Shown here piece by piece: positions 1-64,000 of a DNA stretch of 64,000 nucleotides. Location: positions 1-64,000 of the IMG/VR virus record IMGVR_UViG_3300042549_008472. One strand, 5' to 3'. The notes below the pieces were generated by a model that had not been told where the DNA came from, ran no database searches, and worked only from the letters and a program-made list of their open reading frames with translations. Within the stretch, counting starts at the first letter, position 1. Every line of letters starts with the position of its first letter. This stretch comes from a virus. Made by a program: the position numbers and the translations under genes.

Positions 1-515
1 ATGCGGGAACATTGAAAAAAACAACCGCTCAAAACATAGCTAATTTAGTAGCTGTACCTATCAATATTGCTAACGGTTCTGTAAGTTCCACATTGCTTGT
101 CTCAGGAGTTACTACTTTATTAAGAGAAGAAAATATAGGGACTTTTTCAGGAAAAGATATTTTAAAATTTGATATTCGAGCTAGACGAAGCATTACGGGG
201 AACAATTCAAGAATCATAGTAAGATTATTTGACACGGTTACGTTGGTTGAAACTGAAATAGCGATTTCTGAAACAATGGCAGCGGGTAATACCAATTGGC
301 TAGCAATTCGAAGCATTAATCTTAATGAATCAGCAGGCAATATCTATTACTTGAATCCAACGCTAAGACCAGTTACAGACGAATCCTCGAATGCATCCTC
401 TTACTTGACTACTTCTGTTTCATTTTCGAACCCGCAAACTTTGAGGATTTATGGACTTAACATCACAAGCCCAAGCGATATGGTCATCTATTCATCTTTA
501 ATACAAGTATTCTAA
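1..515 (+). CDS. Fibre-like structural protein, 5'-truncated by window edge
   Basis: The reading frame is open from the first bases, and the earliest in-frame candidate start is only a TTG at 12, so I read this as the C-terminal part of a longer gene. The visible 167 residues are rich in Ser, Thr, Asn and beta-branched residues with no Cys and end in a hydrophobic IYSSLIQVF tail, as in beta-rich fibre or adhesin tips. It lies just upstream of the tailspike gene on the same strand. A fibre tip or head-fibre role is inference; no family was recognised. Confidence 0.5.
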   Translation, partial: AGTLKKTTAQNIANLVAVPINIANGSVSSTLLVSGVTTLLREENIGTFSGKDILKFDIRARRSITGNNSRIIVRLFDTVTLVETEIAISETMAAGNTNWLAIRSINLNESAGNIYYLNPTLRPVTDESSNASSYLTTSVSFSNPQTLRIYGLNITSPSDMVIYSSLIQVF

Positions 516-532
516 CTAATAATACTAAAGCA

Positions 533-922
533 ATGAGAAAATTTATAATAGATACTAACACTGGAATTGTAAAGTTTGAAACGACAATACCTTACCAAGT
601 TGTACAAGGTGAAACATTAGTTGAAACAGATGATTTGACAACTTTAAATTTTCCCGAAGTTGAAACTCAAGTACCACTTACAATTACAAGGATGAATTTA
701 AAAATTCAACTTTTAAAACGTTCCATTACAATTCAGGAGGTAATTGTCACCATAGATTCTATTCCAAACTCAATGTTTAGTGATATTGACAAAGAAATTG
801 CTAAAATCAAATTTACCGAAGCAGTTTATTTCGACCGTGATAATGCAGATTTAAATCTAGTAGCAGTCCTACTAGGACTTTCACAGACAGAATTAGACCA
901 AATATTTATAGATGGAAACTGA
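533..922 (+). CDS. Small structural-region protein, function unknown
   Basis: 129 residues. The N-terminal half is beta-like; the C-terminal half is helical, with a MKLQLLKRSITIQEV-like segment (here MNLKIQLLKRSITIQEV), an FDRDNADL segment and a Leu-rich end (LLGLSQTELDQIF). Small proteins with this layout often sit next to tail-fibre genes in Bacteroidota phages, but I cannot name a function. It overlaps the next gene by one base (TGATG), which suggests translational coupling. ATG start. Confidence 0.65.
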   Translation: MRKFIIDTNTGIVKFETTIPYQVVQGETLVETDDLTTLNFPEVETQVPLTITRMNLKIQLLKRSITIQEVIVTIDSIPNSMFSDIDKEIAKIKFTEAVYFDRDNADLNLVAVLLGLSQTELDQIFIDGN

Positions 923-1380
923 TGTTAAGTAGTAAAAATACATACTTTAAAAAAGCTATTGAAAAGTTAAATCAAGAGCGGATACAGATGCGGAGTTACC
1001 TTGAACTGAAAGGTTACAAAGAGGATGAAATAAAACTGTACATAGAAGCATTTGATTTTTTTACAAAAAATTCAAATGATTTTGATGGAGCTACAATTGT
1101 AAAGGATTTAGTAGATTTAAATGGATTAGATTTAGATGCAATGCTTCACGATTACCAATACATAGTGTATCGAGCCGCTGCTAATTTCATCACAAAGTGG
1201 CAATCTGATTGGATGTATGCCAAAGGAATCGAGCGAAAAGGTAAAGGACAATATTGTGCTTTTACAAGGTTATTAGCTCTTACGCTTATAGGAGTGGTAT
1301 TTGTCCCCCACTCATTTTTAAAAAGAGGTAAGGCGGATAAAAAAAGCATTAAAAAACAATATAATATACTAATAAAATGA
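922..1380 (+). CDS. Unknown protein with HD..Y motif and C-terminal membrane segment
   Basis: 152 residues. The N-terminal part is helical and charged. The middle carries LDLDAMLHDYQY followed about 20 residues later by KWQSDWMYA; this His-Asp..Tyr...Asp spacing recalls the phospholipase A2-like active site of viral capsid PLA2 domains, but the similarity is short. Residues about 113-131 (FTRLLALTLIGVVFVPHSFL) form one likely membrane helix, followed by a Lys-rich tail. It overlaps both neighbours by a few bases, so it belongs to the tailspike operon. It could also be a membrane-anchored assembly or lysis factor. Confidence 0.6.
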   Translation: MLSSKNTYFKKAIEKLNQERIQMRSYLELKGYKEDEIKLYIEAFDFFTKNSNDFDGATIVKDLVDLNGLDLDAMLHDYQYIVYRAAANFITKWQSDWMYAKGIERKGKGQYCAFTRLLALTLIGVVFVPHSFLKRGKADKKSIKKQYNILIK

Positions 1381-3644
1381 AAAAATTTGAACTCTCTAAA
1401 GAGCCTATAATAGTTATAGATAGTCTGATAAATTTAAACGGAACTGAGCTAAAATTAATAAAAGACCAAACTTTAAAGTTCGAAGGTATTGGAAAATTTA
1501 TCAATGGTACTATAATAGGAGACGAAAATAAAATTGAAGCAAAAAATGTAGAAATTTTTAAAGATATAAAAATAAGAGGTACTTGGAATATAGAAAAAGC
1601 AACATCGCATTGGTTTTTTCTCCACAACAACGCCTATGAAATAGAAAAAGAAGACTTAATAGAACAAGATGGGACTGTTGTGCAAGTGACAAAGATAAGA
1701 GATAAAGAGTATTTTGTAAACAACACCCCATATAAAATAGGAAGTAAAAACGGAATATTATTTAATAACGACACAGACAACTTACAACAGCTCCTAAACC
1801 TAAAAGCAAATTACACCGTTATTGAAAGTAATGTTAGAGCAATGATTGATGGTAATAATTCCGAAGACCCATCAGATTATGTATATGGAGGGTTGACTTG
1901 CAGAAGTTTCCACAATAAAACTTTAGAGATAAATGGTTTTTTAAAACAGATACCTACAACTAAAAACAACGCTTCTCTACTTAGAGTTGAGTTTTGCAAG
2001 AATTTTAATTTAATAGGTTCAGGAACATTTCAAGGAGAGTCCTTAGAACACGAGGGAGAAGTAGGAGAGGGTTGTATGGGGTTATACGTACATTCAACAG
2101 AGTATTTAAATGTCAAAGGATTAAGATTTGAATTATTTTGGGGTGACGGAGTCTTTTGTAGTTGGAATAGGAGAAAAATCTACAACCTTACAGCAGAGGA
2201 AATGAATCAGAGAAATAATCAATCAAGACATACTTGGGATTCGGTCAAATGCTATCAAAACAGGAGAACTGGGTTAGCTTATGAAAAAGGAGATTTTGTA
2301 GACTACATAAATTGTGAGTTTTCGTATACATCAACTATTAGAGGGACTTCTACTTTTTCGGGAGTAGACATAGAACCATTTGGAGATAGTTCCGCACCAG
2401 TTAGATACTGCCACAGTCATTCATTTATTAAGTGTAGAGTAATAGGTAATGAAAGAGGGGATGGAATACGAGGAGAAAGAGCTATAAACTTAGTTTTAAG
2501 AGACAACTACTTCTCTCAAAACAATTGTGATATAAACCTTTTGAGACAGTCATTTGTTAGTGTAGACAGAGAATGGCTTAAAACTAAAGAAAGCAGTCCC
2601 TCAGATAGAGTTATTTTACGGGGGCAAAGTATTGTAGACTCTAATAAGTCATATTCTTCGGGAAGATTTATAAATTCAGAATACTCTCACGCATCGGTAA
2701 TATGTAGCAACAACACTGTCATAAATATGGCACATACAGTCTTTAATGGAATATTTATAGACTCTTTATTTCAGAATAATTATATGTTTAATGTAAATGC
2801 AGTGGCTAATTTTAGCTCATTTATTGATTCTAAATTTGTAGATAACACCGTAAAACATTGCAGAGGAAGAAACCACAGTAGTAATTTCAATGATTTTGCT
2901 ATTATATCATTAGCATTATATGAAGGTAAGGACATCACCACTGGTCAAAATTTTATTTGTAATAACGCCTTAATTAAGAACAATATAATACACGACTATT
3001 CAGAGGAAGTGTTGTTAGGCTCAGGTAACGAAGTACTACCTAACTCAGCATTAAGAACATCATTTATAACTACTAGGATGAACGACAACCCTGACAGATA
3101 TATAAATGTTCAAATAGTTGATAATATATTTCCTAGAGAGAGAAGTTTTAGACCCTCAATAGAATTGCACAAATTCCTTTATGGAAATAGTAGATTGACA
3201 ATCAGTAATGATGTGGGTAACTTATTAGATAACACGGTACTATACCCAGGAGATATTGTTTATGATGCAACTTATAAGCAAAAAGGTGTGGTAGAAGTAG
3301 GAGGTTTTGTTAAACCTAGTGCTAAATGGGTAGAACCTAAACCATTTTTAAAAGTATTACCAAACACAATAATATTCGACTCTACAAGAAACACTATAAT
3401 GCCAACAATAAATGGAGGAACTTTAGGTAAAGATTGGATAGGGTGGAGTTCAGGAGATGTAAGATACGAGAGATTCCCTTTAATAGTACCTATTATTCGT
3501 TGGTTAGATATAGGAGAAACAAAGTCCGATAATAGACCAAAAAACTACTTAACAGTCGGTAGAAAATTATTTGACACAACAATTAATAAATTAATAATCT
3601 ATAATGGTAAAGAGTGGATAGATTCTTTAGGTAACAAACTATAA
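1377..3644 (+). CDS. Tailspike with right-handed beta-helix
   Basis: 755 residues. The N-terminal region (about 1-75) has the pattern seen before beta-helix domains in Bacteroidota phage spikes: LKLIKDQTLKFEG, then FINGTIIGDENKIEA and IFKDIKIRGTW. From about 150 to 560 the protein is full of short beta-strand turns with Asn and aromatic ladders (for example RDNYFSQNNCDINL, VICSNNTVINM, IVDNIF), typical of pectate-lyase-like parallel beta-helices. The C-terminal 130 residues are beta-rich and end with LIIYNGKEWIDSLGNKL, a motif common at phage spike ends. Role: host-surface recognition and probably glycan binding or cleavage; no catalytic residues assigned. Confidence 0.75.
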   Translation: MKKFELSKEPIIVIDSLINLNGTELKLIKDQTLKFEGIGKFINGTIIGDENKIEAKNVEIFKDIKIRGTWNIEKATSHWFFLHNNAYEIEKEDLIEQDGTVVQVTKIRDKEYFVNNTPYKIGSKNGILFNNDTDNLQQLLNLKANYTVIESNVRAMIDGNNSEDPSDYVYGGLTCRSFHNKTLEINGFLKQIPTTKNNASLLRVEFCKNFNLIGSGTFQGESLEHEGEVGEGCMGLYVHSTEYLNVKGLRFELFWGDGVFCSWNRRKIYNLTAEEMNQRNNQSRHTWDSVKCYQNRRTGLAYEKGDFVDYINCEFSYTSTIRGTSTFSGVDIEPFGDSSAPVRYCHSHSFIKCRVIGNERGDGIRGERAINLVLRDNYFSQNNCDINLLRQSFVSVDREWLKTKESSPSDRVILRGQSIVDSNKSYSSGRFINSEYSHASVICSNNTVINMAHTVFNGIFIDSLFQNNYMFNVNAVANFSSFIDSKFVDNTVKHCRGRNHSSNFNDFAIISLALYEGKDITTGQNFICNNALIKNNIIHDYSEEVLLGSGNEVLPNSALRTSFITTRMNDNPDRYINVQIVDNIFPRERSFRPSIELHKFLYGNSRLTISNDVGNLLDNTVLYPGDIVYDATYKQKGVVEVGGFVKPSAKWVEPKPFLKVLPNTIIFDSTRNTIMPTINGGTLGKDWIGWSSGDVRYERFPLIVPIIRWLDIGETKSDNRPKNYLTVGRKLFDTTINKLIIYNGKEWIDSLGNKL

Positions 3645-3647
3645 ACT

Positions 3648-3992
3648 ATGACAAATCAAAGAAAAGACTCCTGTTCAAAATCCTATGCGATATGTTCAGT
3701 ATATGAGGGAAATATCCCAACAAGCTCCCCACTGACAGAGGAAGAATGTATATCAGTTGAAGAAGTATTAGAAGACTTATATTCTATCACAACAGACATA
3801 AAAGAGGGTATATCCATGACCGATATATCTGAGGGATGTTTGGAATTTCCAACCACACCAACATTACCAGAAGTGATTCAACTTTTGGTAAATGAAATTT
3901 GCGCTCTAAAAGAAATAGTGGAGACGCAAGCAGAAACAATAGAAACAATTAACTTACAAATTGAGGCTCTCCAAGAAAATCAATGTCCCTAA
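3648..3992 (+). CDS. Small Cys-containing structural-region protein
   Basis: 114 residues, ATG three bases after the tailspike stop. The N-terminus has Cys residues (DSCSKSYAICSV), the middle carries acidic helices, and the C-terminus is a short coiled coil (CALKEIVETQAETIETINLQIEALQ). Such proteins could form trimeric stalks or adapters beside spikes. No family recognised. It shares Cys-rich character and late-operon position with the next gene. Confidence 0.6.
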   Translation: MTNQRKDSCSKSYAICSVYEGNIPTSSPLTEEECISVEEVLEDLYSITTDIKEGISMTDISEGCLEFPTTPTLPEVIQLLVNEICALKEIVETQAETIETINLQIEALQENQCP

Positions 3993-4004
3993 TCTAAATT
4001 AGTT

Positions 4005-4217
4005 ATGCAATGTCCAAACAACGGTGTGTTTACACCAACAAATAACGACCCAATATTGTGCGATGGAGTTTTTACTTCAACGGAGTGTGCTTTAACACCC
4101 GAAGCACTAACTTTCCTAAACGTGCCAATTAACGGCTCACAAGACTTGATAAATAAAAAATTGATATTAGTTATTCAAGATTTATTAGCAAGAATAGTAG
4201 TTTTAGAGAACGCTTAA
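4005..4217 (+). CDS. Small Cys-containing protein, end of late operon
   Basis: 70 residues. Four Cys residues in the first 30 positions (MQCPNNG, ILCDGVFTSTECALTP) and a hydrophobic helix at the end (LILVIQDLLARIVVLENA). Its stop lies immediately before the first of two terminators, so it closes the upstream operon. Its C-terminal helix resembles the coiled-coil end of the preceding gene; the pair may work together with the tailspike. Function unknown. Confidence 0.6.
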   Translation: MQCPNNGVFTPTNNDPILCDGVFTSTECALTPEALTFLNVPINGSQDLINKKLILVIQDLLARIVVLENA

Positions 4218-4218
4218 G

Positions 4219-4245
4219 AATTAGGTTTTTGGTTTCCTAATTTTT
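4219..4245 (+). terminator. Intrinsic terminator after late operon
   Basis: Stem AATTAGG (4219-4225) pairs with CCTAATT (4236-4242) and is followed by T residues. It starts two bases after the stop of the 70-residue gene. Confidence 0.7.
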
Positions 4246-4256
4246 GAAATGAAATC

Positions 4257-4278
4257 GGAGGTGTAATGCCTCCTTTTT
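4257..4278 (+). terminator. Second, tandem intrinsic terminator
   Basis: Stem GGAGG (4257-4261) and CCTCC (4269-4273) with a 7-base loop, followed by TTTTT. Together with the terminator 12 bases upstream it insulates the tailspike operon from the ring/muzzle operon. Confidence 0.7.
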
Positions 4279-4303
4279 CTATTTAAACAGAATTTTAATA
4301 ATT

Positions 4304-4334
4304 TTTGAATTACCTTTAAAATGTGGTAAATTTG
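4304..4334 (+). promoter_or_regulatory. Bacteroidota-type promoter for the tail/ejection operon
   Basis: TTTG at 4304-4307, 19 bp, TAAATTTG at 4327-4334, the -33 and -7 elements used by the Bacteroidota primary sigma factor. Predicted start near 4340, 14 bases before the ATG of the ring-like gene. Confidence 0.75.
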
Positions 4335-4353
4335 CAAATTAACTGACAATAAA

Positions 4354-5022
4354 ATGACTAACTTAGAATTAGTATCTCGCATATCAAACACTGTAAAATC
4401 TCTGACAAAAGACGGACGAATTTCGCCACGCTATATTTTAAGGACTGCCCAGGAAAAAGCTAAATATTTGTTAGTACAAAAACTAACAGACAGGTCTCTG
4501 TATAGAGAGGCAAATATATACACAGAAGTACCTTGCATAGAATTAGAAAAAGAAGATATTGTAAGCTGTCCAATAGTAGAGTTCAGAAGATGTAAATCTA
4601 TTATGAAAAGTAAGAAAAAACTACCTGAACTTCTTAATAGTAAGTATGGAGTGGCAATTTATTCAGTTACAAGCGTAGATGGAGAATTTCAATTCACTCA
4701 AACAACTCCAAATCAGTACAGATTAGACAGTAAGAGAAATGCGATAGGAAAAAAACCACAGTACTTTTATGTCAAAGACGGTTACTTATACCTACTTGAA
4801 TCAGAAGTTCTAAGTGTCACAGTAAGTGTTATAACTTTAGATTTATATGACGCAGACCAATGTTCAGAATGTAGACAAGAAAATTGTAAATCTGCTTGGG
4901 ACTATGAATTCGTTTGTTCTGACAAACTTTTAGAAGTTGTGATTCAGGAAACAATAAAAGAGCTTCTAACTAACAAACAAATCCAAGAAAACGTTAATCC
5001 AAATCTGAACAAGCTTGACTAG
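4354..5022 (+). CDS. crAss-like ring/connector protein (ring 1 type)
   Basis: 222 residues. The N-terminal pattern (RISPRYILRTAQEKAKYLLVQ), the acidic Cys-containing IELEKEDIVSCPIVEFRRCK and the KSKKKLPELL stretch match the small ring protein that crAss-like phages encode directly upstream of the IHF-like and muzzle genes. In that family it joins the portal to the tail barrel. The C-terminal region has a Cys cluster (CSECRQENC) and ends in a helix. It is first in its operon, after a good promoter, and overlaps the next gene by 8 bases. The family assignment is from memory of sequence pattern and gene order. Confidence 0.65.
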   Translation: MTNLELVSRISNTVKSLTKDGRISPRYILRTAQEKAKYLLVQKLTDRSLYREANIYTEVPCIELEKEDIVSCPIVEFRRCKSIMKSKKKLPELLNSKYGVAIYSVTSVDGEFQFTQTTPNQYRLDSKRNAIGKKPQYFYVKDGYLYLLESEVLSVTVSVITLDLYDADQCSECRQENCKSAWDYEFVCSDKLLEVVIQETIKELLTNKQIQENVNPNLNKLD

Positions 5023-5584
5023 AAGAAAAGAAGATTCTCCTCGTTTTGAAAGAGGAAAGTACACCCCTTCTTGGCGAAAAATGCCAGATAAGAAAAAAAA
5101 GAAAAAGCAATGGAAGTGCGATATACCTCACGAATATGTAGACGAAGAAAACTATTTTAGATGTATAGAATTACTTTCAGAAAGAGCTTATCAATACTAC
5201 AAAGACCATTCAAAGGCAGATAAAAAATACTCCATTCACGCATTTTATAGAGTGATAAAATTTGTATTTAAAAGGATGAAACACTACCTCACAAGAAATG
5301 AAACAGGTATTTTCATTAAAAATTTTGGGTACTTTTTTATAATGATGTATCCAAAACGCCGAGTAACAAAGTATATGGCAATGAGAATTAAAAACAAAGG
5401 ACACTCCTTTGAACCAATGTTTCTCCCCATAAGAAAAGATGTTGCTTTGAGAACTTGGACAATGAGAAAAAGCTTTTTCAGAAGTGGTTCTTTAGGATGG
5501 TATCTCTACTCAGGTAAAAAATATAGAATGGCTTACACTTACTTAAACACCCTATACGGATTTAAAAAACAAAACACACCATGA
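5015..5584 (+). CDS. IHF/HU-like small basic protein of crAss-like tail block
   Basis: 189 residues, strongly basic. Residues about 70-120 fit an HU/IHF-type core: a helix pair (IHAFYRVIKFVFKRMKHYL) followed by GIFIKNFGYFFIM, comparable to the family's G.V.I.GFG.F pattern. crAss-like phages carry IHF-like genes between the ring and muzzle genes, as here. The frame opens with TTG at 5015, overlapping the previous gene by 8 bases; an ATG at 5081 (MPDKKKK) is the alternative start. Role could be DNA packing in the tail or a structural adapter. Confidence 0.55.
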   Translation: MTRRKEDSPRFERGKYTPSWRKMPDKKKKKKQWKCDIPHEYVDEENYFRCIELLSERAYQYYKDHSKADKKYSIHAFYRVIKFVFKRMKHYLTRNETGIFIKNFGYFFIMMYPKRRVTKYMAMRIKNKGHSFEPMFLPIRKDVALRTWTMRKSFFRSGSLGWYLYSGKKYRMAYTYLNTLYGFKKQNTP

Positions 5585-6450
5585 CAGTTGACCAATTAAT
5601 TATAGAATTACGTTCGGATTTTAAGGCTTACAGTGAATCAGGTCTTTTAGATGATATAACTTTAAGGCGACACATTATCCAAGACTGTAAAAAGTTTGGT
5701 GGAAATATAATGGATGTAGAGTCTGTAACTTTGGAAATTAAAAATAACCAAGCTAAATTACCTGAAAATTTTTGGAGTTTATATTATGCTGTAAAAGCTA
5801 CGCCTAAGAGTTGTGAAATAGATGATGAAACTGGGTGTGTAACAGAGGAAGATTTAATAGGAGACTATTTTTATAGAGTTAGAGTAGAAGCATCAAAAGA
5901 GTTTGACAATCAATCAAATGTAATTCAGGCGGGAGAGTATAAAGAAGTAAGAGAGAAAACTTACTTACACAGAACTAAAACAAATGCGACTTTCACTTAT
6001 GGTAACTTTCAACACTTAGTTTTAAAGAAAGGACATTCAAGACAGATGATTGATAAAAACTGTAAAAATCTTGGAATATCAGACAGTCCCTACGAAATCT
6101 ACATAAATAGAGAGACACTATATACCAACTTTAATAAAGGTTTTGTAACCCTTTGGTATCAAGGATTAGAAACTGACGAAGAGGGTGATATACTTTTACC
6201 CGAAGAAACTCAAATATATGATTACTTGATGTACTCGGCAAAACATAAGATATTAGAAAGTATTTATGGGAATGAGGACGCTGATGTACAACAAAAAATG
6301 ATGTACTTTGGACAAATGAAACAGCAACACTTTATGCCTGCAATGACAACAGCTAAAATGAGAAGCGTAACAGGGAAAGATTGGTGGAAAGGAATGAAAC
6401 AACAACAACAAAAAAGAGTGAGAGTCTTTGAAAGCTTCCCAAGAATTTAA
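5581..6450 (+). CDS. crAss-like ring/connector protein (ring 2 type)
   Basis: 289 residues. Starts MTVDQLIIELRSDFKAYSESG, similar in layout to the second tail ring or tail-stabilising protein of crAss-like phages, with an N-terminal helical region, a beta-rich middle and a helical C-terminus ending in a Gln-rich basic tail. It sits between the IHF-like gene (ATGA-type overlap of 4 bases) and the muzzle-like gene (3-base gap), the order known for this phage group. Expected role: part of the tail barrel between portal and muzzle. Assignment rests mainly on synteny. Confidence 0.6.
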   Translation: MTVDQLIIELRSDFKAYSESGLLDDITLRRHIIQDCKKFGGNIMDVESVTLEIKNNQAKLPENFWSLYYAVKATPKSCEIDDETGCVTEEDLIGDYFYRVRVEASKEFDNQSNVIQAGEYKEVREKTYLHRTKTNATFTYGNFQHLVLKKGHSRQMIDKNCKNLGISDSPYEIYINRETLYTNFNKGFVTLWYQGLETDEEGDILLPEETQIYDYLMYSAKHKILESIYGNEDADVQQKMMYFGQMKQQHFMPAMTTAKMRSVTGKDWWKGMKQQQQKRVRVFESFPRI

Positions 6451-6453
6451 GAA

Positions 6454-9400
6454 ATGGAAAACAAAATAAACACTTTTCAAAAAGGATTAAATAGAGACAG
6501 TCAATATCTAAGTGAAGGAGAGTATGACACTTTAATTAACGGTAATTTTGACTCTTACGATACCTCTTTCATCTTGACAAATGAAATGTCCAATCTTTTA
6601 AGTTCGAGATTCAAACAAGGTTTTGAAGTTATACACGCCACTAATGATACACTATCTAACACCACTTATTTCTTTTTAGTTAATGAAACTACGGGGGAGG
6701 GAGAGTTCGGACAGATAAAAAATTTACAAACAGTTAATAACTTGCAGGATTTACCTTCGGAGTGTGACACTTGTGGACTTACAAATGATTTAGCAACCCC
6801 TCTTGAAGAGATTGAGCAAGTGCCTTTAAATACTTACCAAACTTTACTTTCAGATACTTGTAAAGTAAATAAAAAAGAAGGATTTAATTTTTCAATTGCA
6901 CATCCTATAAAATTCAGCGTAATAAAAAATGAAAAGTGTGGGAAAGTAATTTATTTTACCGATGATTACAATCCTTTCAGATATATTAAAATTGATAAGA
7001 TTTTAGACTATTTTATTCAAAATGTCCCGTGCACAGATGATATAGAACTAAACTGCATAGATTTTGATGACTTAAGAGTTTTCAAGTTACACAACTTTCC
7101 CACTATAACCCCAATAGAGATACAATCAGGCGGGAGACTAGAAGAGGGAGTATATGAATTTGCATTAGCTTATACAGACGAAGAAGGTTCGGAAATTACA
7201 GAATACACTTCAATAACAAATCCAATAACAATAATTGACCCTAATCAAGTAAACAAAGAGAACCAAACAGACGGTTCTCAAACAAACTATGCAATCAGGT
7301 TACAAGTAGAGGGACTGGATACAAACTTCTCTCACTATAAAATAATAGTGGTACAAACCTTGGCTAAAAACTTAGGAGTAAGCTCTTACTTTGAAGAAGG
7401 TGTGCACACTACGGACGACAATATTGTAGTTTACAGCGGGGATAGTAATAAAAAAACAAGCTCCATAAACACTCTTACACTTAAAAATGTATTTTTGGAA
7501 AGAGTGGGGATGGTAGGAGCTTCTAATAATACACTTTTTGTAGGTGGATTAACATTTGAAAAAGAGGACAACTTACAACCAGTTGTGAACTTTCTTGGAG
7601 AATTTATACAGTGGCAAACTCATATAGCTACGGAAGATTTATATAATGATGGTATAAACACTTCAAAATTTGCAGGTATAAACAGGGATGAAGTAGTCCC
7701 TTACGGAATTAAATTTCTATATGATGGAGGGCATAAGTCTTCAATTTTTCCATTAATTGCAAGACAAGCTATTGCAAGTGACTTAATAGTATTATCTGAC
7801 ACAAATAAAGATGTTCAATCTATAAACTCTTTTGATGATTGTACAACAACGGCGAGAACTAAAAAATGGCAGTTTTATAATACTGCTACGGTAGATAGTG
7901 GTTTTTGTGGAAACGATGAAATAGAAACAACACCCGTAACAGAAACAGTAGAAAAAATATGTTACATAGAAGATATAGATGAAAGTTTAGACCAATCTAT
8001 TACGATACTACTAGACGAACCTTATACTAACCTTTTAACATACATAGAACAAGTAGTAGAGAATGGGGACTGTACAACTGCATTCGCAGGAACAGATTTA
8101 TGCGAATTACTAGATGTTACAAACTATACAGAAACTTGTGGAGACAACCTTTTCAAAAACTGTTATGAAGTATGTGAGGGAGAAGATTGCTATGAAGTAT
8201 GTGAAGATGAGGATTTTTGTACAACACCTGAACTTTTAGAATCCACAATTGAAATTACAAGTATTGAAGGAGTAACGGAAGTATTTACAGAAGTAGGCTT
8301 TCCAGAGGATTACTCTAAGCTAAAGAGTCCCGATTACTGTAATTTATATACACGTTCGGCAGACAAAGGAGAGTATATACAAGACAATGAGTTTGAAGTG
8401 CTGTATATGTTTTGGGAAGAAGATGGTGGAGATTTATTTTTTGACAAAGCTTTATTTAGAGATTATAATTTTTCTAATATAACCTGTGCATCCGCAGACG
8501 AAATACTAGAATACTCAGACAGTAATTCTTACTATCAAGGATATTTTCATAATTATATTGGAGCAGTTGAAATAGAAGATTTACAAACTAATAAAAATGC
8601 CTTTGAAGATATAAGTAATCCAAAAGCACTTTTTACAGATAAAATACATAAAGATGTCTTATGGTATAAAGGACTGACTTTAAACAGAGATGTATTTATA
8701 TTAGAACTGACTAAATTTAAAATAATCAATGGAGCAGACGATATACTTACAGGTAACGCAAATCCGCAACAAAAAGTAAGAATATCTGTATTTAATAAGT
8801 GTGGAGATACTGACCCTATATTTTCAGAAATACTTGATTTAAGAACAGCAGGAAAACAATATAGAATTGAAGTATTAGAAGACAGTATAATAGTAGATAA
8901 CACTACTACTATCGAAACATACACTTTAACTAATCCATTTTCAGGTGGAGTTTTCTATGTAGCTATTGACACACCATTAGTGGCAACAAGTGGTATAACA
9001 AGTTATGACGAACCTAAAGATAACACAATAATAGATAAATATAGAAGCGCTCCACCAGAGGCTTGCTATGGAATAGTGTTAAGAAATGTGCAGTACTCTG
9101 AGGTAACAGTTACTTGGGAGAGAATAACCACAAGAAAGAAATCAATTTACGAAGCAACTTGTACCTATGACCAACCCATAGTACAGGATTGTACTGCTGT
9201 ACCTTACAAAAAAGGAAACTTTGCATATTGGGAATCAACTGAGGAGTACCCTGACAATAATGAATTATTTAATTCATCTAACATAGAAATAGCTCCAAAT
9301 GATATTCCGCTAGAATTTAGAAGTAAATTTGAAAATAAGTTTGTACAGTCTAACACAGGAGGTAAGTACAATTGGAAGACTTCTTTAAAAAGAGAAAACT

Positions 9401-12400
9401 CTGACCCAGAACCAGTTACAGATTTTACTTGTCGTCCTATCAGACATTTTAAATTCCCAGACAATAGTAAAAGCCCTTTCATTTATAATAATAAGCAAGC
9501 ACCTTTCAGTGGCTCTTTAATTTTCCCTTTAGGAATAACTATTCCTGAAACACTTATCAATTCATTTCTTGATATAGCCGTAAAAAATAATTTAATATCA
9601 GCAGAGAGAAGAAATAAAATAGTAGGCTATGAAATAGTAAGAGGAGATTTGTCAAAAAACAGGTCAATTGTTGCATCAGGACTTTTATATGATTACAGAA
9701 AGTATAAAGAGAAGAACAAAGACATCTATTATTCAAATTATCCTTTCAATGATTTAGGGGCGGATAAATTAAACTTAGACTCTTCGGGTACACCTATAAA
9801 TCATCCCTACCTAGGCAAGGCAAACGATAAATTCTCATTTCACTCACCCGAAACAGATTACTTTAAAGTGCCTTCAACTTCTGAAATGTCTGTACAAGGG
9901 TATATGTATGGGACAAGCAGAGGTAATTTTGACGAAGTAGAGAGACACTCTAAGTGGGTTATATTGTCTCCAAAAGCAAAAGATACAGCAAACCTTTTAG
10001 CGGCATTAGAAACAGCAACAGAAGTAGCAGTGAATGTAGCTCAAAGTGCTGAGGCTTGGAGAGTAGGCGGAGGTCTATATTTTACAGCAAATCCTGTGGG
10101 GATAGGTTTGAATATTGCTTCGGCGGCACTATCTGCAATAAGCTCAGTTTTAGCTAACTTTGGAAGATACAGATATGAATGGTTGAAAGCTTTCAGAGAT
10201 TTAGGACAGCCTCAAAATTTTGCTTATTACTATTATGCGGAGGGAAAATATAACTATTTAAACACTATTCAAGAAGAGGGTAACAAGTTAAGAGCATTAC
10301 AGGTAGCTAAATACATAAGGGAGGGTAACGCAACCACTACAAACAGAGTGACAGGAGAGATTGTCTCCATAAACAACATAGACAGAGAAAGGAGTATGTT
10401 TATAAGTTTGGGGGAAAATAACAAATTAGAATATCCCGCATCCTATGTAAACTATGACAATAATAAAAGCGACTTTAACAAATCTTCTTTAACATTCTCA
10501 TCGGAGTCAAATCTTTGTGAAACAGGTAAAAGCTCAGAGATTCAAAAGAATGTTGCAAGTCCTTATGTTGCTTTAAAAAACTACATCCCATCTCAGTACG
10601 GTACTATAAATTCTATTAATTGGTTAAGTACAGGCTATCAAGGAGATTTAAAAAATGTGAAGCAAGGATGCCTTTCTATTTTTGGAGGCGACACTTTAAT
10701 AAATCGACACACTTTAAAAAGAAAGATACCTTTGTTTGTGTCTGATGCCACTTATTTACCTGATTTAATACCTTTCAATTACAAATTTTATAGTAACATA
10801 GGGAAGAACCCTAGATTTTACGTAGACTATGAAGTTCTAACCAATTTTTCAAGAGGTTCTGCAACTTTACCAGATATTGATTACGATTTAAGGTTTGATT
10901 GTTCGTCAAGAAGTGGTAATTATTACAGACCACCAAGTAAATTTTATTTATATTATTATGGTGTTCCTAGTTTTCTAACTGAGACTAGAATAAACACTGT
11001 TGCAAGAACGGCAGGTAAAGAACCAAAAGATGACTTTTATCCTAATTATGGAGATTTAAATAGATTAACGCAAGAAAAAAGAGTATCTATAAGAACACAA
11101 GAAAAGTTTAACTACAATTCAGTTTACTCAAAAACAGGATTAAGTTTAGGTAGCAGAACTCTACCCACAAATTATAAAAAATCAGAGTTTAATTGTAGAG
11201 CAGATGCAGAGAATGGAGTAATGTATTCACTCCCTGACAACACTGAAAACAATTATACAGACCCTTGGACTATCTTCAGACCTAATAATCGCTATGAATT
11301 CCCTACAAGTTGGGGAAGATTAATAAGCATAAAAGGTATTGAAAACGAGGAAGTTTTAGTGCGACTTACAGACTCAACGGCTATTTTTAATTCAGTTGAC
11401 ACAACAGTAGATGATGGAACACCTGCGGAAATTCAAAACTTAGGCTCAGGAGGGGTATTTGCAAGAAGACCAAGAACTTTTCAAGCAACGGAGTTAGGGT
11501 ATGGTGGTACGCAATCACATCAGTCGATTTCAACTGAATTCGGACATTTCCACGTAGATGCAAAAAGAGGACAAGTAATACAAGTAAATGGCGGAAAAGG
11601 AGGAATGCAAGAGATATCTTCTTTCATTGACGGTAAGCCATCAGGAATGAGAAACTGGTTTAAAGAACAATTACCATTTAAGATACTAAACTACTTTCCA
11701 AATTTAGACGTAGATAATCCTTACAATGGAGTTGGAATCTCTATGGGCTATGACAGCCGTTTTAAAAGATTGTTCATAACTAAGAAAGACTACTTACCAA
11801 TAGGTAAGTGTAAATCATGTGAGAATGACAATTTAGTAGTAAATGGCTCTTTAACTTCAAACTTGAATGGTTGGGATAATTCCGAGGAAGGATACACTTG
11901 GAACGCAGGTAAAATGTGGAACACTGATTCAGCAGATGTAAGTCCTAAAATAAAACAAAACATACTAACTGTTGGGAAAACCTATAGAATAACTTTCGAC
12001 CTTTTTATAAATCCAAATTGTCAAGAAACATTTAGCGAAGAAACTCCAATAAAATTTGTAAAAGTTTTTACAGGAACTACGGAATCAGATTATATAATAG
12101 AAGAGGGAAGTACAACACAGTCATTAATATTAACTTGTACAGGTAACAGTACTTTTGCATTACAGACAGGTTTTTCATGTGCCGCTGATATAGGTTACTT
12201 ATACAACAGTGTAGGAATAGATAATGTTTGTGTAGTAGAGTTTGAACCAAGCCCTTTATGTTGTTTAGAAGAGGTTGATGGACAACTATTCTACAATGTA
12301 ACTGAATGCGAAGACGTAGACACTACCCCAACTTGTCAAACAGGGTATACTTTCAACAGTGAAAGTCAAATGTGTGAAAGAACAACAGTAAGTAGTTTAT

Positions 12401-13917
12401 GTCCAATATCCTACACATATAATGAGTCTAATGGACAATGTGAGCTATCATTAGACAATTGCGAGTCAGACATTGTATTCGTTATGGATAATTCAAGCAG
12501 TATTAACTCAACAGAAATAGAACAGCTAAACGATTTTGTAGCTCAAGTTGTAACAGGTATTGAAGATGTAATATTAAACGGTAACACTAAAGTAGGTGTA
12601 ATAAAATTTGCGGAAGAGGGTGTTATAAAAACAGCATTAAGTTCTAATTTAACTACAATAAATGATGCCGTATATTCTACTAGGTCTGCTGGAAGTACAA
12701 ATGTCAATGACGGGCTATGTAAAGCGGAGCAAGTATTGAACGGAGTAGGTTCAAGAGACAACGCACTTAAAAAAATAATCTTGGTAGTAGATGGTTCACA
12801 AAATGCTTCATCTTCAACACCTTGTGGTACACCAAATACAGTACAAGGAAGTTTAACTTTCGCAAGACAGTTAAAAGATGCAGGAGTAAATATAACTCTT
12901 GTAGTGCTAGGTTCGGAAGTAGAAAGGTCATTAGTGAAAATTAGATATGGAGGAGAAGATGGAACAGGATATACAGATTATCCGTTACCGTCAATTGGTA
13001 CAGGTTTATATGGTTATGCAACTTATGAAGCAGAATTTGAAACAGTTGGTGCGATAGTTGATAGTATAACTAATCAATTAGGTTGTACAAGTACAGTACC
13101 TGCAATACCCTGTGATGAACCAAATGTAGAGCAAGGTACTTGCACAACTTTGGAACAAGTAGAGCCGACTTACGTACAAACAACAGTACCTGCCGACTAT
13201 TCGGATGAAACTTTGTTTAAAGACGTATCTTGGACTATTGCATTTAGTTTAGTAGAAAGAAAATGGATTGGGTGGTATGACTATAAACCTAATTACTACA
13301 TAGCTCATCAAAATTATTTCCAAACAGGAATTAGAGGAGGAGGGTTGTGGTCACACTTATTGACTAACAAATCTTACCAAGTTTTTTATGGAGAATTAAA
13401 ACCATTTGAAATTATATATAAATCTCAATATGGTATTCAGAATTCAACTTTGAAAAACATTAAAATTGAAGCAGATGTTTTAAGATATCACAACTTATAT
13501 GATTATGCTTTTATTGATGATAAGTTTTTCACTAAGGCGACTATATTTACAAATGGAATGAACACAGGAGTTCTAAATTTAGTAAATAATACAGGACAGA
13601 TGAATTTAGTTTCAAAGTATCCTATAACAGCACCTGATGGGAATTCGCAGTCTATACTCTACTCTAAAACAGATAATAAATACAGCTTAAACTACTTCTA
13701 CAACAGAAGTCTCAGAAGTGGAACTAATACACCAAATATGTTGTATGACGATATGGCTATAAGAAGACGAGTAAATACAAACTTTGTAAAATTCGGCGGA
13801 AAGAAAACTTTAGAATTTATAAGAGGAGGATTCTACTATATACAACTAAAACAAGATGTAGAAAGCAGACTGAGATTTAATTTAAACATAGGGATAATAC
13901 AAGAAGACAAGATATAA
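6454..13917 (+). CDS. Giant muzzle-like tail protein with inserted von Willebrand A domain
   Basis: 2487 residues. The start (INTFQKGLNRDSQYLSEGEY) and early residues match the N-terminus of crAss-like muzzle/tail stabilisation proteins, which form the distal tail barrel. The body is beta-rich with several Cys-rich acidic stretches, e.g. CYEVCEGEDC near residue 572. Unusually, residues about 2004-2205 form a VWA domain with a complete metal site: DNSSS at 2012-2016, the Thr of GSTN at 2082 and the Asp of VVDG at 2113. Around it lie Cys-rich linkers, and the C-terminus returns to muzzle-like sequence. The VWA domain could bind a host surface protein or glycan. It is longer than the family members I recall. 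Confidence 0.7.
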   Translation: MENKINTFQKGLNRDSQYLSEGEYDTLINGNFDSYDTSFILTNEMSNLLSSRFKQGFEVIHATNDTLSNTTYFFLVNETTGEGEFGQIKNLQTVNNLQDLPSECDTCGLTNDLATPLEEIEQVPLNTYQTLLSDTCKVNKKEGFNFSIAHPIKFSVIKNEKCGKVIYFTDDYNPFRYIKIDKILDYFIQNVPCTDDIELNCIDFDDLRVFKLHNFPTITPIEIQSGGRLEEGVYEFALAYTDEEGSEITEYTSITNPITIIDPNQVNKENQTDGSQTNYAIRLQVEGLDTNFSHYKIIVVQTLAKNLGVSSYFEEGVHTTDDNIVVYSGDSNKKTSSINTLTLKNVFLERVGMVGASNNTLFVGGLTFEKEDNLQPVVNFLGEFIQWQTHIATEDLYNDGINTSKFAGINRDEVVPYGIKFLYDGGHKSSIFPLIARQAIASDLIVLSDTNKDVQSINSFDDCTTTARTKKWQFYNTATVDSGFCGNDEIETTPVTETVEKICYIEDIDESLDQSITILLDEPYTNLLTYIEQVVENGDCTTAFAGTDLCELLDVTNYTETCGDNLFKNCYEVCEGEDCYEVCEDEDFCTTPELLESTIEITSIEGVTEVFTEVGFPEDYSKLKSPDYCNLYTRSADKGEYIQDNEFEVLYMFWEEDGGDLFFDKALFRDYNFSNITCASADEILEYSDSNSYYQGYFHNYIGAVEIEDLQTNKNAFEDISNPKALFTDKIHKDVLWYKGLTLNRDVFILELTKFKIINGADDILTGNANPQQKVRISVFNKCGDTDPIFSEILDLRTAGKQYRIEVLEDSIIVDNTTTIETYTLTNPFSGGVFYVAIDTPLVATSGITSYDEPKDNTIIDKYRSAPPEACYGIVLRNVQYSEVTVTWERITTRKKSIYEATCTYDQPIVQDCTAVPYKKGNFAYWESTEEYPDNNELFNSSNIEIAPNDIPLEFRSKFENKFVQSNTGGKYNWKTSLKRENSDPEPVTDFTCRPIRHFKFPDNSKSPFIYNNKQAPFSGSLIFPLGITIPETLINSFLDIAVKNNLISAERRNKIVGYEIVRGDLSKNRSIVASGLLYDYRKYKEKNKDIYYSNYPFNDLGADKLNLDSSGTPINHPYLGKANDKFSFHSPETDYFKVPSTSEMSVQGYMYGTSRGNFDEVERHSKWVILSPKAKDTANLLAALETATEVAVNVAQSAEAWRVGGGLYFTANPVGIGLNIASAALSAISSVLANFGRYRYEWLKAFRDLGQPQNFAYYYYAEGKYNYLNTIQEEGNKLRALQVAKYIREGNATTTNRVTGEIVSINNIDRERSMFISLGENNKLEYPASYVNYDNNKSDFNKSSLTFSSESNLCETGKSSEIQKNVASPYVALKNYIPSQYGTINSINWLSTGYQGDLKNVKQGCLSIFGGDTLINRHTLKRKIPLFVSDATYLPDLIPFNYKFYSNIGKNPRFYVDYEVLTNFSRGSATLPDIDYDLRFDCSSRSGNYYRPPSKFYLYYYGVPSFLTETRINTVARTAGKEPKDDFYPNYGDLNRLTQEKRVSIRTQEKFNYNSVYSKTGLSLGSRTLPTNYKKSEFNCRADAENGVMYSLPDNTENNYTDPWTIFRPNNRYEFPTSWGRLISIKGIENEEVLVRLTDSTAIFNSVDTTVDDGTPAEIQNLGSGGVFARRPRTFQATELGYGGTQSHQSISTEFGHFHVDAKRGQVIQVNGGKGGMQEISSFIDGKPSGMRNWFKEQLPFKILNYFPNLDVDNPYNGVGISMGYDSRFKRLFITKKDYLPIGKCKSCENDNLVVNGSLTSNLNGWDNSEEGYTWNAGKMWNTDSADVSPKIKQNILTVGKTYRITFDLFINPNCQETFSEETPIKFVKVFTGTTESDYIIEEGSTTQSLILTCTGNSTFALQTGFSCAADIGYLYNSVGIDNVCVVEFEPSPLCCLEEVDGQLFYNVTECEDVDTTPTCQTGYTFNSESQMCERTTVSSLCPISYTYNESNGQCELSLDNCESDIVFVMDNSSSINSTEIEQLNDFVAQVVTGIEDVILNGNTKVGVIKFAEEGVIKTALSSNLTTINDAVYSTRSAGSTNVNDGLCKAEQVLNGVGSRDNALKKIILVVDGSQNASSSTPCGTPNTVQGSLTFARQLKDAGVNITLVVLGSEVERSLVKIRYGGEDGTGYTDYPLPSIGTGLYGYATYEAEFETVGAIVDSITNQLGCTSTVPAIPCDEPNVEQGTCTTLEQVEPTYVQTTVPADYSDETLFKDVSWTIAFSLVERKWIGWYDYKPNYYIAHQNYFQTGIRGGGLWSHLLTNKSYQVFYGELKPFEIIYKSQYGIQNSTLKNIKIEADVLRYHNLYDYAFIDDKFFTKATIFTNGMNTGVLNLVNNTGQMNLVSKYPITAPDGNSQSILYSKTDNKYSLNYFYNRSLRSGTNTPNMLYDDMAIRRRVNTNFVKFGGKKTLEFIRGGFYYIQLKQDVESRLRFNLNIGIIQEDKI

Positions 13918-13919
13918 AG

Positions 13920-15539
13920 ATGGCAAAAAATCCAAAACAAGATAAAGCATATAGATTTTTTATAAGTAAGGGATACTCTCCAAGTGCGGCTTCGGGAATT
14001 GTAGGTAATCTAGATTATGAGAGTGGTCTAGATACCTCAATTGAGGGAGACAAAGGGTATAAAGGCGGTTCGTCTTATGGTATAGCTCAGTTTAGAGGAG
14101 AGCGATTACAACGTCTCAAAAAGATGTATGGGGAGAATTGGACAGACTTTGACAATCAATTGAACTTTGTGGATTGGGAGCTAAATAACACGCATAAAAA
14201 GGCGAGAAATATATTAAAAAGTGCAAAAGATTTTCACGTAGCAGGACAAGCTTTCTCTGATTACTATGAAATCCCACAGAAAAAATACGCGGAAAATAAA
14301 AACCGAAGAGACAGAGTAGAATTAATTCATAGAAGATTTGCAAATCAAGATAACTATTATGCACAAGAAGAATCAGAACCACAAGCAGTACAGCAAAATC
14401 CCGAAATGGACATTCAAGTACCTGATTATGTAAAACAGATAGAAGAGCAGAATAATAGAAATTTAAGATATTTTGCCGAACAAGAAGAAAAGCTTAAATT
14501 TGCAGAATCAGAGTTAGATAAAAAGACTGCACAACTCGACGAAAAAATACAAGAGAGAAACTTCATAAACGACTTACTTAAAGCAACCAATGTTCAATAT
14601 AATGAAGAACAACCTACACAAGAGTTTCAAACAGGAGGTAGAGCACCTATCGTAGTCACAGATAAAAATGACCCAAGATATAGAGCTTATCAAGATAGTT
14701 TGAGTTTATACAACAATTACAATGATGTAATTATTAACCTAAAAAATAAAAAATATGAAGAAAAATCTCCAATTAAGACTATTAAAAAAATGTACTCAAA
14801 TTGGGATTTTGCAAAAAATAAAGCTGAAGAAAAACCAAAAACTACAGGATTAAAAAAAGTTAGTGGTAATTTATATTCTGTAAACGATTTTATACCTGCA
14901 ACAGTAAATAAAAATTTACCTGAACAATTATTCTCTAATTTTATAGAGCCAGCAGGAACTCAAATTTTTTATAATAGCTCAGTGTACGGTAAAAATGTAT
15001 TTCATCCTAAAAAAATAGATAATAAGATTATAGATGAATTAGAGAGAGATGATGAAAATTGGTTTACTGCGAAACCTGACTACAGAGTAGTAGCAAATTA
15101 TTCAAATGTAAAACCTAAACAACAGGTAATAGTTGAGCCAAAACAACAAACTGTACAACCAACATCATTTCAAGCACCAACGCAACCTCCACAAATAAGA
15201 GACGCTCAACCAACAAAACAAATAACTCCCGCAGGAATACAAACACAAGCACAACTTCCACAAGGAGAAGAACTACAACAAAGAACTTACGCTAAAATAC
15301 CAACTTCATATAATGTAAACAGTCAAAGATTTAATATGACAGGAGAAAATCCTTACTATGATTTTAATGCTGAAAATGCAGATTATGAAACAGCTCTCAG
15401 AGCAAAAATGGCGGCAGAAACTTATAACTCAGACATTGAAAACAGATATGGTAATGAAGAATCTTTAAAAAACCCAAAAGCGGTGGAGAGATTAAAAAAA
15501 CTAAGACAAAAAGTACAGATAACTCCGAATTACAATTAA
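13920..15539 (+). CDS. Virion peptidoglycan hydrolase with long C-terminal tail
   Basis: 539 residues. The first 130 match the phage tail-lysozyme fold: YSPSAASGIVGNLDYESG with a likely catalytic Glu at residue 34, then GSSYGIAQF and FDNQLNFVDWEL. Residues about 160-215 are a coiled coil, and 400-450 are Gln/Pro-rich and probably disordered. Role: local cell-wall opening during ejection. It lies two bases after the muzzle-like gene and before the cargo genes. No separate endolysin was found in the window, so this could also contribute to release, but its position argues for a virion part. Confidence 0.75.
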   Translation: MAKNPKQDKAYRFFISKGYSPSAASGIVGNLDYESGLDTSIEGDKGYKGGSSYGIAQFRGERLQRLKKMYGENWTDFDNQLNFVDWELNNTHKKARNILKSAKDFHVAGQAFSDYYEIPQKKYAENKNRRDRVELIHRRFANQDNYYAQEESEPQAVQQNPEMDIQVPDYVKQIEEQNNRNLRYFAEQEEKLKFAESELDKKTAQLDEKIQERNFINDLLKATNVQYNEEQPTQEFQTGGRAPIVVTDKNDPRYRAYQDSLSLYNNYNDVIINLKNKKYEEKSPIKTIKKMYSNWDFAKNKAEEKPKTTGLKKVSGNLYSVNDFIPATVNKNLPEQLFSNFIEPAGTQIFYNSSVYGKNVFHPKKIDNKIIDELERDDENWFTAKPDYRVVANYSNVKPKQQVIVEPKQQTVQPTSFQAPTQPPQIRDAQPTKQITPAGIQTQAQLPQGEELQQRTYAKIPTSYNVNSQRFNMTGENPYYDFNAENADYETALRAKMAAETYNSDIENRYGNEESLKNPKAVERLKKLRQKVQITPNYN

Positions 15540-15542
15540 AAA

Positions 15543-18395
15543 ATGAAAAACAATAAGAAAAAATATAAAAGAGGTGGCGGAATAAACACAACAGGATACA
15601 AAGAAAATACACCAACAGAAAATAACCTGTACAACATAATTCCTAATACTTCTAATATTACGATGAAAGAAGTCGATGATAACATTATGGGAGCTTCCTA
15701 TGATGCAAATGGAAATCTTACGTCTATGAAATTTATGAAACCTGAACAAGATTATCAGTATCCACCTAATACGGAAGCTGTTTATGAAGTACCTCAATAT
15801 CAAGTGGCAGGAGTAGCTGATTGGCAAAACCTTTTTGGAAACTTGCCAAATACACCAAAACCTACTTCTCAAGTAAATGCACAACCACCTGCAAAACAAG
15901 TGTGGAATACATCAACAGGAAAGTATGAAAATGTAAATTCTCAGTCATCGGCGGGAAACACGCCAATAAACTCCCCAGTTATTACTCCAAGCAGTAATTC
16001 GTTAGGAACAGCAAGACCCCAAGTAGAAAGTGGGATAAAGAAGACAACCCCTATGGAAGTAAAAGACCCTATGCAAACTATGCAAGAAAACGCCCTAGCT
16101 ACAACTACACAATTTGAAAATACAAACGCAAATGGGGAGGCTGAACAAGGTTTTCAAAACCCACAAAACAGTAAGTATCAGTTTATAAATCCTTACGCAA
16201 CTGGATTTGATATCCCCAGTGCCGCAGTAATGTTAGGACAAGGTATTGAATCAGGGAATGCTTTTGACATAGGAGTTTCAGGATTAAAATTAGCAACAGG
16301 ACTTGCAAGAAATGTTGTAGGTGGAATGGGTGCAGAAAATCGCCGTCAAAATGTAATGCAAGATGCAACAGAAAGATACAGAGAAAGTTTAACACCTGGT
16401 GAACAATATTATCAAGACGGAGGACAACAAGCTCCACCACCATCACAAGAAGAAATTATGCAAATGGTAGCACAAGCTTTACAGCAAGGAGCGCAACCAG
16501 AAGAAGTGTTACAACAACTTTTATCTATGGGGATTCCACAAGAAGTTGCTACTCAACTAATTCAAGGAGCTATGCAAGGTGGTCAAGAACCACAATACAT
16601 GGAAGAAGGTGGTATTGCAAAAGTTTTAACAGGGGAGTATATACAAGAGCCTCAAGACGTTGAAGATGAGGAAGTTGTTGCAGAAATAGAAGCGGGAGAA
16701 TTTATTTTAAACTCAGAAACAGGTAAAATAACCAAAGCTTTAGGAAAGACACATGAAAGCGGAGGCATAGTAGTAACAGCAGAGCAATTGCCACCAAACT
16801 CCTTAATAATCTCCGACCACTTGAAATTAGGCGACAATGCAAAATACTACAAAGACAACTTTGAATTAGACGTAAAACCAAAAGACACATTTGCAAAAGT
16901 ATTGGATAGCTTTACTAAAAAGTCAGGTTTACAAAAATTAGTTGATGAGCAAGAAGACTACATTAAGTCTTTAGAGAAAGAAACTAAAAAAGAAAAACAA
17001 GATGAAACAGTTCAACTAAATCAAAGATTTTTACAAAGTAAGATTGAGGAAATAGAAAAGAAAAAAGAACCGTTAGAAAAAGTGAGGATGGATTTATTTC
17101 AAGATGTGTTTGAAAAACAAGAGGCGGGAAAGAAAGTTGAAAAAGAACAAATGGAATTTCAAAACGGAGGGATGTACAATGGAGACTTAATAATGGAGTA
17201 TGCCAATAAGTATAATATTTCACCTGACCGAGCAAATCAAATAGTACAAGAATATAGAAACGGTGGAAAAAATATACCCATGTACCAAGACGGTAAAGGC
17301 AGATTTGACGCTTGGTACGCAGATGCCCAAGCAAATGGATATACAGGGGTAAAAGACGTAGGTGCTATACAAACTTGGCTAGCTCAAAACAATCCTCAGT
17401 TGGTAGAGGACTACTTCGTCAAAAATAGACAAGGTATGACAGCTAAACATATTGACATACTTAAACAAAAAAATCCGCAAGCATTTAAAGATTTAGGCAT
17501 AGATATTAACAAAGCTTCTGCTCAACTAACACCTGAAGAAAAGTTCAAACTACAAGACGCTCTGTCACCAACTTTAGATAGAAACTTTTGGTTAGAGGGA
17601 TTTCAAGACCAAAAGAAAGACAGGAGATTTCCTATGCAAGGTGTCACTATATCTGCACCCATGACAGGAACGTATGATAATACTATTAAAGCACCTTTAA
17701 TGCCGTCAAATCCTTATGAAGCACCGTTAGTAGACCCTTACAACCCACCAACAACTACCCCAACAGAGGAAAGAAGAGACCCACGAACAGGAATTTTACT
17801 ATTACCTGACCAAACACCACTCTCTCCTCAAAGTTTAGCACCTGCTCTAAAAATAGACAGAAGATTTGATAGAGTAGAAGCTATGCAAGTAACACCTGAA
17901 GCAAGTATAGCTGAATTAAGACGACAAGAAAAAGCGGCAATAGATTCTTACAGTTCACTCCCTGATTCTCAAAGAGCCGCCGCAATAGCACAAGTTCAGT
18001 CTAACACTCAAGATAAAATTGCTCAAATTTCAGCACAAGTACAAGGACAAAATGTGGCTTCTAAATTACAAGCAGATACAACAAACGCAGGAATTCAAAT
18101 GCAAGAAGAAAATGCGAGAGGAACAGACTTATTAAGTTATGAACAGAGAATACAAACAGCTTCTGACAAAACCTTTCAAGACTTAAACAGATACTACAAT
18201 ACACTACAAAAAAATAACGTAGGTAATTTTAACACAGTTAACAACGTAAACCTTTTAAATGCAATGTATGATAATTACCAGTTTACAGGAAATGGAGTAG
18301 AGCAAGTAGGGGACAATCCTTATTTAAACTACGACAATAATGTAACACCCTCTACCACGACACCAAAAAGAAATCCTAGAAAGAGAAAAAATTAA
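15543..18395 (+). CDS. Large crAss-like virion cargo protein
   Basis: 950 residues. Residues about 365-440 carry a pattern I recall from crAss-like cargo proteins: EIEAGEFILN, TGKITKALGKTHESGG and LPPNSLIISD. This is followed by a charged coiled coil (about 470-545), low-complexity Gln-rich parts (300-350) and a Pro-rich linker (715-745). The C-terminus ends in basic KRNPRKRKN. Such proteins are packed in the tail and ejected with DNA. ATG three bases after the lysozyme stop; followed by a promoter before the next gene. Confidence 0.6.
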   Translation: MKNNKKKYKRGGGINTTGYKENTPTENNLYNIIPNTSNITMKEVDDNIMGASYDANGNLTSMKFMKPEQDYQYPPNTEAVYEVPQYQVAGVADWQNLFGNLPNTPKPTSQVNAQPPAKQVWNTSTGKYENVNSQSSAGNTPINSPVITPSSNSLGTARPQVESGIKKTTPMEVKDPMQTMQENALATTTQFENTNANGEAEQGFQNPQNSKYQFINPYATGFDIPSAAVMLGQGIESGNAFDIGVSGLKLATGLARNVVGGMGAENRRQNVMQDATERYRESLTPGEQYYQDGGQQAPPPSQEEIMQMVAQALQQGAQPEEVLQQLLSMGIPQEVATQLIQGAMQGGQEPQYMEEGGIAKVLTGEYIQEPQDVEDEEVVAEIEAGEFILNSETGKITKALGKTHESGGIVVTAEQLPPNSLIISDHLKLGDNAKYYKDNFELDVKPKDTFAKVLDSFTKKSGLQKLVDEQEDYIKSLEKETKKEKQDETVQLNQRFLQSKIEEIEKKKEPLEKVRMDLFQDVFEKQEAGKKVEKEQMEFQNGGMYNGDLIMEYANKYNISPDRANQIVQEYRNGGKNIPMYQDGKGRFDAWYADAQANGYTGVKDVGAIQTWLAQNNPQLVEDYFVKNRQGMTAKHIDILKQKNPQAFKDLGIDINKASAQLTPEEKFKLQDALSPTLDRNFWLEGFQDQKKDRRFPMQGVTISAPMTGTYDNTIKAPLMPSNPYEAPLVDPYNPPTTTPTEERRDPRTGILLLPDQTPLSPQSLAPALKIDRRFDRVEAMQVTPEASIAELRRQEKAAIDSYSSLPDSQRAAAIAQVQSNTQDKIAQISAQVQGQNVASKLQADTTNAGIQMQEENARGTDLLSYEQRIQTASDKTFQDLNRYYNTLQKNNVGNFNTVNNVNLLNAMYDNYQFTGNGVEQVGDNPYLNYDNNVTPSTTTPKRNPRKRKN

Positions 18396-18399
18396 TAAA

Positions 18400-18431
18400 C
18401 TTGCACAAAACAAATAAAATAGCTAAATTTG
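18400..18431 (+). promoter_or_regulatory. Bacteroidota-type internal promoter
   Basis: CTTG at 18400-18403, 20 bp, TAAATTTG at 18424-18431, in the 57-base gap between two cargo genes. Predicted start near 18437, about 16 bases before the ATG at 18453. Confidence 0.7.
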
Positions 18432-18452
18432 TAGCTTCAATAGAAACAGTCA

Positions 18453-21281
18453 ATGGCAAACGCATATAGCACACCGCAACAGTTTAACGAATATCAAAAC
18501 CCCTATAATCTTGAATTGATTAATGGGGTTTTGGCGGCTAAACAAGGCAGTTATGATAAAAACTTAGCAGTCTTAGATGAAAATCTTGCTCAATTAAAAA
18601 CACAAGAAGGTTTATTATTGAGAGATAAAGATAAAGAGTACTTTAACAATAAAGTACAAGGACTTTTAAATGAAGTAGGGAGGTCTGGTCAAATTGACTT
18701 GTCAAGTAACAATGTAACTCGTAAAATTAAAAATTACATTAACGATGCTCAAGATGAGTATATTATAGACCAAATTGGAGAGTCTCAAAAATTTAGAAAC
18801 TTTCAAATGACAGTGGAAGAGACTAAAAAACGAGGCAAAGGGGAGGGTTATAATGACATAAACTATGTAGATGCAATAGAAAGAGGCGGATTACAACAGT
18901 ACTTAAACGGAGAAACGGATTCGATAGGTAGCTTGCAATATAAAGAATACATTGACGCTCCAAAGGTAATAAATGATGAAGTTGCTAAGTGGGCAAAGGA
19001 TTATGGTTATAGAAAAGAAATGAGTTCCCAAGAGGGGGAATACTACACTAAAGACATAACCAAAGAAGTTTTAACTAAAGACGAGATAACCAAGTTTATT
19101 CAGACAACTTTAAGTCCTCAAATTAAAGAGCAATTGCAGATAAATACTCGTCAAACTTACAAAAATTTACAAGGACAAGATTTAAATAACTTCTTAGCTG
19201 AAAATTATAAGAGAGATAATATACAACTAAATTATAAAATAGCACAGCTTAAATCACAGGAGAAATCAGCAGTAGGAGAACAAAAAGAAATAATTTCTAG
19301 TAATATACGATTTTACGAAGACGCAATAGAACAAAGTAATAAAAAGATAGATACTAATGACTTTTCAAGAGATGAATTATATTCAATCTATGAAAAAAAC
19401 TTATTTGATGGCATAGCCGACAGTTACGACAGAGATGCTGTAATTGATATAGATTATGACACTACTAAGTTGGAAGTTATGAAGTTTCAAGCGGATATGG
19501 CTTACAAAGCGGAAGATTTGAAGTTGAAAAAGTATGCTTTGGACAATAAAAACAGTACAGGTGTTTCAAATGATTTAGGAACAGCTATACCAACAGTGCC
19601 TGAGAATGAGGAAGAGAAACCGTCTGCCGTAAACCAAGTAACAACAGCTTTTAAAGAATCTAATGCACAACTTATGGCGACTTTAGAAGCAGAGGATGAG
19701 GAGTACAGAAATATGCCAAAAGCTGAAAAAGAAGCTTACGTTATAGGACTTATGAAGAATAACAACGGCATAAATCCAATGAACAGAAAACCTTTAAAAG
19801 CCTCTGTAATTAATGCTGTATCGGCACATAAAGCTAACTATGAAGCATATTCAGGGTATAGAAAAGGAATTGGAGCAACATTTGACAAAGTAAATAGAGA
19901 ATCTTATGATGACATTTTAGGAGCGGTAAGGTCAGGAAATGGAGTTAAAGTGGATAACTTGGCTTATTCTATGCCGTCTGTTTCTAAATTTCTAAAATCA
20001 GGTAGGAGTTTTAATAATCTAACCGAGCAAGAAAAAGAAATAGTAAGATATGAAATGACAGCAAGTGCTGTTGTAGATGGGGAATTAGGAGATAATAAAG
20101 AGTATCAAATGTACTTGAACATCCTAAAACAACGTAATAGAAAAAACCCACAAGTTCTTAAAGTTTTTGATAATACTTTAAGTGAGGATAGTAGTGCAGT
20201 AGGGGCTTTTTTTAGTACAATAGGTAGAAATTTATATGGAGGATTAGAGGATAAAGTACTCAATCCTATCTCTGAAAGTTTTACTCTTTTAACACAAGGT
20301 AAAAAAGCAGCGGATAAAGTAGTAGCACAAAACCTAAAAGAAAGTTTTGAGAGAAATAGAAAAAATACGAAAGATTCTAAGGTATTAGAGCGGTGGAATA
20401 CTGACTATATTTCACCCTATCAAGATACAAACATAACAGAGATAGAAGGATTTGAAACAGCAAGCGGTAAAGATTTATTTTTCAAATATAAAACTGACAT
20501 AGAAACGTCTAAAACAATACAACAGCAAAAGTTACAACCCTATTTACAAACAATGCCCGCAAAAATGGCTTTTTCGTTCTCAACAGAAAATAAAGGACAA
20601 CAAGCTATGGCAGATTTAATAAAACAAACAATCTTAGCAAGAGAGGGTGCAACACCCGCCGATAAAAATAATTACGAATTAAATTTCAACGCTAGTACAA
20701 ATCAATATACAATATCTTACCTAGTAAAAGACGGTAAAAACTTAGTAAAAACACCAATTACGGTAGACGCATCTCTAATGCCAAAAGTAATTACCGATAA
20801 ATATAGTACAAGTAAAGGTAACTGGGCAACTGACATAATGAATCCAAAAGCAACTGCACCTACTTACAATTATGAATCCCCAAGAGACTATACAGACACG
20901 GAAAGAATCATCAATAACCTTAATGTAGTTACAGATAATGGATTCTCTGACAAAGAGCTTTTAGACTTAACTTACAATCCAATAATGCTACCTCTACCTC
21001 AAAGAGTTGAGATTGTACTTCAAAAGTATCCTACTCTGAGTAGTAAAAAAGAAGAGCTCGCCAAAACTTTAAGTAGCCCTATCTCTGTGGAAATTAAAAA
21101 TTCAAAAGGAGTAGGATTTTATGCAGATGTATTCAAAACTATTAATGGGCAGAAAGTAAAATTGAACACAAGTGCAGAATCTATGGGAACATCTTATAAC
21201 CCAACAGAATTTGTAAAGAAGCAAATGGCATTAATAGGACACTACACTAACTTAGAAGTTGAAAAACTTATCTCAAAATAA
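18453..21281 (+). CDS. Large virion cargo protein
   Basis: 942 residues, mostly alpha-helical and Gln/Lys/Asn-rich. The start ANAYSTPQQFNEYQNPYNLE is typical of the third large protein in crAss-like cargo blocks. Helical segments span most of residues 40-560. No enzymatic motif or transmembrane segment was seen. It has its own promoter, and its stop overlaps the ATG of the next gene by one base (TAATG). Expected to be ejected into the host; exact role unknown. Confidence 0.55.
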   Translation: MANAYSTPQQFNEYQNPYNLELINGVLAAKQGSYDKNLAVLDENLAQLKTQEGLLLRDKDKEYFNNKVQGLLNEVGRSGQIDLSSNNVTRKIKNYINDAQDEYIIDQIGESQKFRNFQMTVEETKKRGKGEGYNDINYVDAIERGGLQQYLNGETDSIGSLQYKEYIDAPKVINDEVAKWAKDYGYRKEMSSQEGEYYTKDITKEVLTKDEITKFIQTTLSPQIKEQLQINTRQTYKNLQGQDLNNFLAENYKRDNIQLNYKIAQLKSQEKSAVGEQKEIISSNIRFYEDAIEQSNKKIDTNDFSRDELYSIYEKNLFDGIADSYDRDAVIDIDYDTTKLEVMKFQADMAYKAEDLKLKKYALDNKNSTGVSNDLGTAIPTVPENEEEKPSAVNQVTTAFKESNAQLMATLEAEDEEYRNMPKAEKEAYVIGLMKNNNGINPMNRKPLKASVINAVSAHKANYEAYSGYRKGIGATFDKVNRESYDDILGAVRSGNGVKVDNLAYSMPSVSKFLKSGRSFNNLTEQEKEIVRYEMTASAVVDGELGDNKEYQMYLNILKQRNRKNPQVLKVFDNTLSEDSSAVGAFFSTIGRNLYGGLEDKVLNPISESFTLLTQGKKAADKVVAQNLKESFERNRKNTKDSKVLERWNTDYISPYQDTNITEIEGFETASGKDLFFKYKTDIETSKTIQQQKLQPYLQTMPAKMAFSFSTENKGQQAMADLIKQTILAREGATPADKNNYELNFNASTNQYTISYLVKDGKNLVKTPITVDASLMPKVITDKYSTSKGNWATDIMNPKATAPTYNYESPRDYTDTERIINNLNVVTDNGFSDKELLDLTYNPIMLPLPQRVEIVLQKYPTLSSKKEELAKTLSSPISVEIKNSKGVGFYADVFKTINGQKVKLNTSAESMGTSYNPTEFVKKQMALIGHYTNLEVEKLISK

Positions 21282-24200
21282 TGGACAACGAAGGAATAAT
21301 TAAAGATTTACGCAACAAATACAACCCTAAAAATAACGTTAACTTATTTGAGGTAAAGTTTGACGCACCAAAGCAAGAACAAGTAAAACCAAGCTTTTAT
21401 TCATATTCTGCCGACACGCAAGATATGGCATATCAAACTCTAAACGATGATACTCAAATAGCACGATATGAAAGCTATGTACCAGGCTCAGATAACAGCG
21501 AAAGACTTGCCTTAAATCAATCAACAGGAGATAAATGGATAAATGGATTAGGTAAATTTCTAGGTAAAACAGGAACAGCAGTTGGTGGAGGCACAGTAGG
21601 AACAATTTATGGTATTACAGAAGCTATAAAACAAGGTTCTTTTGACGCTCTATACGACAATGATTTCTCTAGAAAGTTAGATGATTTAAACGTCAAAATG
21701 GACTATCAACTCCCTAACTACTATACAAAACAAGAAAGAGATAAAGGGTTTTTAAGCAGTATGACAGATGCTAATTTTTGGGCAAATGATGTACTATCAG
21801 GACTTTCATTTACAGTTGGTGCAATTGTTTCAGAAGGTATTTGGGCAGCTGCAACAGGAGGAACTTCACTAGCTTCAACAGGAGCAAGATGGGGAATGAG
21901 AACTATAGGTGAAGCAGGAATACGTTCAGGATTAAAATCATTGAAAGGAACAGGAAAAACCTTATTAAAAGTTGGAGCAGTTAATGTTGATAAAGCTATT
22001 ACGGCAGGAAAAATTGGCGCAGGAGTAAATGCTTTAAGATTTGCCATAACTTCAACAGGTTACGAATCAGGTGTAGAAGCATTACATTTTAAAAAAGAGG
22101 CGGAAGAAAACTTCCAAGCAGATTTTGAAAAATTAAATGGAAGAGCTCCAAATGAAGAAGACTATGCACTCTTTAAGGAGAATTTAACAGGAGCTGCTAA
22201 CGGAGTATTTGCGCTAAATACAGCTCTTTTAATACCTTCCAATTTAGCTATGTTTGGTCAGAATGTAATGAAAAACTTACCTTCGCCATTCAAAGGAGTG
22301 ACTCAAAAATTAAATAAAAGTTTATACGGAATAGGTACTAGATTAGAAGGAGAAACCCTTAAAGTTTTAGACCCCACTAAATTCCAGAGGATTGCAAGAA
22401 AAGCGACAATCTTAGGGAAGCCTGCCATAACAGAGGGTTTATATGAAGAGGGTATGCAATCAGTCGCTTCAAACTTAATGGGTAAATACTTAGAAGCAAG
22501 CTTTAACCCAAAATACACCCGAAACAGTATAGACATGTTTGACGCTGTATATGATAGTATGGCTGAAACCTATGGCACTAAAGAGGGCTGGAAAGAGATT
22601 GGGATAGGAATGCTTATAGGAGGTGGAACAAGCCTTCTTATGGGGCAAGGAGCTAACGAATTTAAAAAGTTAGATAAAGCTCAAAAAGATTATGCTGAGT
22701 ATACTAACACCTATCAGCAAATGAGCCTGAGACAGAAAGGCATTATGAGTAATCAAACCCAGACTGCCATAACCAACTCAGAGACAGCCTTAGAGAGAAA
22801 TGACAGAGTTGGAGCTAACTTAGCATCTAATGAGGCAATCATTGCTCAAATGGATTATAAGTTTTCAGTGGGGGAAGATTTAGCTGACTTGACAGCAGAG
22901 TATGCTGATGCTTTAAACAAAATGACGGCTGAGGAGTTTAAAGAAATAGGTGTAGAAGAGAGTCAAATACAAGAGTATAAAGATACAGTTATAAGTGCTC
23001 ACAAATCACTAACAGAAAGATACGATAAGAATAGAACTTTTGCTGACTTATTTGTAGGAAGCTCTAATGTAATAGGGATGGATACTCAAGCTTTCGCTAA
23101 GGGATTGGCGTTTGCTATGACACAAGGGGAGAACTCTAATATTCTTATGGGAGATATCATAGAAAATTTATCTCAAAAACTAGGAGCAGAAAATACAGCT
23201 TCAATTCAAGCCGAGAGAAAACTAAGACAAGCAGGAGCAGAAGTAACTCAAGAAGTATATAAAACGGCGGAAGAAATAAAAGCTCTACAAGCCAGAAGTG
23301 CTCAATTAGAAAAGACCATTAGGAGAGTACAAGCAAGACCTAAAACTACGGGGGACATTAAAGGTAATCAACAAGCAGGTAATGAATACTTTGACGTAGC
23401 TGAACAACTTATAGACGTACAAGCACAATTAAGTGAAAAGCAAGCACAATTAGACTCACTTGTAGCAAGAGTAAATAGTGAAATAGGAAAACAACAAGGA
23501 ATAGGAGAATTAAATTTACAAGGAAACCTAACAACAGACTTAGTTTCCTCAGATGTATTTTTAAACTTACAAGAGAATATAAAAAAAACAGACGCTTTAA
23601 TTGAATCTTACAGAAATACTAATCCACAAGCATTTGCGGAATTAGCTGAATTAACTAGACAATACAAGAGTGCAGAACAAAACTTTGAGGGTTATCAAAC
23701 CCTGGCTAATCAGATGATGAGTGGTAAGTTAAACTTCAAATCTACAAACACTTGGATTGGAAAAGCTTTGAAAAAGGGGCAGACCTTAGATGATTTTACC
23801 ACTGACTTTTTTGCAGGAATAAGAGACACAACAGAAAGAGCTAATGCAGAATTTGAAGTAGTAGATACACAAGAGGAAGAGATAGCAAGAGACCCTAACA
23901 AACCATCACAAGAAAATAAGAATGAAGAGAAAATACAGGTATTAAATCAACAGTTAAGCGAGTTAGAAGCAGAACTAAAAGCATTAGAAAATAAATCTAA
24001 AACTAATAATGGTAAAGTTACTAATGTTGTAACTAAACCCGAAGTTAAATCTGATATAGAAACTAAAAAAGCTGATATAGAAAAATTAGAAAAAGATAAG
24101 CAAGAAGAATTAAATAAAGATGTGTCAGACAGGTTTTCACAAGTAGAACGGCAACAAGCAAAACTTGAACCTAACCAAGAAGCACCTTTAAAGATAGGTA

Positions 24201-26656
24201 CACCTTATAATGGAGGTATGAAATTAAGTGCCACTTTTGTTGCTATTGATGAAGATGCAGGAAAAGATGGTTATGAAGCTATTGTAAAAGTTATAAAACC
24301 TCAAATAAATCAGCTTAATGAAGAAACAGGGAATATAGAGATGACTCAATCTGCACAAGTAGAAGTTGGTGTTTTTAAAGATAAAGAGTCTTATGATAAG
24401 TGGGAAAAAAATGAAAGAGACAAAACAAAAGAAAGATATAAAAATAGAGAAAATAGAATCAACGTTAAATACAATACACAAATAGCTCAAAAACAAGCAG
24501 AACTAAAAGCATTAGAACAATCTACATCTATTCAAACAGTAAATCCCAGAGTAGTAGAATTAGAAAAAAAGATAACAGATTTAAAAAAGGAAATAACAAA
24601 TTTAGGAGTAGCTCCTACTCCAAAGCTATCAACAGTAGACCAATTAAAAGCAAGGATTAAAAACGGCTTAGAAAACAGATTTCGTTCAATAGAGTATATA
24701 GGTCAAACAGCAGATGAACTTAAAATAAAAAAACCAACTCAAAAAGACGTAGACAGATTTCAAGAACTGTATAAAACAAGAACTGCTGAACAAGAACAAG
24801 AATACCAAGAACTAAGAAAAAAATTCGCCGATTGGAGAATGGTGGACAGTGCCTACGAGAATGAAGGAGAAACTTTAGCAGATTTAGTAGAAATTTTAGA
24901 ACAATTAGAAACTGCACAAGAAGTCGCCCAAACAAAAGTAGAAACAACAGAGGGGGACATTCAAGACATAACAGAAGAAGATAAGGCAACAGGTAATATT
25001 GTAGCAGACGAAATAGGACAAAGAAGTGTAGCACCAGCAACGGCACAAAGAACAATTAAAGGAGAGATTAAGTTCAGTCACCTAAAAATTGATACTTTTT
25101 TGAATAGATTAGGAATGCCCTATGAAATAGAATTTCCAAAAGGAGAAAAAAATCCCGAAGCTATGGGTGTAAAATATAAACTCTCAAGTGAAAATCCTAT
25201 AACAATTACTATGGGAGAAGGAGGTACTATTCTTATGAAAGAGAAAGACTACTTTGCTAATATGGAAGCATTAAACCTAAGAATATTAAGAACAGCTCAA
25301 GAACAAGTTACTTGGAGTTATTTTGATGTTTATGAGTGGAATGGAGTAGAAACAGTGCCAAAAACTTCTGAATTTGAGGGGGATACTCTAACAGGGGATT
25401 CTTACACTTTGCCTATTGACACTCCTATGGAGTTATATTTAGACTTGGAACACCCTTACAATAAAACTCTAATTGAAGAATATAATAAATCAAAAAAAGA
25501 GGAAAAGCACAAAAAGAAGATAATGTCTCAATTAGTTATTTATATAAGAAAAGACGGCAAAAACTATTCAACTTTAAAATCTCTAAGAGAAAAATCAACA
25601 GACCCTAAAATGCAACTCATTAGAGAAGCATCGTTTCAAGCTATGCTTTTAGGTACTTCAACAGTTGTAGGAGAGACTAAGTTGGACAAGATTTTTATGG
25701 GAACTCCTAAATTTAGTTTAACACAAGAGGGGAGATTAAACACCTTTTATTTTAATGATAAATCTATAAAAGAAGTTGTAACTACGGGATATATTTTGAA
25801 CGGGGAATTGACTTTGGCAGATAAAAGTTTAACAGAAGTTAAGAGAAGTTTTGTAAGTAAGTTGTCAACTAAAAACAAAGAAAGTAAAATCCCTGTTGTA
25901 GTAGTTAAGAAAGGACAGTACTTAGTTGCATATCCAATATCATTATCAAAAACTTCGGCTTCAAAAGAATCTGAATTAGATGTAATTTTAAACTCTCCAA
26001 TAGCAGACGTAGAAAAAGTAAAAGCTATTAATAAACTACTTTTAGAAAATCAAGTGTTACCAAGTAAGTATAACTTAGTGAGTTTAGATGACGCTAAAAT
26101 AGAACAGATTAGAGAAGAGATGAAAAATCATACAACAACTCAGTCTGTGGATTTAATGGCGGAAGTAAGCTATAAAAAAGAACAGTTAAAAGAGGATGCA
26201 ACAATTCAAATTAACTTGGAAGATTTGAATAACAGCATTTCCTCTCCAAAGATAAGTATTGACTTAGCAGGAGCTATTGTTAAAACTACTAATGACTTTA
26301 AGAACAGTAGTTTAACTGACTTAGAGAATGAGCTAAGTAATGAAGCTATAAGAATCAACAGTTTACTGTCTTCAAGAAATGGAGTTGTGGGATATGCAGA
26401 TAAAAATGGAGACCCTATTGAAGACAAGTTTATAGAGGTTTTTGATGACAATGAAGTTAATAAGTCGCCTGAAAACCAATTAGAGAAGATGAAAAATTTA
26501 AACATCCTATCTAAAGCTATGAATAACCTAACTAAAAATGCAAGAGCTTTCTTGGGAACAGATAATGTAAAGGCAATTCAAGCCAAACTAAAACAACTAG
26601 AAACAGTTAGAAACCAATTAAATACAAGACCTGTTCAAAATAATGTTGCATGTTAA
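21281..26656 (+). CDS. Giant cargo/ejection protein with membrane-active segments
   Basis: 1791 residues. Residues about 85-420 hold several Gly/Ala-rich hydrophobic stretches (TAVGGGTVGTIYG, FTVGAIVSEGIWAAATGG, GIGMLIGGGTSLLMG) that could insert in a membrane. Long coiled coils follow (about 650-760, 870-960, 1060-1110). The last third is globular and mixed alpha/beta. This fits an ejection protein forming part of a trans-envelope conduit. I looked for the double-psi barrel DFDGD motif of crAss-like virion RNA polymerase and did not see it, but divergent forms would escape me. Confidence 0.55.
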   Translation: MDNEGIIKDLRNKYNPKNNVNLFEVKFDAPKQEQVKPSFYSYSADTQDMAYQTLNDDTQIARYESYVPGSDNSERLALNQSTGDKWINGLGKFLGKTGTAVGGGTVGTIYGITEAIKQGSFDALYDNDFSRKLDDLNVKMDYQLPNYYTKQERDKGFLSSMTDANFWANDVLSGLSFTVGAIVSEGIWAAATGGTSLASTGARWGMRTIGEAGIRSGLKSLKGTGKTLLKVGAVNVDKAITAGKIGAGVNALRFAITSTGYESGVEALHFKKEAEENFQADFEKLNGRAPNEEDYALFKENLTGAANGVFALNTALLIPSNLAMFGQNVMKNLPSPFKGVTQKLNKSLYGIGTRLEGETLKVLDPTKFQRIARKATILGKPAITEGLYEEGMQSVASNLMGKYLEASFNPKYTRNSIDMFDAVYDSMAETYGTKEGWKEIGIGMLIGGGTSLLMGQGANEFKKLDKAQKDYAEYTNTYQQMSLRQKGIMSNQTQTAITNSETALERNDRVGANLASNEAIIAQMDYKFSVGEDLADLTAEYADALNKMTAEEFKEIGVEESQIQEYKDTVISAHKSLTERYDKNRTFADLFVGSSNVIGMDTQAFAKGLAFAMTQGENSNILMGDIIENLSQKLGAENTASIQAERKLRQAGAEVTQEVYKTAEEIKALQARSAQLEKTIRRVQARPKTTGDIKGNQQAGNEYFDVAEQLIDVQAQLSEKQAQLDSLVARVNSEIGKQQGIGELNLQGNLTTDLVSSDVFLNLQENIKKTDALIESYRNTNPQAFAELAELTRQYKSAEQNFEGYQTLANQMMSGKLNFKSTNTWIGKALKKGQTLDDFTTDFFAGIRDTTERANAEFEVVDTQEEEIARDPNKPSQENKNEEKIQVLNQQLSELEAELKALENKSKTNNGKVTNVVTKPEVKSDIETKKADIEKLEKDKQEELNKDVSDRFSQVERQQAKLEPNQEAPLKIGTPYNGGMKLSATFVAIDEDAGKDGYEAIVKVIKPQINQLNEETGNIEMTQSAQVEVGVFKDKESYDKWEKNERDKTKERYKNRENRINVKYNTQIAQKQAELKALEQSTSIQTVNPRVVELEKKITDLKKEITNLGVAPTPKLSTVDQLKARIKNGLENRFRSIEYIGQTADELKIKKPTQKDVDRFQELYKTRTAEQEQEYQELRKKFADWRMVDSAYENEGETLADLVEILEQLETAQEVAQTKVETTEGDIQDITEEDKATGNIVADEIGQRSVAPATAQRTIKGEIKFSHLKIDTFLNRLGMPYEIEFPKGEKNPEAMGVKYKLSSENPITITMGEGGTILMKEKDYFANMEALNLRILRTAQEQVTWSYFDVYEWNGVETVPKTSEFEGDTLTGDSYTLPIDTPMELYLDLEHPYNKTLIEEYNKSKKEEKHKKKIMSQLVIYIRKDGKNYSTLKSLREKSTDPKMQLIREASFQAMLLGTSTVVGETKLDKIFMGTPKFSLTQEGRLNTFYFNDKSIKEVVTTGYILNGELTLADKSLTEVKRSFVSKLSTKNKESKIPVVVVKKGQYLVAYPISLSKTSASKESELDVILNSPIADVEKVKAINKLLLENQVLPSKYNLVSLDDAKIEQIREEMKNHTTTQSVDLMAEVSYKKEQLKEDATIQINLEDLNNSISSPKISIDLAGAIVKTTNDFKNSSLTDLENELSNEAIRINSLLSSRNGVVGYADKNGDPIEDKFIEVFDDNEVNKSPENQLEKMKNLNILSKAMNNLTKNARAFLGTDNVKAIQAKLKQLETVRNQLNTRPVQNNVAC

Positions 26657-26676
26657 TAATTAATTTTATATATTTG
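26645..26676 (+). promoter_or_regulatory. Bacteroidota-type promoter just before a start codon
   Basis: GTTG at 26645-26648, 20 bp, TATATTTG at 26669-26676. The -7 box ends four bases before the ATG at 26681, so any transcript would be leaderless or nearly so. It overlaps the end of the upstream coding region. Confidence 0.55.
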
Positions 26677-26680
26677 TAAA

Positions 26681-26869
26681 ATGGAAGCAAAACAAAAAGA
26701 ACAGTTGAAACAGTTTGAAGAACTAGGACTTGACACCTACAGACAAACATACGCTGAATGCGTAGATGAACTAATCTCTAAATACTTAGGCGTTTGTGAT
26801 GCCCTAGAATACGATGAAGAAGAACGGTGGAGAAAAGAACTACTAAGAATTAAAAACCCAACCAACTAA
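26681..26869 (+). CDS. Small helical acidic protein
   Basis: 62 residues, predicted all helical (EAKQKEQLKQFEELGLDTY ... DEEERWRKELLRI). ATG directly after the promoter box; the stop overlaps the next start by one base (TAATG). No family recognised. A small protein between giant cargo genes might be a chaperone or adapter; this is inference from position. Confidence 0.55.
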   Translation: MEAKQKEQLKQFEELGLDTYRQTYAECVDELISKYLGVCDALEYDEEERWRKELLRIKNPTN

Positions 26870-29148
26870 TGAGTTGTCAAATTAAAAACGGTCAATATTT
26901 TGCACCAAATGAAAATCCATCAATCCTATATAAAGAACTTTCTCAACAAGTAGGAGAAGAGAAAGCAGGGGAGTTATTTGTGTATGCTTATTCAAATGAG
27001 TTTACAAATTCATATTTAGTACCTCTAAAAAGTAGCTACAAGTCAAAAGTATTTCAAGCTTTAGATGCCACAAGAAGCTATAATGGAGAAGCTAAGTACA
27101 AAACTTTAGAAGTTAATGGTTTTAGAACACTCCAAATGTTTCAAGACGGTAAAATGCTTGGATATATAAGAATGAAGCCTTTTAAAGACGGTATGCAAAT
27201 TGAGAGAGTAAATCTTTCGGCGGGAACAAAAAAAGGACAAGTAATAGGTAAAGAACTTTACATTAGAGCTATTAAGGACACTCTAAGAAGAGATGTACCA
27301 CTATACTCAGATAATGCTCAAACGCAAGATGCTTTAAGAGTGTGGGAAAGTTTAAGTGATAGTGGGGTTGTAACTAAGGAAGGAGTTAATTTTAAAGTTA
27401 ATAATCTACCTCAATCACATTTTGACAGTAACGGAGAGATAAAAGCTTCCAAATTAATTCAAAGAGTCGGCGAAGAAAATAAAACAGAAGAGTCTCTATC
27501 ATTTGTAGAACAATTACAAGTTAGAGATATGATGATACAATTTCCCGAAGTAGAAAACTCCACAGAACTTTACAACCAACTAGAAAAAGCTTTTTACACA
27601 GAGGGTATGTTCTTTCCAACACAAGATAGTCTAAAAGACATTTACAATGAATATGAAATAGAAGTAATTCTTAGTGACACTTCTTTACAAGGAAGAATAA
27701 AAAGTGCCATAGATAAGCTTAGAAACACTTCTGAAATAAATAACAACTCTTACGACATAGAATATTTAGACACCCTAAATGAACTTAATATTTTCGGTAA
27801 AAGTAATGTCAATAATCCTCTAAGATTCCAGAGTGATTTGATTCAAGATTTTGCAGGAACAGAAAATTTAGAAGAAACACTTCTAACGGTAGAATCAACA
27901 AGTTTTCAAAAGAAAGATAAAGAACCTATAATAGAAGAATTAAACAGATATGTAAGAATCCCTCAAATAGATGAACAAGGTAACACTATCTTAAATGAAC
28001 CTTTTTATCCTGAATTTTTTAAAGAGTTTACAGATATGTCTGTAATTAGAGCTTTGGACACATTAATTCAAATGCCCTCAGATTTAGCAAACACAGAACA
28101 AGCAAAAGAAGTTATGCAAGGAGTTGAAGAAAGTCTTTTGGAGATAGGATTGGACATTAGAGGATTTAACGAATTTGAAAACTATCAAAGTATTTTACCA
28201 AGTTTACAAGATTTTCTTATTAATGAGAATGTAGAACCGTTTAAAGCTCAATATTTAGAGTTTAAATCGGCGGAACAAACAATAAAAGAAGTGCCTACCA
28301 TAATTGAAAACAAAGAAAGAAATTACAAATATTTAGAAACTGAATTAAGTGAACAAGAGCTATTTGACAATTTAAACCTAGTCCAAACAGCAGTTCCTAA
28401 TGTCTACCACAAAGTAAATAAAATAGATTTTGAAGAACTTAAAACCATTATAGAGGCAGAAGACACTATTTCAGAAATAGATGCATATAAAGAGTATTTT
28501 GGATATCCAAGAGAAGTTCAATATCCTCAAAGAGAAGTTTTATCAGAAAGTTTTACAGGAGTAAGTTCAGATTTTATTTCTGATTTTTATGTAGAAATTT
28601 TAAAAGCAGAAGAGGGAGATTTTTACAGTAATTTCAAAGTAACAGAAAAAGGGATTGAATTAATTAGTGATGACATTCTAACAATTGGAAAAGTTAAAGC
28701 TTATATTAAAGATGGTGTTAAGCTTGGAAGAGAATTAGAGCAATACAGCTTACTTAGTAAATCAATGCCAAATTTAATTGACAAAGCAGAATTTACAGTT
28801 GAAGATAAGATATCTCAAAGAATTTCCGCCGTAAACAATAAAAGAACAGTAGAAAAACCTAACAACATACTAACTACCATAAACAATAACATGGTAACAG
28901 TAAAAAACACTCAACAACCATATATAAAAATAGGAGAAGATATCTATGAAGCTCAACAAGTAATAGGAGAAGATACTTACTATTTAAAAGTTTATTCAGA
29001 AGCTAACTCTACCTTCAATGATTTTAATCCATCAGTTTTTACAGCAGTTCCTTTAAAAGACTTTCTAAATAAGAATATTTCCAACGACACAAAAATTAAA
29101 AAATCGTGGAAAAAAGAAACTGTGGGTGATATGTTCGATTGTATTTAA
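26869..29148 (+). CDS. Large cargo-region protein with GNAT-like N-terminal part
   Basis: 759 residues. Residues about 75-185 have an acetyltransferase-like order: a beta strand ending in ERVNLSAG, a Gly-containing turn (KKGQVIGKELYIRAI), then strand LYSDN and helix ALRVWESLSDSG. This resembles the GNAT motif A to B progression, but the R/Q-x-x-G-x-G/A loop is imperfect (KKGQVIG). The rest is acidic and helical without a clear domain. Its position between two giant cargo proteins suggests a virion component. GNAT assignment is tentative. Confidence 0.5.
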   Translation: MSCQIKNGQYFAPNENPSILYKELSQQVGEEKAGELFVYAYSNEFTNSYLVPLKSSYKSKVFQALDATRSYNGEAKYKTLEVNGFRTLQMFQDGKMLGYIRMKPFKDGMQIERVNLSAGTKKGQVIGKELYIRAIKDTLRRDVPLYSDNAQTQDALRVWESLSDSGVVTKEGVNFKVNNLPQSHFDSNGEIKASKLIQRVGEENKTEESLSFVEQLQVRDMMIQFPEVENSTELYNQLEKAFYTEGMFFPTQDSLKDIYNEYEIEVILSDTSLQGRIKSAIDKLRNTSEINNNSYDIEYLDTLNELNIFGKSNVNNPLRFQSDLIQDFAGTENLEETLLTVESTSFQKKDKEPIIEELNRYVRIPQIDEQGNTILNEPFYPEFFKEFTDMSVIRALDTLIQMPSDLANTEQAKEVMQGVEESLLEIGLDIRGFNEFENYQSILPSLQDFLINENVEPFKAQYLEFKSAEQTIKEVPTIIENKERNYKYLETELSEQELFDNLNLVQTAVPNVYHKVNKIDFEELKTIIEAEDTISEIDAYKEYFGYPREVQYPQREVLSESFTGVSSDFISDFYVEILKAEEGDFYSNFKVTEKGIELISDDILTIGKVKAYIKDGVKLGRELEQYSLLSKSMPNLIDKAEFTVEDKISQRISAVNNKRTVEKPNNILTTINNNMVTVKNTQQPYIKIGEDIYEAQQVIGEDTYYLKVYSEANSTFNDFNPSVFTAVPLKDFLNKNISNDTKIKKSWKKETVGDMFDCI

Positions 29149-29162
29149 GAAAAATTAATAAT

Positions 29163-29194
29163 GTTGTATAAATAAAATAAAAACACTATATTTG
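29163..29194 (+). promoter_or_regulatory. Bacteroidota-type promoter before the last giant gene
   Basis: GTTG at 29163-29166, 20 bp, TATATTTG at 29187-29194, in the 96-base gap before the 1915-residue protein. Predicted start near 29200, inside or just before a GC-rich hairpin. Confidence 0.7.
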
Positions 29195-29195
29195 T

Positions 29196-29224
29196 AACCT
29201 CGTTCAACTTTTGGGCGGGGTTTT
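29196..29224 (+). terminator. Terminator-like hairpin at the predicted transcript start
   Basis: AACCTCG (29196-29202) pairs with CGGGGTT (29216-29222, one G-T pair), 13-base loop, then TTTT. It may terminate transcripts from the upstream cargo genes and at the same time form a 5' stem on transcripts from the promoter just before it. Confidence 0.55.
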
Positions 29225-29244
29225 AATTTTAAAAGATAAAACAC

Positions 29245-32200
29245 ATGGCGTGTAAAGTAGAATTTACAAAAGACGGTAAAATAAGAGGAGTTTTAAACTC
29301 AGAAAATAAACCCTCAACACTATTTAAACAAATTGTATCAACTCCAACTATAACAGTGGAGCAAGCAATTGATGCATTTAAAAATACGGTTAAAAAGCAA
29401 GTAGTAGTAGAACAAAAAGCCATAGAACCAAACCTAACATTTGAAACTCCACAAGGAGAAGAGTTCACCACTTATAAAGAAGCACTAAAAAACACTAAAG
29501 AAGGAAACATTAAACTACAAGTCGATGGTAAAACTATTGCAGAGGTAGACTCAACAGTAGATTTAAGAACGGCGGAAGGCACAATCAACAGTTTAATAAA
29601 AGAAGGACTACTATCAGGAGAAAGAGTTTTAGAACCTAATGGAGATTTAGTTTACATTACAGAAGGACAAACCGAAATTAAAAAAGCAGTTAATTCTGTA
29701 TTTATAGAAGACGAAGCTATTAAAACCTTTGGACAAACAAGAGTTAAAAGACTTTCTAATTATAACTTCATTTTTGACGATTTAGTTAATAAAAGAAGAA
29801 TTGGAGATACCACCTATACAAAGCAAGAGGTAAAGGAAATGTCCATAGAAGAAGTAAGAGAAAAATTCCCCCAAGAAGAAGCAGATGCTCTTACGGTTGA
29901 AAAAATATTTATAGAGAATTACAGAGCTTTTGGCGAGACTAAAGTTTTAGAGGAAGTTCAAGAGTACACACCTGAGAATGAGTTGCAACTGTCTCTAATG
30001 GATTTGCTTAACAAACTTGGCATCAAAACAACTTCAATAACTTCTTACATGGAAGTGTTCACAGCTAAAAATGGCGTAGCACCATCAGCAAGAGCTTTAG
30101 CAGATATTGCCGAAAAAGTAATAGCTTTTGAAAATGGGGAAATAACAGCGGACACTTTAACAGAAGAGGTAGCTCACTTTATAGTGGAAGCTTTTGACAT
30201 TAATGAAGTAGAGAATCTATTGAGAAATATTCATAAAACACCTCAATATACGCAATATGCAGAGACTTATAGAGAAATCTATGCAGATGAATATAGTGGA
30301 GCAGAATTAGAAAACGCTGTAAGAAGAGAAGTTTTAGGTAAGATTTTAGCGGAGTCTTTACAAGCTAATTTTGAAGCAAGCCAAGTTAAAGTAGAAGAAA
30401 ACTTTCTAAATTATTTGAAGAACTTGGTTAACAAATTTTTCGAAACGGTAAGAGCGTACTTTAAGCCACAATATCAAAAGGATTTAAATAAATTTCAAGA
30501 CCAAATATTTAAAAACTTATTGGCAGGGGATTTAATGGACAGTTTAAATCCTGAACAACTAGAAGGGAATAAATTTAGACTATACAACACTGACCCAAAA
30601 GACAGAACAGCTTTAGACTTACTTGGCAGAAGAGCTGAGCGAGCAGAATTATTATTGTCTTCACAATTGTATCAAATACAACCAAAAGATGCCGTTCAGA
30701 AGCAAGTTTTAGTTAAGCTTAGAGAAGATATTGCAAAAGAAGAATTTATAGGAGCTTATGCGGGAATTATTTCAATGACTCAAAGACAAACAAAATACTT
30801 ACAGAGAGCCGCCGAAAAGAATAAGAACAAGAATTATATGTTTTCAGCAGAGGAAAAGATTGTCTATAATTCTCTAATTGGAGAGATGAGTAAACTACTA
30901 GGAGAAGTAAGAACAAGTTTAGTAGATTCAACAATAATTGAACCTTTAAAAAGAGACTTTATGATTTCTGAGTTGGAGAGAGTGACTAAACAAATTGCCG
31001 ATTTACAAGGTCAAGTAGGAAACATTGAGTCAAATGCAATGCAAAACATTGTAGATAAAATGGCAACAAGACTAGGTTTAGCAGATGCACAAAAAGTAAA
31101 ACTACTAGCAGATTTACAAGGTAATCAGAAAGAGACCAACTTCTTACACACTTACTTTGGGCAGTTAATACATGCTCAAAATGCTTATTTAAATGTTGCG
31201 GGAGAAATAACAGCAAAAACAGTAACAGAAGCTAGATTAGGATATTTGAGTAATGTAAAACCGTTCTTAAACACTTTAGAAAGATTAGGTATAGATACTA
31301 CTCAGCTAAAAAACTTGGCAAAAGGAAGTTACATAGAAAACATTCACAATAGAACATTACTAGAAGAAGCGGAAAACAAAGAAGCAACTAGAATTTACAA
31401 CAGTCTAGCTGAACCAACTGACGCCGTTACAGAGGATGAGTATAAAAGAAAGTTTAGTGATGGAACTCTTAAACCTTTGGATGCTATAAGTGCAAATGAA
31501 TTTAGTAAACAGATGAGAACTTGGAGAGAAGAAAATGTATCTGAAACCATGTTTACTTCTGAAGAGACAAAATTAAGAAGAGAGAAATTACAAAAGTACA
31601 ACCCTCTAACGCAAAGTTTTGAAAGAACAATGTCTTCAGCTTATGCAGATATAATGAAAAATGCCGAAGTAGTCAATGGAGTTCCTTTAATGACTACCGA
31701 GATGAAAGATGACATTGAAGAGCAAAGAAAGAATAGAACAGAAGCTAAATCTATATTTGATTCAGGAGGAAACTTTAGAAAAGGCTTGACTACAATTTCT
31801 TTGGAAGAGTTTGATGAGGCAAATACAGACCACGTAAAAGTAGGTAATCTTTACATAGCAAGAAACTCAGATATTGAAAATGACGGTATTTTAGCATTTG
31901 AGTTAAACCAAATTGACAATGAAAAATTATTAACGTCTAAGGAAAAAAGTACAGACAGAAGTGTTTTCTCTGACTCTTTCAAAGAGATGTTGAGTAATAT
32001 GAGTAATGCAGATGCCTATGACTTTGTGGCTTTAAACTCTTACATTGGGTACACTAACGAATACTATGAGTTAACAAAAAGCCCCGAAACTCTAATTGAC
32101 AAGTTAAGAACGGCAAAAGAGGATAAACCAGAAGAAGCGGATAAAATTGAAGCAATAATTAGAGAAATAGCTCTTTACAACGCTAAAATTAACAACATCC

Positions 32201-34992
32201 TTTCCGCCAATAAAGTTATGAATAATTCCTCAGAGGTAAACTTTGAGAGAATGTCTAAACAAAAAGGTGGAGAAGTAGATGCTGTAATGCAATACTCTGA
32301 ACTATTACAAAAAGCATTTCAAGATGCCTATCAATATTTAGAAAAAGGAGAAAAACAAGATTTTGAAAATACAACTTCAATTACAATTCCTAATAAAGCT
32401 TTTGGAAATTATATTTTTGACAAAGTTAACGAAGCTAGAATAGACCCTAATTTTCTAATGTTAGAGGAGAACGAAGAAACGTTATTTAAGGTATTGGATG
32501 TAGTTAGAAGTCATGCCACAACAAGTGATAAAGATAAAATTGATAGAGCTAAGTTTCTAAGAGCTGATATTGTCAAAGGGAAATATAATAAAATCTCAAA
32601 ATCAATGGCTAACATCTTTAAGTCAGACTATGCTTCAATGACCGAGGAACAAGCAAGACAGCAAGCCAATAAAGAACTTATAGAATATGCCTACTCTAAA
32701 TTACTTCCCTACTTTAAAAAGACAGCACCAATTGGAGTAGATTTAATTTTAAGTCTGTTTGAAGCAGGAGAAATTACAGCTCAAGAGTTTATAGATAATT
32801 ATGAAAAAGGAGAAGGGGATTATAAATATTTAAATATAAGTCCTAACTACAACTTTCAAGAAGTTTCTAATCAGAACAACTTAAATCAGAAATTCAAGCT
32901 TAACAAAGAGTTTGACCTCCCACAGTTAAGAGTGTTTAATGAAGATGGTTCAATAAATAAGTTTGTAGATATGGAGTATGTTAATAAATATGGTATTGAC
33001 TTACAACAGTTACAATCGACAGGAGTTGAAGTGGCAACAAAAAATCTTAAGGACTTTGAAGCTAGAAAAGCACTACTTGATTTACAAAGGAATTCAATAG
33101 AAACGGCGGGAATGAAAGGTTCTCACGATATATATTTACTCCCACAACAAGAGATGACAAAAGCTCGAAAAGTACAAGAGTTTTTTAATAACAATAAAGG
33201 TAAAGGATTAAAAGGTATAGTTGAAGAATTCGTAAATTTTAGAGAGGACGATTCTGACCTAGGACAAACCATCGACGGTAAACCTATTATAAAAGGATTT
33301 GGAGCAAACACAGTCCCTAAATACGGTTTTAGAAGATTAAGAGAATCTCAACCAACAGATGAGCTTTTAATGTCTTATACTTGGATGAATCAGCAGGCTC
33401 ATTTAACCAGAGCCAGAATGGAGAATATCGGAGATATGTTAGCTTTGAAAGACACTATTTTAAAGGCGGATTTCGCAAATAAAGAAGCATCTAAAACTAA
33501 CACCTTTAAGATGTTTGAAGAAAATTTGAAGTATAACTACTATGGTATCAAAGAAACAGGTGCAAAGGAATTTCAGTTTATGGGTATCAAAGGAGATTGG
33601 GCTAAAGTAGCAAGAACTTTTGCAAATTGGATTAGTATTCGTAACTTAGGATTTAACGCCACCATTCCAATAACTTCCGCTTTGACAGCAAGTGCTCAAT
33701 TAAGAATTGAAACCTTAATTGGAGAGAGATTAGATAGAGGAGCTAAAGTAAAAGCTGATAGAGAATACAGCAAATTAGCTTCAGAAGCTATGGGAGAGAT
33801 TATGGGCATAAATTCAAAAGCTAAATTGAATGTAATAGGGGAGCTTTTAGGAATCTATAATAATGCAGAGAGATTGGAGAGTAGTAACTATGGTAAGACT
33901 ACAAGAGGTTTACTAAGGTCTTCTTTTATTTTACATGAGGCAGGAAACTTCCCAATTATCCCAAGAGTATTCCTAACAGTTTTATTTGACCATAAGTTTG
34001 TAGAAGATAGACTTATAGATTTTAGAACTTTTAAGATAGAAAATAAAGGTAGAAACGCAGGAGAACTTAGAAGAGAGTGGGACAGTTTTACCTCATTCTA
34101 TGAGATAATGGACGTAAAAGATGGGTTAGTCACTTTCAATGAACAGAAAGTAAGTGATTTAACGGGATTGTCAGAAGAAGAAACTAAGGAGTTTTTAAAA
34201 GACCGTTTAGTAGGACTTACTCAAAAGGTAGGATTAGCAGTTCAAGATATTGACCAAGCTATTTCACCTGAACAGAAAAGTTATGTGGCAAGACACGCAT
34301 TACTTTCATTTTTTGGAATCCACCGAAGTTGGTTATTTTTAGCGGCACAAAGAAAATTCAAATCAAAACACAGTTCTTTAGCATCAGGATTTTCAGAGGA
34401 GGGTTCTTGGATGACAGTTGCAAGAGTTATTGGGGATATCGCCGCCGACTATAAAAATGGAAAAGCACGAGAGTTTATAAAATATTTAAAAGAAAAATGG
34501 CAAAATGCAGATGATACTTCAAGAAGAAACTTAATTAGAGGAGCAACCGAAATAACAATATTAAACCTACTAGTTGGAATGACAGTTTTAGCTTTAAAGG
34601 AATTAGGAGACGACGACGAAGATTCTTACTTATTTAAATTGTCGAGTTTATTCCTTATGAGAACAACGAATGAAATATCTTCCGCAACAGTATCTCTTCC
34701 TAAGAGTATTTATGACACTTTGGAAAACACAATCGTAGGACTTAACAGTTTACAAGTAGTGACAGACGTTCTAGATGTAGGTTCTTCGGATTTAGTTGAG
34801 AGAGGTATTTATGCGGGCAAAACAGAAAGAGAAAGGTATTTTTTAAAACACTTGCCAATTTGGAAAGAGTATAATGCTTTGGGCTCAGGAATAGATGGAA
34901 CAATTAAAAACTACAACTATTTTAACTTCACAGAAGATGGAGGTAGTCTTAAATGGACTATAAAAAGTTTCCTAGAAGACGAAAAAGAATAA
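29245..34992 (+). CDS. Giant virion ejection protein with EEVAH motif
   Basis: 1915 residues. Residues about 307-316 (TEEVAHFIVE) and the helical segment after it match the EE..H pattern that recurs in giant proteins of Bacteroidota phages, possibly a degenerate metallopeptidase-like helix. The protein is mainly helical. The C-terminal 350 residues contain hydrophobic segments (ARHALLSFFGIHRSWLFLAA, EITILNLLVGMTVLALKEL) that could cross a membrane. It ends the ejection block, with a strong terminator directly after the stop. Expected to leave the virion with DNA. It could include a divergent polymerase, but I see no DxDxD motif. Confidence 0.55.
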   Translation: MACKVEFTKDGKIRGVLNSENKPSTLFKQIVSTPTITVEQAIDAFKNTVKKQVVVEQKAIEPNLTFETPQGEEFTTYKEALKNTKEGNIKLQVDGKTIAEVDSTVDLRTAEGTINSLIKEGLLSGERVLEPNGDLVYITEGQTEIKKAVNSVFIEDEAIKTFGQTRVKRLSNYNFIFDDLVNKRRIGDTTYTKQEVKEMSIEEVREKFPQEEADALTVEKIFIENYRAFGETKVLEEVQEYTPENELQLSLMDLLNKLGIKTTSITSYMEVFTAKNGVAPSARALADIAEKVIAFENGEITADTLTEEVAHFIVEAFDINEVENLLRNIHKTPQYTQYAETYREIYADEYSGAELENAVRREVLGKILAESLQANFEASQVKVEENFLNYLKNLVNKFFETVRAYFKPQYQKDLNKFQDQIFKNLLAGDLMDSLNPEQLEGNKFRLYNTDPKDRTALDLLGRRAERAELLLSSQLYQIQPKDAVQKQVLVKLREDIAKEEFIGAYAGIISMTQRQTKYLQRAAEKNKNKNYMFSAEEKIVYNSLIGEMSKLLGEVRTSLVDSTIIEPLKRDFMISELERVTKQIADLQGQVGNIESNAMQNIVDKMATRLGLADAQKVKLLADLQGNQKETNFLHTYFGQLIHAQNAYLNVAGEITAKTVTEARLGYLSNVKPFLNTLERLGIDTTQLKNLAKGSYIENIHNRTLLEEAENKEATRIYNSLAEPTDAVTEDEYKRKFSDGTLKPLDAISANEFSKQMRTWREENVSETMFTSEETKLRREKLQKYNPLTQSFERTMSSAYADIMKNAEVVNGVPLMTTEMKDDIEEQRKNRTEAKSIFDSGGNFRKGLTTISLEEFDEANTDHVKVGNLYIARNSDIENDGILAFELNQIDNEKLLTSKEKSTDRSVFSDSFKEMLSNMSNADAYDFVALNSYIGYTNEYYELTKSPETLIDKLRTAKEDKPEEADKIEAIIREIALYNAKINNILSANKVMNNSSEVNFERMSKQKGGEVDAVMQYSELLQKAFQDAYQYLEKGEKQDFENTTSITIPNKAFGNYIFDKVNEARIDPNFLMLEENEETLFKVLDVVRSHATTSDKDKIDRAKFLRADIVKGKYNKISKSMANIFKSDYASMTEEQARQQANKELIEYAYSKLLPYFKKTAPIGVDLILSLFEAGEITAQEFIDNYEKGEGDYKYLNISPNYNFQEVSNQNNLNQKFKLNKEFDLPQLRVFNEDGSINKFVDMEYVNKYGIDLQQLQSTGVEVATKNLKDFEARKALLDLQRNSIETAGMKGSHDIYLLPQQEMTKARKVQEFFNNNKGKGLKGIVEEFVNFREDDSDLGQTIDGKPIIKGFGANTVPKYGFRRLRESQPTDELLMSYTWMNQQAHLTRARMENIGDMLALKDTILKADFANKEASKTNTFKMFEENLKYNYYGIKETGAKEFQFMGIKGDWAKVARTFANWISIRNLGFNATIPITSALTASAQLRIETLIGERLDRGAKVKADREYSKLASEAMGEIMGINSKAKLNVIGELLGIYNNAERLESSNYGKTTRGLLRSSFILHEAGNFPIIPRVFLTVLFDHKFVEDRLIDFRTFKIENKGRNAGELRREWDSFTSFYEIMDVKDGLVTFNEQKVSDLTGLSEEETKEFLKDRLVGLTQKVGLAVQDIDQAISPEQKSYVARHALLSFFGIHRSWLFLAAQRKFKSKHSSLASGFSEEGSWMTVARVIGDIAADYKNGKAREFIKYLKEKWQNADDTSRRNLIRGATEITILNLLVGMTVLALKELGDDDEDSYLFKLSSLFLMRTTNEISSATVSLPKSIYDTLENTIVGLNSLQVVTDVLDVGSSDLVERGIYAGKTERERYFLKHLPIWKEYNALGSGIDGTIKNYNYFNFTEDGGSLKWTIKSFLEDEKE

Positions 34993-35000
34993 AACTTCAT

Positions 35001-35031
35001 CCCTCACCTTAAAAAAGTGGGGGATTTTTTT
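35001..35031 (+). terminator. Strong intrinsic terminator ending the structural block
   Basis: CCCTCAC (35001-35007) pairs with GTGGGGG (35017-35023, one G-T pair), followed by ATTTTTTT. It starts 8 bases after the stop of the 1915-residue protein and separates the structural from the replication region. Confidence 0.85.
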
Positions 35032-35059
35032 GCGTATTAAATAAATAGTTGTATATTTG
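35029..35059 (+). promoter_or_regulatory. Bacteroidota-type promoter for the replication operon
   Basis: TTTG at 35029-35032 (overlapping the terminator T-run), 19 bp, TATATTTG at 35052-35059. Predicted start near 35065, 25 bases before the first replication-region ATG. Confidence 0.75.
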
Positions 35060-35089
35060 TCAAACAAATAAAATTTAAAGCAATAGCAC

Positions 35090-35437
35090 ATGGAAGGAAC
35101 AATAATCAAACAAGGTAACAGACAGTTCGTAAGAGTAAAATTTTCAATAGATGAAGACGACATTCATTTCAAAAATTACCCAACCCCAACAACAGAACAT
35201 CAGTTTGATGAGGGTGACGAAGTAGAATTTGAAGTAGAAGAAGAAAGTTATGTTTATGATGATGGTTCGGAAGAAAAAATTAAGTGGGCAATAAATGTAA
35301 CTCTAAAGTTTACACCACCTTTCAAAGTAGAGGGAAAATTAGTCTTAGATTCTAAAGGAGTAGAAGTTGCTAAACTGAAAGCAGAGGAGTCTGCCATAGC
35401 CTATGCTACATTTCTTAACGATATTTGCGAAATATAA
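35090..35437 (+). CDS. Small acidic beta-rich protein, first gene of replication operon
   Basis: 115 residues. Beta-rich start (GTIIKQGNRQFVRVKFSI), a very acidic middle (DEGDEVEFEVEEESYVYDD) and another beta segment (WAINVTLKFTPPFKVEGKL) ending in a helix. The layout could be an OB-like fold, as in phage single-strand DNA-binding proteins, but no conserved aromatic pattern is clear. Being the first gene after the promoter and upstream of the DNA polymerase makes a replication or early takeover role plausible. Confidence 0.55.
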   Translation: MEGTIIKQGNRQFVRVKFSIDEDDIHFKNYPTPTTEHQFDEGDEVEFEVEEESYVYDDGSEEKIKWAINVTLKFTPPFKVEGKLVLDSKGVEVAKLKAEESAIAYATFLNDICEI

Positions 35438-35460
35438 CTATTAAAATAGCGGGAAAAAGA

Positions 35461-35781
35461 ATGAAACACAAGAAAGTGTTAAAATTAACAGAAGAAATAT
35501 CCAACAGTAACCCAATAATGTATGATATATTTCTAAGAGGCTCTTGTTGCAACTTCCACTATATATTAAAAACAGTGTTTCCAAAAGCAAAAGCCTATTT
35601 TAATTTAGAGCACATAATAACAAAAATAGAGGGTAAATACTATGACATCACAGGAGAAGTTTCCTCAGAAGGGTATATTCCAATTGAAGAAATGTATGTT
35701 GGTAAATATAAAGACGATGAAAGTATAAAAGCAGGAGAAATGTATAATCCCAATTTAAAAACGAGATATGAGAGTACTTAA
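35461..35781 (+). CDS. Small unknown protein of early operon
   Basis: 106 residues from the ATG at 35461 (MKHKKVLKLTEE). An upstream in-frame start at 35425 would overlap the previous gene by 13 bases and is less likely. Contains a CC pair (RGSCCNFHYIL) and a C-terminal EEMYVGKY segment. A predicted alpha/beta fold is all that can be said. The stop region overlaps the next gene by 14 bases. Confidence 0.55.
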   Translation: MKHKKVLKLTEEISNSNPIMYDIFLRGSCCNFHYILKTVFPKAKAYFNLEHIITKIEGKYYDITGEVSSEGYIPIEEMYVGKYKDDESIKAGEMYNPNLKTRYEST

Positions 35782-36052
35782 AATAAATAGTTTAAAATCA
35801 GTAAAAGAACAACCTTGGTGTGACCGCGACTACTTACTTTTCCACGCTTGTTTCCAAATATTAGTTGATTGGGTAGAACAAGAAGAGGGAATAGAAAATT
35901 GGAGATTTGAAGAATATCAAACACCTATAAACACTTTAAAAAGTTTATATGATTGGTGGAAATCTTTGGATGAAGAATACGATTTAGCAGAAGATTCAGC
36001 TCAAGAAAAATTAGAACAATTAGTTAAGTTAAGAAGGTATCTGTGGACTTAA
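35768..36052 (+). CDS. Small acidic unknown protein
   Basis: 94 residues, rich in Trp, Glu and Asp (ILVDWVEQEEGIENWRFEEY; SLYDWWKSLDEEYDLAED). Helical prediction throughout. Small Trp/Glu-rich helical proteins of this type are common in early regions of Bacteroidota phages and resemble antirestriction or regulator sizes, but no family is recognised. The gene starts inside the end of the previous gene. Confidence 0.6.
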   Translation: MRVLKINSLKSVKEQPWCDRDYLLFHACFQILVDWVEQEEGIENWRFEEYQTPINTLKSLYDWWKSLDEEYDLAEDSAQEKLEQLVKLRRYLWT

Positions 36053-36075
36053 TTTCGCGGAAAAATAAATAAAAG

Positions 36076-36276
36076 ATGGACAGAAAATTAGAAAGAACAG
36101 TAGACGAAATTAGATGGGGAATTGATGCACTAGTAGCAGAAATAGAAGCATTAGAAAGTCAAGTAAGTGAACTACAAGATTTAGTTGAAAAACAGCAAGA
36201 ACAAATTGAAAGTTTAGAGGAAGAATATTCTAAATTAGCGGATAAATTGGAGACTTTAACAGAACAGATAAAATGA
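36076..36276 (+). CDS. Short coiled-coil protein
   Basis: 66 residues forming an almost continuous coiled coil (EIEALESQVSELQDLVEKQQ, EQIESLEEEYSKLADKLETL). No signal or DNA-binding motif. Overlaps the next ATG by 4 bases. Its leader has a GC-rich TTCGCGGAAAAA word also found before other genes here. Function unknown; possibly an oligomerising regulator. Confidence 0.6.
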   Translation: MDRKLERTVDEIRWGIDALVAEIEALESQVSELQDLVEKQQEQIESLEEEYSKLADKLETLTEQIK

Positions 36277-36614
36277 CAGACCTAAAAAGATTACATGATG
36301 TACATTACAGCTACCCATACACAGTAAGAAGACAAGGTAAAACATACTATTGCTTTGACAAACTATTAAGGATAGCTCAACTAGGAGAAGTTAAAGAGCA
36401 AGTTTATGTAACTAATACACAACAAGCCACAGCTAGAGCACACAAAGATTTTATAAGGTTTTTGTTTGATGCTGATGAAGGTTTTAGCTCCGACATTAGA
36501 GATTTAACAGTTTCTATAGGAGATTGTAAAATTAAATTCATATCTTTGGCGGGGAAAGAAAAATTAAAAGGAAGCTATGACGCTATAGTAGAAGATGTAT
36601 ACGAAGACAGATGA
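36273..36614 (+). CDS. Small protein with possible reduced P-loop motifs
   Basis: 113 residues. VRRQGKTYYCF near residue 17-27 looks like a shortened Walker A (x-x-G-K-T), and the C-terminal YDAIVEDVYED could act as a Walker B-like strand. The middle (VYVTNTQQATARAHKDFIRFL) is helical. This might be a reduced ATPase or helicase-loader-like domain, or chance resemblance, since the first Gly of the P-loop is missing. Sits in the operon leading to the DNA polymerase. Confidence 0.5.
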   Translation: MTDLKRLHDVHYSYPYTVRRQGKTYYCFDKLLRIAQLGEVKEQVYVTNTQQATARAHKDFIRFLFDADEGFSSDIRDLTVSIGDCKIKFISLAGKEKLKGSYDAIVEDVYEDR

Positions 36615-36670
36615 AACTTTTAAAGTTTTGTAGATATAGCGAGAGAAAAAAAATAAAAAGGTTTAAATAA

Positions 36671-36997
36671 ATGAAAGAATATATATTATGTGCCGCCGTT
36701 TGGTATAAAGAGTTTCCACATATAAAAAATCAAGATATACCGTTAAAATCATTCTTACCGAATAATTTAAGTAGTGGTGTTGTATTCTGTGGGCATCGTC
36801 ACGGACAATGTATTTACTCAAAATGTGCAGTTACAGGATTAAGAGACGCAGAGAGTGGAGAACACGTTCAAGGATTTCTAACAAACTTAAATCGTTTTGT
36901 AAATAGGCAAGAAGCTTGGGACATAGCTAAAGAAGTTAATCAAATAATTCGAGTTAGTGGTGGTGAGGGTACATTATATTCAGAGGACTTGTATTAA
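36671..36997 (+). CDS. Conserved small phage protein with Cys/His motif
   Basis: 108 residues. Pattern: EYILCAAVWYKEFP, then GVVFCGHRHGQCIY, QGFLTNLNRFVNRQEAWDIA and a final LYSEDLY. I recognise this as a recurrent phage/bacterial small protein layout, but its function is not established to my knowledge. The Cys-Gly-His-Arg-His-x-x-Cys cluster could bind metal. The C-terminal NRFV.R.EA.DIA helix is the most conserved-looking part. Confidence 0.65.
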   Translation: MKEYILCAAVWYKEFPHIKNQDIPLKSFLPNNLSSGVVFCGHRHGQCIYSKCAVTGLRDAESGEHVQGFLTNLNRFVNRQEAWDIAKEVNQIIRVSGGEGTLYSEDLY

Positions 36998-37023
36998 AAA
37001 TTCGCCGCAAAAAACAGTAAAAA

Positions 37024-37209
37024 ATGAGATATATTCACTACAAAAACGGAAAAATATATAAAACAATAAAAAATTGTTTTGACGAGGAACGAGTCTTTAT
37101 CCAAGAAAACCAAGAGTGGAAAGAGGGAATAATCTACACAGAAGAAGGTGGAGATAAGTTGTTTGTTAGAAGTTTGGAAGAATTTAATTTGAAATTTAGG
37201 GAGGTATGA
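37024..37209 (+). CDS. Small basic/acidic unknown protein before DNA polymerase
   Basis: 61 residues, beta-rich (MRYIHYKNGKIYKTIKNCF; WKEGIIYTEEGGDKLFVRSL), with a possible small SH3-like or beta-hairpin fold. Its stop overlaps the ATG of the DNA polymerase gene by 4 bases, implying coupled translation. Its leader has a TTCGCCGCAAAAAA word. No family recognised. Confidence 0.55.
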   Translation: MRYIHYKNGKIYKTIKNCFDEERVFIQENQEWKEGIIYTEEGGDKLFVRSLEEFNLKFREV

Positions 37210-39221
37210 ATTTAGATAATGTGTATGTAGCTGATTGTGAGACAGATGGGCTTTATGAAACTGTATCAAAAATGCACGTTTTTTCTATTGGTTGGAAATC
37301 CGAGGGGCAATGGCAAATAAAGTCAACTAATAAAAAAGAAGATGTAGAAAAAGTACTATGTAACCCTAAGAACGTAATCGTGATGCACAATGGCAGACGC
37401 TACGACAAACCTGTTTTAGAGAAGATTTTTGGCTTTACTGTTACTGCAACTATAATAGACTCTTTAGCATTAGCTTGGTGGTTATACCCAAACCGTTCAA
37501 AAGAGGGTAAAAAATTCGGACTTGCTTATTTTGGTGAAGACTATGGAGTCCCAAAACCTATTCTAGAAGATTGGGAAAATCAGCCCTACGAAGTTTATGT
37601 TAACAGATGTGAAGTTGATACTCGCATTAATATACTGTTATGGGAAGATTTAAAGGCTAAACTAGACTTAATGTATCAAGACAATGAACAAGATAAAATA
37701 AGGCTTATAAACCTTTTAAATTGGGTCATGGACTGTTCTTTTATGCAGGAATTGCAGAAGATAAAAGTTGACGTTAAAAAAACAAAGGAAAACCTTTCTT
37801 ATTTTGAATCCCTAAAAGAGGAGAAAATCCAACAGTTAAAGCAGGCAATGCCTAAAATACCTGTAAAGGTTAAGAGAACAAAGCCAAAAAATATGTTCAA
37901 AAAAGATTTGTCTTTATCTGTTGCAGGTGAGAAATGGATGACCTTGATTAGAGGGTGTAATTTAGAAGAAGATTATGGAGGCGAAATAGAAGAAATTATT
38001 TCATGGGAAGAGCCAAATCCTAACTCTGTAAAGCAAAAAAAAGATTGGTTATATAGTCTTGGATGGAATCCTCAAACATTCAAACACAACAGAGATAAAG
38101 CTACAAATGAAGTAAACATAGTGGAACAAATAATGACTGAAGAAAAAATGCTTTGTCCAAGTGTTTTAAAATTAGTTGAAAAAGAACCTGCTATTGAAGC
38201 TTTTGATGGTCTCACTGTTTTAACACATAGAATTGGACTGCTAAAGGGTTTTCTATCCAATATGGACGAAAATGAGATGATTGCTCAAGGACTGATGGGC
38301 TTAGCCGTTTCAATGAGATGGATGCATTCCAAAATTGTAAACCTTCCGCGTTATACAGGTAAAGGAGATATTAGAGACGGTAAATGGATTAGAGAGTGCC
38401 TTGTAGCGGGAGAAGGAAAGAAGATTGTACAAAGTGACCTTTCTGGAATTGAAAGTCGAACTTCAGACCATTATACGTTTTTTATCAATCCAGATAGAAT
38501 TAAAAAGACACAGATGCCTTATTTTGACCCACATTGCGAAATATCTGTTCAGAGTAATCTAATGACACCTGATGAGGAAGTTTTTTACATTTTTAAATCA
38601 GCAGTAAAAGACAATCCAGAGTTAAATATAGATACATTTAGTGAACTGTATAAACCGACAGAAGAAGTTAAAAGAATGTTGTCATTACCTATTGAGGAAC
38701 AATATAGTTTAATGAAAAAACTAAAAAACGTTAGGACAAAAGGAAAAACTACGAATTATAGCTCACTTTACCTTGTTGGAGCTGAGACACTTAGCAGAGC
38801 TTTAGAGATTACTAAAAAAGAAAGTCAAAAACTTATAGACTCTTATTGGCAAATTCATTACGCAGTCAAAAAAGCAACTGAGTCTTTTGAAACTAAAACA
38901 GTTGGTGATGAAACATGGGTTTATAATCCTATATCAAGATTTTTTTATTATTGTAGAAACACTAAAGACTTATTCAGCATCGTAAACCAGTCTAGTGCAG
39001 TTTACTGTTTCAATATGTGGGTTTGGAATTGTACACAAATGGGTATCTACCCTGTAACACAAAGCCATGACGATTCCGCTTATGTAGTTGATGAGCAATA
39101 TGTTGAAAAAACTAAGTCAATAATTACAGAGGCTATGAGGAGAGTAAATAAACAACTACAGTTAAATGTAGAATTAGCTTGTGAGACTCAGGTAGGAAGT
39201 AATATAGCGGAAACGCATTAG
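37206..39221 (+). CDS. polA: Family A DNA polymerase with 3'-5' exonuclease
   Basis: 671 residues, the size of T7-type replicative polymerases. Exonuclease motifs: DCE at 10-12, HNGRRYD with Asn62 and Asp67, and YVNRCEVD with Tyr131 and Asp138. Polymerase motif A is DLSGIE (Asp411, Glu416); motif B runs over RTKGKTTNYSS (Arg510 to Ser519); motif C is SHDD (Asp622). All key acidic residues are present, so both activities should be active. It is the phage replicase, working with the helicase, primase and ligase in this window. The stop is followed closely by an inverted repeat and a structured RNA before a homing endonuclease gene. Confidence 0.92.
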   Translation: MNLDNVYVADCETDGLYETVSKMHVFSIGWKSEGQWQIKSTNKKEDVEKVLCNPKNVIVMHNGRRYDKPVLEKIFGFTVTATIIDSLALAWWLYPNRSKEGKKFGLAYFGEDYGVPKPILEDWENQPYEVYVNRCEVDTRINILLWEDLKAKLDLMYQDNEQDKIRLINLLNWVMDCSFMQELQKIKVDVKKTKENLSYFESLKEEKIQQLKQAMPKIPVKVKRTKPKNMFKKDLSLSVAGEKWMTLIRGCNLEEDYGGEIEEIISWEEPNPNSVKQKKDWLYSLGWNPQTFKHNRDKATNEVNIVEQIMTEEKMLCPSVLKLVEKEPAIEAFDGLTVLTHRIGLLKGFLSNMDENEMIAQGLMGLAVSMRWMHSKIVNLPRYTGKGDIRDGKWIRECLVAGEGKKIVQSDLSGIESRTSDHYTFFINPDRIKKTQMPYFDPHCEISVQSNLMTPDEEVFYIFKSAVKDNPELNIDTFSELYKPTEEVKRMLSLPIEEQYSLMKKLKNVRTKGKTTNYSSLYLVGAETLSRALEITKKESQKLIDSYWQIHYAVKKATESFETKTVGDETWVYNPISRFFYYCRNTKDLFSIVNQSSAVYCFNMWVWNCTQMGIYPVTQSHDDSAYVVDEQYVEKTKSIITEAMRRVNKQLQLNVELACETQVGSNIAETH

Positions 39222-39223
39222 AT

Positions 39224-39237
39224 GTTAAAGTTTTAAC
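39224..39237 (+). repeat. Inverted repeat after DNA polymerase stop
   Basis: GTTAAAGTTTTAAC, nearly palindromic, two bases after the polymerase stop codon. An almost identical GTTAAAATTTTAAC follows the metallophosphoesterase gene at 55918-55931 on the other strand. In both places it precedes a structured RNA and a homing endonuclease gene. Confidence 0.5.
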
Positions 39238-39242
39238 AAAGA

Positions 39243-39274
39243 TTTGCACAGTTAAAAATTATTTTGTAGATTTG
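39243..39274 (+). promoter_or_regulatory. Bacteroidota-type promoter for structured leader and endonuclease
   Basis: TTTG at 39243-39246, 20 bp, TAGATTTG at 39267-39274. The predicted start near 39280 falls at the first strand of hairpin I of the downstream RNA. Confidence 0.7.
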
Positions 39275-39278
39275 CTTT

Positions 39279-39382
39279 GTAATTATTTTGTGCGAGATTT
39301 GATTACATTTAAAACACTAAAAAATATAATGCTGAAAGTTTGTTTGATGATACTCGCACTATCGGATAACAAACTTTTCGGC
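39279..39382 (+). ncRNA. Putative kissing-loop RNA, copy 1, 5' of homing endonuclease
   Basis: Hairpin I: GTAATT (39279-39284) with GATTAC (39301-39306), 16-base loop containing GTGCGAG (39290-39296). Hairpin II: AAAGTTTGTT (39335-39344) with AACAAACTTT (39368-39377), an internal loop with tandem G-A, then GATA (39349-39352) with TATC (39360-39363), closing a 7-base loop CTCGCAC (39353-39359). That whole loop is the exact complement of GTGCGAG in loop I, giving a 7-bp kissing helix. A linker containing TTTAAA joins the hairpins. The same fold with different kissing sequence occurs at 55785-55874 on the minus strand. It could be a regulatory leader or an independent RNA. Confidence 0.65.
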
Positions 39383-39398
39383 GTTTATAAGATAAAAT

Positions 39399-40337
39399 AT
39401 GTATAAAATTTGGACTGAATACGAAATTAACTTTTTAATTGAACACTACCCTTATAATGGTGTGAATTATTGTGCTAAAGAGCTAAATAGAAGTTATAGT
39501 TCTATAAGTAGAAAAGCACAGAAACTTCAAATAAATGTAAATGGACAAGTATGTAATATGTTAAAAAAAGAAGGAATTTCAAAATCTAATAAACCTAGAA
39601 GAAAAGATAGAGTAGGTAAAAAATTTATAACTTATCAAGGTTATGAAATTGAGATTATTGAATATTTCGGAGCACGAAATTGTACCATTAGATTTAATGA
39701 TAAAAATAACACTGTTAAATATAACGTAGCGGTAAAAGAAATACAAACAGGAAGTATTAAAAACTGCAATCATCCAGAAGTATTGGGTGTAGGGTATATT
39801 GGGATAGGTGACCATACTGCAAGGGTTGATGGTAAAATGACAAAATGTTATAACACATGGTTCAACATGCTAAGTAGATGTTATCAAAGTACAAATAATA
39901 GAAACTATAGTTATTGTGATGTAGAGGTTTGCGAAGAATGGCATAATTTTCAAAATTTTGCCGAATGGTTTTATGACAATTTTAAGAATAACGGTTGGTT
40001 TTTAGACAAAGATATTCTATGTCCAACTTGTAAAATTTACAGCCCTGAGACTTGCTGTTTTGTACCTAATGAGGTGAATGTACTATTTAGTAAAAATAAT
40101 ATAAGTACGTATAATTTACCAAGGGGAGTCTATCCTAAAGATGGTAAATATGAGTCTGCTATTAGTAAATTTGGTAAACAGTATTACTTGGGATTTTTTA
40201 ATACTATCGAAGAAGCACAACATACTTACAATACAGCTAAAAAAGAGTATATACAAGAAGTCAGTGATAAGTGGAGAGGTATATTAGCCGATAACATCTG
40301 TAATGCCATAAGAGATTTTGATATTAGTTTACTATAA
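39399..40337 (+). CDS. Putative homing endonuclease with AP2 domain
   Basis: 312 residues. N-terminus: a Myb/HTH-like segment (WTEYEINFLIEHYPYNGVNY ... SSISRKAQKL). The middle (about 125-230) has the phage endonuclease core seen in AP2/HNH-type homing enzymes: WFNMLSRCY, EVCEEWHNFQNFAEWF, LDKDILC, KIYSPETCCFVPNEVN. C-terminus: an AP2 DNA-binding domain (LPRGVYPKDGKYESAI ... YYLGFFNTIEEAQHTYNTA). It shares core and AP2 with the minus-strand gene at 50640, but only this one has the HTH. Free-standing, placed between polymerase and a small gene; likely a mobile gene invading intergenic space. Preceded by promoter and structured leader. Confidence 0.75.
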   Translation: MYKIWTEYEINFLIEHYPYNGVNYCAKELNRSYSSISRKAQKLQINVNGQVCNMLKKEGISKSNKPRRKDRVGKKFITYQGYEIEIIEYFGARNCTIRFNDKNNTVKYNVAVKEIQTGSIKNCNHPEVLGVGYIGIGDHTARVDGKMTKCYNTWFNMLSRCYQSTNNRNYSYCDVEVCEEWHNFQNFAEWFYDNFKNNGWFLDKDILCPTCKIYSPETCCFVPNEVNVLFSKNNISTYNLPRGVYPKDGKYESAISKFGKQYYLGFFNTIEEAQHTYNTAKKEYIQEVSDKWRGILADNICNAIRDFDISLL

Positions 40338-40361
40338 CTTTCAAACTTTAACATAACTCTC

Positions 40362-40393
40362 CTTGCACATCAATAAAATATGTTTTATATTTG
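40362..40393 (+). promoter_or_regulatory. Bacteroidota-type promoter
   Basis: CTTG at 40362-40365, 20 bp, TATATTTG at 40386-40393. It drives the 101-residue gene and the HD hydrolase gene, and shows that an upstream in-frame start at 40391 is not used. Confidence 0.75.
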
Positions 40394-40444
40394 CAACATA
40401 ATCTGCTGTTTTATTCTTTTTCGCGGCAAAAAACAAATAAAAAT

Positions 40445-40750
40445 ATGACAAACAACTTACTAAAATACAATTCAATTGAAGAGTTATTAGATGCGATGAC
40501 TACCGAAAAATCAACAGGAAAGAAACTAATTTTCTCTGATATAGGAAGTGATGAAGAGGGGTATAGAGATTTTAGGAGTAGATTTGAATCTTTTAAGGAA
40601 GTAATTGAAAGAGATTTACCTGAATTAACTAAAGATGAGATTATAAAATTTAACAGACATTATCACAGTTTTAGAGAGATTTATAAGTGGAGCGGATTTG
40701 ACGTTTTATTGAGAGTCTTGGAGTGGGAACAATTAAAAAATAAGAAATAA
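40445..40750 (+). CDS. Small acidic unknown protein
   Basis: 101 residues from the ATG at 40445; the frame is open further upstream but overlaps the promoter. Helical and charged (SIEELLDAMTTEKSTGKKLI; GFDVLLRVLEWEQLKNKK). Its stop overlaps the start of the HD hydrolase gene by one base (TAATG), so the two are probably co-translated. The leader contains the TTCGCGGCAAAAAA word. Function unknown. Confidence 0.6.
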   Translation: MTNNLLKYNSIEELLDAMTTEKSTGKKLIFSDIGSDEEGYRDFRSRFESFKEVIERDLPELTKDEIIKFNRHYHSFREIYKWSGFDVLLRVLEWEQLKNKK

Positions 40751-41175
40751 TGTTAGGAAAAGCAATTGCATTAGCATCAAAAGCGTTTGAGAACACAAAA
40801 GATAAAGGTGGACAACCTTATATACTTCATTGTTTAAGAGTTATGCATAATTTGCATACAGATGATGAGGAACTTAAAATCATAGCAATTTTGCACGATT
40901 TACTAGAGGATTGTAAACAGTTCACTCTCAGAGAACTACAAGATTTAGGATATTCAAGACGTATTCTAAAAGCTTTAGATTTACTCAACCACGACAGAAA
41001 TGTTCCTTATGATGACTATATCAAAGCTATCTCTTTTAATGCTGATGCTACAAAAGTTAAATTAGCAGATTTAAAAGATAATTCTGATATTACTCGTCTT
41101 AAAGGACTGACTAAAAAAGATTTTGATAGGATGGAAAAATACCATAGAAGTTTTATTTATTTAAGTAGAATTTAA
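40750..41175 (+). CDS. HD-domain hydrolase, RelA/SpoT-like
   Basis: 141 residues, the size of small alarmone hydrolases. HD signature residues: His in PYILHCLRV, His-Asp in AILHDLLEDC, and a later Asp in KLADLKDNSD. This arrangement matches the hydrolase half of RelA/SpoT and Mesh1-type enzymes, which remove pyrophosphate from (p)ppGpp. In a phage it could lower host alarmone levels during infection or act on other nucleotides. The ED pair after HD (LLEDC) fits the family's catalytic region. Substrate is inference. Confidence 0.8.
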   Translation: MLGKAIALASKAFENTKDKGGQPYILHCLRVMHNLHTDDEELKIIAILHDLLEDCKQFTLRELQDLGYSRRILKALDLLNHDRNVPYDDYIKAISFNADATKVKLADLKDNSDITRLKGLTKKDFDRMEKYHRSFIYLSRI

Positions 41176-41203
41176 CAGTAAATAATCAATACCTTTACAA
41201 AAA

Positions 41204-41401
41204 ATGGAAGCTTACAAAGTAAAACAAGGAACTAAAGTAGTAGTCACAGACAACTCTGTTAAAACACCACCCTCATCAATACCTGTAAATAAAGGTGACA
41301 TTATTACGATTAACAGACTTGATGGAATGTATTGTAATGGAGTAAATGAACATGGGGATAGGGTTTATGTTGCATCATGGACAGAAGTTGAAATTTATTA
41401 A
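41204..41401 (+). CDS. Small SH3-like protein
   Basis: 65 residues, beta-rich: VKQGTKVVVTDN, VNKGDIITINRLDGMYCNGV, GDRVYVASWTEVEIY. The GxxV...GD.I.....G.....V pattern suggests a small SH3-like barrel, as in many short phage proteins. A protein of similar layout is cut by the window end at 63832-64000 on the minus strand. Function unknown. Confidence 0.6.
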   Translation: MEAYKVKQGTKVVVTDNSVKTPPSSIPVNKGDIITINRLDGMYCNGVNEHGDRVYVASWTEVEIY

Positions 41402-41417
41402 TATCTAAAAAACAACA

Positions 41418-41864
41418 ATGAAAAAATTATTATTCTTACTGTTTTCAATAACAGTAGTAGCACAAAACCAAAGTAAATTAAATGCAAATTTTCTAGTAGA
41501 CAGAACGGCTCATTTAGTTCTAGAAATTGAAGGAGTGGAGAAAAACTTATATGTAAAGGGTGCAGTGGAGTATGCTCCAAACATCAAAGGAGGCTTCTTT
41601 GTATTAGGTAGCGCATTAGGACTTAGCACTGATTTAAGACAGTATAGAATTTATACAGCACCTAAAATCCAATTCATTTTAAGAGGTGGTAATGTATATC
41701 CCTCTGCTGGATTTGAGTTAGGAATTGATAAAACTTTTAATTCAGGTTTAATTATTGGAATCAGAGGAAGTTACGACTACCGTTCTGACTTTGAATATTG
41801 GGATAAATATGCGGCAGAATGGAGACCAAGTGGATTTGTTAAAGTAGGATGGAGAATTAAATAA
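41418..41864 (+). CDS. Secreted outer-membrane beta-barrel-like protein
   Basis: 148 residues. Starts with a clear signal peptide (MKKLLFLLFSITVVAQNQ, cleavage after AQ likely). The mature part consists of alternating polar/hydrophobic strands (NLYVKGAVEYAPNIKGGFFV, YRIYTAPKIQFILRGG, VYPSAGFELGIDK, LIIGIRGSYDY, GFVKVGWRIK) with turns between, as in small outer-membrane porin-like barrels of Bacteroidota. A phage-encoded surface protein could block superinfection or alter the envelope. Being short it may be a half-size barrel. No homologous family was named. Confidence 0.65.
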   Translation: MKKLLFLLFSITVVAQNQSKLNANFLVDRTAHLVLEIEGVEKNLYVKGAVEYAPNIKGGFFVLGSALGLSTDLRQYRIYTAPKIQFILRGGNVYPSAGFELGIDKTFNSGLIIGIRGSYDYRSDFEYWDKYAAEWRPSGFVKVGWRIK

Positions 41865-41871
41865 ATATAAA

Positions 41872-42033
41872 ATGGATTCACTAAGATTTTGGATGTCGGA
41901 AGACTACATAAACGAGAAAAAAGAAACGGATTTAAGTCAAAATATTAAGGACTTGTTAATACTATACAGTGTTTTGTCTTTGGAAGATAAGTTAGTAGCA
42001 AAGAGAGAAATTAGAAATGCAGAAATATTTTAA
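41872..42033 (+). CDS. Small helical protein
   Basis: 53 residues (MDSLRFWMSEDY ... SLEDKLVAKREIRNAEIF), ATG seven bases after the preceding stop. Charged and helical. No family recognised. Short gene supported by tight packing and absence of overlap with any other frame of comparable length. Confidence 0.5.
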   Translation: MDSLRFWMSEDYINEKKETDLSQNIKDLLILYSVLSLEDKLVAKREIRNAEIF

Positions 42034-42051
42034 AAATTTATTCAATTTTCT

Positions 42052-42083
42052 TTTGTTTTTGCCGAAAATTAATTGTACATTTG
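42052..42083 (+). promoter_or_regulatory. Bacteroidota-type promoter for the dUTPase operon
   Basis: TTTG at 42052-42055, 20 bp, TACATTTG at 42076-42083. Predicted start near 42089. The ATG at 42107 therefore fits better than an in-frame start at 42017 that precedes the promoter. Confidence 0.7.
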
Positions 42084-42106
42084 TAGAAGAATTAAAAACT
42101 ATAAAA

Positions 42107-42334
42107 ATGATAAAAAGTTCAATAGAATTAATAGCAGAAAACATAGGGTTTGACATAGCTCATTCAGATGACCACACACAAGCAAATCTTTTAAATGGTT
42201 TAGGTAGAGGTTTTAAGTTATACAGACAACAAGACTTTCAAATGCAGTTGAGTTATATTTCAGGTAAGCTCAGTGTAGATGCGGAGAAGGTTATTTTAGA
42301 ATTAGCGGAATTTATAAAACTAAAAAATACATAA
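42107..42334 (+). CDS. Small unknown protein before dUTPase
   Basis: 75 residues from the ATG at 42107 (MIKSSIELIAENIGF). Contains HSDDHTQANLLNGLGRGF and a helical end. Small proteins with SDDxxQ..FLN segments occur as uncharacterised early genes in Bacteroidota phages. The stop overlaps the dUTPase start by one base (TAATG). Function unknown. Confidence 0.6.
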   Translation: MIKSSIELIAENIGFDIAHSDDHTQANLLNGLGRGFKLYRQQDFQMQLSYISGKLSVDAEKVILELAEFIKLKNT

Positions 42335-42798
42335 TGAAAGTAAAAATTAAAAAGATTAACGAAAATGCTACAATTCCAAAACAAGCAACTGAATTAGCAG
42401 GAGGGTGGGATGTAACAGTAACAGAAATTGAACAGGTTGAAAGTGATTTGGTTATTTGCAAATTAGGATTCGCATTACAGTTACCTACAAATTACCGTCT
42501 TATTTTAGTTCCAAGAAGTAGTTTAACAAAAACTAAATGGATTTTACAGAATAGCCCTGGTCTTGGAGATGCAGATTTTCTGCAAGAATACTCTTTTAGA
42601 TTTAGGGCTTTACCTGAAGATGTCGATACTGTAGATGGGTTTGGAGGTATTGTATTAACCTACCCTAAATTTCCTTATCAAGTTGGAGATAGGATTGGGC
42701 AAGTTTATTTAGAAGAAGTTATTCATATTGAGTTTGAAGAAGTAGAAGAGTTTGATTTTGAAAATAATAGAGGAGGGTACGGAAGTACAGATAAATAA
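42334..42798 (+). CDS. dut: dUTP diphosphatase (dUTPase)
   Basis: 154 residues, normal length for trimeric dUTPase. All five motifs can be found: I AGGWDVTV, II VPRSSLTKT, III GLGDADFLQEYSF, IV QVGDRIGQVYLEEV and V near the end, NNRGGYGSTDK. Hydrolyses dUTP to dUMP and pyrophosphate, keeping uracil out of phage DNA and feeding dTMP synthesis. Motif III has GDADF rather than the usual G-x-I-D-x-x-Y form, but the Asp and following Tyr region are kept. Lies in an operon with small genes just upstream of the helicase region. Confidence 0.9.
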   Translation: MKVKIKKINENATIPKQATELAGGWDVTVTEIEQVESDLVICKLGFALQLPTNYRLILVPRSSLTKTKWILQNSPGLGDADFLQEYSFRFRALPEDVDTVDGFGGIVLTYPKFPYQVGDRIGQVYLEEVIHIEFEEVEEFDFENNRGGYGSTDK

Positions 42799-43001
42799 TG
42801 AATATATACTATCATCCAATTTTAGGGCTTCAATACGCTATGATAGGCTCAACATTCTTAATTGATGTTGCTGTATTACCACAAGATTTTGACCTAGAGA
42901 GATTTAGAGAACAATGGTTAGAATGGCGAGATACAGAGGGAGTATCTTTTTATGACTCGGTAGAAAGTTGGATAGAAATAACTAATATAGATTTAAACTA
43001 A
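42798..43001 (+). CDS. Small unknown protein after dUTPase
   Basis: 67 residues (MNIYYHPILGLQYAMIGSTF ... EQWLEWRDTEG). One-base overlap with the dUTPase stop. Mixed alpha/beta, with Trp-rich C-terminal half (QWLEWRD, ESWIEI). No family recognised. Confidence 0.55.
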   Translation: MNIYYHPILGLQYAMIGSTFLIDVAVLPQDFDLERFREQWLEWRDTEGVSFYDSVESWIEITNIDLN

Positions 43002-43003
43002 TA

Positions 43004-43156
43004 ATGAATAATTACACAATATTGATTTACTACATCTACGCTTTAGTAGTTATATGTTTGACAGGTTATGTCGTATTTATACTAGACTATTCAGGATGGT
43101 GGTTTATAATGACACTAATACTTTTAAATATTTCGCCGACAAATGAAAAAAATTAA
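43004..43156 (+). CDS. Small membrane protein
   Basis: 50 residues. Two hydrophobic stretches: ILIYYIYALVVICLTGYVVF and, after a short WW turn, FIMTLILLNI. ATG two bases after the preceding stop. Two-helix membrane hairpin predicted; a holin-like or membrane-takeover role is conceivable but unsupported. Overlaps the next short gene by 14 bases. Confidence 0.5.
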   Translation: MNNYTILIYYIYALVVICLTGYVVFILDYSGWWFIMTLILLNISPTNEKN

Positions 43157-43241
43157 ATTTTACCTGACAATACTACCCTATATAGCACTAATAATCTTAG
43201 AAATAATACTAATAATTCACTTATGGCAAAAGCTATTTTAG
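43143..43241 (+). CDS. Very short single-helix membrane protein
   Basis: 32 residues, one strongly hydrophobic helix after a Lys start (MKKIKFYLTILPYIALIILE IILIIHLW in two parts). Starts inside the end of the previous membrane gene, as expected for translational coupling. Too short for a family call; may be a spurious frame, but its composition is that of a membrane peptide. Confidence 0.35.
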   Translation: MKKIKFYLTILPYIALIILEIILIIHLWQKLF

Positions 43242-43427
43242 AATTTAATTTAGACGACTTGGAAGATAAAAGGTCTCATTTAAGATGTCACGTTATTTGA
43301 CAGTTTATTTACAATTCGCGCAAAAAAACTTGAAAACGAGGAAAAATACACAGCAGATAATGTGTTCGACCATTTTCACTCACTACTAGAAGAATACGAT
43401 ACAAACATAGACGAATTAATTAATTAA
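43223..43427 (+). pseudogene. Decayed copy of a conserved small phage gene
   Basis: The frame from 43223 reads MAKAILEFNLDDLEDKRSHL, the typical start of a common small phage protein, then hits TGA at 43299-43301. The same frame continues QFIYNSRKK, and after a shift at an A7 run (43322-43328) the neighbouring frame reads KLENEEKYTADNVFDHFHSL and NIDELIN to a stop at 43427. These are the expected later parts of that protein. So one stop, one frameshift and probably a short internal deletion have broken it. A sequencing error could explain part, not all. Confidence 0.65.
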
Positions 43428-43430
43428 ATT

Positions 43431-43757
43431 ATGAAAAAATTAACATTATTACTATTTCCTACAATCTTATTTGCACAGACAAGAGTAGAAGTATATGAAA
43501 CTGTAAACGGTGTGCGCAACGTACTTCCATCAAAAATCATTGAAACTCAAGGTAACACTACAACTGTCTATGAAACCAACTCAGGAGTTAAGAATTTATT
43601 TCCATCCCAAGTAATTGAGACTACAAAAACAGAAGTTAAGAGTTTTGAAGTTAAAGATGGACTTAAAACTTTATTTCCTACGCAAGTTATACCTGTTGTT
43701 GAACCACCTAAAAAAGTAGAAATTGATGTTTTTAAATTTCCAATTATTTCACAGTAA
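43431..43757 (+). CDS. Secreted protein with three short repeats
   Basis: 108 residues. Signal peptide MKKLTLLLFPTILFAQ, then three imperfect repeats of about 27 residues: VYETVNGVRNVLPSKIIET, VYETNSGVKNLFPSQVIET, FEVKDGLKTLFPTQVIP. Such repeats suggest a periplasmic or surface binding module. The end is Pro/Lys-rich. It overlaps the next gene's presumed start by 35 bases. Function unknown; envelope modification or superinfection control are guesses. Confidence 0.6.
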   Translation: MKKLTLLLFPTILFAQTRVEVYETVNGVRNVLPSKIIETQGNTTTVYETNSGVKNLFPSQVIETTKTEVKSFEVKDGLKTLFPTQVIPVVEPPKKVEIDVFKFPIISQ

Positions 43758-44307
43758 AGGTTTAAAGCCCGAGGATTTATATTATCTTTTGGCAATAAAA
43801 CAAATTGAAAAAGAAGTGTTAGAAAAGCTCCCTAGTGATGTTTTTATGAGATTAGAGGCACTTTCTCTCTTGACTAGTATAAAGGGGAAGAAAGGGGATA
43901 ATCCTGACTATAATATACGTTTGTCAAAGAAAGGGTTAGAATTTTTTAACACTTTGGATATTCCTGAAGTTGCTGAGGGAGATTTAAAAATGGCAGAATA
44001 TTTATTTTCAATGTACCTTAACCACGAAGATGAAGAAAGGGTTCTAGGCAATAAAAAAGCTATCACAAAATACATAGCTATTCTTAGAAATCATTTAGAC
44101 TTATCTTTACATGAATTTTTCTACCTTTGTGAATACTTCTTAGCAGAATATCCGTTCACGAAAAAGCTAGAGAATATTTTTCTAGACAAGAATAAGAACC
44201 GTTATGGAGAATTTAAAAATAATATTGATAGTTCAGTCTTATTCCAATTTTGGGAACAGAAGGAACAAGAGATAAGACAATATTTTAAAATAAAAATAAA
44301 AGATTAA
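43723..44307 (+). CDS. Unknown protein immediately upstream of helicase
   Basis: 194 residues, helical and charged. The longest version starts at 43723 inside the end of the secreted-repeat gene; no better ATG lies before the conserved-looking DLYYLLAIKQIEKEVLEKL segment. It ends directly at the helicase ATG (adjacent, no gap). A helical protein encoded just before a replicative helicase may be a helicase loader or replication-start factor; this is context only. Has a winged-helix-like stretch (RLEALSLLTSI ... IRLSKKGLEFF). Confidence 0.6.
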   Translation: MMFLNFQLFHSKGLKPEDLYYLLAIKQIEKEVLEKLPSDVFMRLEALSLLTSIKGKKGDNPDYNIRLSKKGLEFFNTLDIPEVAEGDLKMAEYLFSMYLNHEDEERVLGNKKAITKYIAILRNHLDLSLHEFFYLCEYFLAEYPFTKKLENIFLDKNKNRYGEFKNNIDSSVLFQFWEQKEQEIRQYFKIKIKD

Positions 44308-45375
44308 ATGGCATTAAAAACGGGTAAACAACTTACAGATGAAACAGTTATCACAATAGGAAAATTCCAATCAGGAGAGCTGAGACCCATTTCTACAGGA
44401 ATAGTGCATTTAGATGACAGTTTATTATCAGGGTTAACCCCAGGAATTGTCCTTGGAATAATTGGCAGGAGTCAACATGGAAAAAGCTATGATATGGAGC
44501 GTATTCAACGCCATATTTTAAAAACACAAACAGATGTAATTTATATAAACTGTAATTGGGAACTCTCTCACTTTAAACTTCTCCTAAGAGATATTTCACA
44601 ACGTACAGGGGACAACATTGGTAAAATACTTTTTGAAAAACCTACGGAGGAACAATTGGCTAAACTAAAAGAAATTTGTGATGATAATAGAACCGAGAAT
44701 GTACTATACCAAAATGAACCAGTAGATGCTGAAACTTTTAGGCAAGATATTGAAAAAGTAATATTAGAAAACCCTACAAAAAAAATAGTAGTAGCAATTG
44801 ATAATTTAGAAAACATTTTAAATACAAAAGGTTCTCAAAAAGAGTCTATGGATGCCTTGCTTTATCAAGTAAACAGACTAAAAAATATACACCCTTATAT
44901 CTGCTTTATAGTGTTGAACCAAATGAACCAAAACTATATTTTGAGAATGGATAATCCTAAAAACCAAAGACCTATTGAGAGTGATATCTACGGTTCTGAC
45001 CAACTTTTCAAACTTTGTGATGTATTATATGTAAAACTAATTCCTTGGAAGTTAGGTATAAGAGAAAAATTTATGGTTTTTGGAAAAGATATGTATCATT
45101 GGTTAGATGAACATAAGATATTTGGGAGCGGTAATACAGCAAGTTTTGACCCTTTTGGTAGAGCATTTTATTTTTATTTGAAATTAAGGTCTGTTAAGGA
45201 TGAAAAAAATATACAAGATTTATTTATAGAACAAATGTTTACAAAAGAAGAAACTAATATTCCTAGCAGTAAAAATATTATCCAAACACCTGTATTTGAA
45301 AAACCCTCTCCTGTAATTCCTAATTTCAATATGAATACAGCATTTGATATTCCCGAAGAAGACAGTCCATTTTAA
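44308..45375 (+). CDS. dnaB: DnaB-type replicative helicase (RecA-like ATPase domain)
   Basis: 355 residues, corresponding to the C-terminal ATPase domain of DnaB-family (SF4) helicases without the N-terminal primase-binding domain. Walker A GIIGRSQHGKSY near residue 50-61, Walker B KIVVAIDNLENI near 155-166, then the conserved FIVLNQMNQNY and SDIYGSDQLFKLCDVLYV segments (DnaB motif H3/H4 region). Unwinds phage DNA ahead of the family A polymerase. The C-terminus ends in DIPEEDSPF, an acidic tail like those that dock polymerase in T7-type systems. Followed at once by a structured RNA and terminator. Confidence 0.85.
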   Translation: MALKTGKQLTDETVITIGKFQSGELRPISTGIVHLDDSLLSGLTPGIVLGIIGRSQHGKSYDMERIQRHILKTQTDVIYINCNWELSHFKLLLRDISQRTGDNIGKILFEKPTEEQLAKLKEICDDNRTENVLYQNEPVDAETFRQDIEKVILENPTKKIVVAIDNLENILNTKGSQKESMDALLYQVNRLKNIHPYICFIVLNQMNQNYILRMDNPKNQRPIESDIYGSDQLFKLCDVLYVKLIPWKLGIREKFMVFGKDMYHWLDEHKIFGSGNTASFDPFGRAFYFYLKLRSVKDEKNIQDLFIEQMFTKEETNIPSSKNIIQTPVFEKPSPVIPNFNMNTAFDIPEEDSPF

Positions 45376-45475
45376 AGTCGAAAAAAGCATCGTATTAGAC
45401 TTAAGCCAAAGATGACTCAGGATGCTCGAAAGACCCGAAAAGGATTAAACCTTAGTGAAGCTGTAAGTCATCTTT
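45375..45475 (+). ncRNA. Putative pseudoknotted RNA after helicase gene
   Basis: Hairpin I: AAGTC (45375-45379) with GACTT (45398-45402); its loop contains AGCATC (45386-45391). Five bases later a perfect 10-bp stem AAAGATGACT (45408-45417) with AGTCATCTTT (45466-45475) encloses a 48-base loop whose GATGCT (45421-45426) is the exact complement of AGCATC. A small AAGG/CCTT hairpin lies inside. A competing pairing GACTTA (45398-45403) with TAAGTC (45464-45469) exists. The layout of two hairpins joined by loop pairing recalls the RNAs at 39279 and 55785, but here hairpin II has a large loop. It could be a 3'UTR element or a processed small RNA. Confidence 0.5.
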
Positions 45476-45510
45476 AAAAAGCCAGTTGATTAATTTCTTC
45501 TGGTTTTTTT
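45476..45510 (+). terminator. Intrinsic terminator after helicase operon
   Basis: AAAAAGCCAG (45476-45485) pairs with CTGGTTTTTTT (45500-45510) around a 14-base loop. It isolates the helicase operon from the NAD cassette promoter that follows. Confidence 0.7.
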
Positions 45511-45536
45511 GTTTTTTGAAAATAAATAATAAATCT

Positions 45537-45568
45537 TTTGCAGGTTTAAAATATAGTTTGTATATTTG
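45537..45568 (+). promoter_or_regulatory. Bacteroidota-type promoter of the NAD cassette
   Basis: TTTG at 45537-45540, 20 bp, TATATTTG at 45561-45568. Predicted start near 45574, 22 bases before the ATG at 45596. The cassette is therefore transcribed on its own. Confidence 0.8.
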
Positions 45569-45595
45569 TGGAATAAAATAATTAAATTTTTAAAA

Positions 45596-47164
45596 ATGAG
45601 AATGAATAGTATGTTTTTAGCAGATGGTTACAAAGTTGGTCATTTTAACATGTATCAAGATGGGACTGAAGTAGTATACAGTAATTTTACTCCAAGAAGT
45701 AATAAGTATGCTCCAAAAGGCAATAATGGGAAAGTTTTAAACTTTGGACATCAGTATGCAATTAGGTTTATTGTTGAACATTTTAATGAAAATTTCTTCA
45801 ATCTAAATAAAGAAGAAGTAATTCAAGATATTAAAACAAATTTTTCTGCATACCTTGGTGTAGACTACGATACAAACCACATTTCAGAATTACATGATTT
45901 AGGGTATTTACCTATAGAAATTAGAACCTTGGATGAGGGTACAGAGTCTGCAATTAAAATTCCTATTTTATTTTTATATAATACAGACATTAGGTTTGCT
46001 TGGGTTACTAACTACATAGAAACTATTTTAAGTAATCTTTTATGGCAACCCCTTACAACGGCTACAAATGTTTTACTTATGAAACGAATTGTAAAAGAAG
46101 CAGTATTAAGAACCGACAAAGATAATGTAGGAGCTGTTGATTTTATGTTACATGATTTTTCTATGCGTGGTTTAACAGGATTAGATGCTACAATTGGTTC
46201 AGGATTAGCTTTTGCCTCTGTATCAAAAGGTTCTGATAGTCTACCTACAATTAAAGCTTCTCAGCATTATTATGATGAAACAGAAACTCCTGTCTTTTCA
46301 GTTCGGGCTAGTGAGCATTCACAAATGACTGCGGGGGGAGTAGAAGGAGAGTTTGAAATTTATAAAAACTTACTGACTAAATTTCCTAATGGAATTATGT
46401 CTTTAGTATCAGACAGTTTTGATTTATGGAGAGTTTTGACAGACTATTTACCTAAACTGAAAGATATTATCATGGCTCGTGATGGTAAATTGGTTATTCG
46501 CCCTGACTCAGGAAATCCTGTGGATATTATTTGTGGGATAAACAACTGTAAAGTTGAAAATGAACAAGTATTTAAATTTGAAAAAGAATATGTAAGAGAT
46601 AATGGAGGAAATGAAAGAGAACCAAATTGGTATTGGGAAAAGAAATCAAATGTGAAATACTCCCATTCTGAAATTAAAGGTGTCATTGAATTACTTTGGG
46701 ACGTTTTTGGAGGTACTATAAATGAGCAAGGCTTTAAAGTATTAGACTCCCATATTGGAATGATTTACGGTGAGGCTATCAACCAAGATAATATTAAACA
46801 AATCTTTGAAAGATTAGAAGCTAAAGGTTTTGCGGCAAGTAATTGTTTCTTTGGACAAGGTAGTTATTCAATGCAAATGGTAACTAGAGATACTTGGGGG
46901 ATGGCTTTAAAGTGTATTGCTCAACAAAGAAATGGTAAGATAGTTGAAATCTTTAAAGACCCTATTACAGATGACGGAATTAAAAAATCTGCAAAAGGGT
47001 TAACAGTTGTTTATAAAGATGAAAATGGAGATTATTATTTGAAAGACCAAGCCACATTAGCAGAAGTTAATTCAGAAGAAAATCAACTTAAAGTTAGATT
47101 TAAAGATGGTAAGTATTATAACCAAACAACGTTAACCAAAATCAGAGAGAGAATTACTGAATAA
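45596..47164 (+). CDS. NAMPT-like nicotinamide phosphoribosyltransferase (possible NARP1 Namat)
   Basis: 522 residues from the ATG at 45596 (an upstream TTG overlaps the promoter). Matches nicotinamide phosphoribosyltransferase throughout: ADGYKVGHF near the start, LHDFSMRG (Phe188, Arg191), KGSD (Asp214, the residue that selects nicotinamide), SEHS (His241, catalytic) and IRPDSGNP (Arg302, Asp304). NAMPT makes NMN from nicotinamide and PRPP. In phage NARP1 cassettes a NAMPT-related enzyme instead joins nicotinamide to ADP-ribose pyrophosphate and makes NAD+ directly. The partner gene at 47523 is PRPP-synthetase-like, as in NARP1, so either reaction is possible. Motifs alone cannot tell. Confidence 0.85.
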   Translation: MRMNSMFLADGYKVGHFNMYQDGTEVVYSNFTPRSNKYAPKGNNGKVLNFGHQYAIRFIVEHFNENFFNLNKEEVIQDIKTNFSAYLGVDYDTNHISELHDLGYLPIEIRTLDEGTESAIKIPILFLYNTDIRFAWVTNYIETILSNLLWQPLTTATNVLLMKRIVKEAVLRTDKDNVGAVDFMLHDFSMRGLTGLDATIGSGLAFASVSKGSDSLPTIKASQHYYDETETPVFSVRASEHSQMTAGGVEGEFEIYKNLLTKFPNGIMSLVSDSFDLWRVLTDYLPKLKDIIMARDGKLVIRPDSGNPVDIICGINNCKVENEQVFKFEKEYVRDNGGNEREPNWYWEKKSNVKYSHSEIKGVIELLWDVFGGTINEQGFKVLDSHIGMIYGEAINQDNIKQIFERLEAKGFAASNCFFGQGSYSMQMVTRDTWGMALKCIAQQRNGKIVEIFKDPITDDGIKKSAKGLTVVYKDENGDYYLKDQATLAEVNSEENQLKVRFKDGKYYNQTTLTKIRERITE

Positions 47165-47176
47165 AATGAAAGAGCT

Positions 47177-47536
47177 ATGAACAAAAGTAAGAAATTCTAC
47201 AGAGTATCAAATACAGATACTAATCAAGGATTATGGTATCACTTCGACGGAGAATTTTCAGGGTTTATTCACGACAAATTTAATTTCTGCAATAATAGCG
47301 ATTTAAAAATGGATTTTGATGAAGACCTTGTAGGATGGATTTCGGTAGTTGATAATATTGATGATTTATATCAGTGGTTTTCAAAAGACGATATCTTAAA
47401 ACTTCAAGAACACGGTTGGTACATTCACGAGTATGAATCCCAAGATTTCAGATTTTATGACAAATTTGGTCACTACATAATCAAACAGGGTACTTTTAGA
47501 CTAACAAATAAAATAATACTAGATGGAAATCACTAA
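47177..47536 (+). CDS. Unknown protein inside the NAD cassette
   Basis: 119 residues (KKFYRVSNTDTNQGLWYHFD ... GHYIIKQGTFRLTNKII). Trp/Tyr/Asp-rich, mixed alpha/beta. Similar small proteins beginning FYRV.N...GLWY occur in other phages without known function as far as I recall. It sits between the NAMPT-like and PRPP-synthetase-like genes and overlaps the latter by 14 bases, so it is made with them. It might bind nicotinamide or ADP-ribose products, or simply be a passenger. Confidence 0.65.
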   Translation: MNKSKKFYRVSNTDTNQGLWYHFDGEFSGFIHDKFNFCNNSDLKMDFDEDLVGWISVVDNIDDLYQWFSKDDILKLQEHGWYIHEYESQDFRFYDKFGHYIIKQGTFRLTNKIILDGNH

Positions 47537-48350
47537 ATATCCCGACGGAAGTTCTTATGTAACTGTTCATCCCATATCAGAATTTACTTTTAGACTAAAT
47601 AATTATGAAGATGTGTGGCACTTAAATCAAACAGTGGATGCTTTAAATAATTTAGGAATTACCCCAACAGTTACAATTCCTAATCTTTTAGATGCACAAG
47701 CTGATAGAAGATTTGCTAAAAATCAAAGTAGTGGTTTAAAACTAATTTGTAAGTTTTTAAATTCTATGAAAGCTGATTTTAAAGTTTTTCACCCTCACAA
47801 CGGAGAACTTGTAGAAGGTTTAATGGACAGTGTAAAAATAATTGATAACTTTGGTTTTATAGGCAGAATTCTTTCTGAGCATTTCAATAATGGAAAAGGT
47901 ATACACGGAGAATTTCAAAACAATTTGGTTTTATTCTCAAGTGATGCAGGTGGATTTAAACCTTTAATGAAGTTAGCCGATAAATTACAATGGAAAGGAG
48001 AAGTATATGGAGCTTCTAAGTCACGAAAGTATGAAGATGGTAAATCAAAATTAGTACAAGTTGTTGACAGAGAAGATTTTAGAGGTAAGGATGTGCTGAT
48101 TATAGATGATTTAATGATAGGAGGCTCAACATTTGTAGGCTTAGCTAAAATGTTGAAGGAACGTAATTGCGGTAGATTATATTTAGCTTTGTCTCATATT
48201 ACAATAGAGTCTCCAAATGCTGAAATATGGAAACTTTTCGACAGAGTTTTTACCACTAATTCTAAAGGTTTAGATTATATTGTAACGGTAGGTAGTTATG
48301 ATAAATATGGTAAAAAACCTAAAAATCTAATAGTAGTTGATTTATTTTAA
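47523..48350 (+). CDS. PRPP-synthetase-like enzyme (possible NARP1 Adps)
   Basis: 275 residues, shorter than the usual 310-320 of ribose-phosphate pyrophosphokinase. Family features in order: KYPDGSSYV, LLDAQADRRF, a GLKLICKFL helix, FHPHNGELVEGL (metal loop), LFSSDAGGFKPL, the flexible-loop ASKSRKYEDGK, and the pyrophosphate-binding VLIIDDLMIGGST. Classical enzymes make PRPP from ribose 5-phosphate and ATP. In NARP1 the homologous Adps converts ADP-ribose, the product of NAD+-cleaving defences, into ADP-ribose pyrophosphate. Coupling to a NAMPT-like gene under one promoter and terminator favours the NARP1 reading. No NMN adenylyltransferase is visible nearby. Confidence 0.8.
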   Translation: MEITKYPDGSSYVTVHPISEFTFRLNNYEDVWHLNQTVDALNNLGITPTVTIPNLLDAQADRRFAKNQSSGLKLICKFLNSMKADFKVFHPHNGELVEGLMDSVKIIDNFGFIGRILSEHFNNGKGIHGEFQNNLVLFSSDAGGFKPLMKLADKLQWKGEVYGASKSRKYEDGKSKLVQVVDREDFRGKDVLIIDDLMIGGSTFVGLAKMLKERNCGRLYLALSHITIESPNAEIWKLFDRVFTTNSKGLDYIVTVGSYDKYGKKPKNLIVVDLF

Positions 48351-48354
48351 TTTG

Positions 48355-48383
48355 AAGCGGGGATTAATTTTCTCCGCTTTTTC
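48355..48383 (+). terminator. Intrinsic terminator closing the NAD cassette
   Basis: AAGCGGGGA (48355-48363) pairs with TCTCCGCTT (48371-48379, one G-T pair) around TTAATTT, followed by a T-rich run. It starts four bases after the stop of the PRPP-synthetase-like gene. Confidence 0.85.
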
Positions 48384-48414
48384 TTGTTTAATATAAAAAT
48401 AACTTGTATATTTG
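48383..48414 (+). promoter_or_regulatory. Bacteroidota-type promoter
   Basis: CTTG at 48383-48386, 20 bp, TATATTTG at 48407-48414, directly after the NAD cassette terminator. Predicted start near 48420, before the ATG at 48434. Confidence 0.75.
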
Positions 48415-48433
48415 TGGAATAAAATTAGAAATT

Positions 48434-48751
48434 ATGATAACACAAACAGAATATGGCTTAAAAGTAGAAGCGTTAGATTACGCCGTAAAAAGAAAAATAG
48501 TAAATGAAAAAACTATTGAAGCATATATAAACGCTTATAAATCTTGTGAAAGTAAATTCACCGTTGAAGTTATGTTAAATTACATTAGAAATGTATGGAA
48601 TCACTCCCAAGAAACTATTGAAAGAGAGGTCTCGACACATTACGCTTATTCAGGTTATGAATCTAGCAAAAGAGAACAGATTATGATGGAAAAACAACTT
48701 GAAATATCAAAAAAAATAGGAGAGGCTTTAGAAATATTTAAAACGATTTAA
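48434..48751 (+). CDS. Small helical unknown protein
   Basis: 105 residues from the ATG at 48434; the open frame begins further upstream but overlaps the promoter. Helical, with EAYINAYKSCESKFTVEVML and a Lys/Glu-rich end. No family recognised. First gene of a run of small genes leading to the Rieske-type protein. Confidence 0.55.
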   Translation: MITQTEYGLKVEALDYAVKRKIVNEKTIEAYINAYKSCESKFTVEVMLNYIRNVWNHSQETIEREVSTHYAYSGYESSKREQIMMEKQLEISKKIGEALEIFKTI

Positions 48752-48755
48752 GATT

Positions 48756-49112
48756 ATGAAAGAACAACTAGAAAAATACAGCAGAGAAACAACAGTAGGA
48801 GAGATATTAGACAGTTTGAATGAAGACTTGTCTCAATATGAAGGACAGTTTTATAAACAGTTTAAAGAAGATATTGTCTTTGGAGATTCTTTAGATGTTT
48901 TTTACATAGAAAGTTTTAAAGAAAACAGTGGAGAGTTTTATGGTAAAAGAGTTCACTTTTCTAATTGTGGGACTTGGGTTGATAGTGCGTATTCTGTTGT
49001 TTTTAATTCTTCTTCCGCGGAAAAAATAGAACACAGTGAATATATAAAATTTGTAGAAAAATCAAATAGAATTAGTGAACAAATTAAATACATTATTAGA
49101 AATGAGAAGTAA
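48756..49112 (+). CDS. Small unknown protein
   Basis: 118 residues. Acidic helical N-terminus (EQLEKYSRETTVGEILDSLN), then a beta-rich part (YGKRVHFSNCGTWVDSAYSV) and a charged helical end. Overlaps the following short gene by 11 bases. Function unknown. Confidence 0.55.
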   Translation: MKEQLEKYSRETTVGEILDSLNEDLSQYEGQFYKQFKEDIVFGDSLDVFYIESFKENSGEFYGKRVHFSNCGTWVDSAYSVVFNSSSAEKIEHSEYIKFVEKSNRISEQIKYIIRNEK

Positions 49113-49182
49113 GACAGCAGAAAGGATAATAGAAGAAACTCCACAAGAAACTGAGGAAAGAGTTCAAAAGTGGGCGGAATAA
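49102..49182 (+). CDS. Very short helical protein
   Basis: 26 residues (MRSKTAERIIEETPQETEER plus VQKWAE), charged and helical. Overlaps the previous gene by 11 bases in the manner of other coupled genes here. Short enough that it may be chance; supported only by position and composition. Confidence 0.35.
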   Translation: MRSKTAERIIEETPQETEERVQKWAE

Positions 49183-49201
49183 ATTTTAAAAACAGGGGGT
49201 G

Positions 49202-49699
49202 ATGATAAAAGATAAAGTTTTATGTGCCATAATTCCAGAAGCAGTTTTTGAAGATATAAATGAAGAAGATTTGTGGATGGATTTAGAAGATTATTCATTA
49301 AAGACAAAGAATTTCTATTACAAAATAATACCTCTTATTGACCATCCACATTCTGACATAGAAAACGGGCAAAGAGAAATCCATTATCATGCTGATATGA
49401 GGTATAATGGAGAACAACCTAGCTTGGGAAAATATAAAATTCAAGTAGATTCTACTCGACCTATAAAAGGACAATTTGAAACAAGGTATTTTAATTTGAT
49501 AAGACATTCAGAAAATCATTCAGGAGGAACATCTGTGGAACGCATTAAAAATTCAAAGTTAAAGCATAAATGTATTCACAAAGGAAAATGTCCACACAGG
49601 GGTTTCGATTTGAGCAATATAAATCCTATTGATGGAGTTATAACTTGTCCACTACACAGCTTAAAATTTGATGCAAAGACTAAAAAATTGATAGAATAG
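49202..49699 (+). CDS. Rieske-type [2Fe-2S] protein
   Basis: 165 residues from the ATG at 49202 (a GTG at 49199 is the alternative). The C-terminal part has a full Rieske signature: CPHRGFDL, sixteen residues from its His to the next Cys, then CPLHSLKFD, i.e. C-x-H...C-x-x-H with the usual following aromatic. An extra CIH just before adds a possible ligand. The N-terminal 110 residues are not a known oxygenase domain; they contain HPHSD, HYHADMRY and HSENHSGG, many His that might bind a metal. An AGGGGG run precedes the start, unusual where Shine-Dalgarno sites are rare. Redox role and partner unknown. Confidence 0.75.
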   Translation: MIKDKVLCAIIPEAVFEDINEEDLWMDLEDYSLKTKNFYYKIIPLIDHPHSDIENGQREIHYHADMRYNGEQPSLGKYKIQVDSTRPIKGQFETRYFNLIRHSENHSGGTSVERIKNSKLKHKCIHKGKCPHRGFDLSNINPIDGVITCPLHSLKFDAKTKKLIE

Positions 49700-49861
49700 A
49701 TGAAAAATAAATGGATTGATGTAGAAGAATTTTTAGTTGTAAAAGAATTAAATACACTAAGAAGTAATGAAGTGCTACAGCAGATATGGCACGAGAATTG
49801 GTTAAAAGTACAAGAAATAGGAGTGGAAGAGTATTTAAAACAATTTGAAGATGAAAAATAA
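49700..49861 (+). CDS. Small acidic helical protein
   Basis: 53 residues (MKNKWIDVEEFLVVKELNTL ... EEYLKQFEDEK). ATG starts one base after the Rieske-type gene stop, and its end overlaps the following gene by 11 bases. Looks like a small helix-turn-helix-sized or adapter protein, but no motif is diagnostic. Confidence 0.5.
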   Translation: MKNKWIDVEEFLVVKELNTLRSNEVLQQIWHENWLKVQEIGVEEYLKQFEDEK

Positions 49862-50174
49862 AATGGTATTAGAAGAAATAAAACGGTTTGAGAATGCACA
49901 CAAAGAATTTACTTCTAAAATAAAGGAAGAAGAGGATAAGATACAGGTTGCAAAAAACAAAATAGATAATATTTTAAAAGAGCAAAGAGTTTACACAAAT
50001 TCATGTAAACACACTTTAGATGATGGTAGTACAGCTTTTAAGGAATCGAGGTATTGGATTTCAGATATATACACTTATACAGATAATTGGACAGGGGAAG
50101 AAGCTGAAGGAGACAATGGGCATACACAATATATTAAAACCTGCCAAATTTGTGGAAAAGAAATAGAATATTAA
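49851..50174 (+). CDS. Small protein with C-terminal zinc-ribbon-like Cys pair
   Basis: 107 residues from ATG 49851; ATG 49863, directly after the preceding stop, is an alternative. The N-terminus is a coiled coil (KRFENAHKEFTSKIKEEEDK), followed by a CKH segment and a C-terminal CQICGKEIEY. The two Cys pairs may bind zinc. A similar coiled-coil plus CxxC small protein type is common in phages. Function unknown. Confidence 0.6.
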   Translation: MKNKMVLEEIKRFENAHKEFTSKIKEEEDKIQVAKNKIDNILKEQRVYTNSCKHTLDDGSTAFKESRYWISDIYTYTDNWTGEEAEGDNGHTQYIKTCQICGKEIEY

Positions 50175-50184
50175 AATTGATAGA

Positions 50185-50442
50185 ATGAAAGAAACTAAAG
50201 AACAATTAGCACTGTGGTACTATAAAAGAGATGTGGAAGGAGTTCCTTTGACACAAGATAAAATAATTCAGTCTTTTTTAGAAGGTTTTAATTCGGCGGA
50301 AAAGAAACTGCTCGATAAACTAAACCACTACAAAAGTCAACTAAAAGAGTTAACCTCTGCTAAGCTAGACAAGAGAGTAAACCAAGACAAAGTAAGAGAG
50401 TTAGAGATAAGGATAGAAACACTACAAGATTTGTTAAAATAA
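50185..50442 (+). CDS. Small coiled-coil protein, last plus-strand gene
   Basis: 85 residues, with helical, Lys/Glu-rich sequence forming a coiled coil in the second half (EKKLLDKLNHYKSQLKELTS; KVRELEIRIETLQDLLK). Its stop codon directly abuts the bidirectional terminator. No family recognised. Confidence 0.55.
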   Translation: MKETKEQLALWYYKRDVEGVPLTQDKIIQSFLEGFNSAEKKLLDKLNHYKSQLKELTSAKLDKRVNQDKVRELEIRIETLQDLLK

Positions 50443-50470
50443 AAAAGCCCCTAAGTGGGGCTATATTTTT
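50440..50470. terminator. Bidirectional terminator between convergent operons
   Basis: A-tract, AGCCCC (50446-50451), loop TAAGT, GGGGCT (50457-50462), then TATATTTTT. It serves the plus-strand operon ending at 50442 and the minus-strand operon ending at 50451; its stem overlaps the minus-strand stop codon. Confidence 0.85.
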
Positions 50471-50636
50471 GGAGTTTAATCGCTGAAGTGAGATGGTAGC
50501 AGTCACAGTATTTACAATAGTACTTACGACCTGGCGTTAAGCCTTTCCAAACTCTATAGTCATTTACTTCAACAATTCTTCTCAGCTCATTTGAAGCCTC
50601 TTCTTCCGTATATCTTATTTTAACACATTGTTTCAT
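50451..50636 (-). CDS. Small zinc-finger-like phage protein
   Basis: 61 residues. Central YYCKYCDCYHLTS gives a C-x-x-C-x-C-x-x-H cluster likely to bind zinc; this short protein type with CxxC..xHLT is very common in phage genomes. N-terminus is a basic helix (TEEEASNELRRIVEVNDYRV). Possibly DNA- or RNA-binding. Its stop overlaps the terminator stem. Confidence 0.65.
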   Translation of the reverse strand: MKQCVKIRYTEEEASNELRRIVEVNDYRVWKGLTPGRKYYCKYCDCYHLTSAIKLQKYSPT

Positions 50637-50639
50637 TAT

Positions 50640-51404
50640 TTAATCTGTTATTTCTACTTGGTAAGCACACATTGCTTGGTAAACTTCATCTAAAATTAGG
50701 GATTTCCATTTATTAGCAATTTCTTTTATGTATATTTCTTTTGCTTCTTTGTACGCTTGAAACGCTTCTTCTATAGTTTTATACAATCCTAAATATTTCT
50801 GAATACCATTTCCTATTTTTAAATAAGCTTTATATTTATTACCTTCTTTTACTACTCCTATTGGACAACTACCCCTATTAATATTGTTTTTAATAAAAAG
50901 TGTATTGATTTCTTGTGGTACAAAGCAACAAGCTTCAGGTGAATAAACTTTGTTACCCTTGATTAAAATGTCCTTATCTAATTGCCAACCATCAATATAG
51001 TTATTTTCAAACCATTGTGCAAAGTTTTGAAAGTTGTGCCACTCTTCTACTACGCTACATCCCTTATAAGTGGGTTGTTTTTCTTGTGTTTTTTCACTAT
51101 AACATCTTAACAAAAGATTATACCATGTTCTATATTGCTTGTTAGTATTACCTTTATCTGAGGAAATATGGTCACCGTAACCAAAATATCCAACACCAAA
51201 AATTTCTTTATGGTAAGGGTTTTTAACACTCCCCCTTTTTAGATTAGATAGTCTAACTTTCATAATAAAACTATTCTCAAATTTTATATAAACATTATTT
51301 TTATCTACATACTCAACTATAGTTACTTTATAATCTTGCTTAGTTATAAAGACCATATTAGTGTAAAAATTACTATTTAATTCTTGTCTTTCTTTATTTG
51401 TCAT
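50640..51404 (-). CDS. Putative homing endonuclease with AP2 domain
   Basis: 254 residues. It shares the core and AP2 parts with the plus-strand gene at 39399: FGVGYFGYGDHISS, TWYNLLLRCYSE, VVEEWHNFQNFAQWF, LDKDILIKGNKVYSPEACCF, then AP2-like GVVKEGNKYKAYLKI and KYLGLYKTIEEAFQAYKEA. It lacks the N-terminal HTH of that gene. Its start overlaps the next gene by 4 bases, so unlike the other two endonuclease genes it has no structured leader. Likely a mobile gene that landed inside a run of small genes. Confidence 0.75.
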   Translation of the reverse strand: MTNKERQELNSNFYTNMVFITKQDYKVTIVEYVDKNNVYIKFENSFIMKVRLSNLKRGSVKNPYHKEIFGVGYFGYGDHISSDKGNTNKQYRTWYNLLLRCYSEKTQEKQPTYKGCSVVEEWHNFQNFAQWFENNYIDGWQLDKDILIKGNKVYSPEACCFVPQEINTLFIKNNINRGSCPIGVVKEGNKYKAYLKIGNGIQKYLGLYKTIEEAFQAYKEAKEIYIKEIANKWKSLILDEVYQAMCAYQVEITD

Positions 51405-51670
51405 AATTTTTTCATTAATACTTTTTTACCTTCATAAGTTCCAAACTGAAATCCTTCTTTCTCTAATCTTTTATAAATATCTCTTCTTCTACTATCACTC
51501 CAACCTATCATCAAATATTCTTTAAAATTACTGGTGTTTACTCTATTTTTATAGTAAGTCGGAAAATCATACATCGCCTCTTTAATATAAAGTAAAGCAC
51601 GTAATCCGCCCAACGATTTATTCTGATATTTTAATATATTTATAACCTTTCGGTTTTGTTTGAAAGTCAT
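51401..51670 (-). CDS. Small basic protein of uncertain start
   Basis: 89 residues in the longest form, rich in Lys, Arg, Tyr. The C-terminal half (DSRRRDIYKRLEKEGFQFGT) reads like a helix-turn-helix, and a similar segment (SNSTKLKIYNQLKKLGYRNS) occurs in the neighbouring gene. The longest start overlaps the neighbour by 53 bases, so a later start is possible. No family recognised. Confidence 0.5.
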   Translation of the reverse strand: MTFKQNRKVINILKYQNKSLGGLRALLYIKEAMYDFPTYYKNRVNTSNFKEYLMIGWSDSRRRDIYKRLEKEGFQFGTYEGKKVLMKKL

Positions 51671-51881
51671 ATAATTTACCTTCTATAAGTCCATCAGCTC
51701 TAATCCAAAAAGCAATCACCATATTAAAAGCAAACTCTTTATGATAATAGGTATCTTTTTCTATAGAACTGTTTCTATAACCTAATTTTTTAAGTTGATT
51801 ATATATCTTTAATTTTGTACTATTACTTACTTCACTAACATCTATTGATGTTTCTCTTAAATCTATTTCTGTTATTTTCAT
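51618..51881 (-). CDS. Small basic protein with HTH-like segment
   Basis: 87 residues, ATG start. Acidic N-terminus, then STKLKIYNQLKKLGYRN (helix-turn-helix-like), and a beta-rich C-terminus ending WIRADGLIEGKLYDFQTKP. Overlaps its upstream neighbour by 4 bases. Could be a regulator; see the similar segment in the gene at 51401. Function unknown. Confidence 0.55.
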   Translation of the reverse strand: MKITEIDLRETSIDVSEVSNSTKLKIYNQLKKLGYRNSSIEKDTYYHKEFAFNMVIAFWIRADGLIEGKLYDFQTKPKGYKYIKISE

Positions 51882-52141
51882 TTTAATTTTTTTACGGGCA
51901 AATCTGCCAAAGACGATAAAGCACTAATAAACTCGAAATCTATGAATTCGGGGAAAGAGAAATAAGAATCAATCGCCAAAATCATTGCTTCATTGTCGAG
52001 AAGCCTTAATCGAATGTTATAGCCGTCTGATTCTATTTGAAATAATTGTGGATTAGATTTAACTAAAACAAGTTTTCCAAGTAGTGTTTGACTGTTGAAT
52101 CTTTCACTGAGAACTTTGTAATTTTCTGCGGAATAAATCAT
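51878..52141 (-). CDS. Small unknown protein
   Basis: 87 residues, beta-rich (KLVLVKSNPQLFQIESDGYN; IRLRLLDNEAMILAIDSYFS), followed by a helix. Four-base overlap with the gene downstream. No family recognised. Confidence 0.55.
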   Translation of the reverse strand: MIYSAENYKVLSERFNSQTLLGKLVLVKSNPQLFQIESDGYNIRLRLLDNEAMILAIDSYFSFPEFIDFEFISALSSLADLPVKKLK

Positions 52142-52190
52142 ATTTTTATTTGATTAAGTTTTGGCAAAAACAAATGTTTACTGCCGAAGT

Positions 52191-52394
52191 TTAATTTATC
52201 TTGCCCCACCAAATCATGTAAGGGTCGTATTTACAATTTTCACTATTATACTCAACACCCTCAAATAAATATTTATATCCTTTTGGAAGTACTTCGGTTA
52301 TTAATCTAGCTTCTTTTTCATCCCAATCATCGGGTAAGACTAAACCACCTACCTCAAATCGTTTTGCAGGTTTGCACTTTTTATAGTTGTTCAT
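52191..52394 (-). CDS. Small unknown protein
   Basis: 67 residues (MNNYKKCKPAKRFEVGGLVL ... ENCKYDPYMIWWGKIN). Two Cys and an aromatic C-terminus. Overlaps the upstream gene by 14 bases. No family recognised. Confidence 0.5.
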   Translation of the reverse strand: MNNYKKCKPAKRFEVGGLVLPDDWDEKEARLITEVLPKGYKYLFEGVEYNSENCKYDPYMIWWGKIN

Positions 52395-52695
52395 TTGTTA
52401 GTGTTTTTAATTCCTCAATCAATTCTAAAACGCCTTCTTCTGACAACACTGTACCTTCGTCTCCCATGTGTGCGCTAAACGGAAATACTATAAGTTGTAA
52501 ACAGTTATCTTTATTATATTGAACTTCAAAATATCTCTTATCAAATTCAAATCCTGGACAATAATGTGAGGATTCTAAAATTTCCGCAAAAGAATAAAAA
52601 GCAGCAAAATTAATTTCATCACTCTCTTCTAATCTTTCTAACTCCAAACATAATAAATACATAGTCTTTGTAACTCCAACTACCTTACTTCTCAT
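52381..52695 (-). CDS. Small acidic unknown protein
   Basis: 104 residues. Helical N-terminus (TKTMYLLCLELERLEESDEI), then KRYFEVQYNKDNCLQLIVFP, and an acidic helical C-terminus (EGVLELIEELKTLTNEQL). Four-base overlap with the upstream membrane gene. Function unknown. Confidence 0.55.
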   Translation of the reverse strand: MRSKVVGVTKTMYLLCLELERLEESDEINFAAFYSFAEILESSHYCPGFEFDKRYFEVQYNKDNCLQLIVFPFSAHMGDEGTVLSEEGVLELIEELKTLTNEQL

Positions 52696-52931
52696 AATTT
52701 CTTAAATTTAATGTTCAAAAACCTATTCCACAAAACAGATGTATTAACTCTTTCAATTAGTGCATCTATTGTAATAATAATTGCACCTCCCCAATTGAGT
52801 ATAGGAATAAAAATAAAAACCCCATACTTAAACAAATCCCCAACAGTTTTTACGTCCTTATCTAAATAAATCGAGTATAAAAGCATAAGAATCAAAGGTA
52901 ATACATACCCTAATAATATAATTTCTATCAT
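52692..52931 (-). CDS. Small two-helix membrane protein
   Basis: 79 residues. Two hydrophobic helices, IILLGYVLPLILMLLYSIYL and FKYGVFIFIPILNWGGAIII, separated by a charged turn (DKDVKTVGD), and a basic tail. A holin-like topology is possible, but phage small membrane proteins often have takeover roles. Overlaps its upstream neighbour by 4 bases. Confidence 0.55.
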   Translation of the reverse strand: MIEIILLGYVLPLILMLLYSIYLDKDVKTVGDLFKYGVFIFIPILNWGGAIIITIDALIERVNTSVLWNRFLNIKFKKL

Positions 52932-53281
52932 AATAATTCTACTTTTAATATTAACTCTAATTTTTTAATCTCACTCAAAGTCCAATCATGTTCACCTTTT
53001 AAATTCAGTTCAAAACCAACTGTTTCCTCTAACTCTTCTTTTTCTATTTTATTTTCGCGCAAAAAAGATAAAACAGCAAAAGAAATTTCAAAAGAACTAT
53101 CTAACCAATACTTATTAATTTTTCTCCAACCTATTCTACCAAGAAATCCTGCATCTCCTTGATAAGCAGTTCTAGTTAACCAGTCACCAACTGTTTCTCC
53201 TTTAATACGTTTAAAAAATGTACGTGGTTGACAGTCTAAATAGAAGTTGTGGAAGTTTAATCCACTCTGTAGTTCTAGCAT
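52928..53281 (-). CDS. Small unknown protein
   Basis: 117 residues. Contains TFFKRIKGETVGDWLTRTAY and a charged helical end (KEELEETVGFELNLKGEHDW, then a Lys/Leu helix). No motif that allows a name. Located in a chain of tightly overlapping small genes. Confidence 0.5.
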   Translation of the reverse strand: MLELQSGLNFHNFYLDCQPRTFFKRIKGETVGDWLTRTAYQGDAGFLGRIGWRKINKYWLDSSFEISFAVLSFLRENKIEKEELEETVGFELNLKGEHDWTLSEIKKLELILKVELL

Positions 53282-53284
53282 ATT

Positions 53285-53449
53285 TTAATTATTAAATTCG
53301 TTACTAAAAGGAACAAAAGTACCTGTTTTAAATCTGTCTAATTCTATATCCCAACAGTCATATAACCATCCTCCTGGAACTTTCATTATAAAGATACCAA
53401 ATTCAGTTTGCAATCCTTCATGTAGTCCTAAATTGTACAGTGATTTCAT
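53285..53449 (-). CDS. Short unknown protein
   Basis: 54 residues (MKSLYNLGLHEGLQTEFGIF ... VPGGWLYDCWDIELDRFKTG), ATG at 53449. Gly/Trp/Phe-rich, probably a small beta fold. Similar short GGWIYD.W proteins occur in other phages of Bacteroidota; function not known to me. Confidence 0.5.
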   Translation of the reverse strand: MKSLYNLGLHEGLQTEFGIFIMKVPGGWLYDCWDIELDRFKTGTFVPFSNEFNN

Positions 53450-53454
53450 AATTT

Positions 53455-53643
53455 TTATTTTGTTTTATATATCCACAAAGTATCGACGGTCTTACCATCG
53501 GTTGTAAGTCTGTATTTGGGAATTATTTTATTTTTTGAACTTATTTCAGTTCCGCTAGGTAATAATGTCATACTAACTACCCCTATTACAATACCTCCAA
53601 AAATACAACCCCATAAAAAACCCCTTTCAAATTGATTTTCCAT
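53455..53643 (-). CDS. Small single-pass membrane protein
   Basis: 62 residues. Hydrophobic, Gly-rich helix near the N-terminus (GFLWGCIFGGIVIGVVSMTL), then a polar tail (SSKNKIIPKYRLTTDGKTVD). Lies next to a lipoprotein gene. May be an inner-membrane part of an envelope pair; this is inference. Confidence 0.5.
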   Translation of the reverse strand: MENQFERGFLWGCIFGGIVIGVVSMTLLPSGTEISSKNKIIPKYRLTTDGKTVDTLWIYKTK

Positions 53644-53645
53644 AA

Positions 53646-53873
53646 TTATTTAATTGTATCCCCCGCTTTTAAATTCTTCACATCAAACTTTAAAACTCTT
53701 ATAATACGAACAGTGTCTGTATTTTTAATGTATATGTTCACAGAACTATTACTAGAAAAAGTCTGAGACCACCCTACATAAATAAAACCCTTATATTTTT
53801 GAATAGGTTCAACATTTGTTGTAGTGCAAGAAATCGCGCAAAAAGCTAAAAACAGTAAAATTAATTTTTTCAT
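53646..53873 (-). CDS. Small lipoprotein
   Basis: 75 residues from the ATG at 53873. The start is set by a typical lipoprotein signal peptide, MKKLILLFLAFCAISC with a lipobox AISC, and by the promoter at 53893-53923 that overlaps any earlier in-frame start. Mature part beta-rich (KYKGFIYVGWSQTF; IRVLKFDVKNLKAGDTIK). Phage lipoproteins often cause superinfection exclusion; that role is a guess. Preceded by its own promoter. Confidence 0.65.
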   Translation of the reverse strand: MKKLILLFLAFCAISCTTTNVEPIQKYKGFIYVGWSQTFSSNSSVNIYIKNTDTVRIIRVLKFDVKNLKAGDTIK

Positions 53874-53892
53874 AATATTTATATTCATTCCA

Positions 53893-53923
53893 CAAAGATA
53901 AAGAATAGTTTTTAAATGACAAA
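53893..53923 (-). promoter_or_regulatory. Bacteroidota-type promoter for the lipoprotein operon
   Basis: On the minus strand TTTG (53923-53920), 19 bp, TATCTTTG (53900-53893). Predicted start near 53887, 14 bases before the lipoprotein ATG. Confidence 0.75.
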
Positions 53924-53954
53924 ACAAAAAAGGAGAAACTTTTCAGCTCTCCTT
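53921..53954 (-). terminator. Intrinsic terminator after DNA ligase
   Basis: Minus strand: AAGGAGA (53954-53948) pairs with TCTCCTT (53936-53930) around an 11-base loop, followed by a T-rich tract. It begins 8 bases after the ligase stop. Confidence 0.8.
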
Positions 53955-53962
53955 GATTTTAA

Positions 53963-55018
53963 TTATTTATCTAATCTAAATCCAACAAATACAGGAAACC
54001 TCATAACACCCTCTTCACTTACTCCAAAATATCTAACTTCGCAAGTTTTACCAATGTAATCAGCTTTGTTTTTTAATAAGTCTACTCTTTCTTCATGTGT
54101 CAATCTTGTACCTGCTTCATTTCTTTTACCTTTAAAATCAAAAACAGGTGTACCCCATTCAGGTCTTTGTATTCCTGGAACAACGTCTATGAGAGGAAGA
54201 GCCACATCGTCAAAGTCTTTTTTCTTTAATAAATTAGAACTTCTACCATTTAATTTATAACCTTCATTACCATGTCTTACAATAGAGCCCTCATAACCTT
54301 CTTGTACAAAATTAATGTGAATTCTCTCTAAATCTTCTCTGTTTACTTCAAAGGTTTCAACTGTTTTTAGTGGTAAATTTAGATTTAAACTTTTAATGTG
54401 GTTACTTCTATTTTTAAATTTTTCGGCGGAAACAAAATCATAAATATGATACCAAACATCAAAAGACTCTTCTCTCCACTTCTTAATAAGTCTCATATTT
54501 TCTTGAAAACTTTTACCATGGATATATAATTCTCCATCATAAACTCCATCAGGCAGTTCACTTAAAGCATCTACTATGTGAGGAAGAGTTGTAATAGTTT
54601 TACCGTCTCTTGAAAGCATTTCTACTTCTCCATTCTTAACAGTTGATAAACAACGCATGCCGTCCAACTTAGCTTGAATAAAAACATCTCCATCCCAATC
54701 TATTTTCTTCTTTTCCTTTTCAAAATCTTTAGCTAACATTGGAAATAACTTCTCTCCATTTAAAGCTTCTTCTTGTGTTGGGTAGTAATCTTCTTTAAGC
54801 TTTATAGCAATCATAGCTTCCGCCTCTACTAAGCACTGTTCATAGTCTGTAGTTTCATTTACTTTTCCAATATTTTTACCTTTACATTCCTTTGAATGAA
54901 TTATAGGACTATCTGTATCTAGTAATCCTGACTCTTGGAAAAGTGTGTTACCCTCAGTTCTAATAGTTAAAAATCTTAACTTTCCTTTTGAGTCTTTTTT
55001 GTAAATTGTTTGTGTCAT
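53963..55018 (-). CDS. lig: ATP-dependent DNA ligase
   Basis: 351 residues from the ATG at 55018; the longer frame overlaps the promoter. The N-terminal part (about 1-75) is WGR-like: KGKLRFLTIR, then KGKNIGKVNETT. Ligase motif I is KLDGMR with the nucleotidyl Lys at 117. Later motifs: LSRDGK (Ia-III region), YDGELYIHG (motif III), GSIVRHGNEGY (motif IV) and LLKKKDFDD (motif V). Seals nicks using ATP and AMP-Lys chemistry, joining Okazaki fragments made by the replisome in this window. Lies downstream of the HNH endonuclease gene with its own promoter. Confidence 0.9.
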   Translation of the reverse strand: MTQTIYKKDSKGKLRFLTIRTEGNTLFQESGLLDTDSPIIHSKECKGKNIGKVNETTDYEQCLVEAEAMIAIKLKEDYYPTQEEALNGEKLFPMLAKDFEKEKKKIDWDGDVFIQAKLDGMRCLSTVKNGEVEMLSRDGKTITTLPHIVDALSELPDGVYDGELYIHGKSFQENMRLIKKWREESFDVWYHIYDFVSAEKFKNRSNHIKSLNLNLPLKTVETFEVNREDLERIHINFVQEGYEGSIVRHGNEGYKLNGRSSNLLKKKDFDDVALPLIDVVPGIQRPEWGTPVFDFKGKRNEAGTRLTHEERVDLLKNKADYIGKTCEVRYFGVSEEGVMRFPVFVGFRLDK

Positions 55019-55035
55019 AATTGTGTTATTTTTGA

Positions 55036-55067
55036 CAAAGATATGATTAATTTTTATGTTGTGCAAT
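55036..55067 (-). promoter_or_regulatory. Bacteroidota-type promoter for DNA ligase
   Basis: Minus strand: ATTG (55067-55064), 20 bp, TATCTTTG (55043-55036). Predicted start near 55030, 12 bases before the ligase ATG. Confidence 0.75.
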
Positions 55068-55152
55068 TAAATTTCGCGGAAAAAGGATAAAAAACAGACA
55101 TTTTATAGTAAAAATATCAGTTCAAACCTGACTAGAGTGATATGAATGGTAA

Positions 55153-55764
55153 TTATACCGAATCCCATCCAACTCCATAACATATTTTATCAAAACCAGC
55201 TCTGCCAACTTTATCGGAGAATAATTTATATAGATTATCATTATTTTTACCTTTTTTATAATTAGCTCGTATATATCTTACATCTTCATTGGTAAGGTTG
55301 GTGTTGGAATGTTGTTCTCCTTTTACTTTTTTAACGTTATCAAAACAGCCATTTATGTAAGCATGTAATCCATTTTCAGACTTAGTGCACCATTCTATAT
55401 TAGAAATTCTGTTATCCCATTTCTTAAGGTTTAGATGATTTACAATTGGTAGGTTTTCAGGATTATTCACAAAGTGCTCAGCTACAACTCTATGCCCTAA
55501 AAAATTAAATCTTACACTATCTACATACAATATTAATTGCACATAACCATTTGAATAATAGTTGTTTTTTAAAATCTTACTTTTGGTGAATTGCTTTATA
55601 CCATTACTTCTAGTTAATAATCTATCTTTATTTCTAAATCTACCTAAACTACTCACTTCATAATAATCTTCAAAACCTTTAATAGGTAGCCAAATTTCAC
55701 TTTCTAATTCTTCTTTAGTAAACTCAATTACCATTTTTCTTAACTCTTGCGTTGTTTGTTTCAT
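55153..55764 (-). CDS. NUMOD4-HNH homing endonuclease
   Basis: 203 residues from the ATG at 55764 (an earlier TTG at 55791 lies in the RNA hairpin). NUMOD4 motif: WLPIKGFEDYYEVSSLGRFR. HNH core: GHRVVAEHF, LPIVNHLNLKKWDNRISNIE, WCTKSENGLHA, the standard order of this nuclease type. C-terminal helical part (DNLYKLFSDKVGRAGFDKI) may be a DNA-binding helix. Cuts DNA to move its own gene into lacking alleles. It sits between metallophosphoesterase and ligase, with the second kissing-loop RNA copy just upstream. Confidence 0.9.
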   Translation of the reverse strand: MKQTTQELRKMVIEFTKEELESEIWLPIKGFEDYYEVSSLGRFRNKDRLLTRSNGIKQFTKSKILKNNYYSNGYVQLILYVDSVRFNFLGHRVVAEHFVNNPENLPIVNHLNLKKWDNRISNIEWCTKSENGLHAYINGCFDNVKKVKGEQHSNTNLTNEDVRYIRANYKKGKNNDNLYKLFSDKVGRAGFDKICYGVGWDSV

Positions 55765-55784
55765 ACTTAATTTAAAATAAAAAT

Positions 55785-55874
55785 CCCGCAAACAAAAACT
55801 AGGTAGGATAGTCTTCGTAAGCGGGGGTAATAAAAATTCTTTAAAGGTAATTAAGCATCCTACCGAGTAATTAC
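55785..55874 (-). ncRNA. Putative kissing-loop RNA, copy 2, 5' of homing endonuclease
   Basis: Minus strand. Hairpin I: GTAATTA (55874-55868) with TAATTAC (55853-55847), 14-base loop containing GGTAGGA (55864-55858). Hairpin II: CCCGC (55825-55821) with GCGGG (55789-55785), a 3x3 internal loop, a 9-bp stem CGAAGACTA (55817-55809) with TAGTTTTTG (55801-55793), and a 7-base loop TCCTACC (55808-55802). The loop exactly complements GGTAGGA of loop I. Same design as 39279-39382, including a TTTAAA linker, but with different kissing and stem sequences. The hairpin II end is followed by ATTTTTATTTT, so it may also terminate transcription. Confidence 0.65.
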
Positions 55875-55917
55875 TGAGTGTAAATATACACCTTTAACTC
55901 TACACTTCCAAATGAGT

Positions 55918-55931
55918 GTTAAAATTTTAAC
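55918..55931 (-). repeat. Palindrome after metallophosphoesterase stop
   Basis: GTTAAAATTTTAAC, a perfect 14-base palindrome 4 bases after the metallophosphoesterase stop. It is followed on the minus strand by ACACTCATTTG, close to ACAAAGATTTG after the matching repeat at 39224. It marks the 5' border of the second structured-RNA/endonuclease insert. Confidence 0.5.
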
Positions 55932-55934
55932 TTT

Positions 55935-57521
55935 TTAGTAGAAAGTGGTGTATTTACCTTGGGTAATATGAATGTGTTGAGCTTTTCCATTAGGGTATAT
56001 AACCACGTTAGAGGCATTCCAGCTTGACATTCCAAGATTATACCCCATCCTAAGTTTAGTAAGAGTTCCAACACATAAATGCCCATCCGTTTTTGAACTA
56101 GTATGTGAATGTGCAGTGACCGTTCTAACATTTAGGTTTTTATATTGTGTAATGCTGCCTCTCGACCCAGATGCCCCACGATTCCCATGGATGGACAATT
56201 CAAAACCTAAAACATTGTAAGACTCATCTGCTCCAAGACACTTGATATGGTTGAACTCAGATTCTAATATATAAGCTATAATACCTTTAGGAGCTAAACC
56301 TTTTGCTGTAATGTTTGCATATTCAAGATATAGTTTTCTATTCCCTTCTTTTCTCCAATCACCGCTTTGTAACCATCTGTCAATGAAGTCGTTATGATTT
56401 GCAGACGGAATAATGTAGTTGTATTTAGGCTTAACTTTAAACCACTCTCTTATGTAGTTAATTTCTTTTTCTAAAGAGTGAGAACCGTCTTCTTCTCTCT
56501 TCAATAACTGAAATGGATTGGACTTCTCGTGATGACTGATGCTCGACATATCCGCGATGTCATGGAGTATTACGTGTTTAGGTTTAAATTTATCTAACAT
56601 ACCAAAAGTAACTTCTACATTTTCTATATCCTCTGCTGTTAAATGTAAATCACCTAAAACGGCAACCTCAATTTTATCATTATTATGAATCACACCATCA
56701 GTAAGACGATTATTCAAGTCATAGAAATTTCCGTTTTTCTCGGCAACAATTTGACGTATGTGAAAAATATCACCATCTAACTCTACTACAACACACCCTA
56801 TGACATGATTAAATTCACTAGATTTTCCAATTTTTGTATCCGTATAGTTTTCAACTGTACATGCTCCTGTGGTTAGTAGAACTTTACTTGGATACCCGTC
56901 CAATACTGGTAAAAATCTCATGTGGGAGCGAGGATGCCCAACAATACACGATTCTAGACCCGTCAAACCATTTAATGAGGTAAGGGGAAGTACTGATGTC
57001 GGTTGAATTTTTACGTCGCTTAAAACAACTAAATGCTTGTGTAAATTATGTCTGTTAGCATCAAGATAAGGTAAAATAGATTTATCCCAAGTATTTACAT
57101 TTTTTTCAGCCTTTTCTAATGCTTTACTAGATGCAAGAGAATTTGGATTTTTATAACGTCCAGCAATTATTAATATTTGTGCATCAATTTCTTCAGCATA
57201 GGCTTCCATATTTTTTAGAAAGCCCTTATGGACTTGTGTGTCTGACTGTGCCCAACTTATCAAAAATCTCTTCTTAGAATTATCATGCTGTTTTTTCTGA
57301 GCTTCCTTAAAGTCATCCGTGTCTTCAATTGTGACTACATTGTTAGTAACTCCTAATCTTTGCATAGCTTTTCTCATTCCTCTGCCATAAGTGTCATCAT
57401 CAAATGTAAGTCCAAAATGTTCACACATCTTTCTTGCCGCAGGTGTTACACTACTTCCTTGGTCTACAAGATTTTTTACAAAGGTTATATACTCTTCTGG
57501 ATACTTTGTCTTTTTACTCAT
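55935..57521 (-). CDS. Calcineurin-like metallophosphoesterase, T5 A1-like
   Basis: 528 residues. N-terminal 75 residues are helical with an HTH flavour (GSSVTPAARKMCEHFG). The C-terminal half holds the dimetal site: VLGDLHL, ILHDIADM, SANHNDF, LSIHGNRG and TAHSHT, matching the order D-x-H, G-D-x-x-D, G-N-H-D, H, G-H-x-H with some changes (ANHND, AHSH). Size and layout resemble the phage T5 A1 protein, linked to degradation of host DNA early in infection. It is therefore probably a host-DNA nuclease or phosphodiesterase. Overlaps the small gene upstream by 8 bases. Confidence 0.8.
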   Translation of the reverse strand: MSKKTKYPEEYITFVKNLVDQGSSVTPAARKMCEHFGLTFDDDTYGRGMRKAMQRLGVTNNVVTIEDTDDFKEAQKKQHDNSKKRFLISWAQSDTQVHKGFLKNMEAYAEEIDAQILIIAGRYKNPNSLASSKALEKAEKNVNTWDKSILPYLDANRHNLHKHLVVLSDVKIQPTSVLPLTSLNGLTGLESCIVGHPRSHMRFLPVLDGYPSKVLLTTGACTVENYTDTKIGKSSEFNHVIGCVVVELDGDIFHIRQIVAEKNGNFYDLNNRLTDGVIHNNDKIEVAVLGDLHLTAEDIENVEVTFGMLDKFKPKHVILHDIADMSSISHHEKSNPFQLLKREEDGSHSLEKEINYIREWFKVKPKYNYIIPSANHNDFIDRWLQSGDWRKEGNRKLYLEYANITAKGLAPKGIIAYILESEFNHIKCLGADESYNVLGFELSIHGNRGASGSRGSITQYKNLNVRTVTAHSHTSSKTDGHLCVGTLTKLRMGYNLGMSSWNASNVVIYPNGKAQHIHITQGKYTTFY

Positions 57522-57627
57522 CTACTTTATTTTTAATTTCACGTTGTTTTAATAGTTCTTTTAAGTCGTCTAATTTTTCTATTTCTATGTTCCAAGCTTT
57601 TGCTAGTTGTTCTATGTATTTATCCAT
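57514..57627 (-). CDS. Very short helical protein
   Basis: 37 residues (MDKYIEQLAKAWNIEIEKLD ... LLKQREIKNKVDE), a charged helix. It overlaps both its upstream gene and the metallophosphoesterase start by 8 bases, the pattern of translationally coupled genes in this operon. Function unknown. Confidence 0.5.
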   Translation of the reverse strand: MDKYIEQLAKAWNIEIEKLDDLKELLKQREIKNKVDE

Positions 57628-58021
57628 TTTCTAGCTGTTTTTGTAGACGGTTTATCTGTTCTCTAATTCTATCTTTTTCCGCCGATTTATCTTCTTCTTG
57701 CTTTTTTAATTGTATCTCTATTTCACCGTCAAACCACTTTTTAAAGCCTTTTTCACTAAGCTTAAGTAAAAAGGAAGGGATAGTAGAAAAATCATTGTTA
57801 GTGTATGATTCGTAGGGAATTCCATCATTATTAAATACAACAATTTTATCTCCGTCTATACTAAATGAATAATAGTTTAAAAAACTTTCAAAACTCCTCT
57901 CTACATATTTAGACCTATGACCTAATAAATACACATAAATATCTTGCTCCCACAACTCTGATTGTTTGTTTGAAAGTTTATCACAGATTCCCCACAAACG
58001 GTGTAAGTTTAATGTTTTCAT
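57620..58021 (-). CDS. Small unknown protein
   Basis: 133 residues. Aromatic-rich middle (YVYLLGHRSKYVERSFESFL), an IDGDKIVVFNNDG strand pair, and a C-terminal coiled coil (EDKSAEKDRIREQINRLQKQ). No enzyme motif. Overlaps its upstream gene by 4 bases. Similar composition to other small phage proteins; function unknown. Confidence 0.55.
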   Translation of the reverse strand: MKTLNLHRLWGICDKLSNKQSELWEQDIYVYLLGHRSKYVERSFESFLNYYSFSIDGDKIVVFNNDGIPYESYTNNDFSTIPSFLLKLSEKGFKKWFDGEIEIQLKKQEEDKSAEKDRIREQINRLQKQLENG

Positions 58022-58254
58022 ATCTCCTTTATTTCATATTCCGAATTTTTAGTTTTAAAATGCCTGTCGTTAATTATTTCAATAATCTCTGTTGTCATCC
58101 ACCGAAACATGCTGTTATATGGAGGCAAAATTAAAGCTGTTTCTATTTCAGGATTATCTATTAGTTCTTTTCCTCTACCATTCTCAAAAACTACAAATTT
58201 ATAGTGTTCTGTTTCAAATGTTTTTCCGTCGTTTATGCGAGTGATTTTATACAT
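58018..58254 (-). CDS. Small unknown protein
   Basis: 78 residues, beta-rich (MYKITRINDGKTFETEHYKF ... TTEIIEIINDRHFKTKNSEY). Probably a small beta-sheet protein. Overlaps neighbours by 4 and 8 bases. No family recognised. Confidence 0.5.
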   Translation of the reverse strand: MYKITRINDGKTFETEHYKFVVFENGRGKELIDNPEIETALILPPYNSMFRWMTTEIIEIINDRHFKTKNSEYEIKEI

Positions 58255-58474
58255 CTTTATACTTTCTTAATAGTTCAAATATTTTAGTAAGGTCTTCAAA
58301 TGTAAATCCTTTATTTCTATAACCTACTACAAATCCATAGTCACTTTGAAACTTTTCTGTTACTCTTTTACCATTAATTGAATTAAAGTAAATCCAGGGG
58401 TAGTTTGCAAAATAGTCTGTTTCTATTCCTATCTTTTTTAATCGGCGAACAAAAATGTCTAATTTATCTTCCAC
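58247..58474 (-). CDS. Small unknown protein
   Basis: 75 residues (MEDKLDIFVRRLKKIGIETD, PWIYFNSINGKRVTEKF, FTFEDLTKIFELLRKYKDV). Alpha/beta; the YFNSINGKRV..KF pattern recurs in small phage proteins of unknown function. One-base overlap with the upstream gene. Confidence 0.55.
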   Translation of the reverse strand: MEDKLDIFVRRLKKIGIETDYFANYPWIYFNSINGKRVTEKFQSDYGFVVGYRNKGFTFEDLTKIFELLRKYKDV

Positions 58475-58866
58475 TATTTTGAATGTTTTAAAATTTCTTC
58501 TCTTTTATTAAAATCTGCGGATAAAAAATTAGAAAAAAGTTCTTGAATTTGCATATCAAAAACAACATTATTTTCCATAGAAAACCTTCTAAAACACTTA
58601 TCTTCAATTTCATCATCACTTAATTCATTTTCATCACACTCTTCTACTAAGTCTAAATATTCTGTGGCGTAATCTCTAATCTTGTAATTAGGAACTTCAT
58701 TTAAAACGTCATCCCAATTTTCATAGAAAATGTATTTAGAAATATCTCTATTCCTAATCATTTCTAAAGCTTCCTCTAAAAACTCTTGCTCTTTTATTGT
58801 TGTTTTCCAAGCACCTTCAATAACTTTTAAAAGGTCTTTCTGTTGTTTTTCTGTTCTGTTTGTCAT
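58474..58866 (-). CDS. Small acidic helical protein
   Basis: 130 residues, rich in Glu and Asp, e.g. YLDLVEECDENELSDDEIED near the middle. All-helical. Acidic helical phage proteins sometimes mimic DNA or block host enzymes, but there is no direct sign of this. Four-base overlap with the upstream gene. Confidence 0.5.
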   Translation of the reverse strand: MTNRTEKQQKDLLKVIEGAWKTTIKEQEFLEEALEMIRNRDISKYIFYENWDDVLNEVPNYKIRDYATEYLDLVEECDENELSDDEIEDKCFRRFSMENNVVFDMQIQELFSNFLSADFNKREEILKHSK

Positions 58867-59261
58867 AATGTTTTTTCTAAATGTTCAATACACCTCTTAA
58901 CGCCAATTTCTAGAGCTTTTGTTCTTCCGATTATTCCCGAATTATTGTAGAACGGTCTTTTTACGTGAGGGAATTTACTCCCGTCTTCTTCCTTAAAATA
59001 ACAACAAGTTACATATTTATATTCGCCCCTCAAAGGAAGTCCAATATAATAACCTTTGGTCTCTAAAAAATCCAAAATATTTCCCGTATGAAAATGAAAA
59101 AACATCTCTAAATTATTAATTGAACCTAAAGCCAAAGCTATTTTTATATGTTCTACATCATATTCACAAAGTTCCCCATTGTTTTCACAGTAGTCTATAA
59201 AAACTTTAATTGCTTTTGTATTCTCACCAAACAAGGCTCTAAGTCCTACATTATTTCTCAT
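58863..59261 (-). CDS. Small unknown protein
   Basis: 132 residues. Contains Cys and His groups (DYCENNGELCEYD; MFFHFHTGN; KYVTCCYFKEEDGSKFPHV) that may bind metal. C-terminus is helical (RTKALEIGVKRCIEHLEKTL); small proteins ending with G...A...A....E..L are common in phages. No family named. Overlaps a 48-residue gene at its start. Confidence 0.5.
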   Translation of the reverse strand: MRNNVGLRALFGENTKAIKVFIDYCENNGELCEYDVEHIKIALALGSINNLEMFFHFHTGNILDFLETKGYYIGLPLRGEYKYVTCCYFKEEDGSKFPHVKRPFYNNSGIIGRTKALEIGVKRCIEHLEKTL

Positions 59262-59397
59262 ATTCTGTTATTATTATTCTCTGTTTTACTTTTTCTTTCG
59301 CCGAAAACTTTTGAGGGAAATTGGCTGTACATAAATTACAAAGTAATCTGTATTTGATTTTATTTTCTGCCTTTAAAAACTTTTTATAATCAATCAT
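59251..59397 (-). CDS. Short basic protein with CxxC
   Basis: 48 residues (MIDYKKFLKAENKIKYRLLC, then NLCTANFPQKFSAKEKVKQR). One C-x-x-C pair; basic. Starts inside the last codons of the primase gene and overlaps the next gene by 11 bases, the same close packing as the rest of this operon. Function unknown. Confidence 0.45.
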   Translation of the reverse strand: MIDYKKFLKAENKIKYRLLCNLCTANFPQKFSAKEKVKQRIIITEYEK

Positions 59398-60307
59398 TTT
59401 CTTCAAGTGTTATCGGTGCTAGAGTACCCTTCTGAACCATATATCTAATAGTATCACAGTATCCTTTTCTATTTTTGGAACAATACCCAGATTCTAAAAC
59501 TTTATCACACATATAATCACAAGCTTCATCATAACTTAGATATCCTGCGCCTACGTAGCCACCAATTAATAAGGCGCAATTTCGTAGACTATAGTGTGCT
59601 GTTTGTTCACGGTCTATTTTTTCAAATGTTCTGTCAATTATCCTATAAATTCTATCTAAGTCAATTTCGCTTACATTCTCAACTTCTTGAAAAATCCCAT
59701 CATAAATTTTAAACTCGTCAATTTTTTCACCCCTCTGAGTCCAAATTTCAGCATCATCTCTCCACTTTAGATTTTCGTCCCAAGAAAGGTATAAAGGTAA
59801 AATAGGTGACTGTGAAGTACCATCGAAGCCTGTAAATTTAGAGAACCAATACCCCAAACCATAGAAATAAGCCTTAAATTCGTCAACCGTTCTTATTCCA
59901 TCAGGTAGTCTTATAATTGTCTTAACCCCTTTTCCAGAAGGACTGATATAAGCACATATACAAGATTTTAAGTTTTCAAAAATAAAGTCTCTAAGTTCCG
60001 AAGCAAATTCTACTTTGTCAAATTCCATCACGGCAACGCCAAGAAATGATTCGATGTCACTATAACTTCTTCCAAGACCATTTGTTCTTACACAAGGAGT
60101 GAAATAAAATAAGTTTTCTTTTAATTTTCTTTTTAATTCTTCATCCCCATTTTTAGAAGCTTCGTGAATTTTAATAAAAGTTTGCCTCATATCATCGGAA
60201 GGAGAAGTGTTTGCTCGAATAAATTCTTTCAGTGTTATCTTTCCCAAAGGTTTAGTTATCTTCACATTGGCTGGATAATAATAAAATTCTTTTTCTAAAT
60301 AACTCAT
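59390..60307 (-). CDS. Primase of the BT4734/VirE-N type
   Basis: 305 residues. The middle matches the BT4734/VirE N-terminal domain found in Bacteroidota mobile-element primases: FLGVAVMEFDKVE (acidic metal residue region), AYISPSGKGVKTIIRLPDG and the following GLGYWFSKFTGFDG with a final SPILPLYLSWDENL. The C-terminal 75 residues (HYSLRNCALLIGGYVGAGYL, then SYDEACDYMCDKVLESGYC) look like a small helical PriCT-like domain. Likely lays RNA or DNA primers for the phage polymerase and helicase. No helicase domain is fused. First assigned replication gene on the minus strand. Confidence 0.7.
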   Translation of the reverse strand: MSYLEKEFYYYPANVKITKPLGKITLKEFIRANTSPSDDMRQTFIKIHEASKNGDEELKRKLKENLFYFTPCVRTNGLGRSYSDIESFLGVAVMEFDKVEFASELRDFIFENLKSCICAYISPSGKGVKTIIRLPDGIRTVDEFKAYFYGLGYWFSKFTGFDGTSQSPILPLYLSWDENLKWRDDAEIWTQRGEKIDEFKIYDGIFQEVENVSEIDLDRIYRIIDRTFEKIDREQTAHYSLRNCALLIGGYVGAGYLSYDEACDYMCDKVLESGYCSKNRKGYCDTIRYMVQKGTLAPITLEEND

Positions 60308-60555
60308 ATCCCCTTTGGTGCGTAATTATGAACATTAAATCTAATACTAGCTTTTGACAGATTAGTTAATCTTTTACCTTTTAAAGCTTCTTCTAAAATA
60401 GTGTCTTGACGCTCTTGTAGTAGAATATGGTTATGAAACCAAAACTCTTGTTTAGTTTTTTCTTCCGCCATAGCTTTCTCTAAGTCTAGTGGAGGAGTTG
60501 CCTCTGCATACATTTGTGTTAGTATTTCTAGGATTAGTTTGTCTAGTTTTTTCAT
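60304..60555 (-). CDS. Small helical protein before primase
   Basis: 83 residues (KKLDKLILEILTQMYAEATP, DLEKAMAEEKTKQEFWFHNH). Helical; ends near NLSKASIRFNVHNYAPKG. Overlaps the primase start by 4 bases, so co-translated. Possibly a primase or replication accessory; context only. Confidence 0.55.
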   Translation of the reverse strand: MKKLDKLILEILTQMYAEATPPLDLEKAMAEEKTKQEFWFHNHILLQERQDTILEEALKGKRLTNLSKASIRFNVHNYAPKGI

Positions 60556-60803
60556 GTTGTAATAATTCTTTTAAGGATGTTAATTGCAAATTCAGCTCTT
60601 TCATAATCGTCTGATGAGTTTGCATAATCTTTAAGTTTGTCAATTTCGGCGCGAATAAAATTAGAAGAGATATATTCTAAATCATCACTGTAAATTTTAT
60701 TAGCGCACCAAGAAACCATATACAGTTCATCAAAGTCACTACAGGTTTCTCCACAGTCTTCTAATCCTGTCTGCAAAAATATTTTATTTGGTTGGTTTTT
60801 CAT
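60552..60803 (-). CDS. Small acidic unknown protein
   Basis: 83 residues (KIFLQTGLEDCGETCSDFDE, then YMVSWCANKIYSDDLEYISS). Looks like the common small phage protein beginning IWLQ.....D.......VTWC.....DDI.YI, which is widespread but of unknown function. C-terminal helix AEFAINILKRI. Confidence 0.65.
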   Translation of the reverse strand: MKNQPNKIFLQTGLEDCGETCSDFDELYMVSWCANKIYSDDLEYISSNFIRAEIDKLKDYANSSDDYERAEFAINILKRIITT

Positions 60804-60826
60804 TTTATAATGATATTAAATATTTT

Positions 60827-61111
60827 TCACTTGTGCAAGAAAAGAAACAAAAAACAGCCTTTAAAAACTAAAAAAGTGCATTCTCTTTTTGATAACCATC
60901 CAGCTTCATAAGGTTCTGTAGTTTTTAAAGTTATGTGAGCAATTGATTCAACCCAAATATCGCCTTCAAAATCTTCTCTGTTATTATAAAATTCAATAGT
61001 GGCTGATTGATGTCTCGCCCTAAAATAAAAGAAATAACCAAGAAAATAACCTTCGGCTTGTACAGGACAATTTCCACCAGGTTTATTAATCCACTTAAAT
61101 AATTTTTTCAT
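60827..61111 (-). CDS. Conserved small phage protein
   Basis: 94 residues. Starts KLFKWINKPGGNCPVQAEGYF followed by LGYFFYFRARHQSATIEF, a layout I recognise as a recurrent phage/Bacteroidota small protein without known function. Two Cys-containing beta strands and a hydrophobic C-terminal end (FLVFKGCFLFLFL). Overlaps its upstream gene by 17 bases. Confidence 0.6.
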   Translation of the reverse strand: MKKLFKWINKPGGNCPVQAEGYFLGYFFYFRARHQSATIEFYNNREDFEGDIWVESIAHITLKTTEPYEAGWLSKRECTFLVFKGCFLFLFLHK

Positions 61112-61667
61112 AACTTACTTTTACATTAGGACAAGCTCTACTATCTACACTACTATCAACTGTTATGTCACTTCTTTGAGGGTCAGCTAACCAAAATTGA
61201 TGTCTTATGTGTTGTACAAGTGAGTAAGCTTCTCTACAAGACTCATCCACTTTAGAATTATATATCCCCCAAGAGCCATTCACTCCCATATCTTCTCCAT
61301 ATAATAAATTACGAGCCACATTAAGCTGTCTATCTACTTCTTCTCTTATTCCGTGGTATTGTTCCCAATCAGGAGAATGATGAATATTTTCTAAGTCAGT
61401 CCATTTTTTAATTTCCTCTCCATTACCCCATGTACCTTTAGTCCAAATAGCTGTCTTAGTTATTTTAGTTATTTCTCCTCTCATTGTTCTATCGCCAACT
61501 TTTAAAGGAGTTTTTGGAGAAGTGAGTCTCAATACAGAATTTTCAAATGTTGGATGATTTTTAATTTCGGTGAACTGTCCCATACCACAGCGACTATAGA
61601 AATCTAAAGCTCTTTGAATTAACCTCAGTTGCTGTTCGTTACACTCTATTTTACAATTGTTTTCCAT
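61095..61667 (-). CDS. Conserved phage protein of unknown function
   Basis: 190 residues. N-terminal CNEQQLRLIQRALDFYSRCG and GQFTEIKNHPTFE match a widely found phage protein family that I know only as hypothetical. Middle has W-rich TKGTWGNGEEIKKWTDLENI and GVNGSWGIYNSKVD. Predicted soluble, mixed alpha/beta. One-base overlap with the upstream gene. Confidence 0.65.
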   Translation of the reverse strand: MENNCKIECNEQQLRLIQRALDFYSRCGMGQFTEIKNHPTFENSVLRLTSPKTPLKVGDRTMRGEITKITKTAIWTKGTWGNGEEIKKWTDLENIHHSPDWEQYHGIREEVDRQLNVARNLLYGEDMGVNGSWGIYNSKVDESCREAYSLVQHIRHQFWLADPQRSDITVDSSVDSRACPNVKVSYEKII

Positions 61668-61900
61668 TACTCCTCAATCTTTTCTAAACACATTATTTCT
61701 AAAACTTCTAGGTGGTCTTCAAGTAAGTCAAATAAATCAACATCTGAGTCTCTTACTGTAATACTTTGGATTTCAAAACTCGACGGAGTTGAAGGCGTTC
61801 CGCTCATGTCACTATAATATCTAACCTCTTCTTCTCCTGGGTCATAGTTACCTTCAATTGTAAGTTCTACTCCTCTAAATTCTAAAATTATTTTGTCCAT
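61667..61900 (-). CDS. Small acidic protein
   Basis: 77 residues (MDKIILEFRGVELTIEGNYD ... EIQSITVRDSDVDLFDLLED). Beta-rich then helical; acidic. Resembles the small phage proteins with F.G...EV.G.Y.PGE.......SG.P..P..FEI pattern, function unknown. Overlaps the upstream gene by 13 bases. Confidence 0.6.
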   Translation of the reverse strand: MDKIILEFRGVELTIEGNYDPGEEEVRYYSDMSGTPSTPSSFEIQSITVRDSDVDLFDLLEDHLEVLEIMCLEKIEE

Positions 61901-62271
61901 AATAAATATCCGTTAATTGCTAAACTTCCATAGAGTAATATTTTACTCCACAATGTCTTGTTTTTTTGTTGTTTTATTTGTTTTTCCTGCGATTCTGCCA
62001 ACTCTTTATAAAGTAATATTTGATTATTCTTATTGTTTATTACAGTGTCTTTTAGATTTGACTTAGTTTCTAATTGTAACACTAGCTTTTTAGTCTGTTG
62101 TAATTCTAGCTCACAGTAATCACCTTTTATTAAATCTTTTATAACTTTTCTTGCGACCTCATTCTTTAAAACTACTTTTGTTGTGTCAACCTCACTCTTA
62201 GTTTTCTCTTGTCCATACAAAGATACGGCGGAAAAAAGTAATATGCAAATTATTGTTAGTTTATTTTTCAT
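61888..62271 (-). CDS. Secreted coiled-coil protein, spanin-like
   Basis: 127 residues. Signal peptide MKNKLTIICILLFSAVSLYGQ, a DTTKVVLKNEVARKVIKDLI motif common in Bacteroidota phages near lysis genes, a coiled coil (ELQQTKKLVLQLETKSNLKD; LAESQEKQIKQQKNK), and a C-terminal membrane helix (ILLYGSLAINGYLLW). Topology fits a periplasm-spanning helper of lysis. A promoter-like sequence lies inside its start region but is not convincing. Overlaps its upstream neighbour by 4 bases. Confidence 0.6.
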   Translation of the reverse strand: MKNKLTIICILLFSAVSLYGQEKTKSEVDTTKVVLKNEVARKVIKDLIKGDYCELELQQTKKLVLQLETKSNLKDTVINNKNNQILLYKELAESQEKQIKQQKNKTLWSKILLYGSLAINGYLLWTK

Positions 62272-62750
62272 TTTACTTGTTTTAAAATTATTAGTTTACC
62301 TTTTATTACTTTGCTTTCGGCTTCATCAAATCTTTTTACAGTGTCTTGCCATTTTTCAAATTTATCAAAAGACTCTGTTCTGTCATCTAAGTCTTTAAAT
62401 TTATCAATATTTGGCTTTTCAATCGGATTAACCCAATGCAATCCATTTGCTTTTAATAGGTTTAAAAACTCATCAAAATCTAACTTTAAATCTTGCCTGA
62501 TATAATCGTCAAGTGCTGTTAAAATTGAATTAGCTGTTACTTCTCCGAGTATTTCGAAATCTTCATTGCTTCCTAAATTTATTTCAAATCTTGACGAGCC
62601 GACATCGTAAGTTAAATACATATTTCCTAACAACGAAAATAAATATCTTTCTGAATTTATCGGCACTTCCACCGCTATTAAGTCAGTAGGGAGTAACTGT
62701 ATTGGTTCACTTTCCATATCGTTCTTCAAAATATTTAGATAAATCTTCAT
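62268..62750 (-). CDS. Unknown protein between spanin-like genes
   Basis: 160 residues. Beta-rich first half (QLLPTDLIAVEVPINSERYL; NMYLTYDVGSSRFEINLG), helical second half (DFDEFLNLLKANGLHW; DKFEKWQDTVKRFDEAES). No signal peptide or membrane segment. Overlaps the gene upstream by 44 bases, so the true start could be slightly later. Function unknown. Confidence 0.5.
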   Translation of the reverse strand: MKIYLNILKNDMESEPIQLLPTDLIAVEVPINSERYLFSLLGNMYLTYDVGSSRFEINLGSNEDFEILGEVTANSILTALDDYIRQDLKLDFDEFLNLLKANGLHWVNPIEKPNIDKFKDLDDRTESFDKFEKWQDTVKRFDEAESKVIKGKLIILKQVK

Positions 62751-63036
62751 TAGAGTATCTGTCGATATATTTAATTTGGACTTCTCTCTCTTTTGTGATG
62801 TTGTTAATAACTGTTTTTGTCTCTACTATTAGACCGTCTAAACTGTCTATTTGTTTCTGTTGTTCTCTCTCTTTTGCTTCGTACTTTTGAATTTCTTTCT
62901 TAGTTTGTTCATCTTTATATTCTAAGAGTTCATTAGTATTCCGCCACTGAAAAAATAAGATAATGATTAAAATTAATATTAAAATTAACTGCCAATTAGA
63001 CTTTAAAGAGGATACGATTCCTTGTTTGTTTTCCAT
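62707..63036 (-). CDS. Rz-like inner-membrane spanin
   Basis: 109 residues. N-terminal signal-anchor helix (WQLILILILIIILFFQW) followed by a periplasmic coiled coil (KKEIQKYEAKEREQQKQIDS; LIVETKTVINNITKEREVQI) and an end YSNEDLSKYFEERYGK, the usual layout of Bacteroidota phage i-spanins. It would link inner and outer membrane during lysis. The matching outer-membrane lipoprotein is not obvious here. Confidence 0.65.
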   Translation of the reverse strand: MENKQGIVSSLKSNWQLILILILIIILFFQWRNTNELLEYKDEQTKKEIQKYEAKEREQQKQIDSLDGLIVETKTVINNITKEREVQIKYIDRYSNEDLSKYFEERYGK

Positions 63037-63142
63037 TATAGTGAATTATTAGTATTTTACTTTCTTCTACATATTCTAAATTTGGCTTATATTTGTACAA
63101 AAGTAGAATGATGACTATTAATATTATGATTGTTGCTAACAT
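62996..63142 (-). CDS. Short membrane peptide before spanin
   Basis: 48 residues, with N-terminal hydrophobic helix (MLATIIILIVIILLLYKYKP) and a polar tail. ATG at 63142. It overlaps the start of the Rz-like gene by 41 bases, more than most overlaps here, so it could be spurious; the hydrophobic start fits a holin-like or lysis helper. Confidence 0.4.
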   Translation of the reverse strand: MLATIIILIVIILLLYKYKPNLEYVEESKILIIHYNGKQTRNRILFKV

Positions 63143-63159
63143 ATATTATTAAGATAACG

Positions 63160-63615
63160 TTAATACTGACAAATTTGCCCCGTAAAATTAACAGTAAAAG
63201 GCTGGTTAATATTTAAAGGTTGTCCACTTGTATTCGTGTAAGAGTAAAAGTAAGTATTGCCACTTACCCACGTTCCCGCTGGCTGAAAAGTTTTTCCTTG
63301 AATTACTAAAGTAGCGTTTGGGTTTACGATTGGGACATTTGATTGAAATTTCAAATAAAACCCATTACTTTGACCTTGTCCAGTTACCAAAATAGGGCAA
63401 TTTGTAGGCGGTGTGTATTGATAATAAGATGCTGGAACTTTCATAATTTCCCCGTTTCGGATAACTAAAATAGTGTCGTTTACCGTGCCTATTGAGGCTT
63501 TTAGTTTTACGTTTCCATTAACTTCTAGCTTAGCCGTTGGGTTTTTCGTTCCGATTCCAACGTTTTGAGAAATTGCCATTGTTGGCAAAATTAGTAGTAA
63601 AAATAGTTTTTTCAT
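63160..63615 (-). CDS. Secreted protein with fibre-type NVGIGT motif
   Basis: 151 residues. Signal peptide MKKLFLLLILPTMAISQ, followed by NVGIGTKNPTAKLEVNGNVK, the motif that opens intramolecular-chaperone or tail-fibre modules in Bacteroidota and their phages. The rest is a Gly/Asn/Thr-rich beta domain (PILVTGQGQSNGFYLKFQSN; VIQGKTFQPAGTWVSG). A signal peptide on such a sequence suggests a secreted or surface protein, not a virion fibre. Could come from a host surface gene. Function unknown. Confidence 0.6.
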   Translation of the reverse strand: MKKLFLLLILPTMAISQNVGIGTKNPTAKLEVNGNVKLKASIGTVNDTILVIRNGEIMKVPASYYQYTPPTNCPILVTGQGQSNGFYLKFQSNVPIVNPNATLVIQGKTFQPAGTWVSGNTYFYSYTNTSGQPLNINQPFTVNFTGQICQY

Positions 63616-63616
63616 T

Positions 63617-63733
63617 TTAAAAAGGTGTTTCTGATTTCTCAGGTTTTGGAATTAAATTTTTGTACTTTTTTTTTGATTTTTCCGATATCGCATCTCTGAT
63701 GAATTTACCTACATCTACGTTATAATATTTCAT
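63617..63733 (-). CDS. Short basic protein
   Basis: 38 residues (MKYYNVDVGKFIRDAISEKS, then a Lys run and PKPEKSETPF). ATG at 63733, stop next to the secreted-protein start. Overlaps a 22-residue frame by 4 bases. Function unknown. Confidence 0.45.
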   Translation of the reverse strand: MKYYNVDVGKFIRDAISEKSKKKYKNLIPKPEKSETPF

Positions 63734-63798
63734 CTTTTATAAAGTTTTGTGTTGCGTTTCTGAAATTCGTATAACCTTGTTTTAGTATATAATTTCAT
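63730..63798 (-). CDS. Possible micro-protein
   Basis: 22 residues (MKLYTKTRLYEFQKRNTKLY plus KR), basic. The only support is the ATGA overlap with the downstream gene and the absence of another gene here. May be a leader peptide or chance. Confidence 0.2.
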   Translation of the reverse strand: MKLYTKTRLYEFQKRNTKLYKR

Positions 63799-63831
63799 AA
63801 TTGTAATACATTTATAGCGATTAGCGATTAG

Positions 63832-64000
63832 TTATGTGATATTTACGCAGTTGACTAAAGCGTACCACATTCCTTTTTCATCATAACAAGTTTCAGCTTC
63901 TTTATTTATTTTAGCTATTTTAAAAATTAAACCGTTGCAATAATTTACTGTATCCCCGACAGAAAAAACATCACATAACAGTGGTTTTGACTTATTGCCA
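63832..64000 (-). CDS. Small SH3-like protein, cut by window end
   Basis: The last 55 residues of a gene whose start lies beyond the window (CDVFSVGDTVNYCNGLIFKI, then CYDEKGMWYALVNCVNIT). Beta-rich with a GDTV turn, similar in layout to the 65-residue protein at 41204. Function unknown. Confidence 0.5.
   Translation of the reverse strand, partial: GNKSKPLLCDVFSVGDTVNYCNGLIFKIAKINKEAETCYDEKGMWYALVNCVNIT

What the first reader, a model, noticed from the sequence alone, without database searches (positions are those of the whole stretch)
39224..39398. Kissing-loop RNA, copy 1: a fold shared with an unlinked locus
Two hairpins (39279-39306 and 39335-39377) are joined by a perfect 7-bp loop-loop helix (GTGCGAG with CTCGCAC, the latter being a whole 7-base apical loop). 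At 55785-55874 on the opposite strand the same layout recurs with GGTAGGA/TCCTACC. Shared parts: GTAATT stem of hairpin I, the ATTAC then TTTAAA linker, 7-base loop II, and a GTTAAA-TTTTAAC repeat upstream. The kissing bases differ but stay complementary, which is compensatory change. Both precede homing endonuclease genes. I know no named RNA with this design.
Basis: seen in the sequence. Interest (0 to 1): 0.85.

Follow-up and report, generated by a model that had tools for sequence, protein, structure and literature searches.

The report
Kissing-hairpin leader RNA before homing genes
A small RNA fold in which two hairpins grip each other by their loops sits at the very start of the transcripts of many phage homing-endonuclease genes; about thirty copies in thirteen phage records keep the loop pairing while its letters change, so it is a real, unnamed RNA family that probably controls how much of these selfish genes is made.

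Summary
Both window copies lie directly after a Bacteroidetes-type promoter and 20 nt before a homing-endonuclease start codon. Scans of whole virus records found about 30 copies, in Bacteroidetes-type phages and in two phages reading TGA as glycine. With an ORF start within 70 nt, 13 hits score at least 36 (12 judged true) against 0 in shuffled sequence. Eight loci found without using the loops all keep loop complementarity; where loop letters differ, the partner almost always changes to match. One pairs 8 of 8 through a loop outside the aligned region. Stem mismatches are 25 G-U to 1 A-C, marking the RNA strand. Downstream genes are mostly mobile endonucleases of unrelated families (HNH, NUMOD4-HNH, GIY-YIG, LAGLIDADG, endonuclease VII), plus a DnaD-like loader, winged-helix proteins and apparent noncoding RNAs. 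Hairpin II ends in a T run, so the best guess is a transcription attenuator whose terminator loop is captured by hairpin I. Function is inferred and the direction of effect unknown. No Rfam family matches.

The parts
39224..39237 (.). palindrome GTTAAAGTTTTAAC upstream of promoter, copy 1
   Evidence: the only other GTTAAA-n-TTTAAC in the window is at 55918-55931
39244..39274 (+). Bacteroidetes-type promoter TTG-N20-TAGATTTG
   Evidence: same promoter form at other genes of this phage, e.g. 40363, 65458-
39278..39307 (+). hairpin I (5'-terminal), loop holds kissing bases GTGCGAG 39290-39296
39328..39385 (+). hairpin II: lower stem, internal loop, upper stem GATA/TATC, 7-base apical loop CTCGCAC 39353-39359 that pairs with loop I; stem then TTTT
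   Evidence: -20.4 kcal/mol with loop held open
39399..40337 (+). HNH homing endonuclease gene, 312 aa (phrog_953)
   Evidence: absent with its leader from the equivalent site in G009
55918..55931 (.). palindrome GTTAAAATTTTAAC, copy 2
55881..55911 (-). promoter TTG-N20-TATATTTA, copy 2
55847..55874 (-). hairpin I, loop holds GGTAGGA 55864-55858
55785..55825 (-). hairpin II, apical loop TCCTACC 55808-55802, CCCGC/GCGGG base followed by ATTTTTATTTT
55153..55764 (-). NUMOD4-HNH_3 homing endonuclease gene, 203 aa from ATG 55764

Best explanation
This is one family of promoter-proximal leader RNAs. Transcription starts at or just before hairpin I, which displays 6-12 bases in its loop. About 35 nt (TGA=Gly phages) or 55 nt (Bacteroidetes-type phages) later the apical loop of hairpin II emerges and pairs with them, giving a loop-loop helix. 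Hairpin II is shaped like an intrinsic terminator (stem, then a T run) and usually lies 7-40 nt before the start codon, so the gene can only be transcribed through it. Shown by sequence and covariation: the two hairpins, the kissing helix, the promoter position, the stem plus T run, the cis position. Inferred: the element is a transcription attenuator in which loop I controls whether hairpin II stops RNA polymerase, keeping expression of costly, often selfish genes low or timed. I cannot tell whether kissing strengthens or blocks termination. It travels with the endonuclease as one cassette (promoter + leader + gene).
For: About 30 copies with one anatomy. Compensatory kissing changes between homologous leaders. 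Loop-blind finds: 8 of 8 loci (five at E<1e-5, L264b at E 0.19 in the same call, two held-out) keep 6-8 bp of complementarity; L358 was found only through hairpin II and its tail, and its loop I, outside the aligned part, pairs 8 of 8 (ATGGAACC/GGTTCCAT). Isolated mismatches in the stems are 25 G-U to 1 A-C on this strand, so RNA of this strand is selected. Kissing duplex -4.6 to -14.1 kcal/mol; spacing tightly clustered, median 56 nt and 35 nt. A T run of at least 3 follows or overlaps the 3' arm of hairpin II in every curated copy. Leaders alike in sequence precede HNH, GIY-YIG, LAGLIDADG and T5orf172-type genes. Site without the cassette: the G009 polymerase gene is followed directly by the next gene. 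Precedent: T4-type phage homing endonucleases are held down by leader RNA structure (PMC2988022).
Against: No transcript or termination data. The simple terminator scan finds none in either window copy, because of internal loops and because copy 1 has only TTTT. Some copies precede non-endonuclease genes or no gene. G012 keeps a 95%-identical leader without the endonuclease, which also fits a free-standing small RNA. Most relatives of these endonucleases, including all 42 loci from cellular genomes, lack the leader, so it is not needed for them to work.
Confidence: 0.5

Rival explanations
1. A 5' stabiliser or translation-control fold: the 5'-terminal hairpin and kissing complex protect the mRNA end from decay and leave just the roughly 20 nt needed for 30S loading.
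For: Hairpin I starts a few nt after the -7 box in most copies; distance from hairpin II to ATG 7-40 nt, mostly 13-25; Bacteroidetes do not rely on Shine-Dalgarno (own knowledge).
Against: Does not explain the T run after the stem in all copies nor copies before apparently noncoding RNA (L271, L282, L302, L358, L285).
Confidence: 0.22
2. A free-standing small RNA with its own promoter and terminator that acts in trans through its loops; the downstream gene is expressed only by read-through.
For: Promoter and terminator-like end bracket about 100 nt; G012 keeps the leader with no endonuclease; within a phage the kissing sequences differ between copies, apart from one identical duplicated pair in G007.
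Against: In coding copies a start codon follows within about 40 nt with no room for another promoter, so the gene is in cis; the loops are already consumed by self-pairing; no conserved target sequence seen.
Confidence: 0.18
3. A DNA-level element (protein site, insertion or recombination structure) rather than an RNA.
For: The cassette is present or absent as a unit with the endonuclease.
Against: Strand-specific G-U bias 25:1, against 1.3:1 expected from composition; fixed position just after a promoter; no sequence common to all copies.
Confidence: 0.05
4. Chance similarity of AT-rich hairpins.
For: Without the downstream-ORF filter the descriptor's real and null counts are close, and held-out counts at the lower thresholds are only modestly above null.
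Against: Loop-blind homologues all keep complementarity, including an 8-bp pairing outside the aligned region.
Confidence: 0.02

Closest known systems
RBS-sequestering leader hairpins of T4-type homing endonucleases (I-TevI, segB, mobE; PMC2988022)
   Same: RNA structure in the leader of phage homing endonucleases, thought to limit their expression
   Different: single hairpins that mask a Shine-Dalgarno site on transcripts from upstream promoters; no kissing helix, no shared family across endonuclease types
Plasmid kissing systems (ColE1 RNAI/RNAII; pT181/pIP501 attenuation) (own knowledge)
   Same: loops of about 7 bases fully paired; RNA pairing that governs expression or replication
   Different: those pair two molecules, sense and antisense; here both loops lie in one RNA
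Guanidine-II (mini-ykkC) and purine riboswitches (own knowledge)
   Same: loop-loop contact between two hairpins in a leader
   Different: those have conserved ligand-binding sequence; here no loop sequence is common to all copies; no Rfam match
Classical transcription attenuators and the put antiterminator RNA of HK022 (own knowledge)
   Same: promoter-proximal folded RNA that meets a terminator
   Different: no alternative antiterminator stem recognised; the switch would be a tertiary loop capture
STAXI motif (PMC2864571)
   Same: repeated pseudoknot RNA near genes for DNA-acting proteins
   Different: tandem pseudoknots in that paper's description; here two kissing hairpins once per gene

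Membership tests
any Rfam 15 family | score above the family's gathering threshold | tested here: not met
   only chance-level hits at the leaders; the only gathering hits are two tRNAs elsewhere
kissing-loop leader family proposed here | two hairpins whose loops are complementary over at least 6 bp | tested here: met
kissing-loop leader family proposed here | compensatory change in the kissing helix between homologues | tested here: met
kissing-loop leader family proposed here | function is on the RNA strand (G-U, not A-C, tolerated) | tested here: met
   (25:1); loop-blind subset 4:0 by reading
intrinsic-terminator attenuator | stem ending in a T run before the gene | tested here: met
   the formal scan is negative on the window copies
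intrinsic-terminator attenuator | termination occurs and is regulated | not testable with these tools
   needs transcript data
intrinsic-terminator attenuator | mutually exclusive antiterminator stem | not tested
   none searched for systematically; loop II pairing is compatible with hairpin II in most copies
T4-type endonuclease leader hairpin | hairpin pairs with a Shine-Dalgarno site | tested here: not met
   no Shine-Dalgarno between hairpin II and ATG in the window copies
group I intron | interrupts a gene | tested here: not met
   polymerase and DNA-transfer proteins match their profiles to near the ends; no Rfam intron hit

The most novel reading that the evidence does not exclude
A portable regulatory RNA whose only conserved property is self-complementary loops, in which capture of a terminator's own loop by an upstream hairpin sets gene output, shared by unrelated families of homing endonucleases and by replication genes in phages of two distant host groups, with loop sequences kept different between copies in one genome.
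Probability: 0.35. Interest if true: 0.88.

Novelty: new variant of a known kind. Interest (0 to 1): 0.72.

Why it matters
It is an unnamed RNA family that sequence searches would miss because only the pairing is conserved. It shows one leader fold serving HNH, GIY-YIG, LAGLIDADG and endonuclease VII genes, which implies that selfish genes trade control elements, and it gives a testable system for whether a tertiary loop contact can switch an intrinsic terminator.

Tried and rejected
Intron or split gene: upstream proteins are complete. Rfam at gathering and E-value thresholds: nothing. Close relatives of the phage's DNA polymerase in viral contigs: none. Cultured phages FL-1 (1-50 kb), MaF61 (1-150 kb) and PTm1 (50-100 kb): no copy. 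Tblastn of the L244 downstream protein in phage records: none. HNH loci from 42 places in cellular genomes: no copy. Descriptor without promoter or ORF filter: many false hits on both strands of AT-rich coding DNA. MAFFT alignment A4 misaligns loop I, so covariation was counted by reading homologous pairs instead. L188 is a GC-richer candidate left out of the count; the L245 hits were rejected as cassette repeats.

Full report
OBSERVATION. Each begins 3-6 nt after a TTG-N20-TAnnTTTR promoter and ends about 20 nt before an ATG; the genes are an HNH endonuclease (phrog_953, E 6e-60) and a NUMOD4-HNH_3 endonuclease. The upstream DNA polymerase and DNA-transfer genes match their profiles to near the ends, so nothing is split. 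The window is part of a 79,494-base virus record.

MORE COPIES. Reading upstream of related endonuclease genes showed a third copy in L011. I wrote a descriptor (hairpin I with a loop segment K, hairpin II whose apical loop holds the complement of K, two-part stem II) and ran it on endonuclease loci and then on whole virus records with no regard to gene content. In 1.15 Mb, hits with an ORF start within 70 nt number 13 at score >=36 (shuffled: 0) and 21 at >=34 (shuffled: 1); without the ORF filter, 56 against 46 at >=34. Twelve of the 13 look true; the L245 hit is a cassette repeat. True copies were curated by eye: window 2; G001 L240, L241, L244; G002 L248, L251, L253; G003 L264 two; G005 L271; G007 L255 three, L256, L257 three; G008 L259 two; G009 L296; G011 L290, L292, L293; G013 L282, L285, L286 two; L302 as a near-duplicate of L282; and L354, L358 (G012) and L375 (G004) from held-out records. 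That is about 30 copies in 13 records. G007 and G008 have many in-frame TGA codons and read well as table 25.

COVARIATION. The cleanest case is: three records share about 710 bases at about 97% identity, but K changes from GTGATACT to GTGATAAC and the partner from AGTATCAC to GTTATCAC, with matching changes in the upper stem of hairpin II. Others: copy 2 GGTAGGA/TCCTACC against L286 minus GTTCGAG/CTCGAAC in otherwise alignable leaders; L240 ATACGAGC against L290 GTACGAAC with both partners changed; L241 ATGCGAA, L293 CTGCGAA, and L286 plus ATGCAA with one base lost on both sides. Some of these were found with the descriptor, which demands complementarity. I therefore made sequence-only profiles of subgroups and looked at loci that only they found: L264 minus 13500, L251, L293, L257 minus 1755 and 3757 (all E<1e-5) and the weak L264 minus 198 (E 0.19). 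All keep 6-8 bp of loop pairing, one with a G-U. Some of them share the loop sequence of their nearest homologue (L264 minus 13500 with L292, L251 with L290), so they test retention rather than change. In 0.62 Mb fetched afterwards as a held-out set, the profiles found L354 and L358. The L358 hit covers only hairpin II and its tail; its loop I lies outside the alignment and has an unrelated sequence, yet pairs 8 of 8, ATGGAACC with GGTTCCAT. In the same set the descriptor's top hit, L375, precedes a GIY-YIG gene; below score 38 the descriptor is not far above its null there. One search shows a further compensated closing pair, CG[CTCGAAC]CG to CA[CTCGAAC]TG.

RNA, NOT DNA. Across curated copies, isolated mismatches inside stems are 25 G-T, 1 A-C and 11 other; composition predicts a G-T to A-C ratio of 1.3. 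The initial descriptor allowed G-T, so this is partly biased; reading for the five distinct loop-blind leaders, I count 4 G-T and 0 A-C. Off-diagonal pairing of loop I of one copy with loop II of another is usually 2-4 bases, against mostly 6-13 for a copy's own loops (the diagonal is selected for).

ANATOMY. Spacing between K and its partner has median 56 nt in the Bacteroidetes-type phages (range 40-75) and 35 nt in the TGA=Gly phages (one at 58). Kissing duplex energies are -4.6 to -14.1 kcal/mol, hairpin II with its loop held open -7 to -31 kcal/mol, and a run of at least 3 T follows or overlaps the 3' arm in every curated copy. The stock terminator scan does not call the window copies, so 'terminator' is inference from shape; that scan allows no internal loops, which these hairpins have.

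WHAT IT PRECEDES. By profile: HNH (L240, L290, L253, L296, L286 minus), endonuclease VII (L286 plus), GIY-YIG (L241, L251, L375), LAGLIDADG_2 (L292), T5orf172 (L264), HNH_3 (L255 minus 2360), NUMOD4-HNH (L255 plus, L257 minus 3757); L259 minus 13598 is an HNH relative by tblastn and alignment. Others: a DnaD-like helicase loader (L259 minus 11009, phrog_2514 E 1e-28), winged-helix-like proteins without family (L244, L248, L256), small ORFs, and regions without ORF: L271/L282/L302/L358, followed by about 480 nt that fold far better than shuffles (z -6.9), and L285, whose downstream part does not. L293 has only a short endonuclease-VII-like ORF. Relatives of these endonucleases in operons or in cellular genomes have no leader.

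MOBILITY. In G009 the orthologous polymerase is followed directly by the promoter of the gene that in the window lies beyond the endonuclease, so promoter, leader and gene came or went together. Relatives L005-L007 likewise lack copy 2 and its gene. In G012 a 95%-identical leader stands at the site where G013 has leader plus HNH gene, with the HNH gene missing: a scar of gene loss, or a leader that works alone.

MECHANISM. A gene that starts 7-40 nt after hairpin II must be transcribed through it. A stem plus T run in every copy, promoter-proximal position and loop capture point to transcription attenuation; the T4 literature says phage homing endonucleases are generally held down by such leader structures, though by masking ribosome sites (PMC2988022). 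Since loop II is about the size of its pairing partner, the final fold allows kissing and stem II together; this argues for modulation of the terminator rather than a classical either-or switch. Whether kissing raises or lowers read-through is open, and stability, translation or trans-acting roles are not excluded.

NOVELTY. No Rfam 15 family matches, and paper searches found no description, though subscription papers and supplements were not searchable.

Noticed in passing
window 40415-40425 and 55075-55086; also L003 near 9430, L005, L262 near 19520: A second leader type after the same promoters: a closing stem followed by CTGTTTT-ATC-TTTTTCGCGG-AAAA, recurring before several phage genes.
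   Followed up: partly
L282 14400-14860 (also L271, L302, L358): About 480 nt conserved, strongly folding apparently noncoding RNA directly after a kissing leader, with hairpin swaps between near-identical phages; no Rfam match.
   Followed up: partly
window 63800-64000 and L003 1-900; L245 10600-11900: Arrays of small ORFs separated by repeats such as GCTTATAAC.../GTTATAAGC and CGCTAACG.../GTTAGC that look like gene-cassette attachment sites.
   Followed up: no
L003 4415-6403: Ribonucleotide reductase small subunit gene with an intein-like LAGLIDADG insert; its 5' leader at 70532 minus also holds a GC stem with T run.
   Followed up: no
L257 1755-1646 and 3757-3649: Two identical kissing leaders in one TGA=Gly phage before different genes, a recent duplication.
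   Followed up: yes
window 50640-51404 minus: A further HNH-type gene of the same family as copy 1's, without promoter or leader.
   Followed up: partly
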